The translations under genes were made by a program, and so were the position numbers. A stretch of DNA of 64,000 bases. Origin: Streptomyces sp. NBC_01551. Its GTDB lineage: Bacteria; Actinomycetota; Actinomycetes; Streptomycetales; Streptomycetaceae. Within the stretch, counting starts at the first letter, position 1. Each line of letters starts with the position of its first letter. Shown here piece after piece: positions 1-64,000 of the stretch. A model generated the notes under the pieces. That model ran no database searches. It was given only the letters and a program-made list of their open reading frames with translations, and was not told the DNA's origin. The stretch covers positions 5,483,501 through 5,547,500 of the forward strand of contig NZ_JAPEPX010000001.1 of NCBI RefSeq assembly GCF_026339935.1, written 5' to 3'.

Positions 1-2
1 CC

Positions 3-1370
3 GCCTACACCGACCGGCTGCTGACCGCCTGCACCGCGGCGCTCGTGCTGCTCACCGCCGTCGCCGTCCTCGCGGCGCCGCTGATCGTCGCCGGATACAC
101 CGGCTACACCGGGGCGCAGGCGAGCACCACCGTGGCCCTGGCCCGGTTCTGCCTCCCGCAGATCCTCTTCTACGGGCTGTTCACCCTGCTCGGACAGGTG
201 CTGAACGCCCGCGGCCGGTTCGGCGCGATGATGTGGACCCCGATCCTGAACAACCTCGTCATCATCGGCGTCTTCGGGCTGTTCCTCTCCGTGTCGCACG
301 GCTCCGCGGACGGCCTCACCGCCGCCGACACGCGGCTGCTCGGCCTCGGCACCACCGCCGGGATCGTCATCCAGGCCCTGGCCCTGATCCCCTCGCTGCG
401 CGCCGCCGGCTTCCGCTGGCGCCCCCGCTTCGACTGGCGCGGCAGCGGCCTGGCCCGCCCGCTGCGCAACGCCGGCTGGCTGGTCATGCTCGTGCTCACC
501 AACCAGATCTCCTACTGGGTCGTGACCCGGCTCTCCACCGCGACCGGCCGGCACGCCCACGCGGCGGGGCTGGCGGGCGGCGCCGGGTACACCGCCTACA
601 GCAACGCCTACCAGCTGTGGATCGTCCCGCAGGGCATCATCACCGTCTCCCTCGTGACCGCGCTGATGCCCCGGATGAGCTCCGCCGCGACCGACGGCGA
701 CCTCGCGGCGGTCCGGCGCGACGTGTCGTACGCGCTGCGCTCCAGCGCCGCCCTCGTCGTCCCCGCCGCCGTGATCTTCGTGGCCCTCGCCCCCTGGGTG
801 ATGGGCGGCGTCTTCGAGTACGGGCGCACCACCGCCGCCGACATCGAGGTGATGGCCGGCATGCTCATGGCGTTCGCGCCCGGCCTGATCGCCTTCTCCG
901 GTCAGTACGTCCTCTCGCGCGGCTTCTACGCCCTCTCCGACACCCGGACCCCGTTCTTCCTGAACCTGGTCATCGCCGGCCTGTGGGCCGCGCTGTCGAT
1001 CGCCGCTTACCTGCTGCTGCCGCCGCGCTGGGCGGTCACCGGCATGGCCGGCGCCTACTCCGTCGCGCTCTTCGCGGGCCTCGCGGTCACCGCGTACACC
1101 CTCGCCCGGCGGCTCGGCCCGCGCGCGGGGACCCGTACCGAACGGCGGGCCACCGCCGTCCGCACCCACCTGCGGCTCCTGGCCGCCTGCCTCCCGGCGG
1201 GCGCCGCCGGGTACGCGGCCGCCCGCGCCGCCGAGCGGTTCGGGGACTTCGCCGCCGTGGGAGCGGGAACCGCGGCGATCGCCCTGGTCGTCGTCCTCCT
1301 CGCCGGGCCGCTGCGCCTGACCGAGATCACCGACCTGCTGGACTCCCTGCGGCGCAAGATCCGCCGTTAG
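3..1370 (+). CDS. murJ: MurJ/MviN-family lipid II flippase, 5'-truncated by the window edge
   Basis: Integral membrane protein of the MOP superfamily that flips lipid-linked peptidoglycan precursor across the membrane. The frame is already open at base 3, so the N-terminal part lies outside the window and about 455 residues remain. The visible part is a run of hydrophobic segments separated by short Arg-rich loops. MviN-like signatures include LPQILFYGLFTLLGQVLNAR in an early helix, followed by TPILNNLV, and later ARGFYA-like SRGFYALSDTRTPFFLN. It ends with a basic tail (LRRKIRR). A response-regulator gene begins 39 bp downstream on the same strand. Family assignment is firm. Whether this is the essential MurJ or one of the paralogues that streptomycetes carry cannot be decided from here. 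Confidence 0.88.
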   Translation, partial: AYTDRLLTACTAALVLLTAVAVLAAPLIVAGYTGYTGAQASTTVALARFCLPQILFYGLFTLLGQVLNARGRFGAMMWTPILNNLVIIGVFGLFLSVSHGSADGLTAADTRLLGLGTTAGIVIQALALIPSLRAAGFRWRPRFDWRGSGLARPLRNAGWLVMLVLTNQISYWVVTRLSTATGRHAHAAGLAGGAGYTAYSNAYQLWIVPQGIITVSLVTALMPRMSSAATDGDLAAVRRDVSYALRSSAALVVPAAVIFVALAPWVMGGVFEYGRTTAADIEVMAGMLMAFAPGLIAFSGQYVLSRGFYALSDTRTPFFLNLVIAGLWAALSIAAYLLLPPRWAVTGMAGAYSVALFAGLAVTAYTLARRLGPRAGTRTERRATAVRTHLRLLAACLPAGAAGYAAARAAERFGDFAAVGAGTAAIALVVVLLAGPLRLTEITDLLDSLRRKIRR

Positions 1371-1409
1371 CGGGAGGCACGGCCCCGAACCCCCTTGGAC
1401 AATGACCGG

Positions 1410-2093
1410 ATGCCACGCGTACTGCTGATCGAGGACGACCCTTCCATCCGCGAAGGGGTGGGCCTCGGCCTGCGCCGCCGCGGCCACGAGGTGAGCGCCG
1501 CCGAGACCGGCGAGGCGGGCCTCGCACTGATGGCGAGCTTCCGCCCGGAACTGGTGCTGCTCGACCTCATGCTGCCCGGGATGAACGGCGTACAGGTCTG
1601 CCGCCGCATCCGCGAGACCAGCCAGCTCCCGATCATCATGCTGACCGCGCGCGGCGACGACTTCGACATCGTCATCGGCCTGGAGGCCGGCGCCGACGAC
1701 TACATCGTCAAGCCCGCCCGCACCGAGGTCATCGAGGCCCGCGTCAGGGCCGTCCTGCGCCGCCTGAGCACCCCGGCGGGCAGCCGTCCCGGGATCGAGT
1801 TCCACGGCGCGCTCGCCGTCGACCGCGCCGGACTGACCGTCGCCAAGAACGGCGAGCGCGTCCCCCTCGCGCCCAGCGAGATCAAGCTCCTGCTGCACCT
1901 GTCGGCCTCACCCGAGCAGGTCTTCTCCCGCCAGCAGCTCCTGGAGTACGTGTGGGAACACAGCTACCACGCCGACGCCCGGCTCGTGGACGCCTGCGTA
2001 CGCCGCCTGCGCACCAAGATCGAGGACCCCGCGGGCAGCCCCCGCTACATACAGACGGTGCGGGGCTTCGGCTACCGCTTCGGCCCGCTGTGA
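1410..2093 (+). CDS. OmpR/PhoB-family response regulator
   Basis: Two-component response regulator of 227 aa. The receiver domain (about 1-118) shows the acidic pair E8-D9/D10, phospho-acceptor D52 (LLDLMLPG), T79 and K101 (IVKPA). The C-terminal winged-helix DNA-binding domain (about 130-227) ends with the typical VDACVRRLRTKIED and TVRGFGYRF motifs. I chose the ATG at 1410 over an in-frame TTG at 1395 because the protein then starts directly with MPRVLLIEDD. Its stop overlaps the kinase GTG by 4 bp, so the pair is translationally coupled. The layout regulator-kinase-lipoprotein recalls AfsQ1/AfsQ2 and the lipoprotein that follows them in Streptomyces, but that orthology is inference. Confidence 0.93.
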   Translation: MPRVLLIEDDPSIREGVGLGLRRRGHEVSAAETGEAGLALMASFRPELVLLDLMLPGMNGVQVCRRIRETSQLPIIMLTARGDDFDIVIGLEAGADDYIVKPARTEVIEARVRAVLRRLSTPAGSRPGIEFHGALAVDRAGLTVAKNGERVPLAPSEIKLLLHLSASPEQVFSRQQLLEYVWEHSYHADARLVDACVRRLRTKIEDPAGSPRYIQTVRGFGYRFGPL

Positions 2094-3532
2094 GGCGGAT
2101 CGCGCCGCTCGGGCTGCGCACCCGGCTGATCGCGGCGTTCCTGCTGGTCGCCGCGATCAGCGCCGTGACCACGGCCGCCCTGACCTACCAGCAGGCCCGC
2201 ACGGCGATCCTCAAGCAGAGCCAGGACACCGCCGTCAGCACCCTGCGCGACCTGGTCGAGTCCCAGTCCGTCTCGCTGGCGATGGACCAGGAGCAGCTCC
2301 AGCGCATCGTCAACGAACTGGGCAAACGCGGCAAACCGCATCCCTGGACCGTCTTCGGCGAGTACGGGAACCTGCGGGCCTCCAGCGGCAGCTCGCCCAC
2401 CTCCACCGTGGTCTCCGAGCAACTCCGCCGCCAGGTCACGGCCCATCCGCACGGCGCCTTCCAGCGGGTGACCGACGCCTCCGGCACCCCGTACCTCGCC
2501 GTCGGCATGCCGGCCGTCCTCAACCACGACGACACCCGCCAGTCCACCGGCCTGGTCGTCTTCGCCACGATGCCCCTGGCCACCGAGGCGAAGACGGTCG
2601 AGGCCATGGTCGAAGCCGCCAAGCGCGGCGCCGTCCCGGGCCTGGCCATCGCGGTCGTCCCCGCCCTGCTCGCCGCGCGCAGCGTGCTGCGCCCCGTACG
2701 CGACATGCGCAGCGCCGCCCTGCGCCTCGGCAGCGGCCGCCTCGACACCCGCATCGAGGTCCGCGGCGCCGACGAGCTCGCCGGACTCGCCCGCACCTTC
2801 AACGAGACCGCCTCCGCCCTCGAACAGTCGGTGAGCGAACTGCGGGACGCCGAGGTGCGGGCCCGCCGCTTCGCCTCCGACGTCTCCCACGAACTGCGCA
2901 CCCCGCTCTCCGGGATGCTCGCCGTCACCGAGGTCCTGGACGAGGACGCCGGGAGCCTCGACCCCGACACGGCCGCCGCCCTGCGGCTGGTCAGCGCCGA
3001 GACCGGCAAGCTCGCCGTCCTCGTCGAGGACCTCATGGAGATCTCCCGCTTCGACGCCCGCGCGGCCGAACTCAACCTCGACGACGTGGACGTGGCCGAG
3101 GCCGTGCGCAAGACCCTGGAGCGCCGCCGCTGGGACGACGAACGGGTGGTCACCGACCTCCCCGAGCGGCTCCGCGCCCGGCTCGACCCGCGCCGCTTCG
3201 ACGTGGTCCTCGCCAACCTCGTCGGCAACGCCCTCAGACACGGCGGCGCCCCCGTCCGCGTCACCGTACGCACCGAGACGCGGCCCGACGGCCCGTGGCT
3301 GCTCATCGAGGTGGCCGACAGCGGGCCCGGCATCGCCCCCGAGGTGCTGCCGCACATCTTCGACCGGTTCTTCAAGGCCGACGCCGCCCGTACCCGCTCC
3401 GCCGGCAGCGGCCTCGGCCTCGCCATCACCCTGGAGAACGTCCGGCTGCACGGCGGCACCCTGCACGCCGCGAACGGCCCCGCCGGGGGAGCCGTGTTCA
3501 CGCTCGACATGCCGCTGGAGGCCGACGCATGA
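2090..3532 (+). CDS. Membrane sensor histidine kinase (HAMP-HisKA-HATPase)
   Basis: Sensor kinase of 480 aa, partner of the regulator just upstream. A first membrane helix lies at about 12-33, an extracytoplasmic sensor domain at about 34-178, a second helix at about 180-197, then HAMP (about 198-250). The HisKA domain carries the phospho-accepting His267 (DVSHELRTPLS). The ATPase domain has the N box (NLVGNALRHGG, about 377-386), G1 (DSGPGI, 410-415), an F box (FDRFFK) and G2 (GSGLGLAI, 439-446). The GTG start at 2090 overlaps the regulator stop (GTGA). The stop overlaps the following lipoprotein start in an ATGA. All catalytic boxes look intact. The signal is unknown. Confidence 0.94.
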   Translation: MRRIAPLGLRTRLIAAFLLVAAISAVTTAALTYQQARTAILKQSQDTAVSTLRDLVESQSVSLAMDQEQLQRIVNELGKRGKPHPWTVFGEYGNLRASSGSSPTSTVVSEQLRRQVTAHPHGAFQRVTDASGTPYLAVGMPAVLNHDDTRQSTGLVVFATMPLATEAKTVEAMVEAAKRGAVPGLAIAVVPALLAARSVLRPVRDMRSAALRLGSGRLDTRIEVRGADELAGLARTFNETASALEQSVSELRDAEVRARRFASDVSHELRTPLSGMLAVTEVLDEDAGSLDPDTAAALRLVSAETGKLAVLVEDLMEISRFDARAAELNLDDVDVAEAVRKTLERRRWDDERVVTDLPERLRARLDPRRFDVVLANLVGNALRHGGAPVRVTVRTETRPDGPWLLIEVADSGPGIAPEVLPHIFDRFFKADAARTRSAGSGLGLAITLENVRLHGGTLHAANGPAGGAVFTLDMPLEADA

Positions 3533-4026
3533 CCCGGGTACGGACGACCGCCTGCGCCGCCCTGCTGCTCGGCGGCGTGCTCACCGGCTGCGGGATCAAG
3601 CCCACCGGGGTCATCGAGAGCGGCGCCGCCGCCAAGGTGGTCGTGCCCGCGCCCGACACCAAGGCGATGGTGTACTTCGTGGCCCCCGACGGTCGGCTCG
3701 TCCCCACGACCGAGCCGTACGACTCGGTGTCCGCGACCAACAACCTGCTGCGGCTGCTCATGGGCCCCACCCAGCGGGAGAGCGCCGCGGGCCTGGAGAC
3801 CCGGCTGCCCCCGTGGGACCTCAAGAAGCTGGGTGCCAGCGCCGGGATGAGCGTCGTCTCGGCGGACACCATCGAGGTCGGCGTGCCGTTCGACGTCGGC
3901 CGCCTCTCCGAGACGGGCCGCCGTCAGCTCGTGTGCACGGTGGCCTCCACCAACCCGCGCTACAAGGTGGTCCTGCGCGGCGGGGACGCCGATCTCGCAC
4001 CCGCCCGCTGCGACCTCGGCGACTGA
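3529..4026 (+). CDS. Lipoprotein with GerMN-like segment, partner of the two-component system
   Basis: Predicted lipoprotein of 165 aa. A short basic N-terminus is followed by a hydrophobic stretch and a lipobox ending at Cys21 (VLTGC), so it should be anchored outside the membrane. The mature part holds the pattern LLRLLMGPTQRESAAGLETR followed by LPP, which resembles the GerMN domain of sporulation and secreted actinobacterial lipoproteins; that domain call is moderate. The ATG overlaps the kinase stop by 4 bp, so it is the third cistron of the operon. An extracytoplasmic lipoprotein made with a kinase could modulate the sensor domain, as with CseA and the AfsQ-linked lipoprotein; that role is inference. 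Confidence 0.8.
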   Translation: MTRVRTTACAALLLGGVLTGCGIKPTGVIESGAAAKVVVPAPDTKAMVYFVAPDGRLVPTTEPYDSVSATNNLLRLLMGPTQRESAAGLETRLPPWDLKKLGASAGMSVVSADTIEVGVPFDVGRLSETGRRQLVCTVASTNPRYKVVLRGGDADLAPARCDLGD

Positions 4027-4070
4027 TCGTCCCCTTGCGGCGGGGCCGGTGCTCCCGCCACCGTGGCCCC

Positions 4071-5330
4071 ATGGACCCCGCCGCGTACCCGCCCGACGTC
4101 TTCGACCCCCGGATCTACGCCGCCGGCATCCCGTACGACACCTACCGGCTGCTGCGCGACCGGGACCCCGTCGTCCGGCAGGAGGAGCCGGAAGTCCTCG
4201 GCTGGCCCGCCGGACCCGGCTTCTGGGCGGTCACCCGGCACGCCGACGTGGTCCGGGTGCTGCGCGACCACGGGACGTACTCCTCCTGGCTCGGCGCCAC
4301 CCAGATCCGCGACCCCGACCCCGCCGACCTGCCCTTCCTGCGGCGCACCATGCTCAACCAAGACCCTCCGGGCCACGGGCGGCTGCGCCGGCTGATCTCC
4401 CGCGCCTTCACCCCGGCCCGCGTCGACGCCTTCGCCGGCCGGGTGCGCGAGCGGGCCCGTACCCTGCTCGCCGAGGCCCGGGCGAAGGCCGAGGACGGCG
4501 CCACCGACCTCGTCGCCGCCGTCACCGACGAGTACGCGCTGCTCAACCTGACCGACCTGCTGGGCGTCCCCGCCGCCGACCGGGGCCTGCTGCTGGAGTG
4601 GACCGTAAGGGTCATCGGCTACCAGGACCCCGAGGACGCGCCCGCGCCCCTGCTCGGCACCGACGGCAAGCCGCTCAACCCGCGCTCCCCGGCGCTGCTC
4701 GGCGAGATGTTCTCGTACGCCCGCGAACTGGCCGCCCACAAGCGGACGCACCCCGGCGACGACGTCATGACCGCCCTCGCCGAGGCCGGACTGGACCCGG
4801 CCGAGCTGGAGATGTTCTTCTTCCTGCTCACGGTCGCCGGCAACGACACCGTGCGCAGCGCGGCGCCCGGCGGCCTGCTCGCCCTGGCCCGCGATCCGGA
4901 CGCGTACCGGCTGCTCGCGCGCGGCCGGGCCCCGATGCCCGCCGCGGTGGACGAACTCCTGCGCGTCCACCCGCCGGTGCTGAGCTTCCGCCGCACCGCG
5001 GCCGTCGACACCGAACTCGGCGGGCAGCGGGTCCGGGCGGGCGACAAGGTGGTGGTCTTCCACGCCTCCGCCAACCACGACGAGCGCGTCTTCACCGACC
5101 CCGGGCGCCTCGACCTGGCCCGGACGCCCAACCCGCACGTCTCCTTCGGCGACGGCCCGCACGTCTGCCTCGGCGCCCACTTCGCCCGGCTCCAGCTGCG
5201 CGTGCTCTACGAGGAGTGGCGCGCGGCCATGCCGGCCCCCGAACTCGCGGGCGAGCCGAGGCGGCTGGTGTCGAACTTCATCAACGGGATCACGCGGCTG
5301 CCGCTACGGGTGTCCGGGCGGCCCGCGTGA
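4071..5330 (+). CDS. Cytochrome P450 monooxygenase
   Basis: Soluble bacterial P450 of 419 aa that would insert oxygen into an unknown substrate with external redox partners. Visible landmarks are the I-helix AGNDT at 256-260 (acid/alcohol proton relay), the K-helix ExxR as E295-L-L-R298, and the heme-ligand loop FGDGPHVCLG at 359-368 with proximal Cys366. The segment MLNQDPPGHGRLRRLISRAF (94-113) is the usual substrate-binding/C-helix region, and the whole resembles actinobacterial CYP124/125/142-like enzymes, a loose inference. It starts 44 bp after the lipoprotein stop. No ferredoxin gene is adjacent. Its 3' end overlaps the convergent unknown gene by 41 bp. Confidence 0.93.
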   Translation: MDPAAYPPDVFDPRIYAAGIPYDTYRLLRDRDPVVRQEEPEVLGWPAGPGFWAVTRHADVVRVLRDHGTYSSWLGATQIRDPDPADLPFLRRTMLNQDPPGHGRLRRLISRAFTPARVDAFAGRVRERARTLLAEARAKAEDGATDLVAAVTDEYALLNLTDLLGVPAADRGLLLEWTVRVIGYQDPEDAPAPLLGTDGKPLNPRSPALLGEMFSYARELAAHKRTHPGDDVMTALAEAGLDPAELEMFFFLLTVAGNDTVRSAAPGGLLALARDPDAYRLLARGRAPMPAAVDELLRVHPPVLSFRRTAAVDTELGGQRVRAGDKVVVFHASANHDERVFTDPGRLDLARTPNPHVSFGDGPHVCLGAHFARLQLRVLYEEWRAAMPAPELAGEPRRLVSNFINGITRLPLRVSGRPA

Positions 5331-6015
5331 CGTCCGCGAGCAGGTCGACCACGTCCGGGCCGTACGCATCGGAGTTGTTGACCTTCAGCACCACACAGAA
5401 GGTGTCCTTGCCGTACCGGCGCGCCAACTCCTTGTGGTGACGCGCCAGATAGCGCGCGCCCGCCTGGTTGCTGATCGCCGTCTGCCCCGAGATCAGGAAC
5501 ACCGGCCGGGTCCCCGGCACGGTCGTCAGCCGGGCCAGCAGCACGTGGTCCACCTGGCCCTTCTCCCAGCGGTACGCCTCACCGCCGACCTGGATCGCGC
5601 CGCGGTCCCGGCCGGCCTCGGTGGTCATGTCGACGCGGACCCCCGGCAGCATGGAGGCCAGGTGGGCGGCCGTCCGCGCGTTGGAGACCGGCCCGCCGAC
5701 GCAGAACTCGGCGCGCTCGCCGAAGCCCTGACGGACCCCGTCGTGGGAGACGATCTGCAAGTTCGCCCCGCAGTCCTTGATCAGGGCGGATATCTCCAGC
5801 AGCGCGAACGCGTCGTTGCGGTGCACCGACCCCTCCGTGCCGCCCATCTGCCGGTTGACCACGAACAGGCAGTCCGAGCCGGTCGGCAGCCCGAAGAACG
5901 TCTGCTTGCGGCGCAGCGCACGACGCCACAGATAGGTCCGGCCGAACCAGCCGAACCCGCCGCTGACGGCGGTGGCCACCAGCCCGAGCACGATGTTGCG
6001 CACGTCGTCGTTCAT
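5290..6015 (-). CDS. Membrane-anchored protein of unknown function
   Basis: I do not recognise a named family. The protein has 241 aa. A glycine-rich hydrophobic stretch at about 7-28 is followed by a basic patch (WRRALRRK), so the N-terminus is probably a single anchor with the rest in the cytoplasm. The soluble part alternates predicted beta strands and helices. It has two striking strings: FVVNRQMGGTEGSVHRNDAF near residue 51, and AEFCVGGPVSNARTAAHL near residue 105. The GGPxSN loop after a strand looks like a nucleotide- or ligand-binding turn of a Rossmann-like fold, which is inference. It is transcribed toward the P450 gene and overlaps its 3' end by 41 bp. Coding bias matches the neighbours. 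Confidence 0.75.
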   Translation of the reverse strand: MNDDVRNIVLGLVATAVSGGFGWFGRTYLWRRALRRKQTFFGLPTGSDCLFVVNRQMGGTEGSVHRNDAFALLEISALIKDCGANLQIVSHDGVRQGFGERAEFCVGGPVSNARTAAHLASMLPGVRVDMTTEAGRDRGAIQVGGEAYRWEKGQVDHVLLARLTTVPGTRPVFLISGQTAISNQAGARYLARHHKELARRYGKDTFCVVLKVNNSDAYGPDVVDLLADVTRAARTPVAAAA

Positions 6016-6117
6016 GCGGCGGATGGTAGCCGCCCCGGTGCGCTCCTGACGTGGGGGGTGCGGTGAAGTTACAGTGCGGGACCTGGCTCTGACCGGCCGT
6101 CGACTGGGAGGTTCGGG

Positions 6118-7914
6118 ATGCGTCGTCCCGCCGTTCGTCCGTTAGCGCTCATCGCCCTCGCCGGGGCGCTCGTCTCCACCGGAGCCGCCGCCCCGCCCAC
6201 CACCGCCGCCCCGCCCAAGGTGCCCGTCGCCGCCGGGTACGGCGGGGCCGTCGCCAGCGTCGATCCCGATGCCTCGGCCGTCGGCATCGCCGTGCTGCGC
6301 TCCGGCGGCAACGCGGTGGACGCCGCCGTCGCCACCGCCGCCGCGCTCGGGGTCACCGAGCCCTACTCCGCCGGCATCGGCGGGGGCGGCTACTTCGTCT
6401 ACTACGACGCCGGATCCCGCCGGGTGCACACCATCGACGGCCGCGAGACCGCCCCGGCATCGGCCACCGCCACCCTGTTCCAGGAGAACGGCGTCCCGAT
6501 CCCCTTCGATCAGGGCCAGACCAGCGGCCGCTCCGTCGGAGTCCCCGGCACGCCCGCCACCTGGACCGCCGCCCTCGACGCCTGGGGCAGCCGCCCGCTG
6601 CGCGGGCTGCTGGCGCCGGCCGAGAAACTGGCCCGCGACGGGTTCACCGTGGACCCGACCTTCCGGGCCCAGACCGAGCTCAACCAGGACCGCTTCAAGG
6701 ACTTCCCCGACACCCGGAAGCTGTTCCTGCCGGGCGGGGCCCTGCCGGTGGTCGGCTCCACCTTCAAGAACCCGGACCTGGCCGCCACGTACGCCGAACT
6801 CGGCCGCAAGGGCACCGGCGCGCTCTACCGGGGCCCGATCGCCGAGGACATCGTCCGGGCCGTCCGCAAGCCCCCGGTGGACCCGGCCGCCACCCGGATC
6901 GTCCGGTCCGGCGACCTGACCGCCCGCGACCTGCGCGCGTACGAGACCAAGCGCCAGGCCCCGACACAGGTGAGCTACCGGGGCCTGGACGTCTACGGCA
7001 TGGCGCCGTCGTCCTCCGGCGGCACCACCGTCGGCGAGGCGCTGAACATCCTGGAGCGCACCGACCTCTCGAAGCTGTCCCAGGCGCAGTACCTGCACCG
7101 CTTCATCGAGGCCTCGCGGATCTCCTTCGCCGACCGCGGCCGCTGGGTCGGCGACCCGGCCGCCCAGAAGGTGCCGACCCGGCAGCTCCTCTCGCAGCGG
7201 TACGCCGACTCGCGCGCCTGCCTCATCAAGCCCGACCGGGCGCTGACCAGCCCGCTGGCCCCGGGCGATCCGGGCAACCCGGTGCCCTGCGCCACCACCG
7301 GCCAGGCCGCCCCGACCACGTACGAGGGGGAGAACACCACCCACCTGACGGTCGCCGACCGCTGGGGCAACGTGGTCTCGTACACCCTGACCATCGAGTC
7401 CACCGGCGGCAGCGCGATCACCGTTCCGGGGCGCGGCTTCCTGCTCAACAACGAGCTGACCGACTTCTCCTTCGCCCCGGCGGCTCCCGGCGTCCCGGAC
7501 CCGAACCTGCCCGGCCCCGGCAAGCGGCCGCGCTCCTCCATGTCCCCGACCATCGTGCTGGACGACGGGCGTCCGGTGCTCGCCGTGGGCTCCCCGGGCG
7601 GGGCCACCATCATCACCACGGTGCTCCAGACCCTCATCGGGCACCTGGACCGGGGTCTCGCGCTGGTCGATGCCATCGCGGCGCCGCGCGCCAGCCAGCG
7701 CAACCAGACCACCACCGAGCTGGAGCCGGGCTTGTGGAACAGCCCGGTCCGGGCCGAACTGGAGGCGCTCGGCCAGGGCTTCCGGCAGAACCCGGAGATC
7801 GGCGCCGCGACCGGCGTCCAGCGGCTGCCGGACGGCCGCTGGCTGGCAGCGGCGGAGACCAGCCGGCGCGGCGGCGGCTCGGCCATGGTGGTCCGTCCGT
7901 ACGGGAAGCCGTAG
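6118..7914 (+). CDS. ggt: Gamma-glutamyltransferase, secreted
   Basis: Gamma-glutamyltranspeptidase of 598 aa, an N-terminal nucleophile hydrolase that cleaves gamma-glutamyl bonds of glutathione-like peptides outside the cell. The N-terminus is a signal peptide (MRRPAVRPLALIALAGALVS, then an Ala/Pro-rich cleavage region). The autoprocessing site and new N-terminal nucleophile is the first Thr of TTHLTV, Thr407, splitting the precursor into large and small subunits. Other family marks are GGNAVDAAVA (about 63-72), GIGGGGYF (about 86-93) and, in the small subunit, GSPGG near 493-497. The ATG at 6118 is preceded by GGGAGG at 6106-6111. It is monocistronic. Streptomycetes use mycothiol rather than glutathione, so the natural substrate is open. 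Confidence 0.95.
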   Translation: MRRPAVRPLALIALAGALVSTGAAAPPTTAAPPKVPVAAGYGGAVASVDPDASAVGIAVLRSGGNAVDAAVATAAALGVTEPYSAGIGGGGYFVYYDAGSRRVHTIDGRETAPASATATLFQENGVPIPFDQGQTSGRSVGVPGTPATWTAALDAWGSRPLRGLLAPAEKLARDGFTVDPTFRAQTELNQDRFKDFPDTRKLFLPGGALPVVGSTFKNPDLAATYAELGRKGTGALYRGPIAEDIVRAVRKPPVDPAATRIVRSGDLTARDLRAYETKRQAPTQVSYRGLDVYGMAPSSSGGTTVGEALNILERTDLSKLSQAQYLHRFIEASRISFADRGRWVGDPAAQKVPTRQLLSQRYADSRACLIKPDRALTSPLAPGDPGNPVPCATTGQAAPTTYEGENTTHLTVADRWGNVVSYTLTIESTGGSAITVPGRGFLLNNELTDFSFAPAAPGVPDPNLPGPGKRPRSSMSPTIVLDDGRPVLAVGSPGGATIITTVLQTLIGHLDRGLALVDAIAAPRASQRNQTTTELEPGLWNSPVRAELEALGQGFRQNPEIGAATGVQRLPDGRWLAAAETSRRGGGSAMVVRPYGKP

Positions 7915-7940
7915 GGGAGGCCGCAGGGGAGCCGCGGGGC

Positions 7941-8708
7941 TCAGAGCGCCGTGAGGATCCTCGGGCCGTCGGCGGTGATCGCGACCGTGTGCTCCGCGTG
8001 CGCGGCGCGGCTGCCGTCGACGGTGCGCAGGGTCCAGCCGTCCGCGTCGCACCGGTAGTCGTCCGTACCGCCCGCGATCACCATCGGCTCGATCGCGAGG
8101 ACCATGCCGGGGCGCAGCTTCATGCCGCGCCCCGGCCGGCCCTCGTTGGGCACGCCCGGGTCCTCGTGCATGGCGCGGCCGATGCCGTGGCCGCCGAAGC
8201 CGTCCGGGATGCCGTATCCGGCGGCGCGGCAGACCCCGCCGACGGCGTGGGCGATGTCGCCGATCCGGTTGCCGGGGACGGCGGCGGCGATGCCGGCGGC
8301 GAGGGCCGCCTCGGCGGTCCCGATCAGCCGGAGGTCGGCGGGGCGGGCCCGGCCGACGGTGAAGCTGACGGCCGCGTCCCCGGCCCAGCCGTTCAGCCGG
8401 GCGCCGAAGTCGATGCTGACCAGGTCGCCGTCGCGCAGCCGGTGGTCGCCGGGGATGCCGTGCACGATCGCGTCGTTGACCGAGGCGCAGATGACGGCGG
8501 GGAAGGGCACGGGCGCGAAGTGCGGCCGGTAACCGAGGAAGGGCGAGGTCGCGCCGGCTTCCCGGAGCACCTCGCGGGCCACCTCGTCCAGGTCGAGGAG
8601 GGTGACGCCGACGCGGGCGGCCTCCCGGGTCGCCGCGAGGGCCTGGGCGACCACGCGGCCGGCGGCGCGCATGTCGTCGATGTTCTGGTCCGTCTTCAGT
8701 TCCACCAT
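7941..8708 (-). CDS. map: Type I methionine aminopeptidase
   Basis: Removes the initiator methionine from nascent proteins; 255 aa. The pita-bread metal site is complete: His83, Asp100, Asp111, His174, His181, Glu207 and Glu239, in the contexts VHGIPG, SIDFGA, AGDAA, GGHGIG, IEPM and AEHT. There is no N-terminal zinc-finger extension. The gene is convergent with ggt and divergent from a small XRE regulator at 8773, with an AT-rich palindromic region between them. Streptomycetes carry several map copies; the dedicated regulator next door suggests that this copy is not simply the housekeeping one, which is inference. Confidence 0.94.
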   Translation of the reverse strand: MVELKTDQNIDDMRAAGRVVAQALAATREAARVGVTLLDLDEVAREVLREAGATSPFLGYRPHFAPVPFPAVICASVNDAIVHGIPGDHRLRDGDLVSIDFGARLNGWAGDAAVSFTVGRARPADLRLIGTAEAALAAGIAAAVPGNRIGDIAHAVGGVCRAAGYGIPDGFGGHGIGRAMHEDPGVPNEGRPGRGMKLRPGMVLAIEPMVIAGGTDDYRCDADGWTLRTVDGSRAAHAEHTVAITADGPRILTAL

Positions 8709-8709
8709 G

Positions 8710-8751
8710 CCAATAACTATACCGGTATAACTTTAACGGGATAGTTATTGG
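8710..8751. promoter_or_regulatory. Palindromic operator/promoter between map and the XRE regulator
   Basis: A perfect 11-bp inverted repeat (CCAATAACTAT at 8710-8720 and its complement at 8741-8751) is separated by 20 bp. Inside it sits a second perfect 12-bp palindrome, TATACCGGTATA, at 8718-8729. A half-site GGTATAGTTA read on the minus strand at 8714-8723 recurs with one change at 8738-8747 on the plus strand. The block is AT-rich in very GC-rich surroundings and ends 21 bp before the regulator ATG and 2 bp before the map ATG, so a bound protein would probably control both genes. TATAAC at 8726-8731 could serve as a -10 for the regulator. Confidence 0.75.
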
Positions 8752-8772
8752 GGTGAGGGGTAGGATGGCGGC

Positions 8773-9024
8773 ATGGTCCGTACCCCACTCACCCCCGAAG
8801 AGCGCGAGCGCGGCGAGCGGCTCGGCGCGCTGCTGCGCGAGGCGCGCGCCGGTCGCAGCATGGTCGAGGTCGCGGCGAGCGCCGGCCTGTCCGCCGAGAC
8901 CCTGCGCAAGATCGAGACGGGGCGTGCGCCCACCCCCGCGTTCTTCACCGTCGCCGCGCTGGCCGAGGCGCTCGGCCTCTCGCTCGACGACGTGATGCGG
9001 CGCTGCGCGTTCGTGCCCGTCTGA
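8773..9024 (+). CDS. Small XRE-type helix-turn-helix regulator
   Basis: DNA-binding protein of 83 aa that is essentially one HTH_3/XRE domain. The helix-turn-helix is LGALLREARAGRSMVEVAAS followed by AGLSAETLRKIETGRAPTP, about residues 16-55, and the C-terminal helix is AALAEALGLSLDDVMRRCAF. There is no effector domain. It is divergent from map, and the intergenic space carries two nested palindromes, so autoregulation together with control of map is the simplest reading. An upstream ATG in another frame (8765) gives a shadow frame and was not used. Confidence 0.88.
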   Translation: MVRTPLTPEERERGERLGALLREARAGRSMVEVAASAGLSAETLRKIETGRAPTPAFFTVAALAEALGLSLDDVMRRCAFVPV

Positions 9025-9072
9025 GCCGGGCCGCCGAGTCGCCGGGCCGCCGAGTCGCCGGGCCGCCGGGCC
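9025..9072 (+). repeat. 16-bp tandem repeat, three copies
   Basis: The unit GCCGGGCCGCCGAGTC occurs at 9025-9040 and 9041-9056, and a variant with three changed bases follows at 9057-9072. It begins at the first base after the XRE stop codon. It lies in a non-coding gap and may simply be slippage-generated; the self-complementary GGCC cores could fold into weak hairpins. Confidence 0.7.
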
Positions 9073-9150
9073 GCCGTTCGGGCGGGGCCGGGCGGCCGAA
9101 CGGCCGATTCGGGGTTGGGTTCGCCCGGGGCGCGGGGCAAGCGTGAAGGC

Positions 9151-9321
9151 GTGTCTGCCAAGAACGCATCGAAGCAACTCGGCATCGGACTGGTCGGCGC
9201 CCTCCTCGCGGCCGGCCTGCTTCTCGCGGCCTGCGCCGTCCCCGACGGGCGTGCGCACGACGCCCGGGATCCGGGAGCGGCCCGGGAGGCCGGCGAGGAA
9301 CCCCCTAAGGTCGGGGGATGA
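9151..9321 (+). CDS. Small putative lipoprotein
   Basis: Predicted 56-aa protein starting at GTG 9151. A hydrophobic segment (GIGLVGALLAAGLLLAAC) ends in a lipobox-like LLLAAC with Cys27, followed by a hydrophilic, charged tail rich in Asp, Arg and Glu. Its TGA overlaps the ATG of the next gene (ATGA at 9318-9321), typical of real coupled cistrons in this genome. I recognise no family. There is no strong ribosome binding site in front of the GTG; a longer start at 9115 exists but adds an unusual Gly/Arg-rich leader. The call is moderate because the reading frame is short. Confidence 0.45.
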   Translation: MSAKNASKQLGIGLVGALLAAGLLLAACAVPDGRAHDARDPGAAREAGEEPPKVGG

Positions 9322-9698
9322 CGCTTGAGGAGCTCGGCAAGGCGCGGTACGTCAGTCTCACCACCTTCCGCAAGGACGGCACGCCGGTGGCCACCCCGGT
9401 GTGGGCGGTGGCGGACGGCGGTGAGCTGTACGTGTGGACGCGCAGCGACTCGTGGAAGGTGAAGCGGATCCGCAACAACGGGCGGGTCGCCGTCTCCGCG
9501 TGCGATGTGCGGGGGCGGGTGGTGGAAGGCGCGCCGGTGCTGGAGGGCGAGGCGCGGCTGCTGGACGAGGCGGGGCTGAAGCGGGTGCGGGGGCTGATGT
9601 CGCGCAAGTACCGCTGGCAGTTCTGGATGCTGGACGTGCCCGCCGCGGTGTTCCGGCGGGGCGTGCGGCCGCACACGGGGATCGCCGTCAAGCTTTGA
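9318..9698 (+). CDS. PPOX-class F420-dependent protein
   Basis: Split-barrel flavin/F420-binding protein of 126 aa, of the pyridoxine-5-phosphate-oxidase-like fold used by actinobacterial F420H2-dependent reductases. It starts with the typical pattern ARYVSLTTFRKDGTPVATPV, then WTRSDSWKVKRIRNNGRVAV, which lines the cofactor site in this family. The substrate is unknown. The ATG overlaps the preceding small lipoprotein stop by 4 bp. It is followed by a 45-bp gap before the next gene. Confidence 0.85.
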   Translation: MTLEELGKARYVSLTTFRKDGTPVATPVWAVADGGELYVWTRSDSWKVKRIRNNGRVAVSACDVRGRVVEGAPVLEGEARLLDEAGLKRVRGLMSRKYRWQFWMLDVPAAVFRRGVRPHTGIAVKL

Positions 9699-9743
9699 GA
9701 CTCCCGTAGCCCGCCCGTAACACGGGTGGGATCCAATGCGGGC

Positions 9744-11360
9744 ATGGAGACCGCGACTTCGCCGGCGATCAGTCAACTCTCGGACTACTTACGGGCGTTG
9801 ACGCAGAGACTGGATCCCGGGGCGGGCTGGTACGGGGAGTTCCTGCGGCGGGACCGGGAGGGCCTGCGGGCCTGCGTGGACGGGGTGGCGATGCCGCCGT
9901 GGGACGTCGTGGAGTCGCTGCTGTGGGACGCGGGAGCGGACGCCCGCGAGGCGGCGTACGCGGCCCGGCTGCGGGCGGCGGCCGTCACGGCGTGGGACAT
10001 GCGGCCGGGCGGGACGGCGGAACTCCGGACCCTGCTCGCGGCGGCCGCGGCGCAGCGCGCCGCGTCGGAGACGACCCTGCGCCACCTGACGGACCGCCTC
10101 GCCGCGACCCCGCCGGACGCGGCCGCCCTGTCCCGGGAACTCACCTGGGCCCAAGACGATGCCACCCGGGCCGCCGCCCGTCACGCGGACCTGACGGCCC
10201 GCCTGACCGCCGCCACCCCGGCTCCGCCGGGCGGCCCCGCGCCCGGGCGCACCGTATACGGTCCGCCCGCACCCCAGGACCGAGCGGGCGGCGGATCGGC
10301 CGCCGCATCGCCGGAGGCGGGGGCGGGGCCCGCGCCCGGCCCCGAACCGGATTTCACGGGCGGGGAGTTGCCCGGGGCTCCGCAGCGGCCCATGGGGAAC
10401 GCGGAGGTCGCGGCGCCGGTGGGGCGGGCCGAGGGGCGGTGGCTGCGGGGCGGCCGCCGGGCCGGTGGCGCCCGGTACGCGGGGTCGGCGGCCCCCGACG
10501 CCCCGGCATTCACCCCGCCCCCCGGCCACCCGGCCGGCGGCGCCCCGGTGAAGTCCCCACGCGGCGCCCGCTTCGCCCCGCCCGACAACGTCGCCCCGGA
10601 TCCCGACCTCCCCGCCCCGCCCGGCGAGCCGCTCGCCCCGCCCGGGGGTGTGGCTCCGGAGCCCGTGCTGCCCGCCCCGCGCGGCGCCCGGTTCGGCCCG
10701 CCGCGGACCGGCGTCCCGGAGGGTGGGCTGTCCGAGTCCCGTGGTGCCCTGTTCGGTTCGCGCGCGGACGCGGCGGGTGGGGGTGTGGCGCCGGAAGGCG
10801 GTCCGTCCGACGCCGTCGGGTGGGGTTCGGGTGCTGCCGGGGAAACGCGGGGGCTGGTCGCCGCGCTGGGGGCGCTGCGGGCGCAGGGGCGGGGCGGGGA
10901 GGCGCACGTGCTGTTGTGCGAGGCCGCCGCCGGGCCCGCCGCGTGGTTGCCCGGGCTGGCCGAGGAGTTGGGGCGCGCCGGGCTCGCGGCCGACTGGGCC
11001 ACGCTGCTCTGGGAGGCGGCCTCGCTCCCGCCCGAGCGGCTGGCCGCGGCCGCCGCAGCCCTCGGCGAGGCCGGCCGGCACGCCGACTGCGACGCGCTGC
11101 TGCGCCAGGGCGCCGCCCGCCCCACCGCCGAGATCGCCGACGCCGCCCAGGCCCTCGCCACCGCCGGCCGCGCCCGCGAGGCCGACGCCCTGCTCGGCGC
11201 CTTCGTCCGCGTCCGCACCCCGGCGGAAGCCGCCGCGCTCGCCCGCCGCGCCCCGCAGTGGTTCGCCCCGCGCCTGCTCCGCGCCGCCCGAGCGGTCTCC
11301 GCCTCCAGCCACGGCGACCTCGTGCACGCCTTCCGCGTGGCCGGAATCGTCCCCGCGTAA
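9744..11360 (+). CDS. Large low-complexity protein of unknown function
   Basis: Unrecognised 538-aa protein. Residues 1-160 look helical, beginning LSDYLRALTQRLDPGAGWYG and containing MPPWDVVESLLWDAG, then an Ala-rich coiled-coil-like stretch (AAAAQRAASETTLRHLTDRL). Residues about 165-365 are a Pro/Gly/Ala-rich linker with repeated blocks of the type APPGxxAP and RGARFGPP, certainly disordered. The C-terminal part is an Ala/Leu-rich helical-repeat region (LAAAAAALGEAGRHADCDAL, then ATAGRAREADALLGAF), like a solenoid. The ATG at 9744 was chosen over GTG 9726. GC-rich linker DNA leaves several frames open, but the flanking helical parts make this frame the coherent one. No signal peptide is visible. 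Confidence 0.7.
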   Translation: METATSPAISQLSDYLRALTQRLDPGAGWYGEFLRRDREGLRACVDGVAMPPWDVVESLLWDAGADAREAAYAARLRAAAVTAWDMRPGGTAELRTLLAAAAAQRAASETTLRHLTDRLAATPPDAAALSRELTWAQDDATRAAARHADLTARLTAATPAPPGGPAPGRTVYGPPAPQDRAGGGSAAASPEAGAGPAPGPEPDFTGGELPGAPQRPMGNAEVAAPVGRAEGRWLRGGRRAGGARYAGSAAPDAPAFTPPPGHPAGGAPVKSPRGARFAPPDNVAPDPDLPAPPGEPLAPPGGVAPEPVLPAPRGARFGPPRTGVPEGGLSESRGALFGSRADAAGGGVAPEGGPSDAVGWGSGAAGETRGLVAALGALRAQGRGGEAHVLLCEAAAGPAAWLPGLAEELGRAGLAADWATLLWEAASLPPERLAAAAAALGEAGRHADCDALLRQGAARPTAEIADAAQALATAGRAREADALLGAFVRVRTPAEAAALARRAPQWFAPRLLRAARAVSASSHGDLVHAFRVAGIVPA

Positions 11361-11489
11361 GGGGTGTAAATGGCGCAGACCGCCCGCCTTCTGACCACAA
11401 GCGACCGGACGGCGACGTAACGTGATCGACTACTCCAACCGCGCACGGCGCTCTTGCCCCACGCGGTGACGAGGCCTACGTTCTACTCC

Positions 11490-11514
11490 CTACGCACTCC
11501 GTCTACGTGCGTAG
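11490..11514. promoter_or_regulatory. Inverted repeat upstream of the pyrimidine/hydantoin operon
   Basis: Perfect 8-bp arms, CTACGCAC at 11490-11497 and GTGCGTAG at 11507-11514, are separated by 9 bp. TTCTAC at 11481-11486 and GTAGAA at 11511-11516 add a second nested pair. CTACG also recurs at 11476, 11490 and 11503, that is with a 13-14 bp period. The block ends 28 bp before the operon's first ATG, a good position for a repressor or activator site. No regulator gene is adjacent. The rest of the 184-bp gap shows nothing I can name. Confidence 0.5.
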
Positions 11515-11544
11515 AACCGGCGTTCCCGTCGCGAGGAGCAGCTC

Positions 11545-12387
11545 ATGGCCCAAGTCGTCCGCGCCGCGCTGGTCCAGGCCACCTGGACCGGAGACACCGA
11601 GTCGATGATCGCCAAACACGAGGAACACGCCCGCCGGGCCGCCGCCCAGGGCGCGAAGATCATCGGGTTCCAGGAGGTGTTCAACGCCCCCTACTTCTGC
11701 CAGGTCCAGGAACCCGAGCACTACCGCTGGGCCGAACCCGTCCCCGACGGCCCCACCGTCCGGCGCATGCAGGAACTCGCCCGCGAGACCGGCATGGTGA
11801 TCGTCGTACCGGTCTTCGAGCTGGAGGCCGAGGGGTTCTACTACAACACCGCCGCCGTCATCGACGCCGACGGCAGCTACCTCGGCAAGTACCGCAAGCA
11901 CCACATCCCCCAGGTCAAGGGGTTCTGGGAGAAGTACTACTTCCGCCCCGGCAACCTCGGCTGGCCCGTCTTCGACACCGCCGTCGGCAAGGTCGGAGTC
12001 TACATCTGCTACGACCGCCACTTCCCCGAGGGCTGGCGCGCCCTGGGCCTGGCCGGCGCCCAGCTCGTCTTCAACCCGTCCGCCACCTCCCGCAGCCTGT
12101 CCTCCTACCTCTGGCAGCTGGAACAGCCCGCCTCGGCCGTCGCCAACGAGTACTTCATCGCCGCGATCAACCGCGTCGGCCGGGAGGAGTACGGCGACAA
12201 CGAGTTCTACGGCACCAGCTACTTCGTCGACCCCCGCGGCCAGTTCGTCGGCGAGGTCGCCAGCGACAAGGAGGAGGAACTCCTCGTCCGCGACCTCGAC
12301 TTCGACCTGATCAAGGAGGTCCGCGACCAGTGGGCCTTCTACCGCGACCGCCGTCCCGACGCCTACGGAGGACTCGTACAGCCGTGA
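11545..12387 (+). CDS. Nitrilase-superfamily amidohydrolase, beta-ureidopropionase-like
   Basis: Carbon-nitrogen hydrolase of 280 aa, expected to release CO2 and ammonia from N-carbamoyl-beta-alanine or a similar N-carbamoyl compound. The catalytic triad is visible as Glu44 (GFQEVF), Lys118 (GKYRKHHIP) and Cys155 (VYICYDRHFPE). The RKHHIP and GFWEKYYFRPGN strings are those of beta-ureidopropionases rather than plain nitrilases. GAGGAG at 11533-11538 precedes the ATG. It is the first gene of a five-gene operon with an aminotransferase, a dihydropyrimidinase, an LLM oxidoreductase and an NCS1 permease, which fits reductive pyrimidine or hydantoin breakdown. N-carbamoylputrescine amidase is the main alternative. 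Confidence 0.88.
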   Translation: MAQVVRAALVQATWTGDTESMIAKHEEHARRAAAQGAKIIGFQEVFNAPYFCQVQEPEHYRWAEPVPDGPTVRRMQELARETGMVIVVPVFELEAEGFYYNTAAVIDADGSYLGKYRKHHIPQVKGFWEKYYFRPGNLGWPVFDTAVGKVGVYICYDRHFPEGWRALGLAGAQLVFNPSATSRSLSSYLWQLEQPASAVANEYFIAAINRVGREEYGDNEFYGTSYFVDPRGQFVGEVASDKEEELLVRDLDFDLIKEVRDQWAFYRDRRPDAYGGLVQP

Positions 12388-13679
12388 CCAACCCGATCCC
12401 CCTGCACAGCAGGCACCGCGGCGTCCTGCCCGAATGGCTCGCGCTGTACTACGACCGGCCGCTCGAACTCACCCACGGCGAGGGCCGCCACGTCTGGGAC
12501 GCCGACGGCAACCGCTACCTCGACTTCTTCGGCGGCATCCTCACCACGATGACCGCCCACGCCCTGCCCGAGGTCACCAAGGCCGTCTCCGAACAGGCCG
12601 GGCGGCTCATCCACTCCTCCACCCTGTACCTCAACCGCCCGATGATCGAGTTGGCCGAGCGGATCGCCGCCCTCTCCGGCATCCCCGACGCCCGGGTCTT
12701 CTTCACCACCTCCGGCACCGAGGCCAACGACACCGCCCTGCTGCTCGCGACGACGTACCGCCGCTCCAACCAGATCCTGGCGATGCGCAACAGCTACCAC
12801 GGCCGCTCCTTCTCCACCGTCTCGATCACCGGCAACCGCGGCTGGTCCCCGACGAGCCTCTCGCCGCTCCAGACGTACTACGTCCACGGCGCCGTCCGCA
12901 CCCGCGGCCCCTTCGCCGGCCTCGACGACACCGCCTTCACCGCGGCCGCCGTCGCCGACCTCGAAGACGTGCTCGGCCAGGCCCGCGGCGGCGTGGCGGC
13001 CCTCATCGCCGAGCCCATCCAGGGCGTCGGCGGGTTCACCTCCCCGCCCGACGGCCTCTACGGGGCCTTCCGCGAAGTCCTCGACCGGCACGGGATCCTC
13101 TGGATCAGCGACGAGGTACAGACCGGCTGGGGCCGTACCGGCGACCACTTCTGGGGCTGGCAGGCGCACGCCCAAAGCGGCCCGCCGGACATCCTCACCT
13201 TCGCCAAGGGCATCGGCAACGGCATGTCCGTCGGCGGCGTCGTGGCCCGCGCCGAGGTGATGAACTGCATCGACTCCAACTCCATCTCCACCTTCGGCGG
13301 CTCCCCGGTCACCATGGCGGCCGGTGTCGCCAACCTCGGGTACCTGCTGGAGCACGACCTCCAGGGCAACGCCCGCCGCGTCGGCGGCCTGCTCCTGGAA
13401 CGGCTGCGCGCCATCGCCGCCACCGTGCCCGCCGTACGGGAGGTCCGCGGCCGGGGCCTGATGGCCGGGCTGGAACTCACGAAGCCCGGAACCGACCAGG
13501 CCGACCCGGACGCGGCCGCCGCCGTCCTGGAAGCAGCCCGCGCCGGCGGCCTGCTGCTCGGCAAGGGCGGCGGGTACAACACCAGCGTGCTGCGCATCGC
13601 GCCGCCGCTCTCCCTCACCGTCGCCGAGGCGGAAGAGGGCGCCGAGATCCTCTCCGAGGCCCTGCACGGCCTCAACTAG
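12384..13679 (+). CDS. Class III omega-aminotransferase
   Basis: PLP-dependent aminotransferase of 431 aa. The Schiff-base lysine is Lys275 (TFAKGIGNG) and the PLP-ring aspartate is Asp243 (WISDEVQTGWGR); the cofactor-phosphate loop is SGTEAND (110-116). It resembles the AGXT2/beta-alanine-pyruvate group. In this operon it could remove the amino group from beta-alanine or beta-aminoisobutyrate made by the upstream hydrolase. The GTG start at 12384 overlaps the hydrolase stop in a GTGA. The true donor/acceptor pair is inferred from context. Confidence 0.9.
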   Translation: MTNPIPLHSRHRGVLPEWLALYYDRPLELTHGEGRHVWDADGNRYLDFFGGILTTMTAHALPEVTKAVSEQAGRLIHSSTLYLNRPMIELAERIAALSGIPDARVFFTTSGTEANDTALLLATTYRRSNQILAMRNSYHGRSFSTVSITGNRGWSPTSLSPLQTYYVHGAVRTRGPFAGLDDTAFTAAAVADLEDVLGQARGGVAALIAEPIQGVGGFTSPPDGLYGAFREVLDRHGILWISDEVQTGWGRTGDHFWGWQAHAQSGPPDILTFAKGIGNGMSVGGVVARAEVMNCIDSNSISTFGGSPVTMAAGVANLGYLLEHDLQGNARRVGGLLLERLRAIAATVPAVREVRGRGLMAGLELTKPGTDQADPDAAAAVLEAARAGGLLLGKGGGYNTSVLRIAPPLSLTVAEAEEGAEILSEALHGLN

Positions 13680-13698
13680 CCACGGGGAGACGTACTCC

Positions 13699-15099
13699 AT
13701 GAGCCCACGCACCCTCATCCGCGGCGGTCTCGTCATCACGGCCGCCGACGAACTCCACGCCGACGTGCTGATCGAGGACGGCCGCGTCGCCGCCCTCGCG
13801 GCCCACGGCTCGGCGGCCGCCGAGGCCTGGACGGCCGACCGTACGATCGACGCGAGCGGGAAGTACGTCATCCCCGGCGGCGTCGACGCGCACACCCACA
13901 TGGAGCTGCCCTTCGGCGGCACCGCCGCCTCCGACACCTTCGAGACGGGCACCCGGGCCGCCGCCTGGGGCGGCACCACCACCATCGTCGACTTCGCCGT
14001 GCAGAGCATGGGCCAGGCCCTGCGCCAGGGGCTCGACACCTGGTACGCCAAGGCCGACGGCAACTGCGCCATCGACTACGCCTTCCACATGATCCTCTCG
14101 GACGTCAACGAGGGGACCCTGAAGGAGATGGACCACCTGGTGGGGGAGGGGATCACCTCCTTCAAGCTGTTCATGGCCTACCCCGGCGTCTTCTACAGCG
14201 ACGACGGGCAGATCCTGCGCGCCATGCAGCGGGCCTCCGGCAACGGCGGGCTGATCATGATGCACGCCGAGAACGGCATCGCGATCGACGTCCTCGTCGA
14301 GCAGGCCCTGGCCCGCGGCGAGACCGACCCCCGCCACCACGGCGAGGTCCGCAAGGTCCTCCTCGAAGCCGAGGCCACCCACCGGGCCATCCAGCTCGCC
14401 CGGGTGGCCGGCTCCCCGCTGTACGTCGTCCACGTCTCGGCCGAGGAGGCGGTGGCCGAGCTCGCCGCCGCCCGCGACAAGGGCCTGCCGGTCTTCGGCG
14501 AGACCTGCCCGCAGTACCTGTTCCTGTCCACCGACAACCTCGCGGAGCCCGACTTCCAGGGCGCCAAGTACGTCTGCTCCACCCCGCTGCGGCCCAGGGA
14601 ACACCAGGCCGCGCTCTGGCGGGGCCTGCGGACCAACGACCTCCAGGTGGTCTCCACCGACCACTGCCCCTTCTGCTTCCGCGGCCAGAAGGAGCTCGGC
14701 CGCGGCGACTTCTCGAAGATCCCGAACGGGCTGCCGGGCGTGGAGAACCGGATGGACCTCCTGCACCAGGCCGTCCTGGACGGGCACATCAGCCGCCGCC
14801 GCTGGATCGAGATCGCCTGCGCAAGCCCGGCCCGGATGTTCGGCCTCTACCCGCAGAAGGGCACCATCGCGCCGGGCGCCGACGCCGACATCGTCCTCTA
14901 CGATCCGCACGCCGAGCAGGTCATCTCCGCCGAGACGCACCACATGAACGTGGACTACTCGGCGTACGAGGGCAAGCGGATCACCGGACGCGTCGACACC
15001 GTTCTCTCGCGCGGCGAACTCGTCGTCGACCGGCGCGAGTACACCGGCCGGGCCGGCCACGGCGTCTTCGTCGCCCGCTCCACCTGCCAGTACCTGTAA
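13699..15099 (+). CDS. hydA: Dihydropyrimidinase / D-hydantoinase
   Basis: Cyclic amidohydrolase of 466 aa that opens dihydrouracil, dihydrothymine or hydantoins to N-carbamoyl amino acids. The binuclear zinc site is complete: His65 and His67 (DAHTHME), carbamylated Lys156 (SFKLFMAYPG), His189 (MHAENG), His245 (YVVHVSAEE) and Asp321 (STDHCPF). Start ATG 13699 follows a GGGGAGA ribosome site about 10 bp upstream and lies 19 bp after the aminotransferase stop. Its product would be the substrate of the hydrolase encoded at 11545, so the operon contains the second and third steps of reductive pyrimidine catabolism. Confidence 0.95.
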   Translation: MSPRTLIRGGLVITAADELHADVLIEDGRVAALAAHGSAAAEAWTADRTIDASGKYVIPGGVDAHTHMELPFGGTAASDTFETGTRAAAWGGTTTIVDFAVQSMGQALRQGLDTWYAKADGNCAIDYAFHMILSDVNEGTLKEMDHLVGEGITSFKLFMAYPGVFYSDDGQILRAMQRASGNGGLIMMHAENGIAIDVLVEQALARGETDPRHHGEVRKVLLEAEATHRAIQLARVAGSPLYVVHVSAEEAVAELAAARDKGLPVFGETCPQYLFLSTDNLAEPDFQGAKYVCSTPLRPREHQAALWRGLRTNDLQVVSTDHCPFCFRGQKELGRGDFSKIPNGLPGVENRMDLLHQAVLDGHISRRRWIEIACASPARMFGLYPQKGTIAPGADADIVLYDPHAEQVISAETHHMNVDYSAYEGKRITGRVDTVLSRGELVVDRREYTGRAGHGVFVARSTCQYL

Positions 15100-15119
15100 G
15101 GGCCGAGAGCCACCGCAGC

Positions 15120-15146
15120 AAGGAGCACAGAGCAAGGAGCAAGGAG
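15120..15146 (+). promoter_or_regulatory. Triple AAGGAG ribosome-binding tract before the LLM oxidoreductase
   Basis: AAGGAG appears three times in the 52-bp gap between hydA and the next gene, at 15120-15125, 15134-15139 and 15141-15146. Only the last is correctly spaced (5 bp) from the ATG at 15152. The copies sit in short direct repeats of GCAAGGAGCA. The extra copies could act as ribosome standby sites that raise expression of this cistron within the operon, or be duplication without function. Confidence 0.6.
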
Positions 15147-15151
15147 CCGCC

Positions 15152-16153
15152 ATGGATTTCGGCCTCGTCCTGCAAACCGACCCCCCCGCCTCCGGGGTGG
15201 TCAGCCTCATGAAGCGCGCCGAGCGCAACGGGTTCCGCTACGGCTGGACCTTCGACTCGGCCGTGCTGTGGCAAGAGCCCTTCGTCATCTACAGCCAGAT
15301 CCTCGCCAACACGCAGAAGCTGCACGTCGGCCCCATGGTCACCAACCCGGGCACCCGCACCTGGGAGGTCACCGCCTCCACCTTCGCCACCCTCAACGAC
15401 ATGTACGGCAACCGCACCGTGTGCGGGATCGGCCGCGGCGACTCGGCGATGCGGGTCGCCGGGCGCAAGCCCAACACCCTGGCCCGCCTCGGCGAGGCCA
15501 TCGGGGTCATCCGCGACCTGGCGGAGGGCCGGGAGGCCCTCGTCGACGGCAACGCGCTGCGGCTGCCGTGGGTCAAGGACGGGAAGCTGCCCGTCTGGAT
15601 GGCGGCGTACGGGCCCAAGGCCCTCGCCCTGGCCGGGGAGAAGGCCGACGGGTTCATCCTCCAGCTCGCCGACCCCTTCCTCACCGAGTGGATGGTCAAG
15701 TCGGTCCGGGAGGCCGCCGCGGCGGCCGGCCGCGACCCGGACGCGATCACCATCTGCGTCGCGGCGCCTGCGTACGTGGGCGACGACCTCGCCCACGCCC
15801 GCGACCAGTGCCGCTGGTTCGGCGGGATGGTCGGCAACCACGTCGCCGACCTCGTCTCCCGCTACGGAGAGCACTCCGGCCTGGTCCCGGACGCCCTCAC
15901 CGAGTACATCAAGGCCCGCCAGGGCTACGACTACAGCCACCACGGCCGCGCCGGGAACCCGTCCGCGGACTTCGTCCCGGACGAGATCGTCGACCGCTTC
16001 TGCCTGCTGGGCCCGCCCGAGGCCCACATCGACAAGCTCCGCGTCCTGCGCGACCTCGGCGTCCACCAGTTCGCGGTCTACGACATGCACGACGCGAAGG
16101 AGGCCACGATCGACGCCTACGGGCAGCACGTGATCCCGGCCCTCAGATCCTGA
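15152..16153 (+). CDS. LLM-class F420-dependent oxidoreductase
   Basis: Luciferase-like (beta/alpha)8 oxidoreductase of 333 aa, similar to methylene-tetrahydromethanopterin reductase and to the actinobacterial family that is found beside hydantoinases. Cofactor-site features are MDFGLVLQTDPP at the N-terminus, GPMVTNPGTRTWEVTAS (66-82) and GIGRGDSAMRVAGRKP (about 93-108). It uses F420 or flavin. No dihydropyrimidine dehydrogenase is in the operon, so this enzyme may supply the reduction that makes dihydropyrimidines; that is inference. It is preceded by a triple ribosome-binding tract and followed 34 bp later by the permease. Confidence 0.87.
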   Translation: MDFGLVLQTDPPASGVVSLMKRAERNGFRYGWTFDSAVLWQEPFVIYSQILANTQKLHVGPMVTNPGTRTWEVTASTFATLNDMYGNRTVCGIGRGDSAMRVAGRKPNTLARLGEAIGVIRDLAEGREALVDGNALRLPWVKDGKLPVWMAAYGPKALALAGEKADGFILQLADPFLTEWMVKSVREAAAAAGRDPDAITICVAAPAYVGDDLAHARDQCRWFGGMVGNHVADLVSRYGEHSGLVPDALTEYIKARQGYDYSHHGRAGNPSADFVPDEIVDRFCLLGPPEAHIDKLRVLRDLGVHQFAVYDMHDAKEATIDAYGQHVIPALRS

Positions 16154-16187
16154 CCCCGATCCCCACCCGACGCGAAGGGGTGCGCTC

Positions 16188-17690
16188 ATGACGGACCGCA
16201 CAGCCGGCGAGAGCCGGGACCGAGTGGAACTCGCGCCAGGCGAAGTCCCCTCGGACGATCGCTTCGCCAACGCCGACCTGCTCCCCGTACCGGTCGAGGC
16301 CAGGCGCTGGACGACGTACAACTTCGCGGCCCTGTGGGTCGGCATGGCGCACAACATCCCCTCCTGGCTGCTCGCCTCCGGGCTGGTGGCCCTGGGGATG
16401 GACTGGAAACAGGCAGTCTTCACCATCGCCCTCGCCAACGTCATCGTGCTGGCGCCGATGCTGCTCACCGGGCACGCGGGTCCCAAGTACGGGATCCCGT
16501 TCCCGGTGCTGGCCCGGGCCTCGTTCGGGGTGCGCGGCGCCAACCTGGCCGCGCTGATCCGGGCGGCCGTGGCCTGCGCCTGGTTCGGGATCCAGACCTG
16601 GATCGGCGGCTCGGGGATCTACGTCCTGCTCGGCGAGATCTTCGGCGGCTGGAGCGACGCGGGGAAGATCGCCGGGCAGCCCTGGCCGCTGTGGCTGTGC
16701 TTCCTCCTCTTCTGGGCCCTCGAACTCGCCATCATCTACCGGGGGATGGAGACCCTGCGGCGCTTCGAGAACTGGGCCGCGCCGTTCGTCATCGTCGGCG
16801 CGCTCGCGCTCTTCGTGTGGATCGGGCTGAAGGCGGGCGGCTTCGGCGAACTCCTCGACCAGCCGTCCGAGCTCGGCTGGGGAGCGGAATTCTGGCCGGT
16901 CTTCTTCCCGTCGCTGATGGGGATGATCGCCTTCTGGTCCACCCTCTCGCTCAACATCCCGGACTTCACCCGCTTCGGCGCCGGCCAGCGCTCCCAGATC
17001 CTCGGACAGACGCTGGGCCTGCCGACCACGATGACCCTCTTCGCGCTGCTGTCGGTGTTCGTCACCTCCGGGTCGCAGGCGGTGTACGGCACGCCGATCT
17101 GGGACCCGGTGGAGCTGGTCGCCAAGGTGGACAGCGTCTTCGGGCTGCTCTACGCCCTGGTGACGGTGCTCGTCGCGACGATCTCGGTGAACATCGCGGC
17201 GAACGTGGTCTCCCCGGCGTACGACCTGGCCAACCTGGCCCCGCGCCTGATCAACTTCCGCACCGGGGCGATGATCACGGGCGTGGTCGGGGTGCTGATC
17301 ATGCCGTGGAAGCTGACCTCCACCCCCGAGCTGTACATCTTCACCTGGCTCGGTCTGGTCGGCGGGCTGCTGGGCACCGTCGCGGGCATCCTCATCGCCG
17401 ACTACTGGATCGTGCGGCGCACCCGGCTGTCGCTGCCCGACCTCTACCGGGAGGGCGGGCCGTACTGGTACCGGGGCGGCTGGAACCCCAAGGCGCTGGC
17501 GGCCTTCGTGGTCGGCGGCGTCCTGGCCATCGGGGGATCGCACTCGGCGCCCGGCGAGGGGCCGTTCCCCGAGGAGGGGCTCATCCCCTTCCTGCGGCCG
17601 CTGGCGGACTACGGCTGGGCGGTGGGGCTGGCCTCGTCCATGGCGCTCTACACGCTCCTCATGCGCGCGGAGCGGCGGAGGGCGGCCTGA
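16188..17690 (+). CDS. NCS1-family nucleobase/hydantoin permease
   Basis: Membrane transporter of 500 aa for cytosine/uracil/allantoin/hydantoin-type substrates, driven by a cation gradient. After a hydrophilic N-terminus it shows about twelve membrane helices. Family strings are WTTYNFAALWVGMAHNIPSW in helix 1, NFRTGAMITG, NIAANVVSPAYDLANLAPR and a GPKYGIPFPVLARASFGVRG loop. It is the last gene of the operon; the AAGGGG ribosome site lies 8 bp before the ATG. Its job is probably to import the ring compound degraded by the preceding enzymes. Confidence 0.92.
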   Translation: MTDRTAGESRDRVELAPGEVPSDDRFANADLLPVPVEARRWTTYNFAALWVGMAHNIPSWLLASGLVALGMDWKQAVFTIALANVIVLAPMLLTGHAGPKYGIPFPVLARASFGVRGANLAALIRAAVACAWFGIQTWIGGSGIYVLLGEIFGGWSDAGKIAGQPWPLWLCFLLFWALELAIIYRGMETLRRFENWAAPFVIVGALALFVWIGLKAGGFGELLDQPSELGWGAEFWPVFFPSLMGMIAFWSTLSLNIPDFTRFGAGQRSQILGQTLGLPTTMTLFALLSVFVTSGSQAVYGTPIWDPVELVAKVDSVFGLLYALVTVLVATISVNIAANVVSPAYDLANLAPRLINFRTGAMITGVVGVLIMPWKLTSTPELYIFTWLGLVGGLLGTVAGILIADYWIVRRTRLSLPDLYREGGPYWYRGGWNPKALAAFVVGGVLAIGGSHSAPGEGPFPEEGLIPFLRPLADYGWAVGLASSMALYTLLMRAERRRAA

Positions 17691-17731
17691 GGGGCGCGGG
17701 CGCGTTCACCGGCGGTCCATCCGGTGTGCGG

Positions 17732-17752
17732 CCGCCCGTCGGTCACGGGCGG
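17732..17752 (+). terminator. Hairpin after the permease gene
   Basis: Perfect 8-bp stem, CCGCCCGT at 17732-17739 and ACGGGCGG at 17745-17752, with a 5-nt loop. A smaller CACCGG/CCGGTG hairpin lies just upstream (17707-17725). There is no T tract, as is common for high-GC actinobacterial terminators. It is placed 42 bp after the operon's last stop and 36 bp before the next ATG. Confidence 0.45.
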
Positions 17753-17787
17753 TGGGGATTGTCCGTCCCGCGTGCTTTGCTGGGGAC

Positions 17788-18612
17788 ATGATCGATGAAT
17801 TCCTGGCCCGTGACCTGTCCGACGTGGAAGAGGCCGTCCGCAAGGCGGCGGCGGTCGAGATCATGCCCCGGTTCCGCCAGCTCGCCGACCACGAGGTCGA
17901 CGAGAAGAGCGGCCCGCACGATCTGGTGACCGTCGCCGACCGCAAGGCGGAGGAGCACCTCACCGCCGCCCTCACCCGGCTGCTGCCCGGCTCGGCCGTC
18001 GTCGGCGAGGAGGCCGTGCACGCCGACCCGAACGTGTACGGGGCGCTGCGCGCCGACGCCCCGGTGTGGATCGTGGACCCGGTCGACGGCACCCGCCAGT
18101 TCGTGGCCGGCGATCCGAACTTCTGCACCCTGGTGGCGCTGGCGCAGCGCGGCGAGATCCTCGCCTCCTGGACCTTCGCCCCGGCACTGGACGAGCTGGC
18201 GACGGCCGTCCGCGGGCAGGGCGCGTACGTCAACGGCGAGCGGATCCACAGCGGTTCGCCCGAGCCGGGCGCCGAACTGCGCGTGGCGATCGCCCACCAC
18301 TTCTACACCAGTGCCGAGGACAAGGAGATCCTGGCCCGCCTGGAGGTGAACGGCGTCGCGCCCCGCCCCTGCGGCTCGGCCGGCCTCGAATACCTCAAGG
18401 TGGCGCGGGGCGAGATGGACGGCCTGGCCTTCACCTGGCCCTCGGCGTGGGACCACGCGGCCGGGCTGCTCCTGGTCGGCGAGGCGGGCGGCGCGCAGAG
18501 CACCGTCGGCGGGGTCCCGTTCCGGGTGGACCGGGACAACGACCTGCCGTTCGCGGTGGGCCGGGACGAGGCCACGACGGTGCGGATCCGCGGGCTCCTG
18601 CGGGGCGAGTGA
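17788..18612 (+). CDS. Inositol-monophosphatase-family phosphatase, HisN-like
   Basis: Mg-dependent sugar or histidinol phosphate phosphatase of 274 aa. The IMPase metal motifs are complete: GEEA (about 72-75), [12 protein letters not shown] (about 93-104) with the two metal aspartates, and the C-terminal [19 protein letters not shown] (about 219-237). In actinomycetes this family includes the bifunctional histidinol-phosphate phosphatase HisN as well as inositol phosphatases; no his gene is nearby, so I give no symbol. I chose ATG 17788 (GGGGA 5 bp upstream) over a longer GTG start. Confidence 0.88.
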
Positions 18613-18710
18613 GCGACCGTGGCGACCGGCCGCGGGGATCGACCGTAGGGATCCGGGAGCGGGCCCAATATCCTGGACCCGATGCCGCTGCCGGACGAAG
18701 GAGTCGCAAG

Positions 18711-20126
18711 GTGCCGTCGATTCTCGATGCGGTCGTGGTGGGGGCGGGGCCCAACGGCCTGACGGCCGCGGTCGAACTGGCCCGGCGGGGCTTCTCGGTG
18801 GCCGTGTTCGAGGCGGCCGACACCGTCGGCGGCGGGGCCCGCACCGAGGAACTGACCCTCCCCGGCTTCCGGCACGACCCCTGCTCGGCGGTGCACCCGC
18901 TCGGCATCGGCTCCCCGGTCTTCGCGACGATGCCGCTGGGGCGGTACGGCCTGGAGTGGCTGCACGCGCCGCTGCCCATGGCGCACCCCTTCGACGACGG
19001 CACGGCCGCCGTCCTCTCCCGCTCCGTCGCCGAGACCGCCGCCTCCTTCGGGGCGCGCGACGCGGGCGCGTACCGGCGGCTGGTGGCGCCGTTCCTCGGC
19101 AAATGGGACACCCTGGCCCGCGACTTCATGTCGCTGCCGTCCACGGCGCTGCCCCGCGACCCGCTCACGCTCGCCCGCTTCGGCCTCACCGGGCTGCCGC
19201 CCTCCACCTGGCTGCTGCGCCGCTTCCAGGAGGACCGGGCGCGCTCCCTCTTCGCCGGGCTCGTCGCGCACGTCATCGCCCCGCTCGGCGGGATCGCCAC
19301 CGGCGCCGTCGGCCTGGTCTTCGCGCTCGCCGCGCACGCGAACGGCTGGCCGATGCCGCGCGGCGGCTCGCAGTCCGTCTCCGACGCCCTCGCCGGGTAC
19401 CTGCGCGACCTCGGCGGGACGATCCACACCGGATTCGAGGTCAAGCGCCTCGACGACCTCCCGCCGGCCCGCGCGTACGTCTTCGACACCTCGCCGACCG
19501 CGCTGGCCCGGATCGCCCGGCTGGGCCGCGCGTACGACGGCTACCGGTACGGCGCCGGAGTGTTCAAGATCGACTACGCCCTGTCCGGCCCCGTGCCCTG
19601 GACCGCCGAGGCGCCCCGCCGGGCCGGCACCGTCCAGATCGGCCCGCGCGCCGCCGACATCGACGCCGCCCTGCAACTGGCCACCAGCGGGCGGGCGCCC
19701 CGCAACCCCTTCCTCATCACCGCGCAGCCCAGCCTGGTCGACCCCGGCCGGGCGCCCGAGGGAAAGCACGTGTTCTGGGCGTACGGGCACGTCCCGGCCG
19801 GCTGGGACGGCGACCTCACCGACGCCGTCGAGCGCCAGCTGGAGCGCTTCGCCCCGGGTTTCCGCGACCTGGTGCTCGCCCGCGCCACGGCCGGCCCGCC
19901 GGAGCTGGCCGCCCGCAACCCCAACTACGTCGGCGGGGACATCGCCTGCGGCGCCGCCTCGGGGCTCCAGCTGCTGCTGCGGCCCAAGATCAGCCCGTTC
20001 CCGTACTCGACGGCCCACCCGGCGGTGTTCCTGTGCTCCTCGGCCACCCCGCCGGGCCCGGGCGTGCACGGCATGTCGGGCCACAACGCCGCGAAGGCGG
20101 TGTGGCGGCACCTGCGGGCGCGCTAG
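18711..20126 (+). CDS. FAD-dependent oxidoreductase, phytoene-desaturase-like
   Basis: Flavoprotein of 471 aa. The N-terminal dinucleotide-binding fold is [20 protein letters not shown] with an acidic residue closing the second strand ([16 protein letters not shown]). The C-terminus has the FAD-binding [13 protein letters not shown]. The layout is that of the carotenoid desaturase/retinol-saturase group, but no carotenoid genes surround it, so the substrate is unknown. The GTG start is preceded by GAAGGAG (8 bp). It is probably alone or loosely cotranscribed with the VOC gene downstream. Confidence 0.88.
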
Positions 20127-20200
20127 GCCCTGTCGGCCGGCCGATGCGTCGCCGCGCCGCCAGGGGGACGATGGGGGAGGGGGTACGGAAGGCGGTCACC

Positions 20201-20590
20201 ATGCTGGGAAAGAGCAAGGGATTCAGCGGCTACTCGGTGGACAGCATCGAGGGCGCCAAGGAGTTCTACGGTCAGACGCTCGGGCTGGACGTCGCCGTGG
20301 ACGACGCGATGGGCATCCTGGTCGTGCACCTCGCCGGGGGCACCGACCTGATGCTCTATCCCAAGGACAACCACGAGCCCGCGACCTTCACCGTCCTGAA
20401 CTTCCCCGTCGACGACATCGACCAGGCCGTCGACGGCCTCGCCGCGCGCGGCGTGACCTTCGAGTTCTACGACGGATTCGACCAGGACGCCAAGGGCATC
20501 GTCCGCGAGGACCCGCCCGGGCCCGCCATCGCCTGGTTCAAGGACCCGGCGGGCAACATCCTGTCCGTGCTCCGGGACACCAAGGCGTAG
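20201..20590 (+). CDS. VOC-superfamily (glyoxalase/bleomycin-resistance-like) protein
   Basis: Protein of 129 aa with the paired beta-alpha-beta-beta-beta units of the vicinal-oxygen-chelate fold: [24 protein letters not shown] at the N-terminal half and [31 protein letters not shown] in the second half. The metal Glu/His pattern is partial, so it may bind a ligand rather than catalyse. ATG 20201 has GGAAGG 8 bp upstream; an in-frame ATG at 20171 adds ten residues and is less well supported. Confidence 0.85.
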
Positions 20591-20630
20591 AGCGGCCCAT
20601 TGGCGGCCCACCGGCGGGGCACTGGCGGCC

Positions 20631-21143
20631 CTACCGGCCCACGCGCTCCGCGAAGACGTCGTACGCCGCCTTGTCGAAGAGGACGAAGCGGACCTCCTCG
20701 ACGTCCGTGGCCGCCGCGCCGACCGTTTCCAGCGCGATCCGAGCGCCGTCGTCCATCGGCCAGCCGTACACGCCCGTGGAGATCGCCGGGAAGGCCACCG
20801 TACGGGCGCCCAGCTCGTCGGCCACCCGCAGCGACTCGCGGTAGCAGGAGGCGAGCAGCGCCGAGCGGTCTTCCTCGCGCGACCACACCGGGCCCACCGT
20901 GTGGATGACCCACCGCGCCGGGAGCCGGCCCGCCGTGGTCGCGACCGCCCGGCCCGTCGCCAGGCCCTTGCCGTACTGGGAGGCGCGCAGCGCCCGGCAG
21001 GCCTCCAGGATCTGCGGCCCGCCCCGCCGGTGGATGGCTCCGTCCACGCCCCCGCCGCCGAGCAGCGAGGAGTTCGCGGCGTTGACCACCGCGTCCGCCT
21101 CCTCGCCGGTGATGTCGCCGAGGACGAGGGTGATACGGGGCAT
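20631..21143 (-). CDS. Macrodomain protein, O-acetyl-ADP-ribose deacetylase-like
   Basis: Single-macrodomain protein of 170 aa. It shows the ADP-ribose pocket: GDITGEEADAVVNAANSSLL near the N-terminus, the GGGGVDGAIHRRGG loop, and the phosphate-binding loop STGVYGWPM. This is the MacroD/YmdB pattern that removes ADP-ribose or hydrolyses O-acetyl-ADP-ribose. Start ATG 21143 has GAAGGA in front; a longer start adds 12 residues. It is convergent with the VOC gene and divergent from the phosphatase gene at 21296. There is no ADP-ribosyltransferase next to it. Confidence 0.92.
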   Translation of the reverse strand: MPRITLVLGDITGEEADAVVNAANSSLLGGGGVDGAIHRRGGPQILEACRALRASQYGKGLATGRAVATTAGRLPARWVIHTVGPVWSREEDRSALLASCYRESLRVADELGARTVAFPAISTGVYGWPMDDGARIALETVGAAATDVEEVRFVLFDKAAYDVFAERVGR

Positions 21144-21295
21144 CGGGGCTTCCTTCGCAGTCGTGTCGATCACGGGCACCCCACGCTAGTGCGCCCGGCC
21201 GTCCGACGGGGCGCCGTCCGAAACAGCGCCGGTCACTGGTGCCTCGGCTAGGGTGAATCGGAAGGAATCAGGCCCCCCGGGGTGAGGTCGGTGCA

Positions 21296-23383
21296 TTGGA
21301 CACTTACCAGTCGACGAGCGAGGTCCCGGATCAGCCGGTGGCGGCTGTCGGGTACGCGGGCGTGCTCCGCGAGCTGCTCCCGATCGCCCTGTGGCGGGAG
21401 GACGCCGAAGGGCGCGTCGTCGAGTGGTCGCTGGCCGCCCAGGACCTCCTCGGGCACCGCCCCGAGGACATCATCGGCCGCGTCGGCACCTCCGTACTCG
21501 TCCCCGAGGCCAACCAAGAGCTCGCCGACGACCTGACCCGGCGCGTGCAGGCGGGGGAGAGCGTCGTCGGCACCCTGCCCGTACGCCACCGCGACGGGCA
21601 CCGGGTGCGGATGGAGATGTGGATCGTCCCGGCCACCGACCCGCAGGGGCGCACGGGAGCCCTGCTCATCGCCGTGGAGACCTCCGAGGTCCTCCACATG
21701 CGGGACTCCCTCGCCACCCTCCAGAGCCTGTTCACGCAGTCGCCCATCGGCCTCGCCACCCTCGGCCCCGACCTGCGCTTCCTGCGGGTCAACGACGCGC
21801 TCGCCCGGATGAACGGCGTCTCCGCCGCCGAACACCTCGGCAAACGCCTCACCGAGGTGGTGCCCGGCGTCAACGCCGTCGCGCTGGAGGCCACGATGCG
21901 GCAGGTCCTGGACCGGGGGACCCCCGTCGTCGACGTCCGCCGCACCGGCCGCACCCCCGCCGACCCCGACCACGACCGGACCTGGTCCTGCTCGTACGCC
22001 CCGCTGCTCGACGCCGCCGGGCGGCGGCTCGGCCTGATCGCCTCCCTCATCGACATCACCGAGGGCCAGCGGGCGCAGGCGGAGGCCGAGCGGGCGCAGC
22101 GCCGGTTCGCCCTGCTGGCCGAGGCGGGCACCCGCATCGGGACCACCCTGGACCTGCGGCAGACCGCCGAGGAGATCGTGGACGTGCTGGTGCCGCAGCT
22201 CGCGGACTCGGCCGACGTCCAGCTGCTGGAGGCGGTGCTCGACCCCGACGACAGCCTCGCGGCCGCCGCGGGCGCCGGCCGGGGCGTGCTGCGCCGGCTC
22301 GCGGCCGTGTTCCCCGACCCGGCCGCGCCCACCGCCAAGCTGGCCCCCGGGCAGACCTTCCAGATCCCGGTGGGCACGGTGTACGAGCGGGTCATCGCCG
22401 ACGGCCTGCCCATGAACCTGTACGTCTCCGACATCCCGGCGCTGATCACCGACCCCCGCGCGGGCGCCCTGCGCGACTACCTCGCCACGCTCGGCTCGGC
22501 CCGGATGGTCCCGCTCGTGGCGCGCGGGCGGGTGCTCGGCGCGGTCGCCGTGACCCGGCTGCGCGAGCGGGAGCCCTTCGACGAGCAGGACTACGTCCTC
22601 ATCGACGAGCTGGTGGCCCGCGCCGCGCTCAACATCGACAACGCCCGGCTGTACACCACCCAGCGGGCGGCGGCCCTCACCCTCCAGCGCAGCCTCACCA
22701 ACAGCGCCCTGCCCAAGGTCACCGGCCTCGAACTGACCGGCCGCTACCTGCCCGCCAGCGAGCACGACGTCGGCGGCGACTGGTTCGACGTCATCCAGCT
22801 GCCCAGCGGCCGCACCGGACTGGTCATCGGCGACGTCATGGGCCACGGCATCCACGCGGCGGCCGTCATGGGCCAGCTGCGCACGGCGGTACGGACCCTC
22901 GCCCGCCACGACGTGCCGCCCGCGCAGATGCTGCGCTCCCTCGACGCCGTCGTCGCGGACCTGGGCGAGGACGAGATGGCCACCTGCGTCTACGCCGTCC
23001 ACGACCCGGTGTCCGGCAGCTGCGTCATCGCCCGGGCCGGCCACCCGCCGCCCGCCGTCGTCACCGCCGACGGGGAGATCACCTTCCTCGACGGCCCGCC
23101 CGGGACCCCGCTCGGCACGGGCGGCCACCACTTCCGCACCGAGGAGGTGCGGCTGCCGCCCGGAAGCCTGCTCGCGCTGTACACCGACGGCCTGATCGAG
23201 GCCCGCGACCGGGACCTCGACGCGGGAATGGAACAGCTCGCGGCGGCGCTGCTGGAGTCCGGGCAGCCCCTGGAGACCCTGTGCGACGGCATCCTGGAAC
23301 GGCTGCTGCCCGGCGCCCCGCAGGACGACGTGGCCGTGCTGCTGGCCCGCACGGTGGGCGTCCGCGCCCCGGGCACCCCCTGA
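21296..23383 (+). CDS. PAS-PAS-GAF-SpoIIE serine phosphatase
   Basis: Soluble PP2C-type phosphatase of 695 aa that would dephosphorylate an anti-sigma antagonist. Order of domains: PAS (about 15-135), second PAS (about 140-260; SPIGLATLGPDLRFLRVNDA), GAF (about 275-450; AEAGTRIGTTLDLRQTAEEI), SpoIIE/RsbU phosphatase (about 460-690). Metal motifs are VGGDWFDVI, VIGDVMGHG, LYTDGLIEAR and DDVAVL. No membrane segment and no ATPase domain are visible. The start is a TTG at 21296 preceded by GGTGAGG; no in-frame ATG or GTG lies upstream in a better position. It converges on the second SpoIIE gene with only 12 bp between stops. Confidence 0.9.
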   Translation: MDTYQSTSEVPDQPVAAVGYAGVLRELLPIALWREDAEGRVVEWSLAAQDLLGHRPEDIIGRVGTSVLVPEANQELADDLTRRVQAGESVVGTLPVRHRDGHRVRMEMWIVPATDPQGRTGALLIAVETSEVLHMRDSLATLQSLFTQSPIGLATLGPDLRFLRVNDALARMNGVSAAEHLGKRLTEVVPGVNAVALEATMRQVLDRGTPVVDVRRTGRTPADPDHDRTWSCSYAPLLDAAGRRLGLIASLIDITEGQRAQAEAERAQRRFALLAEAGTRIGTTLDLRQTAEEIVDVLVPQLADSADVQLLEAVLDPDDSLAAAAGAGRGVLRRLAAVFPDPAAPTAKLAPGQTFQIPVGTVYERVIADGLPMNLYVSDIPALITDPRAGALRDYLATLGSARMVPLVARGRVLGAVAVTRLREREPFDEQDYVLIDELVARAALNIDNARLYTTQRAAALTLQRSLTNSALPKVTGLELTGRYLPASEHDVGGDWFDVIQLPSGRTGLVIGDVMGHGIHAAAVMGQLRTAVRTLARHDVPPAQMLRSLDAVVADLGEDEMATCVYAVHDPVSGSCVIARAGHPPPAVVTADGEITFLDGPPGTPLGTGGHHFRTEEVRLPPGSLLALYTDGLIEARDRDLDAGMEQLAAALLESGQPLETLCDGILERLLPGAPQDDVAVLLARTVGVRAPGTP

Positions 23384-23395
23384 GGAGCGCCCCGC

Positions 23396-26191
23396 TCACC
23401 AGGCCAGGTCCTCCAGGGCGTCCAGGTCCAGCGCGGTGGCCGCCGGATCCGAGCCCCCGGTCAGCGGGACCTCGGCCCAGATGACCTTGCCGCGCTCGGT
23501 GTAGCGGGTGCCCCACCGGTCCGCGTACTGCGCGACGAGGAACAGCCCGCGCCCGCCCTCGTCGGTGGTGGCCGCGTACCGCAGGTGCGGGGAGGTGCTG
23601 CTGCCGTCGGAGACCTCGCAGATCAGGGTGCGGTCCCGCAGCAGACGCACCCGGACCGGCGCGTTCCCGTACCGGATCGCGTTGGTGATGAGCTCGCTGA
23701 GGATGAGCTCGGTGGTGAAGGCGATGTCCTCCAGCCCCCACGCGGTGAGCTGCGCCGAGCCCGCGTTGCGCACCCGCGAGACCGCCGACGGGTCGCCGGG
23801 CACCTCCCACTCCGCGATCCGGTCCGGCTCCAGCCGCCGGGTGTCGGCGACCAGCAGGGCGATGTCGTCGCTCGGCGCCGGGAACAGCAGCGCAGCCAGC
23901 ACGTCCGCGCACGCCTGGTCGGGGCTGCGGCCGGGCTGCTCCAGCGTCCGGCGCAGCAGCGCCTGACCGGTGTCGAAGTCCCGGTCGCGGTCCTCCAGCA
24001 GGCCGTCGGTGAACAGCACGAGCCGGCTCCGCTCCGGCAGCGACAGCTCGGCCTTCTCGAACGGCATCCCGCCCACCCCCAGCGGCAGCCCGGCGGGCAG
24101 CTCGGGGAACTCCACGCGCCCGTCCGGGTGCACCAGGGCGGGCCCCGGATGCCCGGCGCTGGCCATCGTGCAGCGCCCGGAGACCGGGTCGTAGACCGCG
24201 TACAGGCAGGTGGCGCCCGTGACACCGGACTGCTCCCCGCGGCCCTCGGCGCCGGCGGCACTCTCGTTCTGGTCGATCCGGTCGATCAGCTCGTCCAGGT
24301 GCCCCAGCAGCTCGTCCGGCGGCAGGTCCAGCGTGGAGAAGTTGTGCACCGCAGTGCGCAGCCGGCCCATCGTCGCCGCCGCGTGCACCCCGTGGCCGAC
24401 GACGTCCCCGACGACCAGCGCCACCCGGGCGCCCGGCAGCGGGATCACGTCGAACCAGTCCCCGCCCACCCCGGCCTTCGCCGGCAGGTACCGGAACGCG
24501 ACGTCCACGGCGCTCAGGTCCGGCAGCACCCGCGGCAGCAGGCTCCGCTGGAGCGCCACCGCGGTGGCGTGCTCGCGCGTGTAGCGGCGGGCGTTGTCGA
24601 TGGAGACGGCGGCCCGCGCCCCCAGCTCCTCCGCGAACGAGAGGTCCTCCTCGTCGAAGGCCTCCGGGGTGTCCGCCCGCCAGAAGTTCGCCATTCCGAG
24701 GACCACCCCGCGCGCCTGGAGCGGTACGGAGATCAGCGAGTGCAGCCCGTAGTCCAGGGCGATCCGGGTGCCCTCGTGGTCCTGGGCCCGCCAGCCGAAC
24801 GCCTCGTTCAGATCGGCCGCGAGCACCGCCCGCCCGGCGTCCAGCGCCGCCGACATCGGCGCGGTCGGCACCACGAACCGGATGACGTCGCCTACCGGCT
24901 GGAGCGGCTGGTCGGTGCGGATCCCGGTCATCGCCGCCCGGCGCATCTCCGTGTACACGCCGTTGGCGACCGAGGGCTCCTCGCCGTGCAGCACCGGCTC
25001 CAGCAGCTCCACGGTGACGAAGTCCGCGAACCGCGGCACCGCGACCTCCGACAGCTCCTCGGCGGTGCGCACCACGTCCAGGGTCGTCCCGATGCTCACC
25101 CCGGCCTCGTACAGCAGCTGGAGCCGGCCCCGGGCCACCTCGGCGCGGCCGGAGAGCGAGGCGAGCTCGGTGGTGTCGCGCAGGGTCATCACGCTGCCCG
25201 AGGGCATGCCCGCGTACTGCTTGGTGGGGCGTACGTTCACTGCGAGCAGCCTGTTGTTCGCCAGGTGGACCTCGTCCGTCGCGACCCGCCCGGACGCCAG
25301 CAGCGCGGCGGTGCGCGGGTCGAGCCCGAGTTCGCCGACGTGCCGCCCCTCGGCGTCCGCCGGCAGGTCCAGCAGCCTCCGCCCCTCGTCGTTGGCCAGC
25401 AGCAGCCGGCGTTCCGCGTCGATGATGAGCACGCCCTCGCGCACGGCGTGCAGGACCGCCTCGTGGTGCTCGTTCATCCGGGTCATCTCGGCCTCGCCGA
25501 GGCCCCGGGTCTGGCGCCGCAGCCGCCGGCTGACCAGGAAGGCGCCGCCGGTGCCGAGCACCAGCGCCCCGGCCGCGGCCCCGAGCAGCAGCGGCAGCTG
25601 CTTGCGGACCACGTCGGAGACGTTCTCGATCTCGATGCCGGTGCCGACCAGGCCGACGACGTTGCCGTTCTTGTCCTGGACGGGGACCACCGCGCGGACC
25701 GCGTCGCTCGGGGTGCCCTTGAACACCTCGGTGAAGGCCTCTCCGCGCACGGCCCGGGACAGGTCGCCGGTGGCGCGCCGGCCGATCAGGTTGGGCCGGG
25801 CGTCGGTGTAGCGGATCCCGTCGGTGGTCATGACGGCGATGAAGTCCACGCCGGAGCCCAGGCGGGCGGCCTCGGTGAGCGGCTGGAGCTCGGTGGTCGG
25901 ATTGGGCGCCTTCAGCGCCTGCGGGAGGCCCGGGGCGTGCGCGAACGCCTCGGCGGCGGCGAGCGAGCGGTTGCGGGCGTCGCGCTCGCTGTTGAAGCGC
26001 GCTTGGTAGACGAGGGCCAGCGTGGCGGCGGCGATCAGCACGAGCACGATGACGGCCTGGAGGGCGAACACCTGACCGGCGACGCTGTGCGGCGCGCGTG
26101 ACAGGCGAGCGGGCGGGAACGCCCGCTGCCCGGCCGACTTGGGGGGCGGTGATGCCGGTGATCCCCTCGGTCGGCCAAAACGTCCTGTCAT
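23396..26191 (-). CDS. Membrane CACHE-PAS-GAF-SpoIIE phosphatase with anti-sigma-type ATPase domain
   Basis: Sensor phosphatase of 931 aa. A first membrane helix (about 43-63, VFALQAVIVLVLIAAATLAL) and a second (about 195-215) enclose an extracellular PAS-like CACHE domain of the DcuS/CitA type (DFIAVMTTDGIRYTDARPNL). Inside follow PAS (about 240-345), GAF (about 355-550), SpoIIE phosphatase (about 570-790; VGGDWFDVI, VVGDVVGHG, LFTDGLLEDRDRD, SDDIALL) and a C-terminal RsbW-like HATPase (about 805-905; SELITNAIRYG, TDEGGRGLFLV). Kinase-like and phosphatase modules in one chain suggest a self-contained partner-switch controller. ATG 26191 is the start. Confidence 0.93.
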   Translation of the reverse strand: MTGRFGRPRGSPASPPPKSAGQRAFPPARLSRAPHSVAGQVFALQAVIVLVLIAAATLALVYQARFNSERDARNRSLAAAEAFAHAPGLPQALKAPNPTTELQPLTEAARLGSGVDFIAVMTTDGIRYTDARPNLIGRRATGDLSRAVRGEAFTEVFKGTPSDAVRAVVPVQDKNGNVVGLVGTGIEIENVSDVVRKQLPLLLGAAAGALVLGTGGAFLVSRRLRRQTRGLGEAEMTRMNEHHEAVLHAVREGVLIIDAERRLLLANDEGRRLLDLPADAEGRHVGELGLDPRTAALLASGRVATDEVHLANNRLLAVNVRPTKQYAGMPSGSVMTLRDTTELASLSGRAEVARGRLQLLYEAGVSIGTTLDVVRTAEELSEVAVPRFADFVTVELLEPVLHGEEPSVANGVYTEMRRAAMTGIRTDQPLQPVGDVIRFVVPTAPMSAALDAGRAVLAADLNEAFGWRAQDHEGTRIALDYGLHSLISVPLQARGVVLGMANFWRADTPEAFDEEDLSFAEELGARAAVSIDNARRYTREHATAVALQRSLLPRVLPDLSAVDVAFRYLPAKAGVGGDWFDVIPLPGARVALVVGDVVGHGVHAAATMGRLRTAVHNFSTLDLPPDELLGHLDELIDRIDQNESAAGAEGRGEQSGVTGATCLYAVYDPVSGRCTMASAGHPGPALVHPDGRVEFPELPAGLPLGVGGMPFEKAELSLPERSRLVLFTDGLLEDRDRDFDTGQALLRRTLEQPGRSPDQACADVLAALLFPAPSDDIALLVADTRRLEPDRIAEWEVPGDPSAVSRVRNAGSAQLTAWGLEDIAFTTELILSELITNAIRYGNAPVRVRLLRDRTLICEVSDGSSTSPHLRYAATTDEGGRGLFLVAQYADRWGTRYTERGKVIWAEVPLTGGSDPAATALDLDALEDLAW

Positions 26192-26218
26192 GAGCCATTT
26201 CTAACACTGTCGGGGAGG

Positions 26219-27217
26219 TTAGGGGATGGCGTGCCGATCAGGCATCGCCCTGGTGGCAGGCGCCGGGGTGGCGGTGGCCGCCGCGCGGTACGCGCGCGGG
26301 CCGAGGCCGACGTACGCGGTGAAATGCTGGCGGAAGGTTACCTCGCTCGCGAACCCGGCCCGCCGGGCCACCTCGGTGACCGGGTGGTCGGTGCGCTCCA
26401 GGAGCCGGCGGGCCGCGTCGAGCCGGTGGTTCAGCAGCCACCGGTGCGGGGTGGTGCCGGTGGCGGCCGCGAAGTGCCGGGCGAAGCTGCGCGGCGACAT
26501 CCCGGCCCAGCCGGCCAGGGTCGGCACGTCGAGCGGCTCGTGCAGCCGCAGCAGCGCCCGCTCCCGTACGGCGGCCAGGACCTCGGCGGTCCGGTCGGCG
26601 GCCGGGGTGGGCCGGTCCAGGTACTGGGCGTGGTCACCGGTGCGGAAGGGGCCCGTCACCATCGAGCGGGCGATCGCGGCGGCGGCCTCCGCGCCGTGGG
26701 CCTCGCGGACCAGGTGCAGGCAGAGGTCGATCCCGGAGGCCACCCCGGCGGAGGTCCACAGCCCGTCGTCCGCCACGTACAGCGGGGCGTCCTCCACGAG
26801 CACCCCGGGGTGGCGGGCGGCGAGCAGCGGGGCCAGCGACCAGTGCGTCACCGCCCGGCGGCCCTCCAGCAGCCCCGCCTCGGCGAGGACGAACGCCCCG
26901 GCGCACAGCGCGGCCACCGGCACCCCCCGGGCGTGCGCGCCGCGCAGGGCGGCGAGGACCGGCTCGGGCGTGGGGTCCGAGGGCTCGGCCAGCGCCGGTA
27001 CGACGACCAGATCGGCCCCGGCGAGCCAGTCGAGCCCCCGGTCGGGCTCCAGCGTGAGCCCGCCGGGCAGCGCGATCGGCCCGCCGTCCAGGGCGCAGCG
27101 GCGCAGCTCGAAGGCCGGCACCCCGAGCCGTCGGCGGTCGGGGCCCCAGACCTCTGTGATCACGGCGAGGTCGAAGCTGCGGATCCCGGGCTGGACGACG
27201 ATGGCGACGCGGTGCAT
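26219..27217 (-). CDS. GlxA/AdpA-type AraC regulator with DJ-1/PfpI domain
   Basis: Transcription factor of 332 aa. The N-terminal glutamine-amidotransferase-like (DJ-1/PfpI) domain spans about 1-175, with the nucleophile-elbow Cys in VAALCAGAFVLAEAG. The C-terminal AraC domain (about 215-318) holds two helix-turn-helices, LHEPLDVPTLAGWAGMSPRS and HPVTEVARRAGFASEVTFRQ. This architecture is that of AdpA and GlxA. Start ATG 27217 was chosen; a longer upstream frame runs into the divergent gene. It is divergent from the hydrolase at 27327, and the gap carries a perfect palindrome containing an AdpA-like half-site on each strand, so autoregulation and control of the hydrolase are likely. Confidence 0.92.
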   Translation of the reverse strand: MHRVAIVVQPGIRSFDLAVITEVWGPDRRRLGVPAFELRRCALDGGPIALPGGLTLEPDRGLDWLAGADLVVVPALAEPSDPTPEPVLAALRGAHARGVPVAALCAGAFVLAEAGLLEGRRAVTHWSLAPLLAARHPGVLVEDAPLYVADDGLWTSAGVASGIDLCLHLVREAHGAEAAAAIARSMVTGPFRTGDHAQYLDRPTPAADRTAEVLAAVRERALLRLHEPLDVPTLAGWAGMSPRSFARHFAAATGTTPHRWLLNHRLDAARRLLERTDHPVTEVARRAGFASEVTFRQHFTAYVGLGPRAYRAAATATPAPATRAMPDRHAIP

Positions 27218-27242
27218 GAGGCCAGTGTGCGCGGTCGGCGCC

Positions 27243-27265
27243 GATCCTGCCAGGCTGGCAGGATC
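27243..27265. promoter_or_regulatory. Perfect palindromic operator between the GlxA-type regulator and hydrolase
   Basis: Arms of 11 bp (GATCCTGCCAG at 27243-27253, its exact complement at 27255-27265) flank a single G. Each strand contains TGGCAGGATC, which matches nine of ten positions of the published AdpA consensus TGGCSNGWWY. It sits 26 bp upstream of the regulator start and 62 bp upstream of the divergent hydrolase start. Confidence 0.75.
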
Positions 27266-27326
27266 CCATCGATCGCCGTCGCCGGAGCCGCTGTCGGGCA
27301 GCCCCCGCGCCGGACAGCATGAAGCC

Positions 27327-27935
27327 ATGACGAACACCGGATTCCACCTCGCCGAGAACGCCGCCCTGCTGGTCATCGACGTACAGAAGGGCTTCGACGA
27401 CCCCTCGTTCTGGGGGCCCCGCAACAACCCCGAGGCGGAGGCCAACATCGCCGCCCTCATGGACGCCTGGCAGGAGACCGGCCGGCCGCTGGTCCTCGTA
27501 CGGCACTCCTCGCTGCGCCCCGGCTCCGTACTGGCGCCGGAGCACCCCGGCCACGCCTTCAAGGACTTCGTCGAGGAGCGGGCCGGGCGGGCGGTCCTGC
27601 TGGTCGACAAGACCGTCAACTCCTCCTTCTACGGCACCCCGGACCTGGCCGACTGGCTCACCGCCCGGGGCATCGGCCAGCTGGTGGTGGCCGGGATCCA
27701 GACCAACATGTGCGTCGAGACCACCGCCCGGATGGCCGGAAACCTGGGCTACGAGGTCCTCGTCCCGCTGGACGCCACCCACACCTTCGACCTGACGGCC
27801 GGCCCCGCGGGCCCCGCCCTGACCGCGGACCAACTGGCCACCGCCACCGCCGTCAACCTCCAGGGCGGCGGCTTCGCCCGCGTCGTCACCACGGCCGACC
27901 TGCTGGCCGCCGCCCCCGGCCCCGCAGGCGTCTGA
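27327..27935 (+). CDS. Isochorismatase-family cysteine hydrolase
   Basis: Protein of 202 aa with the complete catalytic triad of the family: Asp18 (LLVIDVQKGF), Lys95 (VDKTVNSSFYG) and Cys129 (IQTNMCVETTARMA). Members hydrolyse amides (nicotinamide, N-carbamoylsarcosine, ureidoacrylate) or isochorismate; the specificity cannot be read here. No signal peptide. It is divergent from a GlxA-type regulator across a 109-bp gap with a perfect palindrome and is probably its target. Confidence 0.9.
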   Translation: MTNTGFHLAENAALLVIDVQKGFDDPSFWGPRNNPEAEANIAALMDAWQETGRPLVLVRHSSLRPGSVLAPEHPGHAFKDFVEERAGRAVLLVDKTVNSSFYGTPDLADWLTARGIGQLVVAGIQTNMCVETTARMAGNLGYEVLVPLDATHTFDLTAGPAGPALTADQLATATAVNLQGGGFARVVTTADLLAAAPGPAGV

Positions 27936-28029
27936 GACGGCCGATCCCCGGCGCCACCCCCCGCCCGGCGCTAGGCTTGATGTCGGAAAACCGCCAGCCC
28001 CGGGGGGATCCGGCCGGGATCCTGGAGCC

Positions 28030-29514
28030 ATGTACACCGACACCGACCGCTGCGTACGGGCCGTGCAGTCGAAGGACGCACGGTTCGACGGGTGGTTCTT
28101 CACCGCCGTGCGGACCACCGGGATCTACTGCCGGCCCAGCTGCCCCGCGGTGCCGCCCAAGGTCGAGAACATGACGTTCCTCCCCAGCGCCGCCGCCTGC
28201 CAGCAGGCCGGGTTCCGGGCCTGCAAGCGGTGCCGGCCCGACACCTCCCCCGGGTCCCCCGAGTGGAACGCCCGCGCCGACGCCGTCGCCCGGGCCATGC
28301 GGCTCATCCAGGACGGCGTCGTCGACCGCGAGGGCGTCCCCGGCCTGGCGGCGCGGCTGGGGTACTCCACCCGCCAGGTCGAGCGGCAGCTGAACGCCGA
28401 GCTCGGCGCCGGGCCCCTCGCCCTGGCCCGTGCGCAGCGCGCCCAGACCGCCCGGCTGCTCATCGAGACCTCCGGGCTCCCGATGGGAGACGTCGCCTTC
28501 GCCGCCGGGTTCTCCTCCATCCGCACCTTCAACGACACCGTCCGCGAGGTGTTCGCCCTCGCCCCCGGGGAGCTGCGCCAACGCGCCGCGAAGGCGCACC
28601 GGCACCAGCAGCCCCGGGTGCCCGGGACCATAGCGCTGCGGCTGCCCTACCGGGCCCCGCTCAACCCCGACAACCTCTTCGGGCACCTCGCCGCGACCGC
28701 CGTCCCCGGCGTCGAGGAGTGGCGGGCCGGCGCGTACCGCCGGACCCTGCGGCTCCCGTACGGCACGGGCGTCGTCGCGCTCACCCCGATGCCCGATCAC
28801 ATCGGCTGCCAGCTGGCCCTGACCGACCTGCGCGACCTGACCATCGCCATCAGCCGCTGCCGCTGGATGCTCGACCTGGACGCCGACCCGGAGGCGGTGG
28901 ACGGGCAGCTGCGCTCCGATCCCCTGCTGGCCCCGCTCGTGGACAAGGCCCCCGGGCGCCGGGTTCCCCGTACCGTCGACGCGGCGGAGTTCGCCGTACG
29001 CGCCGTGCTCGGCCAGCAGGTGTCCACGGCCGCCGCCCGGACCCACGCGGCCCGGCTGGTCACCGCGTACGGCGAACCGGTGGCCGACCCCGACCCCGAG
29101 GGCGGGCTGACCCACCTGTTCCCCTCGCCGCAGGCGCTCGCCGCGCTGGACCCGCAGGCGCTGGCCCTGCCGCGCAGCCGCCGCGCCACGCTGACCACCC
29201 TGGTCACGGCGCTGGCCGACGGGTCACTGCCGCTCGGCATCGACAGCGACTGGGAGGACGCCCGCGCCCGGCTGAACGCCCTGCCGGGGTTCGGCCCGTG
29301 GACCACCGAGGTCATCGCGATGCGCGCGCTCGGCGACCCGGACGCGTTCCTGGCGTCCGACCTGGGTGTCCGCAAGGCCGCCAAGGAACTCGGACTGCCC
29401 TCCACCCCGGCCGCGCTGACGGCCCGGGCGGCGCTCTGGCGGCCCTGGCGCGCGTACGCCGTGCAGTACCTGTGGGCCACCGACGGCCACCCCATCAACC
29501 ACCTGCCCGTCTGA
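28030..29514 (+). CDS. Ada-AlkA fusion: methyl-phosphotriester sensor plus 3-methyladenine glycosylase
   Basis: Alkylation-repair protein of 494 aa. The N-terminal Ada zinc domain has Cys34, Cys38, Cys65 and Cys68 (YCRPSCPA, CKRCRP); Cys34 would accept a methyl group from DNA phosphotriesters. An AraC helix-turn-helix pair follows (about 85-185). The AlkA part (about 200-494) has the helix-hairpin-helix LPGFGPWTTEVIAM and the catalytic Asp444 (FLASDLG). So it can sense damage, activate transcription and excise alkylated purines. The ogt gene follows 15 bp later with a ribosome site in between, completing the split adaptive-response operon typical of actinobacteria. Confidence 0.94.
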   Translation: MYTDTDRCVRAVQSKDARFDGWFFTAVRTTGIYCRPSCPAVPPKVENMTFLPSAAACQQAGFRACKRCRPDTSPGSPEWNARADAVARAMRLIQDGVVDREGVPGLAARLGYSTRQVERQLNAELGAGPLALARAQRAQTARLLIETSGLPMGDVAFAAGFSSIRTFNDTVREVFALAPGELRQRAAKAHRHQQPRVPGTIALRLPYRAPLNPDNLFGHLAATAVPGVEEWRAGAYRRTLRLPYGTGVVALTPMPDHIGCQLALTDLRDLTIAISRCRWMLDLDADPEAVDGQLRSDPLLAPLVDKAPGRRVPRTVDAAEFAVRAVLGQQVSTAAARTHAARLVTAYGEPVADPDPEGGLTHLFPSPQALAALDPQALALPRSRRATLTTLVTALADGSLPLGIDSDWEDARARLNALPGFGPWTTEVIAMRALGDPDAFLASDLGVRKAAKELGLPSTPAALTARAALWRPWRAYAVQYLWATDGHPINHLPV

Positions 29515-29529
29515 GGAGTACGACCCGCC

Positions 29530-30033
29530 ATGAACAGCACGCAGCACAAGCGGCACACCGTCGTCGACAGCCCCTACGGGCCGCTCACCCTGGTCGCCTC
29601 GGACGGCCTCCTGTGCGGCCTCTACATGACCGGCCAGCGCCACCGCCCGGCCGAGGAGTCCTTCGGCGAGCGGGTCGCGGCCACCGAGGAGCCGTTCCCG
29701 GAAGTGGTACGGCAGCTGGGCTCGTACTTCGCCGGCGAGCTGACCGAGTTCACCGTCCCCGTCCGGCTGGAGGGAACGCAGTTCCAGCGCAGCGTGTGGG
29801 AGCAGCTGGTGCGCATCCCGTACGGCGAGACCTGGTCGTACGGGGAGCTCGCGGCCAAGCTCGGCAAGCCGAACGCCTCGCGGGCGGTGGGCCTGGCCAA
29901 CGGGAAGAACCCGGTCGGCATCATCGTCCCGTGCCACCGCGTGATCGGCGCCTCGGGCGGCATGACCGGCTACGGCGGCGGCATCGACCGCAAGGTCCGG
30001 CTGCTGGAGTTCGAGGCCGCCGGCCGGGCCTGA
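29530..30033 (+). CDS. ogt: Methylated-DNA-[protein]-cysteine S-methyltransferase
   Basis: Suicide repair protein of 167 aa that takes methyl groups from O6-methylguanine. The acceptor is Cys135 in the invariant IVPCHRVIG. Other marks are the GTQFQRSVWEQLVRIPYGET helix-turn-helix entry and the NASRAVGLANGKNPV asparagine hinge with the arginine finger. It is the second gene of the adaptive-response operon. Its stop codon lies in the loop of a strong hairpin (30022-30043). Confidence 0.96.
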   Translation: MNSTQHKRHTVVDSPYGPLTLVASDGLLCGLYMTGQRHRPAEESFGERVAATEEPFPEVVRQLGSYFAGELTEFTVPVRLEGTQFQRSVWEQLVRIPYGETWSYGELAAKLGKPNASRAVGLANGKNPVGIIVPCHRVIGASGGMTGYGGGIDRKVRLLEFEAAGRA

Positions 30034-30043
30034 GGGCCCGGCC
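30022..30043 (+). terminator. Hairpin enclosing the ogt stop codon
   Basis: Nine-bp perfect stem, GGCCGGGCC at 30022-30030 and GGCCCGGCC at 30035-30043, with a 4-nt loop TGAG that contains the ogt stop. It lies between convergent genes, so it may terminate in both directions, although no T tract follows. Confidence 0.45.
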
Positions 30044-30063
30044 GGGCCGGGCGGCCAGACCGC

Positions 30064-30492
30064 CTAGACCACCATCAGCGGCACCAGCAGGGCGAACCCC
30101 GCGCCGGCCTCCACCGCGTACGCGTACAGCGACGGGTGCTGGACCGGCGCGGCGAGCAGGACCAGGCTCTGCTGCGTGGTGGCGGCCTTCACCCAGTCCT
30201 CGTCGGCGCCGAGGTTGCCCTCGTACCAGCCTTCGCAGGCACCGGGGCCGGTGACGGCGAGGAAGTCGTCCTCGCGGCGGTACAGGGCCCGCCAGCCGGG
30301 GGCCGGCGCGGACCAGCCGTCGAAGTCGTTGAACTGGGCCCAGCCGCCCTCGCGGATGGCGGTGTCGAAGAGCCAGACCGGCATGCCCTCCGGGGTGACC
30401 TCACCGCCAGCCTGTTCTTCGGTCGTGAAGTGGACCATGGGCAGGGCGTCGGGCCCGTCGGCGGTGCTGGGCCAGGCGTACATGGTGATCAT
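30064..30492 (-). CDS. Conserved hypothetical protein
   Basis: Protein of 142 aa that I do not recognise. It starts MITMYAWPSTADGPDALPMV and carries many aromatic residues (GGWAQFNDFDGWSAPAPGWR, CEGWYEGNLG). No signal peptide is present, and the only hydrophobic stretch is a C-terminal GAGFALLVPLMVV, too short for a clear membrane helix. The gene is convergent with ogt and 44 bp downstream of the Nudix gene's stop on the same strand. Codon bias is normal, so it is a real gene. Confidence 0.75.
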   Translation of the reverse strand: MITMYAWPSTADGPDALPMVHFTTEEQAGGEVTPEGMPVWLFDTAIREGGWAQFNDFDGWSAPAPGWRALYRREDDFLAVTGPGACEGWYEGNLGADEDWVKAATTQQSLVLLAAPVQHPSLYAYAVEAGAGFALLVPLMVV

Positions 30493-30536
30493 GTGCTGAT
30501 TCTGTCCTGCTCTCGATGTGTGCCGTACAGCCGGGC

Positions 30537-31034
30537 CTACGTGTGGGCGGGGCGGCCGTTCTCCAGTTCCGCGGTGCCCTCGCCGGACTTCAGGACCCGG
30601 TACGCCTGCGCGGTGCGCAGGCCGAGCGCCCCCGGCAGGTAGGCGGTGAGCTCGGCGGGCTCGACCATCCGCCAGGAGATCAGTTCCTCGTCCTGGAGCT
30701 TGATGGCGGCGAGCTGCGCCTCGTCCAGTACGCCGCCGTCGTAGACGTACGCGACCAGCGGCGGGCGGGCGCTGCCGAGCACCCAGTCGACGGCGAGGAG
30801 CCGGCCGAGGGGGAGGTCGAGGCCGATCTCCTCGGCGCTCTCGCGGCGGGCCGCCGTACGGGGGGACTCGCCCTGGTCGGACTCGATCGTGCCGCCCGGC
30901 AGGGCCCAGCCCTCGCGGTAGTTGGGCTCGACGAGCAGCACCCGGCCCGCGGCGTCGAGGTAGAGCGCGGCGGCGCCGGCCAGCACCCGGGGCAGGCTCG
31001 CGATGTACGTGGCGTAGTCATCCGTGGTGGTCAC
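30537..31034 (-). CDS. Nudix hydrolase with an extended Nudix loop
   Basis: Pyrophosphohydrolase of 165 aa on a nucleoside-diphosphate-linked substrate. The catalytic core RESAEEIGL is intact, and the spacing back to the preceding Glu is normal. The glycine-to-glutamate part is two residues longer than the canonical box (GGTIESDQGE rather than GGxxExGE). WALPGGTIE marks the strand before it. It is followed by a small unknown gene and separated by 9 bp from the stop of the BCCT gene behind it. Confidence 0.88.
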   Translation of the reverse strand: MTTTDDYATYIASLPRVLAGAAALYLDAAGRVLLVEPNYREGWALPGGTIESDQGESPRTAARRESAEEIGLDLPLGRLLAVDWVLGSARPPLVAYVYDGGVLDEAQLAAIKLQDEELISWRMVEPAELTAYLPGALGLRTAQAYRVLKSGEGTAELENGRPAHT

Positions 31035-31043
31035 TCCGCAACC

Positions 31044-32702
31044 CTACCCAGGCGGGCCTGACGGCTTCCGGCCGCGGGGTGCCCGGGCCTGCTCGGTGAG
31101 GGCGTCGCCGACCATCGCCTTGACCGCGTCGCGCATGCCGTGCAGCGGGTGGTGGCGGGCCGGGCCGGCGCCGGGGTCCTGGCGCAGTTCGCTGACCAGC
31201 GCCCAGCACAGCAGCAGCATGACGATGACGAAGGGCAGCGCGACCAGGATGGTGGCGGTCTGGAGGGACTTCAGGCCGCCGGCGACCAGGAGCACGGCGG
31301 CCACCGCGGCCATCAGGATGCCCCAGGTGACGACGAGCCAGGTGGGCGGGTTCAGGGAGCCGCGGCTGGTGAGCGAGCCCATGACGAGCGAGGCCGAGTC
31401 GGCGCTGGTGACGAAGTAGGTCATGACCAGGGCCATGGCCACGTACGAGGTGACGGTGCCCAGCGGGAGCGCGTCGAGCATCGCGAAGAGCGAGGCCTCG
31501 GCGCCGTCCTTGACCTTGACGGCGAGGTCGGCGACGCCGGTGGAGTCGAGGCGGATGGCGGTGCCACCCATGACGCAGAACCACACCACGGTGGCACCGC
31601 TGGGGACCAGCAGGACGCCGATCAGGAACTCGCGGATGGTGCGACCGTGGGAGATGCGGGCGATGAAGGTGCCGACGAAGGGGGCCCAGGAGAGCCACCA
31701 GGCCCAGTAGAAGATCGTCCACGCACCGAGCCAGGCGCTGTCGGTGAAGGCGCCGGTACGGGTGGCCATGGGCAGCAGTTCGTGCAGGTAGCTGCCGACG
31801 CTCGCCGGGATCACGTCGAGGATGTAGACGGTCGGGCCGAGCAGGAAGACGAAGAGCGCGAGGGCGCCGGCGAGCACGATGTTGACGGTGCTGAGCCATT
31901 TGACGCCCTTGTGGAGGCCGGAGAAGGCCGAGAGCACGAAGGCGGCGGAGAGCGAGGCGATGATGATCAGCTCGACGGCCGTGGAGTCCTCGACCCCGGC
32001 GGTGATGCTGAGGCCCTCGGTGACCTGGAGCGCGCCGAGGCCGAGGCTGGTGGCGGTGCCGAAGACGGTCGCGAAGACGGCGAGCAGGTCGACGGCCCTG
32101 CCGGGCCAGCCGTCGGCCCGCTCCTGGCCCATCAGCGGGACGAAGGCGGAGCTGAGGCGGTTGCCGCGGCCCTTGCGGAACGTCGCGTAGGCGAGGGCGA
32201 GGCCGGCGATGCCGTAGATGGCCCAGGGGGTCAGGGTCCAGTGGAAGAAGGAGTAGTCGAGGGCCGCCTGGGCCGCGGCCCCGGTGCCGGGGGCGGCCCC
32301 GGAGGCGGGCGGCGGGTTCAGGTAGTGGGTGAGGGGCTCGCCGACCCCGTAGAACATCAGGCCGATGCCCATGCCGGCGCTGAACATCATCGCGATCCAC
32401 GCGAGGTTGGTGAACTCGGGCTCGGAGTCGTCGGCGCCGAGCCGGATCCGGCCGAAGCGGCTGATGGCGAGGACGACGCACATGACGAGGAACACGTCGG
32501 CGGCGATCACGAACAGCCAGGCGAAGTTGTCGAGCACCCAGGCGAGGGCGGCGGCGGACGCGGTGTCGAAGGAGCCCTTGGCGAGCGCGGCCCAGGCGAC
32601 GACGGCGAGTACGGCGATCACTCCGATGGCGACGACGCTGCGGTCGGGGGCGCCGTCACCCGGGGGTTCGGGAGGCGGCTGGTCCAGTGATTCCGTACTC
32701 AT
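31044..32702 (-). CDS. BCCT-family betaine/choline/carnitine transporter
   Basis: Twelve-helix secondary transporter of 552 aa for quaternary ammonium compounds such as glycine betaine, used as osmoprotectants or carbon sources. The glycine-rich helix GMGIGLMFYGVGEP near residue 110 and the tryptophan-rich FYWAWWLSWAPFVGTFIARI near 310-330 form the aromatic substrate box of BetP-like proteins. The hydrophilic C-terminus (about 45 residues, basic) could be regulatory as in BetP. It is divergent from glycerate kinase with a 143-bp gap. Confidence 0.94.
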   Translation of the reverse strand: MSTESLDQPPPEPPGDGAPDRSVVAIGVIAVLAVVAWAALAKGSFDTASAAALAWVLDNFAWLFVIAADVFLVMCVVLAISRFGRIRLGADDSEPEFTNLAWIAMMFSAGMGIGLMFYGVGEPLTHYLNPPPASGAAPGTGAAAQAALDYSFFHWTLTPWAIYGIAGLALAYATFRKGRGNRLSSAFVPLMGQERADGWPGRAVDLLAVFATVFGTATSLGLGALQVTEGLSITAGVEDSTAVELIIIASLSAAFVLSAFSGLHKGVKWLSTVNIVLAGALALFVFLLGPTVYILDVIPASVGSYLHELLPMATRTGAFTDSAWLGAWTIFYWAWWLSWAPFVGTFIARISHGRTIREFLIGVLLVPSGATVVWFCVMGGTAIRLDSTGVADLAVKVKDGAEASLFAMLDALPLGTVTSYVAMALVMTYFVTSADSASLVMGSLTSRGSLNPPTWLVVTWGILMAAVAAVLLVAGGLKSLQTATILVALPFVIVMLLLCWALVSELRQDPGAGPARHHPLHGMRDAVKAMVGDALTEQARAPRGRKPSGPPG

Positions 32703-32780
32703 GCGGCCACACTATGCAGGCGTATATCCCGATTTAGGGGCATGGCGCGCCGGGTGTGACCCGGGCCACGCATGGGCATA

Positions 32781-32792
32781 GGAGGATCCTCC
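32781..32792. promoter_or_regulatory. 12-bp palindrome in the BCCT/glycerate kinase gap
   Basis: GGAGGATCCTCC is a perfect palindrome 54 bp before the glycerate kinase start. The same gap is AT-rich near 32710-32745 (TATGCAGGCGTATAT area), which could hold the promoter of the transporter gene. Short perfect palindromes of this composition can arise by chance, so confidence is low. Confidence 0.35.
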
Positions 32793-32845
32793 GGATAGGC
32801 TCATGGTGGCGCGACTGCACTGTTCGATAGCAAGGGATTAGCAAG

Positions 32846-33994
32846 GTGACGGACGGAGCAGTAACTGAGACCGCGCGCGTGCTCATCGCCGCGGACAAAT
32901 TCAAGGGCTCGCTCACGGCCGTTCAGGTCGCGGAGCGGGTGACGGCCGGGCTCCGCCGGGCCGTACCGGGCGTGGAGATCGAGACCCTCCCCGTTGCGGA
33001 CGGCGGCGACGGTACGGTCGCGGCCGCCGTCGCGGCCGGGTTCGAGCGCCGGGAGGTCCGGGTCACCGGGCCGCTCGGCGACCAGGTGACGGCGGCGTTC
33101 GCGCTGCGCGACGGCACCGCGGTGGTCGAGATGGCGGAGGCCTCCGGGCTCCAGCTGCTGCCGGCGGGCGTCTTCGCCCCGCTGACGGCGACCACGTACG
33201 GCTCCGGCGAGCTGCTGAAGGCCGCGCTGGACGCGGGTGCGCGCTCGATCGTGTTCGGCGTGGGCGGCAGCGCCACCACCGACGGCGGCGCGGGGATGCT
33301 GGCCGCGCTCGGAGCGGTGTTCCTGGACGGGTCGGGCGAGCCGGTCGGTCCGGGCGGCGGCGCGCTGGCCGGGCTGGCGTCGGCGGACCTGTCCGGGGTC
33401 GACCCGCGCTTCGCGGAGGTCGAGTTCGTCCTGGCGAGCGACGTGGACAACCCGCTGACGGGCCCGAAGGGCGCGCCGGCGGTCTACGGCCCGCAGAAGG
33501 GGGCGTCGCCGCAGGACGTGGCGACGCTGGACGCGGCGCTCGCGCACTTCGCGGTGGTGCTGGAGAAGGCGATCGGTCCGAAGGCCACCGAGCTGGCGGC
33601 GTCCCCGGGCGCGGGCGGCGCGGGCGGCATCGGCTACGGTGCGCTGCTGCTCGGCGCCTCGTTCCGCCCCGGCATCGAGCTGATGCTGGACGTGCTGGGC
33701 TTCGCGCCGGCGCTGGAGCGGGCCACGCTGGTGATCACCGGTGAGGGGTCGCTGGACGAGCAGACCCTGCACGGCAAGGCCCCGGCCGGTGTCGCGGCCG
33801 CGGCGCGGGCGGCGGGCAAGGAGGTCGTCGCGGTGTGCGGGCGGCTCCTCCTCCAGCCGGAGGCGCTCCGGGCGGCGGGCATCCGCCGGGCGTACCCGCT
33901 GACCGAGATCGAGCCGGACCCGGCGAAGTGCATCGCGAACGCGGGCCCACTGCTGGAACGCGTCGCGGCCAACATCGCCGCCGACATCCTCTGA
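32846..33994 (+). CDS. Glycerate kinase (type 1, GlxK/GarK-like)
   Basis: Phosphorylates glycerate with ATP; 382 aa. Family strings are VLIAADKFKGSLTAVQVAER at the N-terminus, PVADGGDGT (about 50-58), VFGVGGSATTDGGAGML (about 134-150), ASDVDNPLTGPKGA and ITGEGSLDEQTLHGKAPAGV. The GTG start is preceded by a weak AAGG. It fits glyoxylate or glycerate use, and glyoxylate is a product of the ethylmalonyl-CoA pathway encoded 3 kb downstream, although the two are not cotranscribed. Confidence 0.94.
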   Translation: MTDGAVTETARVLIAADKFKGSLTAVQVAERVTAGLRRAVPGVEIETLPVADGGDGTVAAAVAAGFERREVRVTGPLGDQVTAAFALRDGTAVVEMAEASGLQLLPAGVFAPLTATTYGSGELLKAALDAGARSIVFGVGGSATTDGGAGMLAALGAVFLDGSGEPVGPGGGALAGLASADLSGVDPRFAEVEFVLASDVDNPLTGPKGAPAVYGPQKGASPQDVATLDAALAHFAVVLEKAIGPKATELAASPGAGGAGGIGYGALLLGASFRPGIELMLDVLGFAPALERATLVITGEGSLDEQTLHGKAPAGVAAAARAAGKEVVAVCGRLLLQPEALRAAGIRRAYPLTEIEPDPAKCIANAGPLLERVAANIAADIL

Positions 33995-34208
33995 CCCCAC
34001 CCGAGGCCCGGCCCCCCAGGGACAGCCGGGCCTCACCCATCCCCTGCCGTGCCCCCGGCAGGCTCTTGCCGCGGCCCGGAGGCCCCTGCCGGGGCCTCCG
34101 CGACCGCACGGCCCCCCGCGGCCCACGGGCCTGTACCAGGCCGAAGGGCCGGCGCCGGCCCGCATGGTTCCTGCCCGGTCCCCGGGTACGTCAGTGCCCC
34201 GGCACGCG

Positions 34209-34250
34209 AAAAGGCCCCCGTTGCCTCTACGGCAGCGGGGGCCCTTTCCA
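34209..34250. terminator. Bidirectional rho-independent terminator
   Basis: A stem of about 16 bp with one bulge and one G-T pair joins AAAAGGCCCCCGTTGCC to GGCAGCGGGGGCCCTTT around a TCTAC loop. A-rich sequence on the left and T-rich on the right give a T tract on both strands. It lies between the convergent glycerate kinase and pssA genes. The 214 bp before it (33995-34208) hold several GC-rich hairpins and no coding signal. Confidence 0.8.
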
Positions 34251-34264
34251 AGCAGCGGCCGGCG

Positions 34265-35143
34265 TTAAGGCAGCTGGGCTGCCCGCGCCTCGCGGCGGTT
34301 GTGGCGGAACGTGTTCGCGCGGCGCGTCGTCGCGAACAGCGGGATCGTCGCCGCCAGGGCGATCTGCAGCGCGCAGCCCGTCTGGAGCAGCAGCTGGCCG
34401 CCCGGCGCGTCGAACGCCCAGGCCGCGAGCAGCCCCATGGCCCCGACGATCCAGCTCAGCATCGCCACCGCGAGGACACCCCGCGGCTTCGGGTACTCGA
34501 CCCGGCTCACCATCAGCCACGCGACGCCGATGATCGCCAGCAGGGTCGGGATGAACTTCAGCTCCAGCAGCACGATCGAGACGACCGTCAGCGCGCCGAA
34601 GGGGCTCGGCATGCCCTGGAACATGCCGTCCTTCATCGTCACGCAGCTGAATCTCGCGAGGCGCAGGACTACCGCCAGCAAGACCACGATCGCCGCCAGT
34701 GCCGACATCTTCTGGTGCGCGTCGTCGGCGACCATGCCGTAGACCAGCACGAAGTACGCCGGCGCCAGACCGAAGCTGATCAGGTCGGACAGGTTGTCCA
34801 GCTCCGCGCCCATCGGCGAGCTGCGCAGCTTCCGGGCGACGATGCCGTCGAAGAGGTCGAAGACCGCCGCGAGCAGCATCAGTATCACCGCGGTCGCCGC
34901 GCTGTGCCGGGCCATGCCCGACTCGCCGCTGCCGGTGAGGTGCGGGATGAGGATCCCGGTGGTGGTGAAGTACACCGCCATGAATCCGCAGGTGGCGTTA
35001 CCGAGGGTGAGCGTGTCCGCTATCGACAGCCGCAGCGACAGCGGCATGTCGTCCTCGGGCGACTCCTCCTCGGCGGGCTCGGGAACCCAGCCCTTCGAGG
35101 GGGTCGAGGGCGTGGCGGGAGTCTCAGGGTCAGTCACGGTCAA
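34265..35143 (-). CDS. pssA: CDP-diacylglycerol-serine O-phosphatidyltransferase
   Basis: Membrane enzyme of 292 aa making phosphatidylserine. The CDP-alcohol phosphotransferase motif is complete: D96-x2-D99-G-x2-A-R-x8-G-x3-D116-x3-D120 (DLFDGIVARK, then GAELDNLSD). About seven or eight hydrophobic helices follow a hydrophilic, Pro/Glu-rich N-terminus of about 35 residues. The start is either TTG 35143 (GGTGA 7 bp upstream) or GTG 35137; both overlap the end of psd, so translation is coupled. Its product is the substrate of the psd enzyme. Confidence 0.94.
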   Translation of the reverse strand: MTVTDPETPATPSTPSKGWVPEPAEEESPEDDMPLSLRLSIADTLTLGNATCGFMAVYFTTTGILIPHLTGSGESGMARHSAATAVILMLLAAVFDLFDGIVARKLRSSPMGAELDNLSDLISFGLAPAYFVLVYGMVADDAHQKMSALAAIVVLLAVVLRLARFSCVTMKDGMFQGMPSPFGALTVVSIVLLELKFIPTLLAIIGVAWLMVSRVEYPKPRGVLAVAMLSWIVGAMGLLAAWAFDAPGGQLLLQTGCALQIALAATIPLFATTRRANTFRHNRREARAAQLP

Positions 35144-35786
35144 TTCGGGTCACCCCCGCGGTGGTGGCCTGTCCGACCTCGACCGCGACCTCGACACCCT
35201 CGGGGAGGTAGATGTCGACGCGGGAGCCGAAGCGGATCAGACCGATGCGTTCGCCCTGCTCCACCTTGGTGCCGGCCGGCAGGTAGGGGACGATGCGTCG
35301 CGCGACGGCGCCGGCGATCTGCACCATCTCGATGTCACCGAGCTCGGTGTCGAAGTGCCAGACAACGCGCTCGTTGTTCTCGCTCTCCTTGTTGAACGCC
35401 GGGACGAACCCGCCGGGGATGTGCTCCACGGACGTCACCGTGCCGGCCAGGGGCGCGCGGTTGACGTGGACGTTCAGAGGGCTCATGAAGATCGCGACGC
35501 GCGTGCGCCCGTCCTTCCACGGCATGATGCTCTGCACCACACCGTCGGCGGGCGAGATGACACGGCCCTGGGTGATCTCACGCTCGGGGTCGCGGAAGAA
35601 CCACAGCATGCCCGCCGCGAGAGCGGTGGCGGGCACGGCCGCCGCGGCCCAGCGTCCGGACTTGCGGGCCCGGGTGAGGCTGAGCGCCGCGGTGGCGACG
35701 GTCGGCAGGAGCCACGGCGATGCTCCGCGTGCGAGACGTCCGTTCAGGAAGCCGACGCGAGGTGCAGAGGTTTGGCTGTGGGGCAT
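35130..35786 (-). CDS. psd: Phosphatidylserine decarboxylase (short form)
   Basis: Pyruvoyl enzyme of 218 aa that converts phosphatidylserine to phosphatidylethanolamine, the main zwitterionic lipid of streptomycetes. Self-cleavage would occur between Gly187 and Ser188 (IRFGSRVD), leaving an alpha chain of 31 residues. Other marks: FFRDPER, SPADGVV, FMSPLNVHVNRAP, NNERV. A hydrophobic segment lies near 30-62. Start ATG 35786 has GAAGG upstream; a longer GTG start at 35822 is not needed. It is the first gene of the psd-pssA pair. Confidence 0.95.
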   Translation of the reverse strand: MPHSQTSAPRVGFLNGRLARGASPWLLPTVATAALSLTRARKSGRWAAAAVPATALAAGMLWFFRDPEREITQGRVISPADGVVQSIMPWKDGRTRVAIFMSPLNVHVNRAPLAGTVTSVEHIPGGFVPAFNKESENNERVVWHFDTELGDIEMVQIAGAVARRIVPYLPAGTKVEQGERIGLIRFGSRVDIYLPEGVEVAVEVGQATTAGVTRIDRD

Positions 35787-35929
35787 GGATGACCTTCGTA
35801 GCGGGTGATTGCCGCGCCGCAAACGGGGGGACGGGACGGCGGCTTTACTGGAATGCTATCGGTTGCACGCAACAACTGGGCAAGCCAGAAGCCGAGTCGA
35901 TGGCCGTCAGCCAGTGACTGCTAGTGACT

Positions 35930-35966
35930 CTTTTGCGACGAATCTCGGAAAGATTCGCCGCAAAAG
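35930..35966 (-). terminator. Terminator after the acyl-CoA dehydrogenase gene
   Basis: A 16-bp stem with one mismatch, CTTTTGCGACGAATCT (35930-35945) against AGATTCGCCGCAAAAG (35951-35966), has a 5-nt loop. It begins 7 bp past the stop of the minus-strand dehydrogenase gene and has A/T-rich ends. It closes the ethylmalonyl-CoA operon. The gap to psd (35787-35972) is otherwise AT-richer than average and probably also holds the psd promoter. Confidence 0.7.
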
Positions 35967-35972
35967 GTACAT

Positions 35973-37178
35973 TCAGCCCTGGAGTCGGTACTCCTCGAGC
36001 AGGCGTCGCCCAATGATCATTTTCTGGATCTCGGCGGTACCTTCACCGATCAGCAGCATCGGGGCCTCCCGGTACAGGCGCTCGATCTCGTACTCCTTCG
36101 AGAATCCGTAGCCGCCGTGGATGCGGAAGGCGTCCTCCACCACCTCCTTGCAGTACTCGGAGGCGAGGTACTTCGCCATCCCTGCTTCGAGGTCGTTTCG
36201 TTCCCCGGAGTCCTTTTTGCGTGCTGCATTGACCATCATCGCATGGGCGGCTTCGACCTTGGTAGCCATCTCGGCCAGCTTGAACTGGATGGCCTGGTGC
36301 TCGGCGATCGCCTTGCCGAAAGTGTGACGTTGCTGGGCATAGGAGACACCGAGCTCGAAAGCACGCTGAGCGACACCACAGCCACGGGCCGCCACGTTGA
36401 CGCGGCCGACCTCGACGCCGTCCATCATTTGGTAAAACCCTCGGCCGGTCTGGCCTCCGAGGACCCGATTGGCCGGAATGCGCAGTCCGTCCATGATGAG
36501 CTCGGTCGTGTCGACGCCCTTGTAGCCCATCTTGTCGATCTTGCCCGGGATGGTCAGACCCGGACGGACCTCACCGAAGCCCGGCTCCTTCTCGACGAGG
36601 AAGGTCGTCATCGACTTGTGGGGCGCCGTGCCCTCGGGGTGTCCTTCGTCACTTCGGACCAGGACGGCCACCAGGGTCGAGGATCCGCCGTTCGTCAGCC
36701 ACATCTTCTGGCCGTTCAGGACGTACTCGTCGCCGTCCTTCACCGCCTTGGACGTGATGGCCGACACGTCCGAGCCCAGCCCCGGCTCGGACATGGAGAA
36801 CGCGCCGCGCACCTCGCCGAGCGCCATGCGCGGGAGGAAGTGGTCCTTCTGCTCCTGCGTGCCGTGCTGCTTGAGCATGTACGCCACGATGAAGTGGGTG
36901 TTGATGATGCCCGAGACGGACATCCAGCCACGCGCTATCTCCTCGACGCACAGGGCGTAGGTGAGCAGCGACTCACCCAGGCCGCCGTACTCCTCCGGAA
37001 TCATCAGGCCGAAGAGGCCGAGTTCCTTGAGGCCGTCGACGATCTGCTGCGGGTACTCGTCGCGGTGTTCGAGCTCGGTCGCGACCGGGATGATCTCCTT
37101 GTCGACGAACTCCCGGACGGTCTTGAGGATCTCCCGCTGGACGTCGGTGAGCCCGGCGGTCTGGGCGAGTCGGGCCAT
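35973..37178 (-). CDS. Acyl-CoA dehydrogenase, probable (2S)-methylsuccinyl-CoA dehydrogenase
   Basis: FAD enzyme of 401 aa. The substrate/FAD segments are FSMSEPGLGSDVSAI and WLTNGGSS; the catalytic base is Glu379 in IGEGTAEIQK; RIHGGYGFSKEYEIER is the usual C-terminal FAD contact. Its position as the last gene behind ccr, meaA, the CitE-type lyase and a MaoC hydratase makes oxidation of methylsuccinyl-CoA to mesaconyl-CoA the expected role. It lacks the long N-terminal extension of the proteobacterial enzyme, so the specific function rests on context. The start is 2 bp from the stop of the MaoC gene. Confidence 0.85.
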   Translation of the reverse strand: MARLAQTAGLTDVQREILKTVREFVDKEIIPVATELEHRDEYPQQIVDGLKELGLFGLMIPEEYGGLGESLLTYALCVEEIARGWMSVSGIINTHFIVAYMLKQHGTQEQKDHFLPRMALGEVRGAFSMSEPGLGSDVSAITSKAVKDGDEYVLNGQKMWLTNGGSSTLVAVLVRSDEGHPEGTAPHKSMTTFLVEKEPGFGEVRPGLTIPGKIDKMGYKGVDTTELIMDGLRIPANRVLGGQTGRGFYQMMDGVEVGRVNVAARGCGVAQRAFELGVSYAQQRHTFGKAIAEHQAIQFKLAEMATKVEAAHAMMVNAARKKDSGERNDLEAGMAKYLASEYCKEVVEDAFRIHGGYGFSKEYEIERLYREAPMLLIGEGTAEIQKMIIGRRLLEEYRLQG

Positions 37179-37180
37179 GG

Positions 37181-37693
37181 CTACTTCCCCTGTTCCTTCA
37201 GCTGCGGGCGGCCGGGCTGCTCGCCGCCGCGCTCCTTGATGTACGTCTCGGTCGGGACCATCACCTTGCGCCGGAAGACGCAGACGAGGGTGCCGTCCTG
37301 CTTGTAGCCCTTGGTCTCCACGTAGACGATGCCGCGGTCGTTCTTCGACTTCGACGGCGTCTTGTCGAGGACCGTGGTCTCGCCGTAGATGGTGTCGCCG
37401 TGGAAGGTCGGCGCCACGTGCCGCAGGGACTCGATCTCCAGGTTGGCGATGGCCTTCCCGGAGACGTCCGGCACCGACATGCCCAGCAGCAGGGAGTAGA
37501 TGTAGTTGCCCACGACCACGTTCTTGCCGAAGTCGGTGGTGTTCTCCGCGTAGTTGCTGTCCATGTGGAGCGGGTGGTGGTTCATGGTCAGCAGACAGAA
37601 GAGGTGGTCGTCGTACTCGGTGACCGTCTTTCCGGGCCAGTGCTTGTAGACCGCCCCGACCTCGAACTCTTCGTACGTGCGTCCGAACTGCAT
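37181..37693 (-). CDS. MaoC-family hydratase, probable mesaconyl-CoA hydratase
   Basis: Hot-dog-fold hydratase of 170 aa. NHHPLHMDSNYAENT carries the catalytic Asp/His of the MaoC motif, followed by FGKNVVVGNYIYSLLLGMSV. In the ethylmalonyl-CoA pathway this would add water to mesaconyl-CoA to give methylmalyl-CoA, the substrate of the lyase encoded just upstream. The ATG at 37693 lies 5 bp after the lyase stop and the gene stops 2 bp before the dehydrogenase. At 170 aa it is about half the size of the proteobacterial Mch. Confidence 0.85.
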   Translation of the reverse strand: MQFGRTYEEFEVGAVYKHWPGKTVTEYDDHLFCLLTMNHHPLHMDSNYAENTTDFGKNVVVGNYIYSLLLGMSVPDVSGKAIANLEIESLRHVAPTFHGDTIYGETTVLDKTPSKSKNDRGIVYVETKGYKQDGTLVCVFRRKVMVPTETYIKERGGEQPGRPQLKEQGK

Positions 37694-37698
37694 GGGGA

Positions 37699-38673
37699 TC
37701 AGGCCTCCGGGATCTCGAACTTGGTGGTGCGCTGCATCCCGGCCGCGCGGCCCTTGCCCGCGATGACCAGGGCCATCTTGCGGCTGGCCTCGTCGATCAT
37801 CTCGTCGCCGAGCATCGCCGAGCCCTTCTTGCCGCCGGCCTCGGAGGTGCACCAGTCGTACGCGTCGAGGATCAGCTCGGAGTGGTCGTAGTCCTCCTGC
37901 GAGGGGGAGAAGACCTCGTTGGCCGCGTCGACCTGGCCCGGGTGCAGCACCCACTTGCCGTCGAAGCCCAGCGCCGCCGCCCGGCCCGCCACCTCGCGGT
38001 ACGCGTCCACGTCGCGGATCTGGAGGAAGGGGCCGTCGATCGCCTGGAGGTTGTGCGTGCGGGCCGCCATCAGGATCCGCATCAGGATGTAGTGGTAGGC
38101 GTCCGCCGGGTAGCCGGGCGGCTGCATGCCCACGACCAGGGACTTCATGTTGATGGAGGCCATGAAGTCGGCCGGGCCGAAGATGATGGTCTCCAGTCGC
38201 GGCGAGGCGGCCGCGATCTCGTCGACGTTGACCAGGCCCTTGGCGTTCTCGATCTGCGCCTCGATGCCGATCTTGCCGACCTCGAAGCCCATGGTCTTCT
38301 CGATCTGCGTCAGCAGCAGGTCCAGCGCCACGACCTGCTGGGCGTCCTGGACCTTCGGCAGCATGATGCAGTCGAGGTTCTGGCCGGCGCCCTCGACGAC
38401 CGTGATGACGTCGCGGTACGTCCAGTGGGTGGTCCAGTCGTTGACGCGCACGACCCGGGTCTTGCCGGTCCAGTCGCCGTTGTTCAGCGCGTCCACGATC
38501 GTGTGGCGGGCGCCTTCCTTGGCGAGCGGGGCGCAGGCGTCCTCCAGGTCGAGGAAGACCTGGTCGGCCGGCAGACCCTGGGCCTTCTCCAGGAACCGCG
38601 GGTTCGAGCCCGGAACCGCGAGGCAGGAGCGGCGCGGCCGCAGCCGGTTCACGGGAGACGTGGGCGTGGTCAT
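37699..38673 (-). CDS. HpcH/HpaI (CitE-like) aldolase, probable malyl/methylmalyl-CoA lyase
   Basis: Mg-dependent C-C lyase of 324 aa. RRSCLAVPGSNPRFLEKAQ opens the barrel, VFLDLEDACAP is the first metal region, and EAQIENAKGLVNVDEI and IIFGPADFMASI carry the metal Glu and Asp. HPGQVDAANEVFSPS is the C-terminal lid. It should cleave methylmalyl-CoA to propionyl-CoA and glyoxylate and perhaps malyl-CoA to acetyl-CoA and glyoxylate. The ATG overlaps the meaA stop by 4 bp (ATGA). Confidence 0.88.
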   Translation of the reverse strand: MTTPTSPVNRLRPRRSCLAVPGSNPRFLEKAQGLPADQVFLDLEDACAPLAKEGARHTIVDALNNGDWTGKTRVVRVNDWTTHWTYRDVITVVEGAGQNLDCIMLPKVQDAQQVVALDLLLTQIEKTMGFEVGKIGIEAQIENAKGLVNVDEIAAASPRLETIIFGPADFMASINMKSLVVGMQPPGYPADAYHYILMRILMAARTHNLQAIDGPFLQIRDVDAYREVAGRAAALGFDGKWVLHPGQVDAANEVFSPSQEDYDHSELILDAYDWCTSEAGGKKGSAMLGDEMIDEASRKMALVIAGKGRAAGMQRTTKFEIPEA

Positions 38674-40721
38674 GCGGGGACCTCCAGAGGGTCGAGCTTG
38701 TTCGCTTTCCGGATCTCGTCGACGATACGGCCGATGATCTCCGTGATACCGAAGTCCTTGGGTGTGAAGACGGCGGCGACTCCGGCCGCCTTGAGGGCGA
38801 TGGCGTCGGCGTTCGGAATGATGCCGCCCAGGACGACGGGTATGTCACCCGCCCCCGCCGCGCGGAGGCGTTCCAGCACGTCCGGAACGAGCGCGCTGTG
38901 CGATCCGGACAGGATGGACAGTCCCACGCAGTGGACGTCCTCGGCCAGCGCCGCCGAGGAGATCTCCTCGGGCGTCAGCCGGATGCCCTGGTAGACCACC
39001 TCGAATCCGGCGTCCCGGGCCCGGACGGCGATCTGCTCGGCGCCGTTGGAGTGCCCGTCCAGGCCCGGCTTGCCGACCAGCAGCCGCAGCCGGCCGGAGC
39101 CCAGGTCCTGCGCGGTACGGGAGACCTTCGCGCGGACCAGGGCCATCGGCGTGCCCTCCTCCGCGGTGACGGCCACCGGGGCCGAGGAGACGCCGGTCGG
39201 GGCGCGGAACTCGCCGAACACCTCGCGCAGGGCGCTCGCCCACTCGCCGGTGGTGACACCGGCCCGGGCGCACTCCAGGGTGGCCTCCATCAGGTTCTCG
39301 GTCCCGGCAGCGGCCTCCTTCAGCCGGTCCAGGGCCTGCATGACCGTCGGGAAGACGAACGGGTCGCCGCCCCCCTGCCGCTCCGAGGACTCCTGCCGCT
39401 CGGCGCGCCAGCGGACGATGCGCTCCACGGTCAGCGCCTCGACGGCCGGGTCGACCGTCATGATGGCGCCGTCCAGGTCGGCGGTGAGGGGGTTCTCCTC
39501 GGTCTGCTGGAAGCAGTTGACGCCGACGATCTTGTCTTCGCCGGCCTCGATCCGGGCGCGCCGCTCGGCGTGCGAGGAGACCAGCTGGGACTTCAGGTAC
39601 CCGGACTCGACGGCGGCCATCGCGCCGCCCATCTCCTGGATCCGGTCGATCTCGGCCAGGCAGTCGGCGACCAGGGAGTCGACTTTGGCCTCGATGACGT
39701 GGGATCCGGCGAAGATGTCCTCGTACTCCAGCAGGTCGCTCTCGTGCGCCAGGACCTGCTGGATGCGCAGCGACCACTGCTGGTCCCAGGGCCGGGGCAG
39801 GCCCAGCGCCTCGTTCCAGGCCGGCAGCTGCACGGCGCGGGCGCGGGCGTCCTTGGAGAGGGTGACCGCCAGCATCTCCAGGACGATGCGCTGGACGTTG
39901 TTCTCCGGCTGCGCCTCGGTCAGGCCCAGGGAGTTGACCTGGACGCCGTACCGGAAGCGGCGCTGCTTGTCGTTCTCGATGCCGTAGCGCTCGCGGGTGA
40001 CCTTGTCCCAGATGCGGCCGAAGGCGCGCATCTTGCACATCTCCTCGATGAAGCGGACGCCCGCGTTCACGAAGAACGAGATGCGGGCGACCACTTCGCC
40101 GAACCGCTCCTCGGGCACCTGGCCCGAGTCGCGCACGGAGTCGAGCACGGCGATCGCGGTCGACATCGCGTACGAGATCTCCTGGACCGGGGTGGCCCCG
40201 GCCTCCTGGAGGTGGTACGAGCAGATGTTGATCGGGTTCCACTTCGGGATGTGGTTGACCGTGTACGCGATCATGTCCGTCGTCAGGCGGAGCGAGGGCC
40301 CGGGCGGGAAGACGTGCGTCCCGCGCGAGAGGTACTCCTTGACGATGTCGTTCTGCGTGGTGCCCTGGAGCTGGGCGATGTCCGCGCCCTGCTCCTCGGC
40401 GGCCACCTGGTAGAGCGCCAGCAGCCACATGGCGGTGGCGTTGATCGTCATCGAGGTGTTCATCTGCTCCAGGGGGATGTCCTGGAACAGCCGCCGCATG
40501 TCGCCCAGATGGGAGACCGGGACCCCGACCCGGCCGACCTCGCCGCGGGCGAGGATGTGGTCGGGGTCGTAGCCGGTCTGCGTCGGCAGGTCGAACGCGA
40601 CCGACAGGCCGGTCTGGCCCTTGGCGAGGTTGCGGCGGTACAGCTCGTTGGACGCCTCGGCCGTGGAGTGGCCGGCGTACGTCCGCATGAGCCACGGACG
40701 GTCTTTCTGGCGCTCTGTCAT
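38670..40721 (-). CDS. meaA: Coenzyme B12-dependent ethylmalonyl-CoA mutase
   Basis: Single-chain mutase of 683 aa. Residues about 1-520 are the TIM barrel of the methylmalonyl-CoA mutase family (RPWLMRTYAGHSTAEASNEL, GLSVAFDLPTQTGYDPDH). The C-terminal B12 domain (about 545-665) has the cobalt-ligand motif DGHSNG in GLDGHSNGAEQ, then LSILSGSH and GGIIPNAD. It converts ethylmalonyl-CoA to methylsuccinyl-CoA. It lies 31 bp downstream of ccr and overlaps the lyase gene by 4 bp. Position beside ccr distinguishes it from methylmalonyl- or isobutyryl-CoA mutases. Confidence 0.95.
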   Translation of the reverse strand: MTERQKDRPWLMRTYAGHSTAEASNELYRRNLAKGQTGLSVAFDLPTQTGYDPDHILARGEVGRVGVPVSHLGDMRRLFQDIPLEQMNTSMTINATAMWLLALYQVAAEEQGADIAQLQGTTQNDIVKEYLSRGTHVFPPGPSLRLTTDMIAYTVNHIPKWNPINICSYHLQEAGATPVQEISYAMSTAIAVLDSVRDSGQVPEERFGEVVARISFFVNAGVRFIEEMCKMRAFGRIWDKVTRERYGIENDKQRRFRYGVQVNSLGLTEAQPENNVQRIVLEMLAVTLSKDARARAVQLPAWNEALGLPRPWDQQWSLRIQQVLAHESDLLEYEDIFAGSHVIEAKVDSLVADCLAEIDRIQEMGGAMAAVESGYLKSQLVSSHAERRARIEAGEDKIVGVNCFQQTEENPLTADLDGAIMTVDPAVEALTVERIVRWRAERQESSERQGGGDPFVFPTVMQALDRLKEAAAGTENLMEATLECARAGVTTGEWASALREVFGEFRAPTGVSSAPVAVTAEEGTPMALVRAKVSRTAQDLGSGRLRLLVGKPGLDGHSNGAEQIAVRARDAGFEVVYQGIRLTPEEISSAALAEDVHCVGLSILSGSHSALVPDVLERLRAAGAGDIPVVLGGIIPNADAIALKAAGVAAVFTPKDFGITEIIGRIVDEIRKANKLDPLEVPA

Positions 40722-40752
40722 CTCAGGCGATCCTTATGGCCTTTGAGCCGAC

Positions 40753-42090
40753 TCAGATGTTCCGGAAGCGGTTGATCGCGTCGAGGTGCGTCGCGCGCAT
40801 CTCGTGGTCGCGCACGCCCAGGCCCTCCTCGGGCGCCAGCGCGAGGACGCCGACCTTGCCCTGGTGGAGGTTGCGGTGGACGTCGTACGCGGCCTGGCCG
40901 GTCTCCTCCAGGGAGTAGACCTTCGAGAGGGTGGGGTGGATCTTGCCCTTGGAGATCAGGCGGTTGGCCTCCCACGCCTCGCGGTAGTTCGCGAAGTGGG
41001 AGCCGATGATCCGCTTGAGCGACATCCACAGGTAGCGGTTGTCGTACTCGTGCATGTAGCCGGAGGTCGAGGCACAGGTGGTGATCGTGCCGCCCTTGCG
41101 GGTGACGTAGACGCTCGCGCCGAAGGTCTCGCGGCCGGGGTGCTCGAAGACGATGTCGATGTCCTCGCCGCCGGTCAGCTCGCGGATGCGCTTGCCGAAG
41201 CGCTTCCACTCCTTGGGGTCCTGGGTGTGCTCGTCCTTCCAGAACTTGTAGCCCTCGGCGTTGCGGTCGATGACCGCGGTCGCGCCCATGGCCCGGCAGA
41301 TGTCCGCCTTCTCGGGGCTGGAGACGACACAGATCGGGTTGGCGCCGCCGGCCAGCGCGAACTGCGTGGCGTACGAGCCGAGGCCTCCGCTCGCGCCCCA
41401 GATCAGGACGTTGTCGCCCTGCTTCATGCCGGCGCCGTTGCGGGAGACCAGCTGGCGGTACGCGGTGGAGTTGACCAGGCCGGGGGAGGCGGCCTCCTCC
41501 CAGCTCAGGTGGCCGGGCTTCGGCATCAGCTGGTTGGACTTGACCAGGGCGATCTCCGCCAGGCCGCCGAAGTTGGTCTCGAAGCCCCAGATGCGCTGCT
41601 CGGGGTCGAGCATCGTGTCGTTGTGGCCGTCCGAGGACTCCAGCTCGACCGAGAGGCAGTGGGCGACGACCTCGTCGCCGGGCTTCCAGGAGTTCACGCC
41701 GGGGCCGGTGCGCAGCACGACGCCCGCGAGGTCGGAGCCGATGATGTGGTATGGGAGGTCGTGGCGCTTGGTGAGCTCCGACAGGCGCCCGTAGCGCTCC
41801 AGGAAGCTGAACGTGGAGACCGGCTCGAAGATCGAGGTCCACACGGAGTTGTAGTTGACCGAGGAGGCCATGACGGCCACCAGGGCCTCGCCCGGGCCGA
41901 GTTCGGGGACCGGGACCTGGTCGAGGTGCAGGGACTTGCGCGGGTCCTTCTCACGGGTGGTGAGCCCGGCGAACATCTCCGTCTCGTCCTTGTGCACGGT
42001 GATCGCGCGGTACGAGTCGGGGAGCGGCAGGGCCGCGAAGTCGGCGGCCGTAGCGGCCTGCGACTGGATCGCGTCCAGGATGTCCTTCAC
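40753..42090 (-). CDS. ccr: Crotonyl-CoA carboxylase/reductase
   Basis: NADPH-dependent MDR enzyme of 445 aa that reductively carboxylates crotonyl-CoA to ethylmalonyl-CoA. The GroES-like N-terminal half has the SSVNYNSVWTSIFEPVSTFS and HIIGSDLAGVVLRTGPGV strings, and the NADPH fold has IWGASGGLGSYATQFALAGG. CO2-site residues of known Ccr proteins (Asn and His in the FEHPGRETFGASVYV and GSHFANYREA regions) appear present. The start is a GTG at 42090 with GGAGG in front; the length agrees with known enzymes. It leads the operon meaA, lyase, MaoC, dehydrogenase. The upstream 389 bp contain palindromes and repeats listed separately. Confidence 0.95.
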   Translation of the reverse strand: MKDILDAIQSQAATAADFAALPLPDSYRAITVHKDETEMFAGLTTREKDPRKSLHLDQVPVPELGPGEALVAVMASSVNYNSVWTSIFEPVSTFSFLERYGRLSELTKRHDLPYHIIGSDLAGVVLRTGPGVNSWKPGDEVVAHCLSVELESSDGHNDTMLDPEQRIWGFETNFGGLAEIALVKSNQLMPKPGHLSWEEAASPGLVNSTAYRQLVSRNGAGMKQGDNVLIWGASGGLGSYATQFALAGGANPICVVSSPEKADICRAMGATAVIDRNAEGYKFWKDEHTQDPKEWKRFGKRIRELTGGEDIDIVFEHPGRETFGASVYVTRKGGTITTCASTSGYMHEYDNRYLWMSLKRIIGSHFANYREAWEANRLISKGKIHPTLSKVYSLEETGQAAYDVHRNLHQGKVGVLALAPEEGLGVRDHEMRATHLDAINRFRNI

Positions 42091-42310
42091 GGTGTGCCTC
42101 CGGCGAGCGCTGAGGGTGCGCTGAGGGATACGCGGGTGCGTTCGGTTCGATTGGTGTGGTGCTGCGCGGTGCCGTCGGTTCGGCGGAGCTGTGGAGCGGG
42201 CCACGCCTGTGGTGGGGCGGTGCCGGGGCCTGGTGACGCAGGCATCCGGGGCGCGTCCCACCGCCGGGTGGGCGGGGGTCGCGGGGACGTCCGGACGAGA
42301 TTCAACGTAT

Positions 42311-42345
42311 GGCACCCCGTGTCACCCGGCAAGGCACCGCGTGCC
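42311..42345. promoter_or_regulatory. Two 13-bp palindromes upstream of ccr
   Basis: GGCACCGCGTGCC at 42333-42345 is a palindrome with perfect 5-bp arms and a 3-bp centre. GGCACCCCGTGTC at 42311-42323 is a near copy with one arm mismatch. Their centres are 22 bp apart, two helical turns, so two dimers could bind the same DNA face. They lie 220-255 bp before the ccr start. The TetR gene next door is the obvious candidate partner. TTGCCG then TACGTT with 17 bp between, read on the minus strand downstream of the first site, is a possible promoter. Confidence 0.5.
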
Positions 42346-42379
42346 AAAACTTTCTCTCATTTGCCTATTGACCTGCGCA

Positions 42380-42400
42380 GATGAGCGATGATCGATCAGA
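42380..42400. repeat. 7-nt-period repeat with TGATCGATCA palindrome upstream of ccr
   Basis: GATGAGC, GATGATC and GATCAGA follow one another at 42380-42400. The segment contains the perfect palindrome TGATCGATCA (42389-42398). Read on the minus strand it shares CGATCATCG plus TCATC, with one base different, with the repeat upstream of the dehydrogenase gene at 45588. It is AT-rich relative to the region and about 300 bp upstream of ccr. Confidence 0.5.
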
Positions 42401-42435
42401 GTTACCGATGAGTAGGGGCAAGTCGGACAAACAAA

Positions 42436-42466
42436 AGCGGCCGCCCCCGGTACGGGGGCGGCCGCT
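42436..42466 (-). terminator. Rho-independent terminator after the TetR gene
   Basis: A perfect 14-bp stem, AGCGGCCGCCCCCG (42436-42449) and its complement (42453-42466), has a 3-nt loop. On the minus strand it is followed by TTTTGTTTG. It starts 14 bp after the TetR stop and separates the regulator gene from the ccr promoter region. Confidence 0.85.
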
Positions 42467-42479
42467 GTGATGTGTGTGA

Positions 42480-43313
42480 CTACTGCTTGTTCCTCAGTGC
42501 TTCCTCGATGGTCCGCATGACCTCGTCGAGCGGTGCGTCGGTACGGGCCACCGCCACCAGCACCTCGCCCTGCGTACGGACCTGGGCCGCCTCCGGCCGC
42601 TCCTCCTGGGCCTGCGCGGCCGTGTTCAGGGTGCGGCCCGCGCCGATCCCCGAGCCGAAGGTCTTCCGTACGATCGAGAAGGCGTGGTCCAGCTCCGCCT
42701 CCACGTCCCCCCGGCCGCCGGCCCGCAGCCAGCGCCGCAGCACGTGGTTGTGGGCCGTGACGACCGCGGAGGCGGCCACCTCGGCCAGCAGCGGGTCGTC
42801 GTTGCCGTCGTGGTGGTCGTGCTCGTCGAAGTGGGCCAGCAGGTAGCGGGTGAAGAGCCGCTCGTAGCGGGCGACCGAGGCGATCTCCCGCTCCCGCAGC
42901 GCCGGCACCTCGCGGGTGAGGCGGTAGCGCTCCACCGACACCGCCGGCGAGGCGGCGTACATCTTCATGACTTCCTTGATCCCGCGGCACACCGTGTCGA
43001 GCGGGTGCTCGTGCGCCGGGGCCACGTCCAGCACGGCCTCGGCGCGGGTCAGGGTGTCGTCGTGATCGGGGAAGATCGCCTCTTCCTTGGAGCGGAAGTG
43101 GCGGAAGAAGGTCCGGCGCGCGACCCCGGCGGTCGCGGCGATCTCGTCGACCGTCGTCGCCTCGTACCCCTTGGTCGCGAACAGCTCCATCGCGGCCGCG
43201 GCGAGCTCGCGGCGCATCTTGAGCCGCTGTGCGGCCGCCTTGGTGCCGGCCGCGCTCTCCGGGGCGTCGGAGGCCGTGGTGGCGCGGGGCGAGGTCTTGG
43301 CGGGCTGGGACAT
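42480..43313 (-). CDS. TetR-family regulator, probable controller of the ethylmalonyl-CoA genes
   Basis: DNA-binding repressor type protein of 277 aa. The TetR helix-turn-helix is at about 32-78 (RRELAAAAMELFATKGYEAT, TVDEIAATAGVARRTFFRHF). The ligand domain contains a His/Asp-rich stretch (HFDEHDHHDGNDD, about 165-177) that might bind metal or be a flexible loop. I chose ATG 43313 over ATG 43331 because the extra codons include TTT and TCT, which are rare here; neither start has a clear ribosome site. It lies between the dehydrogenase gene and ccr on the same strand, with its own terminator. Confidence 0.88.
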   Translation of the reverse strand: MSQPAKTSPRATTASDAPESAAGTKAAAQRLKMRRELAAAAMELFATKGYEATTVDEIAATAGVARRTFFRHFRSKEEAIFPDHDDTLTRAEAVLDVAPAHEHPLDTVCRGIKEVMKMYAASPAVSVERYRLTREVPALREREIASVARYERLFTRYLLAHFDEHDHHDGNDDPLLAEVAASAVVTAHNHVLRRWLRAGGRGDVEAELDHAFSIVRKTFGSGIGAGRTLNTAAQAQEERPEAAQVRTQGEVLVAVARTDAPLDEVMRTIEEALRNKQ

Positions 43314-43371
43314 AGAGCGAAAGTACTTCATTTGCGCAGGGGAGCGCGCCTGAGGGGGGTGGGACAGGGGT

Positions 43372-43455
43372 GGATGCGGGGGAGAGCCCGCACTGGGCTC
43401 GGGTACGGTCCGCCGTGAGGGTCCGGCGGACCCGAGCAGCCCTCCCCACGCATCC
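43372..43455. repeat. Nested long inverted repeat between the dehydrogenase and TetR genes
   Basis: Outer arms GGATGCGGGGGAG (43372-43384) and CTCCCCACGCATCC (43442-43455) pair with one bulge. Inner arms GGTCCGCC (43407-43414) and GGCGGACC (43425-43432) are perfect with a 10-nt loop. The whole gap of 172 bp could fold as one branched stem. It may terminate transcription from the dehydrogenase gene or form the leader of the TetR transcript. Confidence 0.5.
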
Positions 43456-43485
43456 GGCTCGGTTGCCCCGGGGGCAGGGCGCGGC

Positions 43486-45282
43486 TTACCGGCGGGCGTA
43501 CTCACGGAATCCGCGGCCGGTCTTCCGGCCCAGGCAGCCCGCCGCCACCAGGTGCTCCAGCAGCGGCGACGGGGCCAGGCCCGGGTCGCGGAACTCCTGG
43601 TGCAGGACCTTCTCGATGGCCAGCGACACGTCAAGGCCGACCACGTCGAGGAGCTCGAAGGGCCCCATCGGGTAGCCGCCGCCCAGCTTCATCGCGGCGT
43701 CGATCTCGTCGATGCCCGCGTAGTGCTGCTCGACCATCTTGATCGCGTTGTTCAGGTACGGGAACAGCAGCGCGTTCACGATGAAGCCCGCCCGGTCCCC
43801 GCAGTCCACCGGGTGCTTGCGCACCTTCGCGCAGACCTCGCGGACCGTGGCGTGCACGTCGTCGGCCGTCAGGACCGTACGGACCACCTCGACCAGCTTC
43901 ATGGCCGGCGCCGGGTTGAAGAAGTGCATGCCGATCACGTCGTGCGGCCGCGACGTCGCGCGGGCGACGGCGATCACCGGCAGCGAGGACGTGGTCGTGG
44001 CCAGCACCGCGCCCGGCTTGCAGACCTTGTCCAGGCCCGCGAACAGCTCCTGCTTGACCGCCAGGTCCTCGGCGACGGCCTCGACGGCCAGGTCCACGTC
44101 GGCGAACGCGTCGAGCGAGCCCGCCGGGGTGATCAGGGCCAGCGTCCGTGCCGCGGCCTCCTCGGTCAGCCTGCCCTTGGACACCGCACGGCCCAAGGAC
44201 TTGCCGATCGCGGCCTTCGCGGCATCGGCCTTCTCCTGGCTGCGGGCAGCCAGCACGACCGGGTAACCGGCCTGCGCGAAGACCTGGGCGATACCGCTCG
44301 CCATCGTGCCGGAGCCGGCGACGCCGACCGAGGAGACCGGGCGGCTCGCGCCCAGCAGGGACCCGTCCAGCGGGGTCTGGAGATCCCGGACGATCACCGT
44401 GCTGCCCGGGGCCTCGTACGTGTAGAAACCGCGCCCGGACTTCTGCCCGGTCAGGCCGGCCTCGGCGAGGTGGCCGAGGATCGGGGCCGGGGCGTGCAGC
44501 CGGTCGCCGGAGGAGGCGTACATGGCCTCCAGGACGGTCCGGGCCGTGTCCACGCCGATCAGGTCGAGCAGCGCGAGCGGGCCCATCGGCAGGCCGCAGC
44601 CGAGCCGCATCGCCGCGTCGATGTCCTCGCGGGAGGCGTACTTCGACTCGTACATGGCGGCGGCCTGGTTGAGGTAGCCGAAGAGCAGGCCGTCGGCGAC
44701 GAAACCGGGGCGGTCGCCGACCGCGACGGGCTCCTTGCCGAGCTCGCGGGCCAGCGCGGTGACCGCCTCGACGGCGGGCGGCGCGGTCAGGACGCTGGAG
44801 ACCACCTCGACCAGCTTCATCGCCGGGGCCGGGTTGAAGAAGTGCAGGCCCAGCACCCGCTCGGGGCGCTGCGACTCGGCGGCCATGCGGGTCACCGACA
44901 GGGCGTTGGTGCCGGTGGCCAGGATGGTGTCGGGCCGGACGATCGCGTCGAGTTCGCGAAACAGCCGCTGCTTGAGCTCGTAGTTCTCCGGGACGACCTC
45001 GATGACCAGGTCGGCGTCGGCGGCGGCGCTCAGCTCGGTGAAGGTGCGGAAGCGGGCGAGCACGCCCTCCCGCTCCTCCTCCGTGAGCCGCTCCCGGGTG
45101 ACGGAGCGGGCGGTGGCGGCCGCGAGGGCGGCGGTGGCCCGGCGCGTGGCGGTGTCGCTGATGTCGATGCCGATGACCTCGCGGCCGGCCCGGGCGAGGA
45201 CCTCGGCGATGCCGGTGCCCATCGTGCCGAGGCCGACGACGGCGATGGTCTGGAGGGTGGACTGACTGGACGGACGGTCCAT
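43486..45282 (-). CDS. Double-domain 3-hydroxyacyl-CoA dehydrogenase
   Basis: Protein of 598 aa made of two complete copies of the HCDH fold (about 10-295 and 316-598) in one frame. Each has an NAD motif (GLGTMG at 17-22; GSGTMA at 323-328), HFFNPAPAMKLVEVV with catalytic His and Glu (H147/E159; H453/E465) and a PMGP helical domain. Copy 2 keeps Ser432-Ser433 and Asn503 of the active site; copy 1 has Asn126-Ala127 and Asp197 there. Copy 1 keeps the ribose-binding Asp40; copy 2 has Ala346-Arg347. So copy 2 looks catalytically canonical and copy 1 altered. It would interconvert acetoacetyl- and 3-hydroxybutyryl-CoA ahead of ccr. GGAG lies 7 bp before ATG 45282. Confidence 0.93.
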   Translation of the reverse strand: MDRPSSQSTLQTIAVVGLGTMGTGIAEVLARAGREVIGIDISDTATRRATAALAAATARSVTRERLTEEEREGVLARFRTFTELSAAADADLVIEVVPENYELKQRLFRELDAIVRPDTILATGTNALSVTRMAAESQRPERVLGLHFFNPAPAMKLVEVVSSVLTAPPAVEAVTALARELGKEPVAVGDRPGFVADGLLFGYLNQAAAMYESKYASREDIDAAMRLGCGLPMGPLALLDLIGVDTARTVLEAMYASSGDRLHAPAPILGHLAEAGLTGQKSGRGFYTYEAPGSTVIVRDLQTPLDGSLLGASRPVSSVGVAGSGTMASGIAQVFAQAGYPVVLAARSQEKADAAKAAIGKSLGRAVSKGRLTEEAAARTLALITPAGSLDAFADVDLAVEAVAEDLAVKQELFAGLDKVCKPGAVLATTTSSLPVIAVARATSRPHDVIGMHFFNPAPAMKLVEVVRTVLTADDVHATVREVCAKVRKHPVDCGDRAGFIVNALLFPYLNNAIKMVEQHYAGIDEIDAAMKLGGGYPMGPFELLDVVGLDVSLAIEKVLHQEFRDPGLAPSPLLEHLVAAGCLGRKTGRGFREYARR

Positions 45283-45443
45283 CGCGGGACTCCAGTGAAT
45301 GAGGGTGACGACTGGGTGAAGGCACGCGGCTGCACAAGCTCGCGGCCCGAAGATCCGCACAAGATGCCCAGGAAAGGGGGGCAAAGGGAGGGGCGGAGAG
45401 AACGGCGGACCCTGTCCCGGGGGTCACGCCGAAGACATACACG

Positions 45444-45468
45444 CGGTACCTGAGGGTGCCTGGTACCG
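45444..45468. promoter_or_regulatory. Inverted repeat upstream of the dehydrogenase gene
   Basis: CGGTACC at 45444-45450 and GGTACCG at 45462-45468 form perfect 7-bp arms 11 bp apart, about 165-185 bp before the dehydrogenase start. The rest of the 391-bp gap (45283-45673) shows no coding signal; its right end is AT-richer and also carries the 7-bp triple repeat. Confidence 0.4.
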
Positions 45469-45587
45469 AACCGACTGGTGCGGGGCGCTGCGTCACCAGG
45501 CCTGCCCCGTACGTTGATGCGAGAGTAACCCGTCGGTAACTGCTGCGCCAGTGTGCGGAGATGTGACCTGTACCGCCCAAATGTACC

Positions 45588-45608
45588 GATCATCGATCAT
45601 CGATCATC
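45588..45608. repeat. Triple GATCATC tandem repeat in the divergent promoter region
   Basis: GATCATC occurs three times without interruption at 45588-45608, between the minus-strand dehydrogenase gene and the plus-strand gene at 45674. The AT content is unusual for this genome. A related segment stands upstream of ccr (42380-42400). It may be a binding site shared by genes of the pathway. Confidence 0.55.
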
Positions 45609-45673
45609 GGGTGTTGCCGGGTCCTCTGCGCGAACCCGGCGTGGCGGCCGCCGCGCCGCCCTAGGGTGGCCGG

Positions 45674-46225
45674 GTGAACGACGTGCTGGAGCGCCTGCGC
45701 ACCGAATCCGCGGACTCGGCGGAGTACGGGGAACTGCTCGCGGCGGACCCCGACGCCCTGGCCGCCTCCCTGACCTCGGCCGGGCGGCCGCTGTGGGCCC
45801 GCGAACTGGCCGCGTACCGGCTGGGGCTGGCCGGGGACCGGCGCGCCTTCGAGCCGCTGGTGCTGCTGCTGAACCACCGGGACCCGCCGCGCTGCGCGGC
45901 CGCCGCCGCGGCGCTGGCCGTGCTCGACGACCCCCGTACCGCCCGCGCGGCGGCCGCCCTCGCGACGAACGGCCTGCGCACCGCCTACGCACTGCACCCG
46001 GTCCGGCTGCTCGCCGCACTCCGGGCCCCGGAGTCGGCTCCGGCGCTGATCGCCACGCTGTCGCGGCTGCTCGCGCCGAACGACCCGTACTGGCGGGTCG
46101 CCCTCGCCTGCGTCGAGGGCCTCGGGACGCTGGCCGACCCGCGCGCCCGCGAGGTCCTCGTCCGAGCCCAGTCCCACCCCCGGCTGGCGGTGGCGGCCAC
46201 CGAGGCCCTGCGCGGGCTGGCCTGA
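45674..46225 (+). CDS. HEAT-like repeat protein of unknown function
   Basis: All-helical protein of 183 aa. Repeating helix pairs such as LWARELAAYRLGLAGDRRAF, then EPLVLLLNHRDPPRCAAAAA, and a final ACVEGLGTLADPRAREVLVR resemble HEAT/PBS-lyase repeats, which usually mediate protein contacts. No catalytic motif or signal peptide is visible. The start is GTG 45674. It converges on the RidA gene with 7 bp between stops. Confidence 0.8.
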   Translation: MNDVLERLRTESADSAEYGELLAADPDALAASLTSAGRPLWARELAAYRLGLAGDRRAFEPLVLLLNHRDPPRCAAAAAALAVLDDPRTARAAAALATNGLRTAYALHPVRLLAALRAPESAPALIATLSRLLAPNDPYWRVALACVEGLGTLADPRAREVLVRAQSHPRLAVAATEALRGLA

Positions 46226-46232
46226 CCCGGCC

Positions 46233-46655
46233 TCAGGCCCGCTGCGGCGCGACGATCGCGAAGGCCTCGATCTCCACCAGGAGTTCGGGGCGGAACAGGG
46301 CCGAGACCTGGACCGCCGAGGAGGCCGGGAGGCGGCCGGCGGGGAGGGCGGCGTCGCGGGCGTCGCGGACCGCCGGGAGGTACGCCATGTCCGTCACAAA
46401 ATAGGTCAGCTTGACCACGTCGTCGAAGCCCGCCCCCGCCGCCGCCAGGCAGCGGCGGAGGTTCTCGAACACCTGCCGGGCCTGCGCGGCGGCGTCGCCG
46501 GCGCCGACCACCTCACCCCGCTCGTCGAGGGAGCACTGCCCCGAGACGGCGACGAACGTCCCGGTGCCCCAGACGACGTGGCTGTACTGGGGACTGGGGG
46601 CGACGCCCTCGGGCGCGGGGACACGGGTGAGGTGGCTGGTGCCGGACGTGGTCAT
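46233..46655 (-). CDS. RidA-family (YjgF/UK114) protein
   Basis: Trimeric reactive-enamine/imine deaminase fold of 140 aa. Visible features are the AVSGQCSLDERGEVVGAGDA segment, QARQVFENLRRCLAAAGAGF, and the C-terminal strand VEIEAFAIV. The family's arginine that binds the carboxylate appears only loosely matched (VSALFRPELLVEIEA), so it may belong to a non-canonical Rid subgroup. It lies 24 bp downstream of the hydrolase gene behind it on the same strand. Confidence 0.87.
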   Translation of the reverse strand: MTTSGTSHLTRVPAPEGVAPSPQYSHVVWGTGTFVAVSGQCSLDERGEVVGAGDAAAQARQVFENLRRCLAAAGAGFDDVVKLTYFVTDMAYLPAVRDARDAALPAGRLPASSAVQVSALFRPELLVEIEAFAIVAPQRA

Positions 46656-46679
46656 GGGGATGATCTTGCCCGGTGTCCG

Positions 46680-48266
46680 TCAGCCGCGGAACCCCAGCAG
46701 GCCGTGCAGCGCCGCGCCGCCCGCCGACGGCGGGACCGAGCGGGTCAGCGCGGCCGGCTTCGGGGCCGGCTGGGCGGCGCAGGTCGCGTCCGCCGCCCGG
46801 CCCGTTTGCAGGTACGCCGACACCTTCTCGTCCAGGCACTTGTTGCCCGCCAGCGAGATCCCGTGGTTGCCGCCGCCCTCCTCGACCACCAGAGCGGAGC
46901 CCTTCAGCTTCTCCTTCATGCTCAGCGCGCCGCCGAACGGCGTCGCCGCGTCCTCGGTGGCCTGGAGCAGCAGGGCGGGCGGCAGCGCCGCGTTGGTCAC
47001 GTCCGGTGTCGCCAGCGGCTCCGTCGGCCAGAACGCGCAGGGGGCGTTGTACCAGGCGTTGTTCCAGGTCATGAACGGCGCCTTGGCGTGCGTGGCCCAC
47101 ATGTCCGCGCGCCAGGTGTTCCAGTCCTTCGGCCAGGCCGAGTCCCGGCACTGCACCGCCGTGTACACGCTGTAGCTGTTGCCCGCGGAGGGCTCCACCG
47201 CGCCGAACCGCTCGTACGCCGCCACCAGCGGCTTCGGGTCGCGGTCCACCACGTACGCCGAGAAGGCCTCGGCGAGGTTGGGCCAGTAGCCGTTGTAGTA
47301 GCCGCCCGGCATGTAGGTGTCCTCCAGCTCGGCCGGGCCCACCTTGGCCCCGGCCGGGGTCTCGCGCAGCGCCTCGCGCATCGCGTACCAGCGGTTCTCC
47401 ACCTCCGCCGGGTCGGTGCCGAGGCGGTACTTCTCGTCGTACTGGGCGACCCAGGCCAAGAACGCCTTGTGGCGGGCGTCGAAGGCCTGGTCCTGCGCCA
47501 GGTTGTCCTCGTACCAGACGCCGCCCGGGTCGACCACGGAGTCCAGGACCAGCCGGTGCACCCGGGACGGGTGGAGCTTGGCGTACACCGCGCCCAGGTA
47601 GGTCCCGTACGAGTAGCCGAAGTAGCTGATCCTCGGCGCGCCCAGCGCGGTGCGCAGCACCTCCAGGTCGCGGGCGGCGGAGAGCGTGCCGATGTACGGG
47701 AGCACGTCCGCGTGCTTGGCCTGGCAGGAGTCGGCGAAGGACTTGACCCGCTCCAGGTTGGCCTGCTCGGTCTCCACGTCACGCGGGACGGAATCCGGCC
47801 GCACGGGGGTGAAGTGCGCCGCGCCGCAGTCCAGGGCGGGCTCGCTCTTGCCGACGCCCCGGGGGTCGAAGCCGATCACGTCGTACTGGGCGGCGACGTC
47901 CTTCGCCAGCGTCGCGGCGACGTACCCGGCCAGGCCGCGGCCGCTGCCGCCGGGGCCGCCGGGGTTGACCAGCAGCGGGCCCTGGGAGGTGGCGGCCGTG
48001 TGCGGGACGCGGGTCAGGGCGAGGGAGATCTGCCGCCCGGCCGGCCGGTCGTGGTCGAGCGGCACCTTGAGGGAGGCGCACTGGAGGGTGGGGTAGCGGG
48101 GGGTCGCGCAGCCCGTCCAGCGGACCGCGGCGGCCTTCGCGCCCGGTGGGGCGGCGGCGGCCGTGACGGCGGCGGGGCTCGCGAGGGTCGCGGCGACGGT
48201 GGCGACGGAGACCGACACGAGGACGGCGGCGCGCTTCGTGACGGGGCGGTTCGTGGGGCGGAGCAT
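46680..48266 (-). CDS. Secreted alpha/beta hydrolase, tripeptidyl-aminopeptidase-like (S33)
   Basis: Exported serine hydrolase of 528 aa similar to the Streptomyces Tap/SlpD/SlpE mycelial proteases. A signal peptide covers about 1-40 (basic start, Val/Ala-rich core, AAA cleavage region). The oxyanion region is NPGGPGGSG (101-109), the nucleophile Ser219 lies in FGYSYGTYLG, the acid is in QATEDAATPF and the base in GGGNHGISL. Family members remove tripeptides from the N-terminus of secreted proteins. Two Cys pairs are consistent with an extracellular protein. It follows the radical SAM gene after 113 bp. Confidence 0.92.
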   Translation of the reverse strand: MLRPTNRPVTKRAAVLVSVSVATVAATLASPAAVTAAAAPPGAKAAAVRWTGCATPRYPTLQCASLKVPLDHDRPAGRQISLALTRVPHTAATSQGPLLVNPGGPGGSGRGLAGYVAATLAKDVAAQYDVIGFDPRGVGKSEPALDCGAAHFTPVRPDSVPRDVETEQANLERVKSFADSCQAKHADVLPYIGTLSAARDLEVLRTALGAPRISYFGYSYGTYLGAVYAKLHPSRVHRLVLDSVVDPGGVWYEDNLAQDQAFDARHKAFLAWVAQYDEKYRLGTDPAEVENRWYAMREALRETPAGAKVGPAELEDTYMPGGYYNGYWPNLAEAFSAYVVDRDPKPLVAAYERFGAVEPSAGNSYSVYTAVQCRDSAWPKDWNTWRADMWATHAKAPFMTWNNAWYNAPCAFWPTEPLATPDVTNAALPPALLLQATEDAATPFGGALSMKEKLKGSALVVEEGGGNHGISLAGNKCLDEKVSAYLQTGRAADATCAAQPAPKPAALTRSVPPSAGGAALHGLLGFRG

Positions 48267-48379
48267 GAGGGCCTCCCAGCCGAGGGTTCTGGGCGGAATC
48301 GTCCCGGAACCAGCGCCGCGAAGGCGGGATTGCGCCCCCTATTGGCCCGATGTGATGACCCGTCGCCCGCCGCCCGCGC

Positions 48380-49414
48380 TCACAGGAGCGTGAGCTGCGT
48401 CGGCCCGGCGGGCGCCGCATCGGCCGGCCGCTCCGGGACGACGGCGCGGCGGGCGGCGCCGCGCCGGGCCGGCCCGATGCCGAATTCGGCCGCCAGTTCG
48501 TGGACTTGGCGGGTGATCCGGCGCTGGTACCAGGTGGGCGCGTACGAGCCGCCCTCGTACATCCGCTCGTACCGTTCGACCAGGTGCGGGTGGTGGGTGC
48601 CCAGCCAGGCCAGGAACCACTCGCGCGCCCCGGGCCGCAGATGGAGTACCAGGGGTGTCACGGAGGTCGCCCCGGCCTCGGCGACGGCCCGGACGGTGGC
48701 CCGCAGCTGCTCCGGCGCGTCCCCGAGGAAGGGGATGACGGGGGCCATCAGCACCCCGCACTCGATCCCGGCGTCGGTGAGGGTCCGCACGGCGTGCAGC
48801 CGGCTCGCGGGGGACGGCGTACCGGGCTCCACGGTCCGCCACAGTGCGGTGTCCGTGAAGCCGACGGAGACGCAAACCCCGATGTCGGTGACCTCGGCGG
48901 CCTGCCGCAGCAGGGGGAGGTCGCGCAGGATCAGCGTGCCCTTGGTGAGGATGGAGAACGGGTTGGCGCGGTCGCGCAGCGCCTCGATGATCCCGGGCAT
49001 CAGCCGGTAGCGGCCCTCGGCGCGCTGGTAGCAGTCGACGTTGGTGCCCATGGCGATGTGCGCGCCGCTCCAGCGGGGCCCGGCGAGCTCCTTGCGCAGC
49101 AGCTCGGGCGCGTTGGTCTTGACGACGATCTGGGAGTCGAAGCCGACGCCGGTGTCGAGGTCGAGGTAGCTGTGCGTCTTGCGAGCGAAGCAGTACACGC
49201 AGGCGTGGCTGCACCCCCGGTACGGGTTGACCGTCCATTCGAACGGCATCCGGGAGGCGCCGGGCACCCGGTTGAGCACGGAGCGCGCCCGGACCTCGTG
49301 GAAGGTGATGCCGCGGAACTCGGGGGTGTCGAAGGTGCGGGTGACGACGGACCCGACCCCGAAGAGCGCCCCCGTCCTCTCCTCGGTCCCGTCGGTCAGA
49401 TTGTCCCAGCGCAT
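48380..49414 (-). CDS. Radical SAM protein, Rv2578c/SPL-like, behind a LexA-type box
   Basis: Iron-sulfur radical SAM enzyme of 344 aa. The cluster cysteines are Cys68, Cys72 and Cys75 (GCSHACVYCFAR). VNPYRGCSHACVYCFAR is the signature of the SPL-like/Rv2578c group of unknown reaction. MGTNVDCYQ and SILTKGTLILRD are further family strings. The start ATG 49414 has GGGAGG at 7 bp; a longer start adds 13 residues across the ribosome site. A GAAC-N4-GTTC box lies 34 bp upstream, overlapping the likely promoter, so DNA damage should induce it. A role in nucleic-acid repair or modification is inferred from that. Confidence 0.9.
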   Translation of the reverse strand: MRWDNLTDGTEERTGALFGVGSVVTRTFDTPEFRGITFHEVRARSVLNRVPGASRMPFEWTVNPYRGCSHACVYCFARKTHSYLDLDTGVGFDSQIVVKTNAPELLRKELAGPRWSGAHIAMGTNVDCYQRAEGRYRLMPGIIEALRDRANPFSILTKGTLILRDLPLLRQAAEVTDIGVCVSVGFTDTALWRTVEPGTPSPASRLHAVRTLTDAGIECGVLMAPVIPFLGDAPEQLRATVRAVAEAGATSVTPLVLHLRPGAREWFLAWLGTHHPHLVERYERMYEGGSYAPTWYQRRITRQVHELAAEFGIGPARRGAARRAVVPERPADAAPAGPTQLTLL

Positions 49415-49447
49415 GAGCGCCTCCCTCGGTAGCCCGGACCGAGAATA

Positions 49448-49459
49448 GAACAAACGTTC
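49448..49459. promoter_or_regulatory. LexA/SOS box
   Basis: GAACAAACGTTC is a perfect match to the actinobacterial LexA consensus GAAC-N4-GTTC. On the minus strand TATTCT, a fair -10 element, begins 1 bp after it, so LexA bound here would block the promoter of the radical SAM gene. The divergent SRPBCC gene starts 118 bp away on the other side and may or may not be affected. Confidence 0.75.
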
Positions 49460-49577
49460 CCATGATCGTGCGGGAGTGCCGCCGGGCCGCTGTCATGCGG
49501 GGCCCGGATTTGGGCGCCCGCCCCGGAGGTGGTTGGCTTGCGGCCGACGAGCGAGAACAACTGCTGGAGGAACAGCC

Positions 49578-50021
49578 ATGGCGCAGGTCGAGGCCACCAC
49601 GGAGCGGATCATCGCGGCCGACGCGGAGACGGTGTTCGACGCGCTCGCGGACTACACCGGGACCCGGGGGAAGCTGCTTCCCGAGCACTTCAGCGAGTAC
49701 GAGGTGCGCGAGGGCGGCGACGGCGAGGGCACCCTGGTCCACTGGAAGCTCCAGGCCACCAGCAAGCGCGTCCGCGACTGCCTGCTGGAGGTCACCGAGC
49801 CCACCGACGGTCAGCTGGTGGAGAAGGACCGCAACTCCTCGATGGTCACCACCTGGGTCGTCACCCCGGCCGGCGAGGGCAAGTCCAAGGCCGTGGTCAC
49901 CACCGTGTGGAACGGCGCCGGCGGCATCGGCGGCTTCTTCGAGCGCACCTTCGCCCCCAAGGGCCTCGGCCGCATCTACGACACCGTGCTGGCCAACCTG
50001 GCCACCGAAGTCGAGGGCTGA
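49578..50021 (+). CDS. SRPBCC (START/Bet v1-like) family protein
   Basis: Ligand-binding fold protein of 147 aa of the polyketide-cyclase/dehydrase group: AQVEATTERIIAADAETVFD at the N-terminus, a central sheet, and a C-terminal long helix (GLGRIYDTVLANLATEVEG). No catalytic set is recognisable, so it is probably a lipid-, hormone- or small-molecule-binding protein. ATG 49578 is preceded by TGGAGGAA. The following 262 bp (50022-50283) are GC-rich, with repeated CGAGCCGCGCC-like segments and no gene. Confidence 0.87.
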   Translation: MAQVEATTERIIAADAETVFDALADYTGTRGKLLPEHFSEYEVREGGDGEGTLVHWKLQATSKRVRDCLLEVTEPTDGQLVEKDRNSSMVTTWVVTPAGEGKSKAVVTTVWNGAGGIGGFFERTFAPKGLGRIYDTVLANLATEVEG

Positions 50022-50283
50022 CCAAGCCCGTTACGGGTACCGGGGCCGGGGCGGCTCACCGGATCGGGTGGATTTCCCCACGCTGAGCCGCGCCCGGGCC
50101 GGGCCCGAGCCGCGCCCGAGCTTCGTCCGAGCCGGGCCCCCGAGCCGCGCCCCGATCCGGGCCGCCGGTCCCGGGCGTGGCCAAAGGGCCCCCGAAGGGG
50201 CCGGCGGGCTAGGGTGGGGCCCTGCGTGGACGGCACCCGTCCGTGTCGTCCGCCCCGCGCGCAGCCGACCGCCTGGGGGCCCG

Positions 50284-51117
50284 ATGAAGATCCTCATCTC
50301 CGCCGACATGGAAGGCGCCACGGGCGTCACCTGGCCCGAGGACGTGATCCCCGGGGCCTCCCAGTGGGAGCGCTGCCGGTCCCTGTTCACCTCCGACGTC
50401 AACGCCGCGGTCCTCGGCTTCTTCGACGGCGGCGCCGACGAGGTCCTCATCAACGAAGCGCACTGGACCATGCGCAATCTGCTGCTGGAGAAGCTGGACG
50501 CGCGGGCCGAGCTGATCACCGGCCGCCACAAGACCCTCAGCATGGTCGAGGGCGTCCAGCACGGCGACGTCGACGGCGTCGCCTTCGTCGGCTACCACAC
50601 CGGCGCCGGGACCGAGGGCGTCTTCGCGCACACCTACCTCGCCAACTCCATCACCGGGGTGTGGCTCAACGGGGTCCGGGCGAGCGAGGGCCTGCTCAAC
50701 GCCCACGTCGTCGCCGAGTACGGGGTCCCGGTCATCCTGGTCACCGGCGACGATCTGACCTGCGTCGACGCCGCCGGTTACGCCCCCGACGCGGTCGCCG
50801 TCGCCGTCAAGGACCACGTCTCGCGCTACGCGGCCGTCTGCCGCACCCCCGCCCGCACCGCCGCCGACATCCGGGCCGCCGCCAAGCAGTCCACCGCGCT
50901 GGCGGTCCGTCACGACCCGGTGCGGGGCGGCCCGTTCGTCGTCGAGGTCGAGTTCGACGCCGAGCACCTGACACTGGCCGCGGCAGTGGTCCCCGGCGTC
51001 GAACGGTCCGGGGAGCGCCGGGTCGCGTACACCAGCGAGACGATGTACGAGGGGATCCGGGCCTTCAAGGCGGTCACGACGGTCGTCTCGAGCGCCGTGG
51101 AGGAGCAGTATGGATGA
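50284..51117 (+). CDS. M55-family D-aminopeptidase (DppA-like)
   Basis: Zinc peptidase of 277 aa that releases N-terminal D-amino acids from peptides. Metal ligands appear as Asp8 and Glu10 (ISADMEGATG), His in NEAHWTMRN, and His in GYHTGAGTEGVFAHTYL. LNGVRASEGLLNAHVVAEYG is the usual oligomer contact. Its stop overlaps the next gene start by 8 bp, forming an operon with an M20 peptidase and an S9 peptidase, that is a set for complete breakdown of D-amino-acid-containing (possibly cell-wall) peptides. Confidence 0.92.
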   Translation: MKILISADMEGATGVTWPEDVIPGASQWERCRSLFTSDVNAAVLGFFDGGADEVLINEAHWTMRNLLLEKLDARAELITGRHKTLSMVEGVQHGDVDGVAFVGYHTGAGTEGVFAHTYLANSITGVWLNGVRASEGLLNAHVVAEYGVPVILVTGDDLTCVDAAGYAPDAVAVAVKDHVSRYAAVCRTPARTAADIRAAAKQSTALAVRHDPVRGGPFVVEVEFDAEHLTLAAAVVPGVERSGERRVAYTSETMYEGIRAFKAVTTVVSSAVEEQYG

Positions 51118-52465
51118 CATGCACCCAACGGATGGCTCCGCCGGCGCCGCACTCGACGCGGCGGCGTTCGACGAGGTGGTCGAGTTCACCTCCGGGCTGA
51201 TCCGGATCGACACGGCCAACCGGGGCGGCGGCGACTGCCGGGAGCGGCCCGCCGCCGAGTACGTCGCCGAGCGGCTCGCCGCCACCGGGCTGGAGCCCGT
51301 CCTCGTGGAGCGCACGCCGGGCCGCACCAACGTGGTGGCCCGGATCGAGGGCGCCGACCCCTCCGCCGACGCCCTCCTCGTCCACGGCCACCTCGACGTG
51401 GTGCCCGCCGACGCCGCCGAATGGAGCGTGGACCCCTTCTCCGGGGAGGTCCGCGACGGGGTGGTCTGGGGCCGCGGCGCCGTGGACATGAAGAACATGG
51501 ACGCGATGGTGCTGGCCGTCGTACGGGCCTGGGCGCGGGCGGGCGTGAAGCCGCGCCGGGACATCGTGATCGCCTACACCGCCGACGAGGAGGACAGCGC
51601 CCTCGACGGATCGGGATTCCTCGCCGACGAGCACCCCGGCCTCTTCGAGGGCTGTACGGAGGGCCTCGGCGAATCCGGCGCCTTCACCCTGCACCTCGCG
51701 CCCGGCCGGCCGGTCTACCCCATCGCGGCCGGTGAACGCGGGACGGCCTGGCTGAAGTTGACCGCGCACGGCACGGCCGGACACGGCTCCAAGCCCAACC
51801 GGGCCAACGCGGTCAGCCGGCTCGCCGCCGCCGTGGCCCGGATCGGCGCGTACGAGTGGCCGGCGCGGCTCACCGGCACCGTCGCCGCCTGCATCACCGA
51901 ACTCGCCGCCGTCCAGGGCCTGTCGGTCAACCCGGCCGCGCGGAACTTCGACCTCGACGAGGTCCTCGGCAAGCTCGGCCCCGCCGGACTCCTGGTCGAG
52001 GCGACGCTGCGCAACAGCGCCAACCCCACGATGCTCAGCGCCGGTTACAAACTCAACGTCGTGCCCGGGACCGCCACCGCATACGTGGACGGAAGGACAC
52101 TGCCCGGCGGCGAGGCCGAGTTCATCGCGACCCTCGACGAGCTCACCGGCCCCGACGTGCGCTGGGAGTTCCACCACCGGGAAGTGGCCCTCGAAGCCCC
52201 GGTGGACGGGCGGACGTACGGGATCCTGCGCGAGTCGGTCGAGCGCTTCGACCCCGGGGCGCGGGTGGTGCCGTTCTGCATGGCGGGCGGCACCGACGCC
52301 AAGCAGTTCTCCCGGCTCGGGATCACCGGCTACGGCTTCTCGCCGCTCAGGCTGCCGCCCGGGTACGACTACTGGTCCCTCTTCCACGGGGTGGACGAGC
52401 GCGTCCCGGTCGACGCCCTGCACTTCGGCGTCCGCGTCCTCGACCACGCGCTGCGGACCCTGTGA
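51110..52465 (+). CDS. M20-family metallopeptidase/deacylase
   Basis: Di-zinc hydrolase of 451 aa of the ArgE/DapE/CPG2 type. Ligands are His94 and catalytic Asp96 (VHGHLDVVPAD), bridging Asp126 (GRGAVDMKN), catalytic Glu160 and Glu161 (TADEEDSA), and a C-terminal His expected near SLFHGVDER. The dimerisation domain is about 195-310. It overlaps the M55 gene by 8 bp and the S9 gene by 1 bp (TGATG). The likely substrates are dipeptides or N-acyl amino acids delivered by the neighbouring peptidases. Confidence 0.93.
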   Translation: MDDMHPTDGSAGAALDAAAFDEVVEFTSGLIRIDTANRGGGDCRERPAAEYVAERLAATGLEPVLVERTPGRTNVVARIEGADPSADALLVHGHLDVVPADAAEWSVDPFSGEVRDGVVWGRGAVDMKNMDAMVLAVVRAWARAGVKPRRDIVIAYTADEEDSALDGSGFLADEHPGLFEGCTEGLGESGAFTLHLAPGRPVYPIAAGERGTAWLKLTAHGTAGHGSKPNRANAVSRLAAAVARIGAYEWPARLTGTVAACITELAAVQGLSVNPAARNFDLDEVLGKLGPAGLLVEATLRNSANPTMLSAGYKLNVVPGTATAYVDGRTLPGGEAEFIATLDELTGPDVRWEFHHREVALEAPVDGRTYGILRESVERFDPGARVVPFCMAGGTDAKQFSRLGITGYGFSPLRLPPGYDYWSLFHGVDERVPVDALHFGVRVLDHALRTL

Positions 52466-54468
52466 TGGCCCGGCCGGCGGGCGCCGGGGCGGGTACGCGG
52501 CCCTACGGGAGCTGGCCCTCGCCCATCGACGCCGCGCTCGCGGCCTCGCTCGACGGGCGCCCCGAGTACCTCGGCACGGTCGGCGCCGAGCTGTGGTGGA
52601 CCGAGCCCCGCCCGGCCGAGGCCGGGCGCCGCACCCTGGTCCGCCGGCCGGCCGACGGTGGCCCCGAGGTCTCGGTGCTGCCCGCGCCGTGGAACGTGCG
52701 CAGCCGGGTCACCGAGTACGGCGGCCGGCCCTGGGCCGGGGCCGAGCGGGCCGAAGGGGGCCCGCTGCTGGTCTTCGTACACTTCGCCGACCAGCGGCTG
52801 TACGCGTACGAGCCCGACGCGCCCGCACACCCCGGTCCGCGGCCCCTGACCCCGCTCTCCTCCGTCGGCGGCGGGCTGCGCTGGGCCGACCCGGTGCTGC
52901 GCGGCGGCGAGGTCTGGTGCGTGCTGGAGGAGTTCACCGGGGCCGCGCCGACCGACGTGCGCCGCGTCCTGGCCGCCGTACCGCTGGACGGGTCGGCGGC
53001 CGAAGCACGCTCCCTCGTACGGGAGTTGACGGACGACCGGCACCGGTTCAGCACCGGGCCCCGGCTCTCCCCGGACGGTCGGCACGCGGCCCGGCTGGTG
53101 TGGGACCACCCCCGTATGCCCTGGGAGGGCACCGAGTTGCTGCTCGCCGAGGTCACCGCGGACGGGGTGCTCGGCCCGGCCCGGACCGTACTCGGCGGCC
53201 CCGACGAGGCGGTGGCCCAGGTGGAGTGGGCGTCCGACGGAACCCTCCTCGCGGTGAGCGACCGCAGCGGCTGGTGGAACCCGTACCGGGTCGACCCGGC
53301 GACGGGCGGGGCGGTCAACCTGTGCCCCCGCGAGGAGGAGTTCGGCGGCGCGCTGTGGAAGCCGGGGCTGCGCTGGCTGGCGCCGCTGCCCGACGGGCTG
53401 ATCGCCGTCCTGCACGGCCAGGGCTCCTCGGTGCTCGGCGTCCTCGACCCCGAGAGCGGCGACCTGGTGGACGCCGCCGGGCCGTGGACGGCGTGGCAGC
53501 CGGCCCTGGCCGTCAGCGGGACGCGGGTGTACGGGGTCGCGGCCAGCCCGCGCAGCGGCTACGAGGTGGTGGAGCTGGACACCGCGACCGGCCATGCCCG
53601 GGTCGCCGGCGCCCCGGCCTCGGACCCCGTGGACGCGGCCTACTACCCGGAGCCGCAGAGCCGGACCTTCCTCGGCCCCGGCGGCCGGGAGGTGCACGCC
53701 CACGTCTACCCGCCGCACCATCCCGCGCTGCGGGCCCCGGCGGACGAGCTGCCCCCGTACGTGGTGTGGGCGCACGGCGGCCCCACCGACCACGTGCCGC
53801 CCGTACTGGACCTGCACATCGCCTACTTCACCTCGCGAGGCATCGGCGTGGTCGAGGTCAACTACGGCGGCTCGACGGGCTACGGGCGCGCCTACCGCGA
53901 GCGGCTGCGCGAGCAGTGGGGCGTGGTCGACGTGGAGGACTGCGCGGCGGTGGCCCGCGCGCTGGCTGCGGAGGGGACGGCCGACCCGGCCCGCCTCGCG
54001 ATCCGCGGCGGCAGCGCGGGCGGCTGGACGGCGGCGGCTTCGCTGGCCGCGAGCGACCTGTACGCCTGCGGAACGATCATCTACCCGGTGCTGGACCTGC
54101 TGGGCTTCGCGCAGGAGACCCACGACCTGGAGTCCCGCTACATCGACAGCCTGGCCGGGCCGCCGCAGACCCTGGCGGTGCGCTGCCGCGAGCGTTCCCC
54201 GGTGGCCCGTGCCGACCGGATCACCGCGCCGTTCGTCCTGCTCCAGGGGCTGGACGACCCGATCTGCCCGCCGGCCCAGGCGGAACGGCTGCTGGCGGCG
54301 CTGCGCGGCCGCTCGGTCCCGCACGCGTACCTCACCTTCGAGGGGGAGGGGCACGGCTTCCGGCGCGCGGACACGATGATCCGGGCGCTGGAGGCGGAAC
54401 TGTCGCTGTATGCACAGGTGTTCGGGATCGAGCGGACGGACGTGCCGAGGCTCGCGCTGGAGCCGTGA
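52465..54468 (+). CDS. S9-family prolyl-oligopeptidase-like serine peptidase
   Basis: Beta-propeller plus alpha/beta-hydrolase peptidase of 667 aa. The propeller fills about 20-400 (for example TEYGGRPWAGAE, LSPDGRHAARLVWDHPRMPW). The catalytic triad is Ser517 (RGGSAGGWTA), Asp598 (GLDDPICPP) and His630 (GEGHGFR), as in acylaminoacyl-peptidases. No signal peptide is present, so it acts in the cytoplasm on oligopeptides. It is the third gene of the peptidase operon; its ATG overlaps the M20 stop by one base. Confidence 0.92.
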   Translation: MARPAGAGAGTRPYGSWPSPIDAALAASLDGRPEYLGTVGAELWWTEPRPAEAGRRTLVRRPADGGPEVSVLPAPWNVRSRVTEYGGRPWAGAERAEGGPLLVFVHFADQRLYAYEPDAPAHPGPRPLTPLSSVGGGLRWADPVLRGGEVWCVLEEFTGAAPTDVRRVLAAVPLDGSAAEARSLVRELTDDRHRFSTGPRLSPDGRHAARLVWDHPRMPWEGTELLLAEVTADGVLGPARTVLGGPDEAVAQVEWASDGTLLAVSDRSGWWNPYRVDPATGGAVNLCPREEEFGGALWKPGLRWLAPLPDGLIAVLHGQGSSVLGVLDPESGDLVDAAGPWTAWQPALAVSGTRVYGVAASPRSGYEVVELDTATGHARVAGAPASDPVDAAYYPEPQSRTFLGPGGREVHAHVYPPHHPALRAPADELPPYVVWAHGGPTDHVPPVLDLHIAYFTSRGIGVVEVNYGGSTGYGRAYRERLREQWGVVDVEDCAAVARALAAEGTADPARLAIRGGSAGGWTAAASLAASDLYACGTIIYPVLDLLGFAQETHDLESRYIDSLAGPPQTLAVRCRERSPVARADRITAPFVLLQGLDDPICPPAQAERLLAALRGRSVPHAYLTFEGEGHGFRRADTMIRALEAELSLYAQVFGIERTDVPRLALEP

Positions 54469-54512
54469 GCGGTGAGCGGTGAGTCGTGAGCGGTGGACAG
54501 TGAGCCGCTCCG

Positions 54513-55283
54513 CTACGCGCCCCGCAGCCACACCCGGAGCGGGCCGATCGGGGTGAAGCCGTGGCGGGTGGCGGTGGTGAGGTCGTCGCCGGACTCGTAG
54601 CCGACGAGCGGCAGGCCGGGCCAGAGGGCGGCGAGGGCCGCGAGACTGCCCGTCCAGGCCTCGTCGGGTGGGGTGCCGGGCGCGGAGAACACGTTGGAGA
54701 TCCCGACGACCGCGCCGGTGCGGTGCGCGGCGGCCCCGGCGAGGACGCGGCCGTCGCCGTCGTGGCCGGCCAGGAAGGCGAACTCCGGGGCCAGCAGCCC
54801 GGGGTGGAAGAGCCCGGTGCTCTCCTCGCCGTCCCAGGCGCGCTCCCAGGCGACCAGCTCCCCGGCGGTGACGACGCGGGTCCAGCGGAGCGACGGCACC
54901 GCGGCCGGGACCGCGGCCGGGACCGCGGCCGGGGTGACGGCGGCGCGGTGGATCCACTGCGCCTCGAACAGGACCTCGAACCCCGCCGGGCCGAGATCGA
55001 GCATGGCGAAACTGTCCTTGACCGAGCAGCCGGGCGCTTCGGTGTCCACCGCGGCGAGCAGGGCCGTGGCCGAGGCGTCCCGGGTGAGGGTCACGGCGTC
55101 CGGGTAGTACGGCGGGGTGCGGCGCGCGCTGGTCCAGGCGGCCTCGGTGAATCCGCCGTCGCGGCTGACCGCGGCGCACCACTCGGCGTTGTTGCGTGCC
55201 GCCGAGTGCAGGAGATCTTCGGTGTCCGGGTTGATGATCACACGGAGGAGCTTGTCATACGCCCTAGCCTGGGGCGATGTCAT
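54513..55283 (-). CDS. Uncharacterised protein, possible GNAT-fold acetyltransferase
   Basis: Protein of 256 aa. The C-terminal 120 residues (WERAWDGEE, FAFLAGHDGDGRVLAGAAAH, GISNVFSA, LVGYESGDDLTTATRHGFTP) have the strand-strand-helix order and the final G-F-x-P-x-G turn of GNAT proteins. The glycine acetyl-CoA loop is degenerate. The N-terminal half is not recognised. PAAVPAAVPAAVP near residue 118 comes from a 12-bp tandem repeat. ATG 55283 has GAGG at 7 bp; a GTG at 55241 is the fallback. It starts 7 bp inside the start of the divergent gene. Confidence 0.75.
   Translation of the reverse strand: MTSPQARAYDKLLRVIINPDTEDLLHSAARNNAEWCAAVSRDGGFTEAAWTSARRTPPYYPDAVTLTRDASATALLAAVDTEAPGCSVKDSFAMLDLGPAGFEVLFEAQWIHRAAVTPAAVPAAVPAAVPSLRWTRVVTAGELVAWERAWDGEESTGLFHPGLLAPEFAFLAGHDGDGRVLAGAAAHRTGAVVGISNVFSAPGTPPDEAWTGSLAALAALWPGLPLVGYESGDDLTTATRHGFTPIGPLRVWLRGA
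54901..54936 (+). repeat. 12-bp tandem repeat inside a coding region
   Basis: GCGGCCGGGACC occurs at 54901-54912 and 54913-54924, with a third variant copy to 54936. On the coding (minus) strand it makes the Pro-Ala-Ala-Val repeat between the two halves of the GNAT-like protein, a flexible linker that could vary in length between strains. Confidence 0.65.
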
Positions 55284-55855
55284 ATGTCAGCTACCTCGCG
55301 GAGGGCGAGCGGGTCGGGCTGCGCCCCTTCCGGCTCGCCGACGGCCCCGAATTCACCACTCACGCGCACGAGAGCCGGCACCTGCACCGGCCGTGGCTGT
55401 TCCCGCCCACCACCGTCGAGGAGTACGAGCCCTACGCGACCCGGCTGATCGAGGACGGGACCCGGGCCGGGTACCTGGTCTGCGAGCGGGCCACCGGGGC
55501 CATCGCCGGGTTCGTCAACGTGAACAACATCGTGCACGGGGCCTTCCGCTGCGGGGCGCTCGGCTACGGGGCCTTCGCGCACGCCGCGGGCCGCGGGCTG
55601 CTGCGCGAGGCGTTGGGGCTGGTGCTCGGCCACGCGTTCGCACCGGCGGACGACGGCGGCCTCGGGCTGCACCGCCTGGAGGCGAACGTCCAGCCGGGCA
55701 ACACGGCGTCCATCGCCCTGGTCCGCGGCCGGGGCTTCCGGCTGGAAGGGCTCTCGCCGGACTTCCTGTACATCGACGGGGCCTGGCGCGACCACGAACG
55801 CTGGGCGATCACCGCCGAAATGTCTGGTCCCGGGGGCGCCGATCGCGCAGGATGA
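55277..55855 (+). CDS. GNAT-family N-acetyltransferase (RimJ/RimL-like)
   Basis: Acetyl-CoA-dependent acetyltransferase of 192 aa. VGLRPFRLADGPEF opens the domain, and GYGAFAHAAGRGLLREALGL is the pyrophosphate-binding region (R-G-x-x-x-E form). HRLEANVQPGNTASIALVRG and GFRLEGLSPDFLYIDGAWRDH are the C-terminal RimJ-like strings. The target amine is unknown. It is divergent from the gene at 55283 with overlapping start codons and is followed 4 bp later by the arginase-like gene, which it probably precedes in an operon. Confidence 0.88.
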   Translation: MSYVSYLAEGERVGLRPFRLADGPEFTTHAHESRHLHRPWLFPPTTVEEYEPYATRLIEDGTRAGYLVCERATGAIAGFVNVNNIVHGAFRCGALGYGAFAHAAGRGLLREALGLVLGHAFAPADDGGLGLHRLEANVQPGNTASIALVRGRGFRLEGLSPDFLYIDGAWRDHERWAITAEMSGPGGADRAG

Positions 55856-55859
55856 GGGG

Positions 55860-56759
55860 ATGCGAAGCCTGGTGCTCCTCGACGCCCCGTCCAACCTGGG
55901 CCTGCGCCCGCCCGCGCCCGGCACCGTCCCCGGGGTCTACAAACTGGCGGGCGCCCTGCGCGAGCAAGGCCTGCTGAGCCGTCTCGGCGCCCGCGAGGGC
56001 GGGGTCGTCGTGCCGCCCCGCTACGACCGCGGCAGTTGGAAGGAGGGCGACGGGGTCTTCCACGCCGCTCCCCTCGCCGCGTACACGGTCGCCCTCGCGG
56101 ACCGGATCGAGACGCACCTGCGGGCCGGGGAGTTCCCCGTCGTCCTCGGCGGCGACTGCTCGATCCAGCTCGGCGCCTCCCTCGCCATGCGCCGCCTCGG
56201 GCGGTACGGGCTGGCCGCGATCGACGGCTCGGCCGACTTCCGCCACCCCGGCAACGAGGCGGTCAACGGGCCCGTCGGGGCCGCCGGCGGCGAGGAGCTC
56301 GCGCTCGCCACCGGCCGCGGCCAGGCCGACCTCACCGACCTGGAGGGGCTGCGGCCCTACCTCCGGGACCAGGACGTACGGCTCTTCGGGCTGCGCGACG
56401 GCGACGAGGACCTGCCGGAGCTGCGCGCGGCCGGGATGACGGCGGCCACCGTCGGCGACATCCGCGCACGCGGCGCGGCCCAGGTGGCGCGCGCCGCGCT
56501 GGACGGGCTGCACCCGCCGGACACCGCCGGGTTCTGGGTCCACCTGGACGCCGACGTGCTGGACCCGGCCGTGATGCCCGCGGTCGACAGCCCCGACCCC
56601 GGCGGGCTGCTCCCCGGCGAACTGGCCGAACTGCTCGCCGTGCTGGTGGGCTCCCCGCGGTGCGTCGGCCTCAACGTCACGATCTACGACCCGGACCTCG
56701 ATCCCGACCTGCGGGCCGGGGCGCTGCTGGCCGACCTGGTGGCGGGGGCGCTCGCGTAG
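55860..56759 (+). CDS. Arginase-fold protein with altered metal ligands
   Basis: Ureohydrolase-superfamily protein of 299 aa. Conserved metal aspartates Asp122, Asp126, Asp230 and Asp232 are present (IDGSADF, HLDADVLDP). The two histidine ligands are replaced: GGDH reads GGDC (Cys100), and DAHAD reads DGSAD (Ser124). Human arginase residues at these positions are His101 and His126. A Cys variant of the first site is common in some actinobacterial members. Loss of the second His is more unusual. It may use another metal set or have lost activity. It starts 4 bp after the acetyltransferase gene. Confidence 0.85.
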   Translation: MRSLVLLDAPSNLGLRPPAPGTVPGVYKLAGALREQGLLSRLGAREGGVVVPPRYDRGSWKEGDGVFHAAPLAAYTVALADRIETHLRAGEFPVVLGGDCSIQLGASLAMRRLGRYGLAAIDGSADFRHPGNEAVNGPVGAAGGEELALATGRGQADLTDLEGLRPYLRDQDVRLFGLRDGDEDLPELRAAGMTAATVGDIRARGAAQVARAALDGLHPPDTAGFWVHLDADVLDPAVMPAVDSPDPGGLLPGELAELLAVLVGSPRCVGLNVTIYDPDLDPDLRAGALLADLVAGALA

Positions 56760-56852
56760 GGCTCGGCCGGGGCCAGGGCTTTGCGCAATCCTGACCGGTG
56801 GTGATCCGCGGAACCCCTGTGCAGCGACCGGTACGGCGTGTTCCATTCCTTC

Positions 56853-58820
56853 ATGGCCACCACCGTCCGCCGCGCCGTACTGACCCTGCCCGCCGCCGTG
56901 TTGGGCCCCGACAACCCGCTGCCGGCCCTCCGCGCGCCCGACGGCGTCCACGTACTGGACGAGCGCTCCCGCGCCGGCCTGCCGCGCGACATGGCACGTC
57001 AGATCGGGTACGAGCCGCTGCGCTCGCTGCTCCCCGCCAGAGTCCGGGACGGCTACGGGCGGGCCCGCGCCGAGCGGGACGTCGACGCGGTCGTCATCGA
57101 GAACGAACACCTGCGGGCCACCGTGCTCCCGGGCCTCGGCGGCCGCGTGCACTCGCTCGTCCACCTCCCGACCGGCCGGGAACTGCTCTACCGCAACCCG
57201 GTGTTCCAGCCCGCCAACTTCGCGCTCAACGGCGCCTGGTTCTCCGGCGGCATCGAGTGGAACATCGGCGCCACCGGCCACACCACCCTCTCCTGCGCCC
57301 CCCTGCACGCCGCGCTCGTCCCCGCGCCCGACGGCGGCGCGATGGTGCGGCTGTGGGAGTGGGAGCGGCTGCGCGACCTGCCGTTCCAGGTGGACCTGTG
57401 GCTGCCCGAGGGCTCGGAGTTCCTCTACGTCGGCGTCCGCGTCCGCAACCCGCACGAGCGGCCCGCACCGGTGTACTGGTGGTCCAACACCGCCGTCCCC
57501 GAGGACTCCGGCACCCGGGTGCTCGCCCCGGCCGACGAGGCCTGGCACTTCGGGTACGAGCGCTCGCTGCGGCGGATCCCCGTACCGGACTGGGAGGGCG
57601 CGGACCGCACGTACCCGCCGCGCAGCGCGTACCCGGCCGACTTCTTCTACGAGGTGCGCGACGGGGAGCGGCCCTGGATCGCCTCCCTCGACGCCGACGG
57701 ACACGGGCTGGCGCAGACCTCGACGGCGCGGCTGCGCGGCCGCAAGCTCTTCGTCTGGGGCGCGGGCGAGGGCGGCCGGCGCTGGCAGGAGTGGCTGACC
57801 GAGCCCGGCACCGGCGGCTACGCGGAGATCCAGGCCGGGCTGGCCCGGACCCAGCTGGAGCACGTACGACTGGAGGGCGGGGCGGAGTTCAGCTGGCTGG
57901 AGGCGTACGGGCCGCTGGCCGCGGATCCGGCGGCGGTGCACGGGGCCGACTGGCCGGCGGCGCGCGGCGCGGCCTCGGTGGCCCTGGACGCCGCTCTGCC
58001 GCGCGAGCGGGTGGACGCGGCGTACGAGGCCTGGCGCGGGAGCGCCGACACCGAGCCCGGGGAGCGGCTGGCGGCGGGCTCGGGCTGGGGCGCGCTGGAG
58101 GTGCTGTGCGGCGGGCACAAACTGCCGGGCACGCCGTTCGAGGAGGCAGGGCTGGGCCCGGAACAGGCCCCCTGGCTCGAACTGTGGCGGACCGGCGTCT
58201 TCCCGACGCCCCGGCGCGTCGTCCCGCCGGGGCCGACCCTGGTGGCCGCGCACTGGCGGGACATGCTGGAGACCGCCCGGGCGGATCCGCTGACCGAGTA
58301 CCACCTGGGCGTGGCCCAGTGGCACGCCGGGGACGTGGCGCAGGCGGTACGGAGCTGGGAGCGCGGGCTGGCGCTGGCGCCCTCGCGGTGGCCGCTGCTG
58401 CGGTGCCTGGCGCTGGCGGAGGCGGTGGCCGGGGACCCGGAGCGGGCGGCCGACGGCTACGCGGAGGCGTTCGCGGACCTGGCCGAGGAGAGCCGCGGGG
58501 GCGAGGCCTGGACGGCCGCCGAGTCCGCGCTGGGGCGGGAGGCGATGACGGCCCTGCTCGCGGCCGGGCGGCCGGCGCAGGCCCGCGCGGTCTGGGACCG
58601 GCTCCGGCCGGCCCTGCGCGAACAGGGCCGGTTCCGGCTGCTCGCCGCCCGGTTGCTGGCGGCGGAGGGCCATGTCGGCGCGGCCCGGCGGGTGTTCGAG
58701 GAGGGTTTCGAGCTCCCGGACCTGCGCGAGGGCGAGGAGGTCCTCGCCGAGGTCTGGTCCTCCCTCACCGACCGCCCGCTGCCGCAGGCGTACAACTTCC
58801 GCATGAGCCCACCGGGTTAG
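56853..58820 (+). CDS. DUF5107-like protein with C-terminal TPR-type repeats
   Basis: Protein of 655 aa. Residues about 60-330 look like a galactose-mutarotase/supersandwich beta domain (ENEHLRATVLPGLGGRVHSL, GGIEWNIGATGHTTLSCAPL, VYWWSNTAVPEDSGTRVLAP), the pattern of DUF5107 proteins often tied to sugar metabolism. Residues about 480-640 are helical repeats of TPR type (EYHLGVAQWHAGDVAQAVRS, WERGLALAPSRWPLLRCLAL). No signal peptide is visible. ATG 56853 was chosen; a GTG at 56838 would add five residues. No ribosome site is clear for either. Confidence 0.82.
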   Translation: MATTVRRAVLTLPAAVLGPDNPLPALRAPDGVHVLDERSRAGLPRDMARQIGYEPLRSLLPARVRDGYGRARAERDVDAVVIENEHLRATVLPGLGGRVHSLVHLPTGRELLYRNPVFQPANFALNGAWFSGGIEWNIGATGHTTLSCAPLHAALVPAPDGGAMVRLWEWERLRDLPFQVDLWLPEGSEFLYVGVRVRNPHERPAPVYWWSNTAVPEDSGTRVLAPADEAWHFGYERSLRRIPVPDWEGADRTYPPRSAYPADFFYEVRDGERPWIASLDADGHGLAQTSTARLRGRKLFVWGAGEGGRRWQEWLTEPGTGGYAEIQAGLARTQLEHVRLEGGAEFSWLEAYGPLAADPAAVHGADWPAARGAASVALDAALPRERVDAAYEAWRGSADTEPGERLAAGSGWGALEVLCGGHKLPGTPFEEAGLGPEQAPWLELWRTGVFPTPRRVVPPGPTLVAAHWRDMLETARADPLTEYHLGVAQWHAGDVAQAVRSWERGLALAPSRWPLLRCLALAEAVAGDPERAADGYAEAFADLAEESRGGEAWTAAESALGREAMTALLAAGRPAQARAVWDRLRPALREQGRFRLLAARLLAAEGHVGAARRVFEEGFELPDLREGEEVLAEVWSSLTDRPLPQAYNFRMSPPG

Positions 58821-58895
58821 CCGCCGGCCCGTCGGCCGTGGGCCGCCGCCTCGGCTTCGGCGACGGCGCGCGGGACTGCCCGTGGGGGCCCGGTG

Positions 58896-59768
58896 TCAGG
58901 CGCGGCACAGGATCTCGCCGTTCAGGACCGAGAACCAGGCATCGGGCCGGGCACCCCAGGAGCGCCAGGCCTCGGCGATCTCCGCCAGGCCCGCCGGGGT
59001 GGCATGGCCGTCGGCCGTGGCGAGCGCGGCGTACGAGGAGGCCGTCGTCCGGTCCGCCCACAGGGACGACCACCAGGAGACCTCCTCCGGCGTGGCGTAA
59101 CACCAGGCCGTCGCCGAGCAGGCGATCTCCGTGAAGCCGGCCGCCTGCGCCCAGGACCGCAGCCGGCGGCCGGCGTCGGGCTCGCCGCCGTTGGCGCGGG
59201 CCACCCGGCGGTACAGGCCCAGCCACTCCTCCAGCCCGGCCTCTGCCGGGAACCAGGTCATCGCCGCGTAGTCCGCGTCCCGCACGGCCACGACGCCGCC
59301 CGGCCGGCACACCCGGCGCATCTCGCGCAGCGCCCGTACCGGGTCGCCGACGTGCTGGAGCACCTGGTGGGCGTGGACCACGTCGAAGGAGTCGTCCGGG
59401 AAGTCCAGCGCGTGCACGTCCGCCGTCGCGAACTCCGCGTTGGCCACGCCCCGCTCCGCCGCGTACGCGCGGGCCTGCTCGATCACGTCCTCGGCGGCGT
59501 CCACCGCCGTGACCCGGCCGCCCGGGGACACCAGGTCCGCCAGATCCGCCGTGATGGTGCCCGGGCCGCAGCCCACGTCCAGGACCGTCATGCCCGGTCG
59601 CAGCTCGCCGATCAGGTACGCGGCCGAGTTGCGGGCGGTGCGCCAGCGGTGCGAGCGCAGGACCGACTCGTGGTGGCCGTGGGTGTAGACGGCGGTCTCG
59701 TGCGCGGCGTGCGCGGCGTCCCCGGCGTGCGTGGCGTCCGCGACGTCCCCGGCATCCCTGGCGTCCAT
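58896..59768 (-). CDS. Class I SAM-dependent methyltransferase
   Basis: Methyltransferase of 290 aa. The SAM motif is TVLDVGCGPGTIT (about 61-73), the ribose acid is in VTAVDAAEDVI, and later motifs are ADVHALDFPDDSFDVVHAHQ and EMRRVCRPGGVVAVRD. The first 22 residues are an Ala/Asp/His-rich repetitive stretch. The UbiE/Arsenite-methyltransferase-like Methyltransf_11 class fits; the substrate is unknown. ATG 59768 has GAGGAG at 8 bp. It is divergent from the gene at 59968 with a 199-bp gap that is AT-richer near 59820-59860. Confidence 0.9.
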   Translation of the reverse strand: MDARDAGDVADATHAGDAAHAAHETAVYTHGHHESVLRSHRWRTARNSAAYLIGELRPGMTVLDVGCGPGTITADLADLVSPGGRVTAVDAAEDVIEQARAYAAERGVANAEFATADVHALDFPDDSFDVVHAHQVLQHVGDPVRALREMRRVCRPGGVVAVRDADYAAMTWFPAEAGLEEWLGLYRRVARANGGEPDAGRRLRSWAQAAGFTEIACSATAWCYATPEEVSWWSSLWADRTTASSYAALATADGHATPAGLAEIAEAWRSWGARPDAWFSVLNGEILCRA

Positions 59769-59967
59769 GGGTGACTCCTCCTCGTCGAAGTGTTTCCCGG
59801 CGTGGTGATCACGGTAGGGGATTCGATCGCCATGTGAGATATGCGTTTTGACATGTGGACACCATCCCGCTGCGGCAAGGGCAGTGTCCGGGCCGGTGGC
59901 AGGGTGAAAGCGGTGCGAGGACAGTGGGCCCCGGGGGAGAACACCACGGCAGAGGACGGTGAGACCC

Positions 59968-60540
59968 GTGCCGGACACGCTGCTCGAACAGCACGCCGCC
60001 GCGTTGGCCCTCTTCGGAGAGCGGGTGCGCGCCGTCGGCGCCGCCCAGTGGAACCTGCCGACCCCCTGTACGGAGTGGAACGTGCGGGAACTCGTCAACC
60101 ACGTCACGGGCGAGCAGCTCTGGATCCCGCCGCTCGTCAGCGAGGGCCGCACGGTCGAGGACATCGGCGACTCGCTCTCCGGCGACCGGCTCGGCGACGA
60201 CCCGGCCGCCACCTGGGAGCGGGCCGCGGCCGCCGCCCGGGCCGCGTTCACCGCGCCCGGGGCGCTGGACCGCACGGTCAGGCTCTCCTACGGGCCCGCG
60301 CTCGGCCGGGCCTACTGCTCGGAACTGACCGCCGACTGCGTCGTCCACACCTGGGACCTCTCGCGGGCCATCGGCGCCGAGGAGCGGCTGCCGGACGGGC
60401 TCGTGGAGTTCGCCATCAAGGAGGTCATGCCCTACGTGGACGGGCTCGCGGCCAGCGGACTGTTCGCCGCCCCGCTGGAGGTGCCGGCGGGCGCGAACGC
60501 GCAGACCCGGCTGCTGGCGATGGTGGGCCGGCAGGGCTGA
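59968..60540 (+). CDS. DinB/mycothiol-dependent maleylpyruvate isomerase-like protein (TIGR03086-type)
   Basis: Four-helix-bundle metal-binding protein of about 190 aa. The N-terminal motif LPTPCTEWNVRELVNHVTGE is characteristic, with His68-region ligand HV, and a later DCVVHTWDLSRAI supplies further metal histidines. Related enzymes use mycothiol as cofactor for isomerisation or thiol transfer. GTG 59968 is used; GTG 59959 is equally possible, since GAGG stands 3-12 bp ahead. It is divergent from the methyltransferase gene. Confidence 0.85.
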   Translation: MPDTLLEQHAAALALFGERVRAVGAAQWNLPTPCTEWNVRELVNHVTGEQLWIPPLVSEGRTVEDIGDSLSGDRLGDDPAATWERAAAAARAAFTAPGALDRTVRLSYGPALGRAYCSELTADCVVHTWDLSRAIGAEERLPDGLVEFAIKEVMPYVDGLAASGLFAAPLEVPAGANAQTRLLAMVGRQG

Positions 60541-60655
60541 GCGGGCGGCTCTCCTGGTCGCACCCCCGGGCGGACGACAACGGGCATGCCATGGCGAAAA
60601 ATCGTATAAAGGGCAGGTCTGGCGGAGTCCGACGAGCGCGGAAGGCGGGAGGACC

Positions 60656-61882
60656 GTGGAGGGGACGCAGCGCACGGTGGCGGAGGGCCGTGGCCCGGTC
60701 CGCTACGGCCCACCCGCGCCCGAGCCCGGCCTGCCGGTGCTGCCCGAGCTCGCCGCCGTCCTCGCCGAGGCCGCCCGGCAGGCCGTCCCCGAGCCCCCGG
60801 GCGGCGGGGAACCCGTACGGGAGGCCGCCTGCCGGCACTGGGCGCGGCGCGGGCTCGCCACCGCCCCCGAGAACGTGGCCGCCGGACCCGGCGCGCCCGC
60901 CCTGCTGCTCGCGCTGCTGGGCGCCTACGGGGGCGACGTCATGCTGCCCCGGCCCTGTCCCGCCTGGTGGACGCCACAGGTCCGGCTGCTGGGACGGCGG
61001 GCGTACCACGTGCCGACCCCGGCCGAGTGCGGCGGCGTCCCCGACCCGTACGCCCTGCTGGAGACCGTCCGCCGGGTCCGCGCCGAGGGCGGCGACCCGC
61101 GCGTGCTGCTGCTCTCGGTCGCCGACGACCCGACCGCGACCGTGCCGCCGCCCGAGCTGCTGCGCGAGGCCTGCGAGGCCGCCGCCGACGCCGATCTGTT
61201 CGTCGTCAGCGACGAGAGCTGGCGCGACACCGTACACCGGCCCCACGACACCCTCGTCCTGAGCCCCGCCGAGATGCTCCCCGACCGGGCCGCCGTACTC
61301 GTCGACCTGGCGGGCGCGCTGCTGCCCGCCGGGTGGCCCGCCGCCGTCGCCCGCTTCCCCGGCACCCCGCGCGGGACCTGGCTGCGGGCCCGCACCCTCG
61401 ACGTGCTCACCGCGACGGGCGCGCTCGTCGCCGGCCCGGTCGCCGCGGCCGCCGCGCACGCCCTGGAGGAGCCCGACGCGGTCGCCGGACGCGCCTACGC
61501 GGCGGCCGCCCTGCACGGCGCGGTGGCCGCCGCCGTGCACCGCGAGCTGCTCGCCGTCGGCGCGTTCGCGCGGCCCCCTCAAGCAGGCCGCCACCTGTAC
61601 GCCGACCTGGGCCCGCTGCGCGCGGGGCTGGCCCGGCACGGGGTGGGCGACGCGATGGAGCTGGAGGACTGGCTCGGCGCGCGGCTCGGCGCGCCGACGC
61701 CCGGCGGGCAGCGGTTCGCGGACGAACCGGTCGCGCTGCGGGTCCGGCTGTCGACGGGGCCCTTCCTCGGCGCGACCCCGGGGGAGCGGCTGGCCGCGCT
61801 GACGGCGCGCGACCCGCTGGACCTCCCGCACGTACGGGGCTCGCTGGAGCGCCTGCGGTCGGTCCTGGCCGGGCTGTCCTGA
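60656..61882 (+). CDS. Aminotransferase-fold homologue without any lysine
   Basis: Protein of 408 aa with the layout of fold-type I class I/II aminotransferases. VAAGPGAPALLLALLGAYGG would be the cofactor-phosphate region, and SDESWRDTVH at 185-194 matches the DExY motif. VLVDLAGALLPAGWP (214-228) sits where SxSKxxxxxGxR should hold the PLP lysine, and there it has Gly220. The sequence contains no lysine at all, so a Schiff base with PLP cannot form. It is therefore a pseudo-aminotransferase or has a different chemistry. GTG 60656 has GGGAGGA at 2-8 bp upstream. TATAAA at 60605-60610 may be its promoter. It is coupled to the next gene by TGATG. Confidence 0.85.
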   Translation: MEGTQRTVAEGRGPVRYGPPAPEPGLPVLPELAAVLAEAARQAVPEPPGGGEPVREAACRHWARRGLATAPENVAAGPGAPALLLALLGAYGGDVMLPRPCPAWWTPQVRLLGRRAYHVPTPAECGGVPDPYALLETVRRVRAEGGDPRVLLLSVADDPTATVPPPELLREACEAAADADLFVVSDESWRDTVHRPHDTLVLSPAEMLPDRAAVLVDLAGALLPAGWPAAVARFPGTPRGTWLRARTLDVLTATGALVAGPVAAAAAHALEEPDAVAGRAYAAAALHGAVAAAVHRELLAVGAFARPPQAGRHLYADLGPLRAGLARHGVGDAMELEDWLGARLGAPTPGGQRFADEPVALRVRLSTGPFLGATPGERLAALTARDPLDLPHVRGSLERLRSVLAGLS

Positions 61883-62910
61883 TGGGGGAGCGGACGCAGA
61901 CGCCGGCCCGTGGCGCCGTGGCGCGGCGGCCGGCGACGCGGCCCGAGCCGGTCACCCGGCCGCCGGGGGAGATCCGGCACTGGCCGCGCTCGTTCGCCGA
62001 CCGACTGACGACCCCGCTGCCCGGCGTCCGGGCCTTCGCCCGGCTCGCCCGCGAGGGCGCCTTCCGGCCCGATCCCGAGGGCCTGCGCGGCATCCCCGAC
62101 CTGCCGTACGAGCCGGCTCCGCTCCCGGAGGCGGCCCCCGGCGCGGTGTCCGTCACCTGGGCCGGGCACGCCAGCTGGGTGCTCCGGCTGGGCGGGCTGA
62201 CCGTCCTGACCGACCCGGTCTGGTCCCGGCGCATCCTGGGGACACCGGCTCGGATGACGCCCGTCGGGGTGCGGTGGGAGGACCTGCCGCCGGTCGACGC
62301 GGTGGTGATCAGCCACAACCACTACGACCACCTCGACGCGCCGACGCTGCGGCGGCTGCCGCGCGACACGGCCCTGTTCGTCCCGGCCGGGGTCGGGCGC
62401 TGGTGCCGGCGGCGCGGGTTCACGCGGGTGACGGAGCTGGACTGGTGGGAGTCCGCCGAGCTGGGCGGCGTACGGTTCGACTTCGTCCCGGCGCACCACT
62501 GGTCGAAGCGGTCGCTGATCGACACCTGCCGGACGCTGTGGGGCGGGTGGATCCTGACGGACGAACGGGGCGCGGGCCGGCAGGTCTACTTCGCGGGCGA
62601 CACCGGGTACGGGCACTGGTTCGCGGAGATCGGGCGCCGCCACCCGGGGATCGACCTGGCGCTGCTGCCGATCGGGGCGTACGCCCCGAGGTGGTGGCTG
62701 CGGGACGTGCACGCCGATCCGGAGGAGGCGGTGCGGGCGTGCCTGGACCTGGGCGCGCGGCGGATGGCCCCGATGCACTGGGCGACCTTTGTCCTGTCGG
62801 CCGAGCCGGTCATGGAGCCGCTCCACCGCGTCCGCGCCGCCTGGTCCCGCGCGGGCCTGCCCCGCGAGGCCCTCTGGGACCTCCCCATCGGCAGCTCCCG
62901 CGCCCTGTGA
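61882..62910 (+). CDS. Metallo-beta-lactamase-fold hydrolase (NAPE-PLD/UlaG-like)
   Basis: Zinc hydrolase of 342 aa. Metal motif HNHYDH at 145-150 (VVISHNHYDHLD), with His95-region GHASWVLRLGG, PAHHWSKR near 203-210, FAGDTGYG with the bridging Asp, and MHWATF near 295 as the last His. This is the pattern of NAPE-PLD-like phosphodiesterases. The N-terminal 30 residues are Arg/Pro-rich and probably disordered, without a clear signal peptide. The start overlaps the lysine-free homologue's stop by one base, so both are made together. Confidence 0.9.
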   Translation: MGERTQTPARGAVARRPATRPEPVTRPPGEIRHWPRSFADRLTTPLPGVRAFARLAREGAFRPDPEGLRGIPDLPYEPAPLPEAAPGAVSVTWAGHASWVLRLGGLTVLTDPVWSRRILGTPARMTPVGVRWEDLPPVDAVVISHNHYDHLDAPTLRRLPRDTALFVPAGVGRWCRRRGFTRVTELDWWESAELGGVRFDFVPAHHWSKRSLIDTCRTLWGGWILTDERGAGRQVYFAGDTGYGHWFAEIGRRHPGIDLALLPIGAYAPRWWLRDVHADPEEAVRACLDLGARRMAPMHWATFVLSAEPVMEPLHRVRAAWSRAGLPREALWDLPIGSSRAL

Positions 62911-63005
62911 CGGCCGGCGCCGGCCTGTGACGGCCGGCGCCGGCCTGTGACGGCCGGCGCCGGCCTGTGACGGCCGGCGCCGGCCTGTGACGGCCCGCGC
63001 CGGCT
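62906..63005 (+). repeat. 20-bp tandem repeat, four perfect copies plus one variant
   Basis: The unit TGTGACGGCCGGCGCCGGCC is repeated exactly at 62906, 62926, 62946 and 62966, and once more with changes at 62986-63005. The first copy begins inside the last codon and stop of the hydrolase gene, so each unit carries a TGA. GCCGGCGCCGGC in each unit is a self-complementary palindrome, so each copy can form a hairpin. It separates two convergent genes. There are no spacers, so it is not a CRISPR. Confidence 0.9.
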
Positions 63006-63056
63006 CAGCCCGGCCCGCCCCGGCCGAAGGCCCGCCCCGCGTCCCCCGGTCCCGCG

Positions 63057-63989
63057 TCAGAGGGTGGCGAGGTCCAGCCCGGCCTGAGCGGCCGCCGCCC
63101 GGACGGTCTGCTCCAGGAGCACCGCGATCGTCATCGGGCCGACCCCGCCCGGGACCGGGGTGATCAGCGAGGCCCGCGCCGCCGCCGACTCGAAGTGGAC
63201 GTCGCCGACGTTGCCCTCGTTGTACCCGGCGTCCAGGACCACCGCGCCCGGCTTGATGTCCTCGCCCCGGATGAACTCGGCCTTGCCGACGGCCGCGACC
63301 AGCACGTCCGCCTGGCGCACGATCGACGGCAGGTCCACGGTGCGGGAGTGGCAGTAGGTGACGGTGGCGTTCTGCTCCAGCAGCAGCATCCCGGCCGGCT
63401 TGCCCAGGATCGCGCTGCGCCCGACCACGACGGCGTGCTTGCCGGTCAGGTCCACGTCGTAGGCCTCCAGCAGCCGCATGATGCCGCCGGGGGTGCAGGA
63501 GACGAAGCCCGGCAGGCCGAAGCCCATGGCGGCGAACGAGTGCATCGTGACCCCGTCGACGTCCTTGCCCGGCGCGATCGCCTCGAAGGCCGCCCGCTCG
63601 TCGATGTGGTGCGGGACGGGGTGCTGGAGCAGGATGCCGCTGATCTCCGGGTCCTCGGAGAGCGCCGTGATCGCGGCGACCAGCTCCTCGGTCGTGGTCT
63701 CGGCCGGCAGCTCCACGTGGCGCGAGGTGATCCCGGCCTTGGCGCAGCGGTTCTGCTTCATCTTCACGTACGTGACCGACGCCGGGTCCTCGCCGACCAG
63801 CACGGTGGCCAGGCACGGAGCCGTTCCCGTGGCCTCGGTGATCTTCGCCGCGAGGGAAGCGGTCTCCTGCGAGATGCGGCGGGCGAGGGCGGTGCCGTCC
63901 ATCAGCCGGGCGGTCCGCCCCGGCTCGGCGGACGCGGACGCGGACTCGGACACGGTCTGGGGCTGCGGGATGGACTGGACGGTCGTCAT
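63057..63989 (-). CDS. folD: Bifunctional methylenetetrahydrofolate dehydrogenase/cyclohydrolase
   Basis: One-carbon enzyme of 310 aa converting methylene- to formyl-tetrahydrofolate with NADP. The catalytic segment YVKMKQNRCAKAGI holds the conserved Tyr and Lys; ILLQHPVPHHID and GKDVDGVTM line the folate site. VVGRSAILGKPAGMLLL is the NADP loop and PGGVGPMT the C-terminal signature. The first 28 residues form a Ser/Ala-rich extension not usual in the family. An internal Met at about residue 30 (MDGTALARRI) is an alternative start. The GVTMHSF string differs from the usual GxHPxN, suggesting that this is a second FolD type. Confidence 0.93.
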   Translation of the reverse strand: MTTVQSIPQPQTVSESASASAEPGRTARLMDGTALARRISQETASLAAKITEATGTAPCLATVLVGEDPASVTYVKMKQNRCAKAGITSRHVELPAETTTEELVAAITALSEDPEISGILLQHPVPHHIDERAAFEAIAPGKDVDGVTMHSFAAMGFGLPGFVSCTPGGIMRLLEAYDVDLTGKHAVVVGRSAILGKPAGMLLLEQNATVTYCHSRTVDLPSIVRQADVLVAAVGKAEFIRGEDIKPGAVVLDAGYNEGNVGDVHFESAAARASLITPVPGGVGPMTIAVLLEQTVRAAAAQAGLDLATL

Positions 63990-64000
63990 GGGGTCTCCTG

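Follow-up and report, generated by a model that had tools for sequence, protein, structure and literature searches.

Enzymes of fold type I form dimers with shared active sites, and the roles of their residues in binding pyridoxal phosphate (PLP) come from AspAT structures. In ColD-type dehydratases, a His takes the place of the Lys. The closest precedent for a PLP-fold protein devoid of the PLP lysine is LCB1 (SPTLC1), a subunit of serine palmitoyltransferase that, according to PMC3794620, lacks this residue, LCB2 being the subunit that has it. Our search of the open-licence PMC literature found no described lysine-less bacterial aminotransferase of the kind reported here, and the words aminotransferase, pyridoxal and PLP were not found in a 2023 pseudoenzyme review (PMC10211241).

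We analysed a stretch of 64,000 nucleotides from Streptomyces sp. NBC_01551 (hereafter, the window) encoding a protein that, by structure prediction, has the same whole fold as the members of the AspAT/prephenate aminotransferase branch (PF00155; Tt AspAT from Thermus, 1bjw; Arabidopsis PAT, 5wmh). Compared with this branch, the window protein retains the Asp and the Arg that we take to contact the pyridine N1 and the substrate carboxylate, but the family it belongs to (the pseudo family) lacks the Schiff-base Lys, the O3' Asn and Lys81, mostly lacks the O3' Tyr, and has almost no phosphate Arg. The 37 canonical sisters fetched differ in keeping all these residues and in occupying other loci, with no hydrolase found beside them. 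ColD-type dehydratases have replaced the lysine too, but most sequences of the pseudo family carry Gly or Ala instead and have lost most of the PLP cage. LCB1, in turn, works with an active paralogue, whereas we found no close paralogue in the window's genome.

A lysine-free protein of predicted aminotransferase fold

The first-pass annotation, made from the sequence alone, had described a lysine-free protein of fold type I with a ribosome site and a one-base overlap with the next gene, all of which we recovered. The ORF translation contains no Lys, a GGAGG motif precedes the GTG start, the pseudo-aminotransferase stop and the hydrolase start share the A at 61882 within a TGATG, and the predicted model and its structural matches agree on fold type I, the pocket geometry being deduced from homology (Table 1).

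Table 1. Coordinates of the pseudo-aminotransferase, its pocket residues and associated genes (positions in the window unless a locus is given)
Feature	Position	Strand	Remarks
Shine-Dalgarno-like GGAGG	60648-60652	+	5' of GTG start; from sequence
Pseudo-aminotransferase ORF	60656-61882	+	GTG start, 408 aa, 0 Lys, fold type I (predicted)
Pro81	60896-60898	+	Lys position of PGSK/PGTK motif of canonical sister family
Asp158	61127-61129	+	PLP O3' Asn position (presumed), Tt AspAT N175
Asp186-Glu187	61211-61216	+	retained; from alignment
Trp189	61220-61222	+	PLP O3' Tyr position (presumed)
Asp217	61304-61306	+	three residues before Lys position
Gly220 (GGC)	61313-61315	+	Schiff-base Lys position, Tt AspAT K234
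Pro228	61337-61339	+	phosphate-binding Arg position (presumed), Tt AspAT R242
Arg362 and Arg364	61739-61747	+	retained; 362 aligns with Tt AspAT substrate-carboxylate Arg (presumed)
NAPE-PLD-like metallo-beta-lactamase-fold hydrolase	61882-62910	+	342 aa, metal-ligand motifs intact
PAP2 phosphatase-diacylglycerol kinase fusion	L090 2551-4047	-
Second metallo-beta-lactamase-fold protein	L051 8897-9673	-	258 aa

Pfam assigned PF00155 to residues 54-198 only, at 26 bits and just above the cut-off, and gave one other, chance-level match below it; the 20 NCBIfam models that matched, mostly of aminotransferases, were every one far below cut-off. Of the 120 nearest proteins listed, those that are named go mostly by 'aminotransferase class I/II-fold pyridoxal phosphate-dependent enzyme', a designation that calls for a lysine which the window protein lacks. 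PADLOC gave no match for the pseudo-aminotransferase or the hydrolase, and we discarded a role in anti-phage defence. Two orthologues (L062 and L066) are of greater length, and two others (L046 and L048) have an extra Gly/Pro-rich loop exactly at the former lysine motif.

Residue replacements in the cofactor pocket

We aligned 153 sequences of the pseudo family with 37 of the canonical sister family, numbering the columns after the window protein. These rows hold repeats of one genome (for example, L001/L141 and L026/L134) and many near relatives and are not independent; a 75% identity filter leaves 40 pseudo and 26 canonical rows. The first-pass annotation had placed Gly220 at the site of the PLP lysine and proposed a comparison with homologues. 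In a profile of 18 orthologues, the G of the D-L-A-G motif does align with the K of G-A-A-K in Thermus AspAT, and column 220 holds Lys in all 37 canonical sequences and in none of the 153 orthologues aligned. The latter have Gly (131), Ala (15), Ser (3), Val (2), Glu (1) or Pro (1) in its place, which after filtering become Gly (23), Ala (11), Ser (3), Val (1), Glu (1) and Pro (1). A sequencing error or isolated mutation is excluded, since orthologues from 95% identity downwards also lack the column-220 lysine. We also rejected a relocation of the lysine, as the aligned protein is entirely Lys-free in 98 of the 153 pseudo rows and columns 212-232 contain no Lys in any of them.

Lysine represents 0.81% of the residues of the neighbouring ORFs (2087 in 258,527, in a heuristic ORF set), which gives ~3.3 expected Lys for a protein of 408 aa and a probability of ~0.04 of having none. 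Taken alone, the zero count is mildly unusual and weak evidence; the meaningful signal is the lysine absence at column 220 throughout the aligned family. The canonical sisters are likewise lysine-poor (2-11 Lys, with 2 in nine of the 37), so that the Lys-free state mainly amounts to losing, in a protein already poor in lysine, the few lysines that were still conserved.

The replacements affect most of the cofactor cage. Column 81 has Lys in 37/37 canonical and 0/153 pseudo rows. At column 158, presumably that of the Asn contacting the O3' of PLP, the Asn of the canonical family (37/37) has become Asp (151/153 pseudo rows) in one clean switch between families. Tyr occupies column 189, which we take to be that of the O3' Tyr, in all 37 canonical sequences, and the pseudo family has mostly Trp (134/153) with some Tyr (10/153). 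Column 228, presumably corresponding to the phosphate-binding Arg, changes from Arg (37/37) to Pro (145/153, Arg being kept in two), and column 217, which in active aminotransferases would be near or facing the phosphate, from Gly (36/37) to Asp (142/153). Other pocket residues were conserved. D186 and E187, singled out by the first-pass annotation as a retained Asp-Glu motif, are each present in 153/153 pseudo rows, as are D157 and Y315; position 186 presumably pairs with the pyridine N1 in active relatives. At column 362, which we take to be the substrate-carboxylate Arg of Tt AspAT, 146 of the 153 rows have Arg and the other seven His; R364 is found in all of them. Entropy over 22 pocket positions, picked after viewing the alignment, was 0.78 bits versus 1.35 overall, and 0 of 5000 random sets were as low. 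The newly fixed residues of the pseudo family may reflect its narrower taxonomic range.

The initial idea that the protein binds PLP non-covalently found no support, the Lys, Asn, Tyr, Arg and Lys81 positions being replaced and Asp217 being present in most rows. With no Lys, a residue 220 free of side chain and a phosphate site converted to Pro, Pro and Asp, both a covalent and a conventional non-covalent PLP complex seem unlikely. Alternatively, the pocket might have been remodelled into a site that catalyses a PLP-free reaction or binds a metal through D157, D158, D186 and E187, plus D217 in most rows. The near-fixation of this acidic cluster and the N to D switch speak for such a new enzyme, but three of its residues (D157, D186 and E187) go back to the active sister family, and neither Pfam nor NCBIfam revealed the motif of any other enzyme family; we regard it as unlikely.

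The adjacent hydrolase and the wider neighbourhood

The downstream hydrolase matched NAPE-PLD (4qn9) with an E value of 1.3e-59 over 255 residues, along which the metal-ligand motifs align; N-acyl-PE hydrolysis is a candidate activity. The His and Asp residues of its HxHxDH motif and of the downstream His, Asp and His metal ligands are present in 129-130 of 130 rows. It is thus the complete metallo-beta-lactamase (MBL)-fold neighbour described earlier, and its position is conserved in most loci. A 20-bp unit is repeated five times immediately 3' of this gene (62904-63004).

In 119 of the 153 pseudo rows, the pseudo-aminotransferase is immediately followed, in the same orientation, by a strong hydrolase match, and in three more such a match lies 422-513 nt downstream; the remaining rows have only a weak match (23), none (1) or no room for one (7). 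Two of the 23 (L053 and L174) contain what seem to be same-strand hydrolase remnants. At L174, an intact pseudo-aminotransferase stands beside a short remnant (62% identity, ~230 bases), giving the impression of a recent hydrolase loss. By contrast, none of the 37 canonical rows, read with flanks of only about 2-4 kb, has the hydrolase beside it. The pseudo-aminotransferase stop codon lies within ATGA in 27 and within TGATG in three of 78 named loci, which fits overlapping starts but is no proof of them. In other genera, 8 of 13 loci have the two genes side by side, and in five of these eight (L175, L176, L177, L178 and L186) the fetched flank showed no DedA and no genuine second MBL, so that the pair is more than part of a long conserved stretch.

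The adjacency to pseudo but not canonical genes, the ATGA and TGATG motifs at the stop codon and the maintenance of the pair in other genera are what one might expect if the hydrolase strictly required the protein as an activator or as its partner in a complex. However, among the 22 of 150 genus genomes in which the hydrolase is absent at E 1e-60, 18 retain a pseudo-aminotransferase match (this set includes some draft assemblies and partial matches, and two genomes assigned by elimination). The hydrolase also occurs alone in at least three loci (L191, L194 and L195), directly beside a methyltransferase gene with no room between them for the pseudo-aminotransferase. The two genes are lost independently of each other; we rejected a strictly obligate partnership, and consider this explanation improbable.

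Of the 68 named loci for which the whole 13-kb stretch was available, 66 encode a VTT/DedA membrane protein, 65 a second MBL, 62 a holin/phosphodiesterase membrane protein and 56 a methyltransferase; 53 have the adjacent hydrolase, and 32 a PAP2-diacylglycerol-kinase fusion near the pseudo-aminotransferase. The second MBL, encoded on the opposite strand and about 33-38% identical to the first, is commoner near the pseudo-aminotransferase than the adjacent hydrolase. These neighbours suggest, as a lead only, a link with envelope lipid metabolism; gene order is widely shared among Streptomyces chromosomes, and the conserved neighbourhood may be merely inherited chromosomal order. In S. goshikiensis (L051), the genes for DedA, the second MBL and the holin-phosphodiesterase directly follow the hydrolase; in the window's genome (L218, G000:C1:5544000-5562000), the same three lie ~6-10 kb further on, reversed and with folD between, so that one of the two genomes carries an inversion.

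Origin, selection and probable role

The canonical sisters, found in Actinomycetes and with 35-43% identity to the pseudo family, are its nearest relatives found; the names listed for them are mostly pyridoxal phosphate-dependent aminotransferase, and they were found at loci different from those of the pseudo family and in further families of actinomycetes. A class search matched 38 genomes outside the genus, and the 16 of them that were fetched all have the lysine. The 20 loci fetched from other genera of the family comprised 13 pseudo and 7 canonical ones. A 71-row tree (quick method, midpoint root) separated the two families by one change (SH-aLRT 100), and, since the lysine form is the more widespread, the lysine-less form probably derived from it. 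Two loci of other genera in the family, L181 and L182, are placed beside this split and have already lost the lysine (Ser and Ala) with the phosphate Arg and Gly217 still present. To judge from these intermediate motifs, lysine and Asn were probably lost before the phosphate site.

The dN/dS ratios (Nei-Gojobori) of six pairs were 0.12-0.25, although a third-position GC content of 96% makes dS uncertain. Together with the residues invariant in 153 rows, these values uphold the initial view of a selected, not decayed, gene: a conserved loss of catalytic residues is combined with purifying selection, as in a pseudoenzyme. At E 1e-25, the protein was matched in 140 of 150 genus genomes, a few only through the canonical family (at least two, G061 and G144); these two and the 10 genomes with no match (several of them fragmented assemblies) indicate that the pseudo-aminotransferase is dispensable in some. 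Such absences, and the split, partial or interrupted matches in some genomes (some profile matches cross one stop codon), could denote a relic becoming a pseudogene. However, dN/dS argues strongly against this, the matches are mostly full-length and open, at 54-90% identity, and the residue invariance is also contrary to decay, so that we hold a relic to be very unlikely.

The shared active sites of fold-type-I dimers would also suit a dead subunit in a heteromer with an active aminotransferase. LCB1 in serine palmitoyltransferase is a precedent (PMC3794620). Nevertheless, the window's genome has no canonical sister: apart from the protein itself, the best match there to a canonical sister by E value (1.1e-24) has 29% identity. 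We therefore rejected a heterodimer with a close active sister; a more distant aminotransferase is a possible partner, but a dead-subunit role overall seems quite improbable. Among these rivals, we consider PLP-free catalysis the likeliest, followed by the obligate hydrolase complex and then by the heteromer that includes an active aminotransferase.

The explanation that we favour, and consider reasonably probable, is that the protein diverged long ago from an AspAT-like class I aminotransferase, lost PLP chemistry and was kept as a non-catalytic binding or regulatory protein, probably, in Streptomyces and sister genera, a repurposed non-enzyme. Throughout the aligned family the lysine is missing, together with most of the PLP cage, and purifying selection maintains the protein in Streptomyces and related genera, with D157, D158, D186, E187, Y315 and R362/R364 fixed or nearly so. 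That Asp/Glu and Arg residues have been retained, and that the N to D change is fixed, argues for a pocket that still has a job: free of PLP, it may bind a small ligand or a partner, likely through the carboxylate Arg and the acidic residues. To go by its neighbours, the protein might act in or near envelope phospholipid metabolism, often working together with the NAPE-PLD-like hydrolase but not strictly dependent on it. A bolder version, to which we give little credence, takes into account the acidic residues and Trp at the former phosphate cup and the adjoining lipid head-group hydrolase. The pocket would have been inverted from a phosphate cup to an acidic, often aromatic cage (D158, D186, D217, W104 and W189, after the loss of Lys81, Arg228 and Lys220), whose ligand would be an amine head group, ethanolamine for example. 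The protein would then serve, free of PLP, as a sensor or carrier connected with the hydrolase and the DedA and PAP2-diacylglycerol-kinase lipid genes.

A family common in Streptomyces thus bears the name of a PLP enzyme in database records yet lacks the requirements of PLP chemistry. Having an active sister family, intermediates (L181 and L182) and a genomic partner that is conserved in many cases, it is a clean example of the passage from enzyme to non-enzyme, and cautions against transferring function by name.
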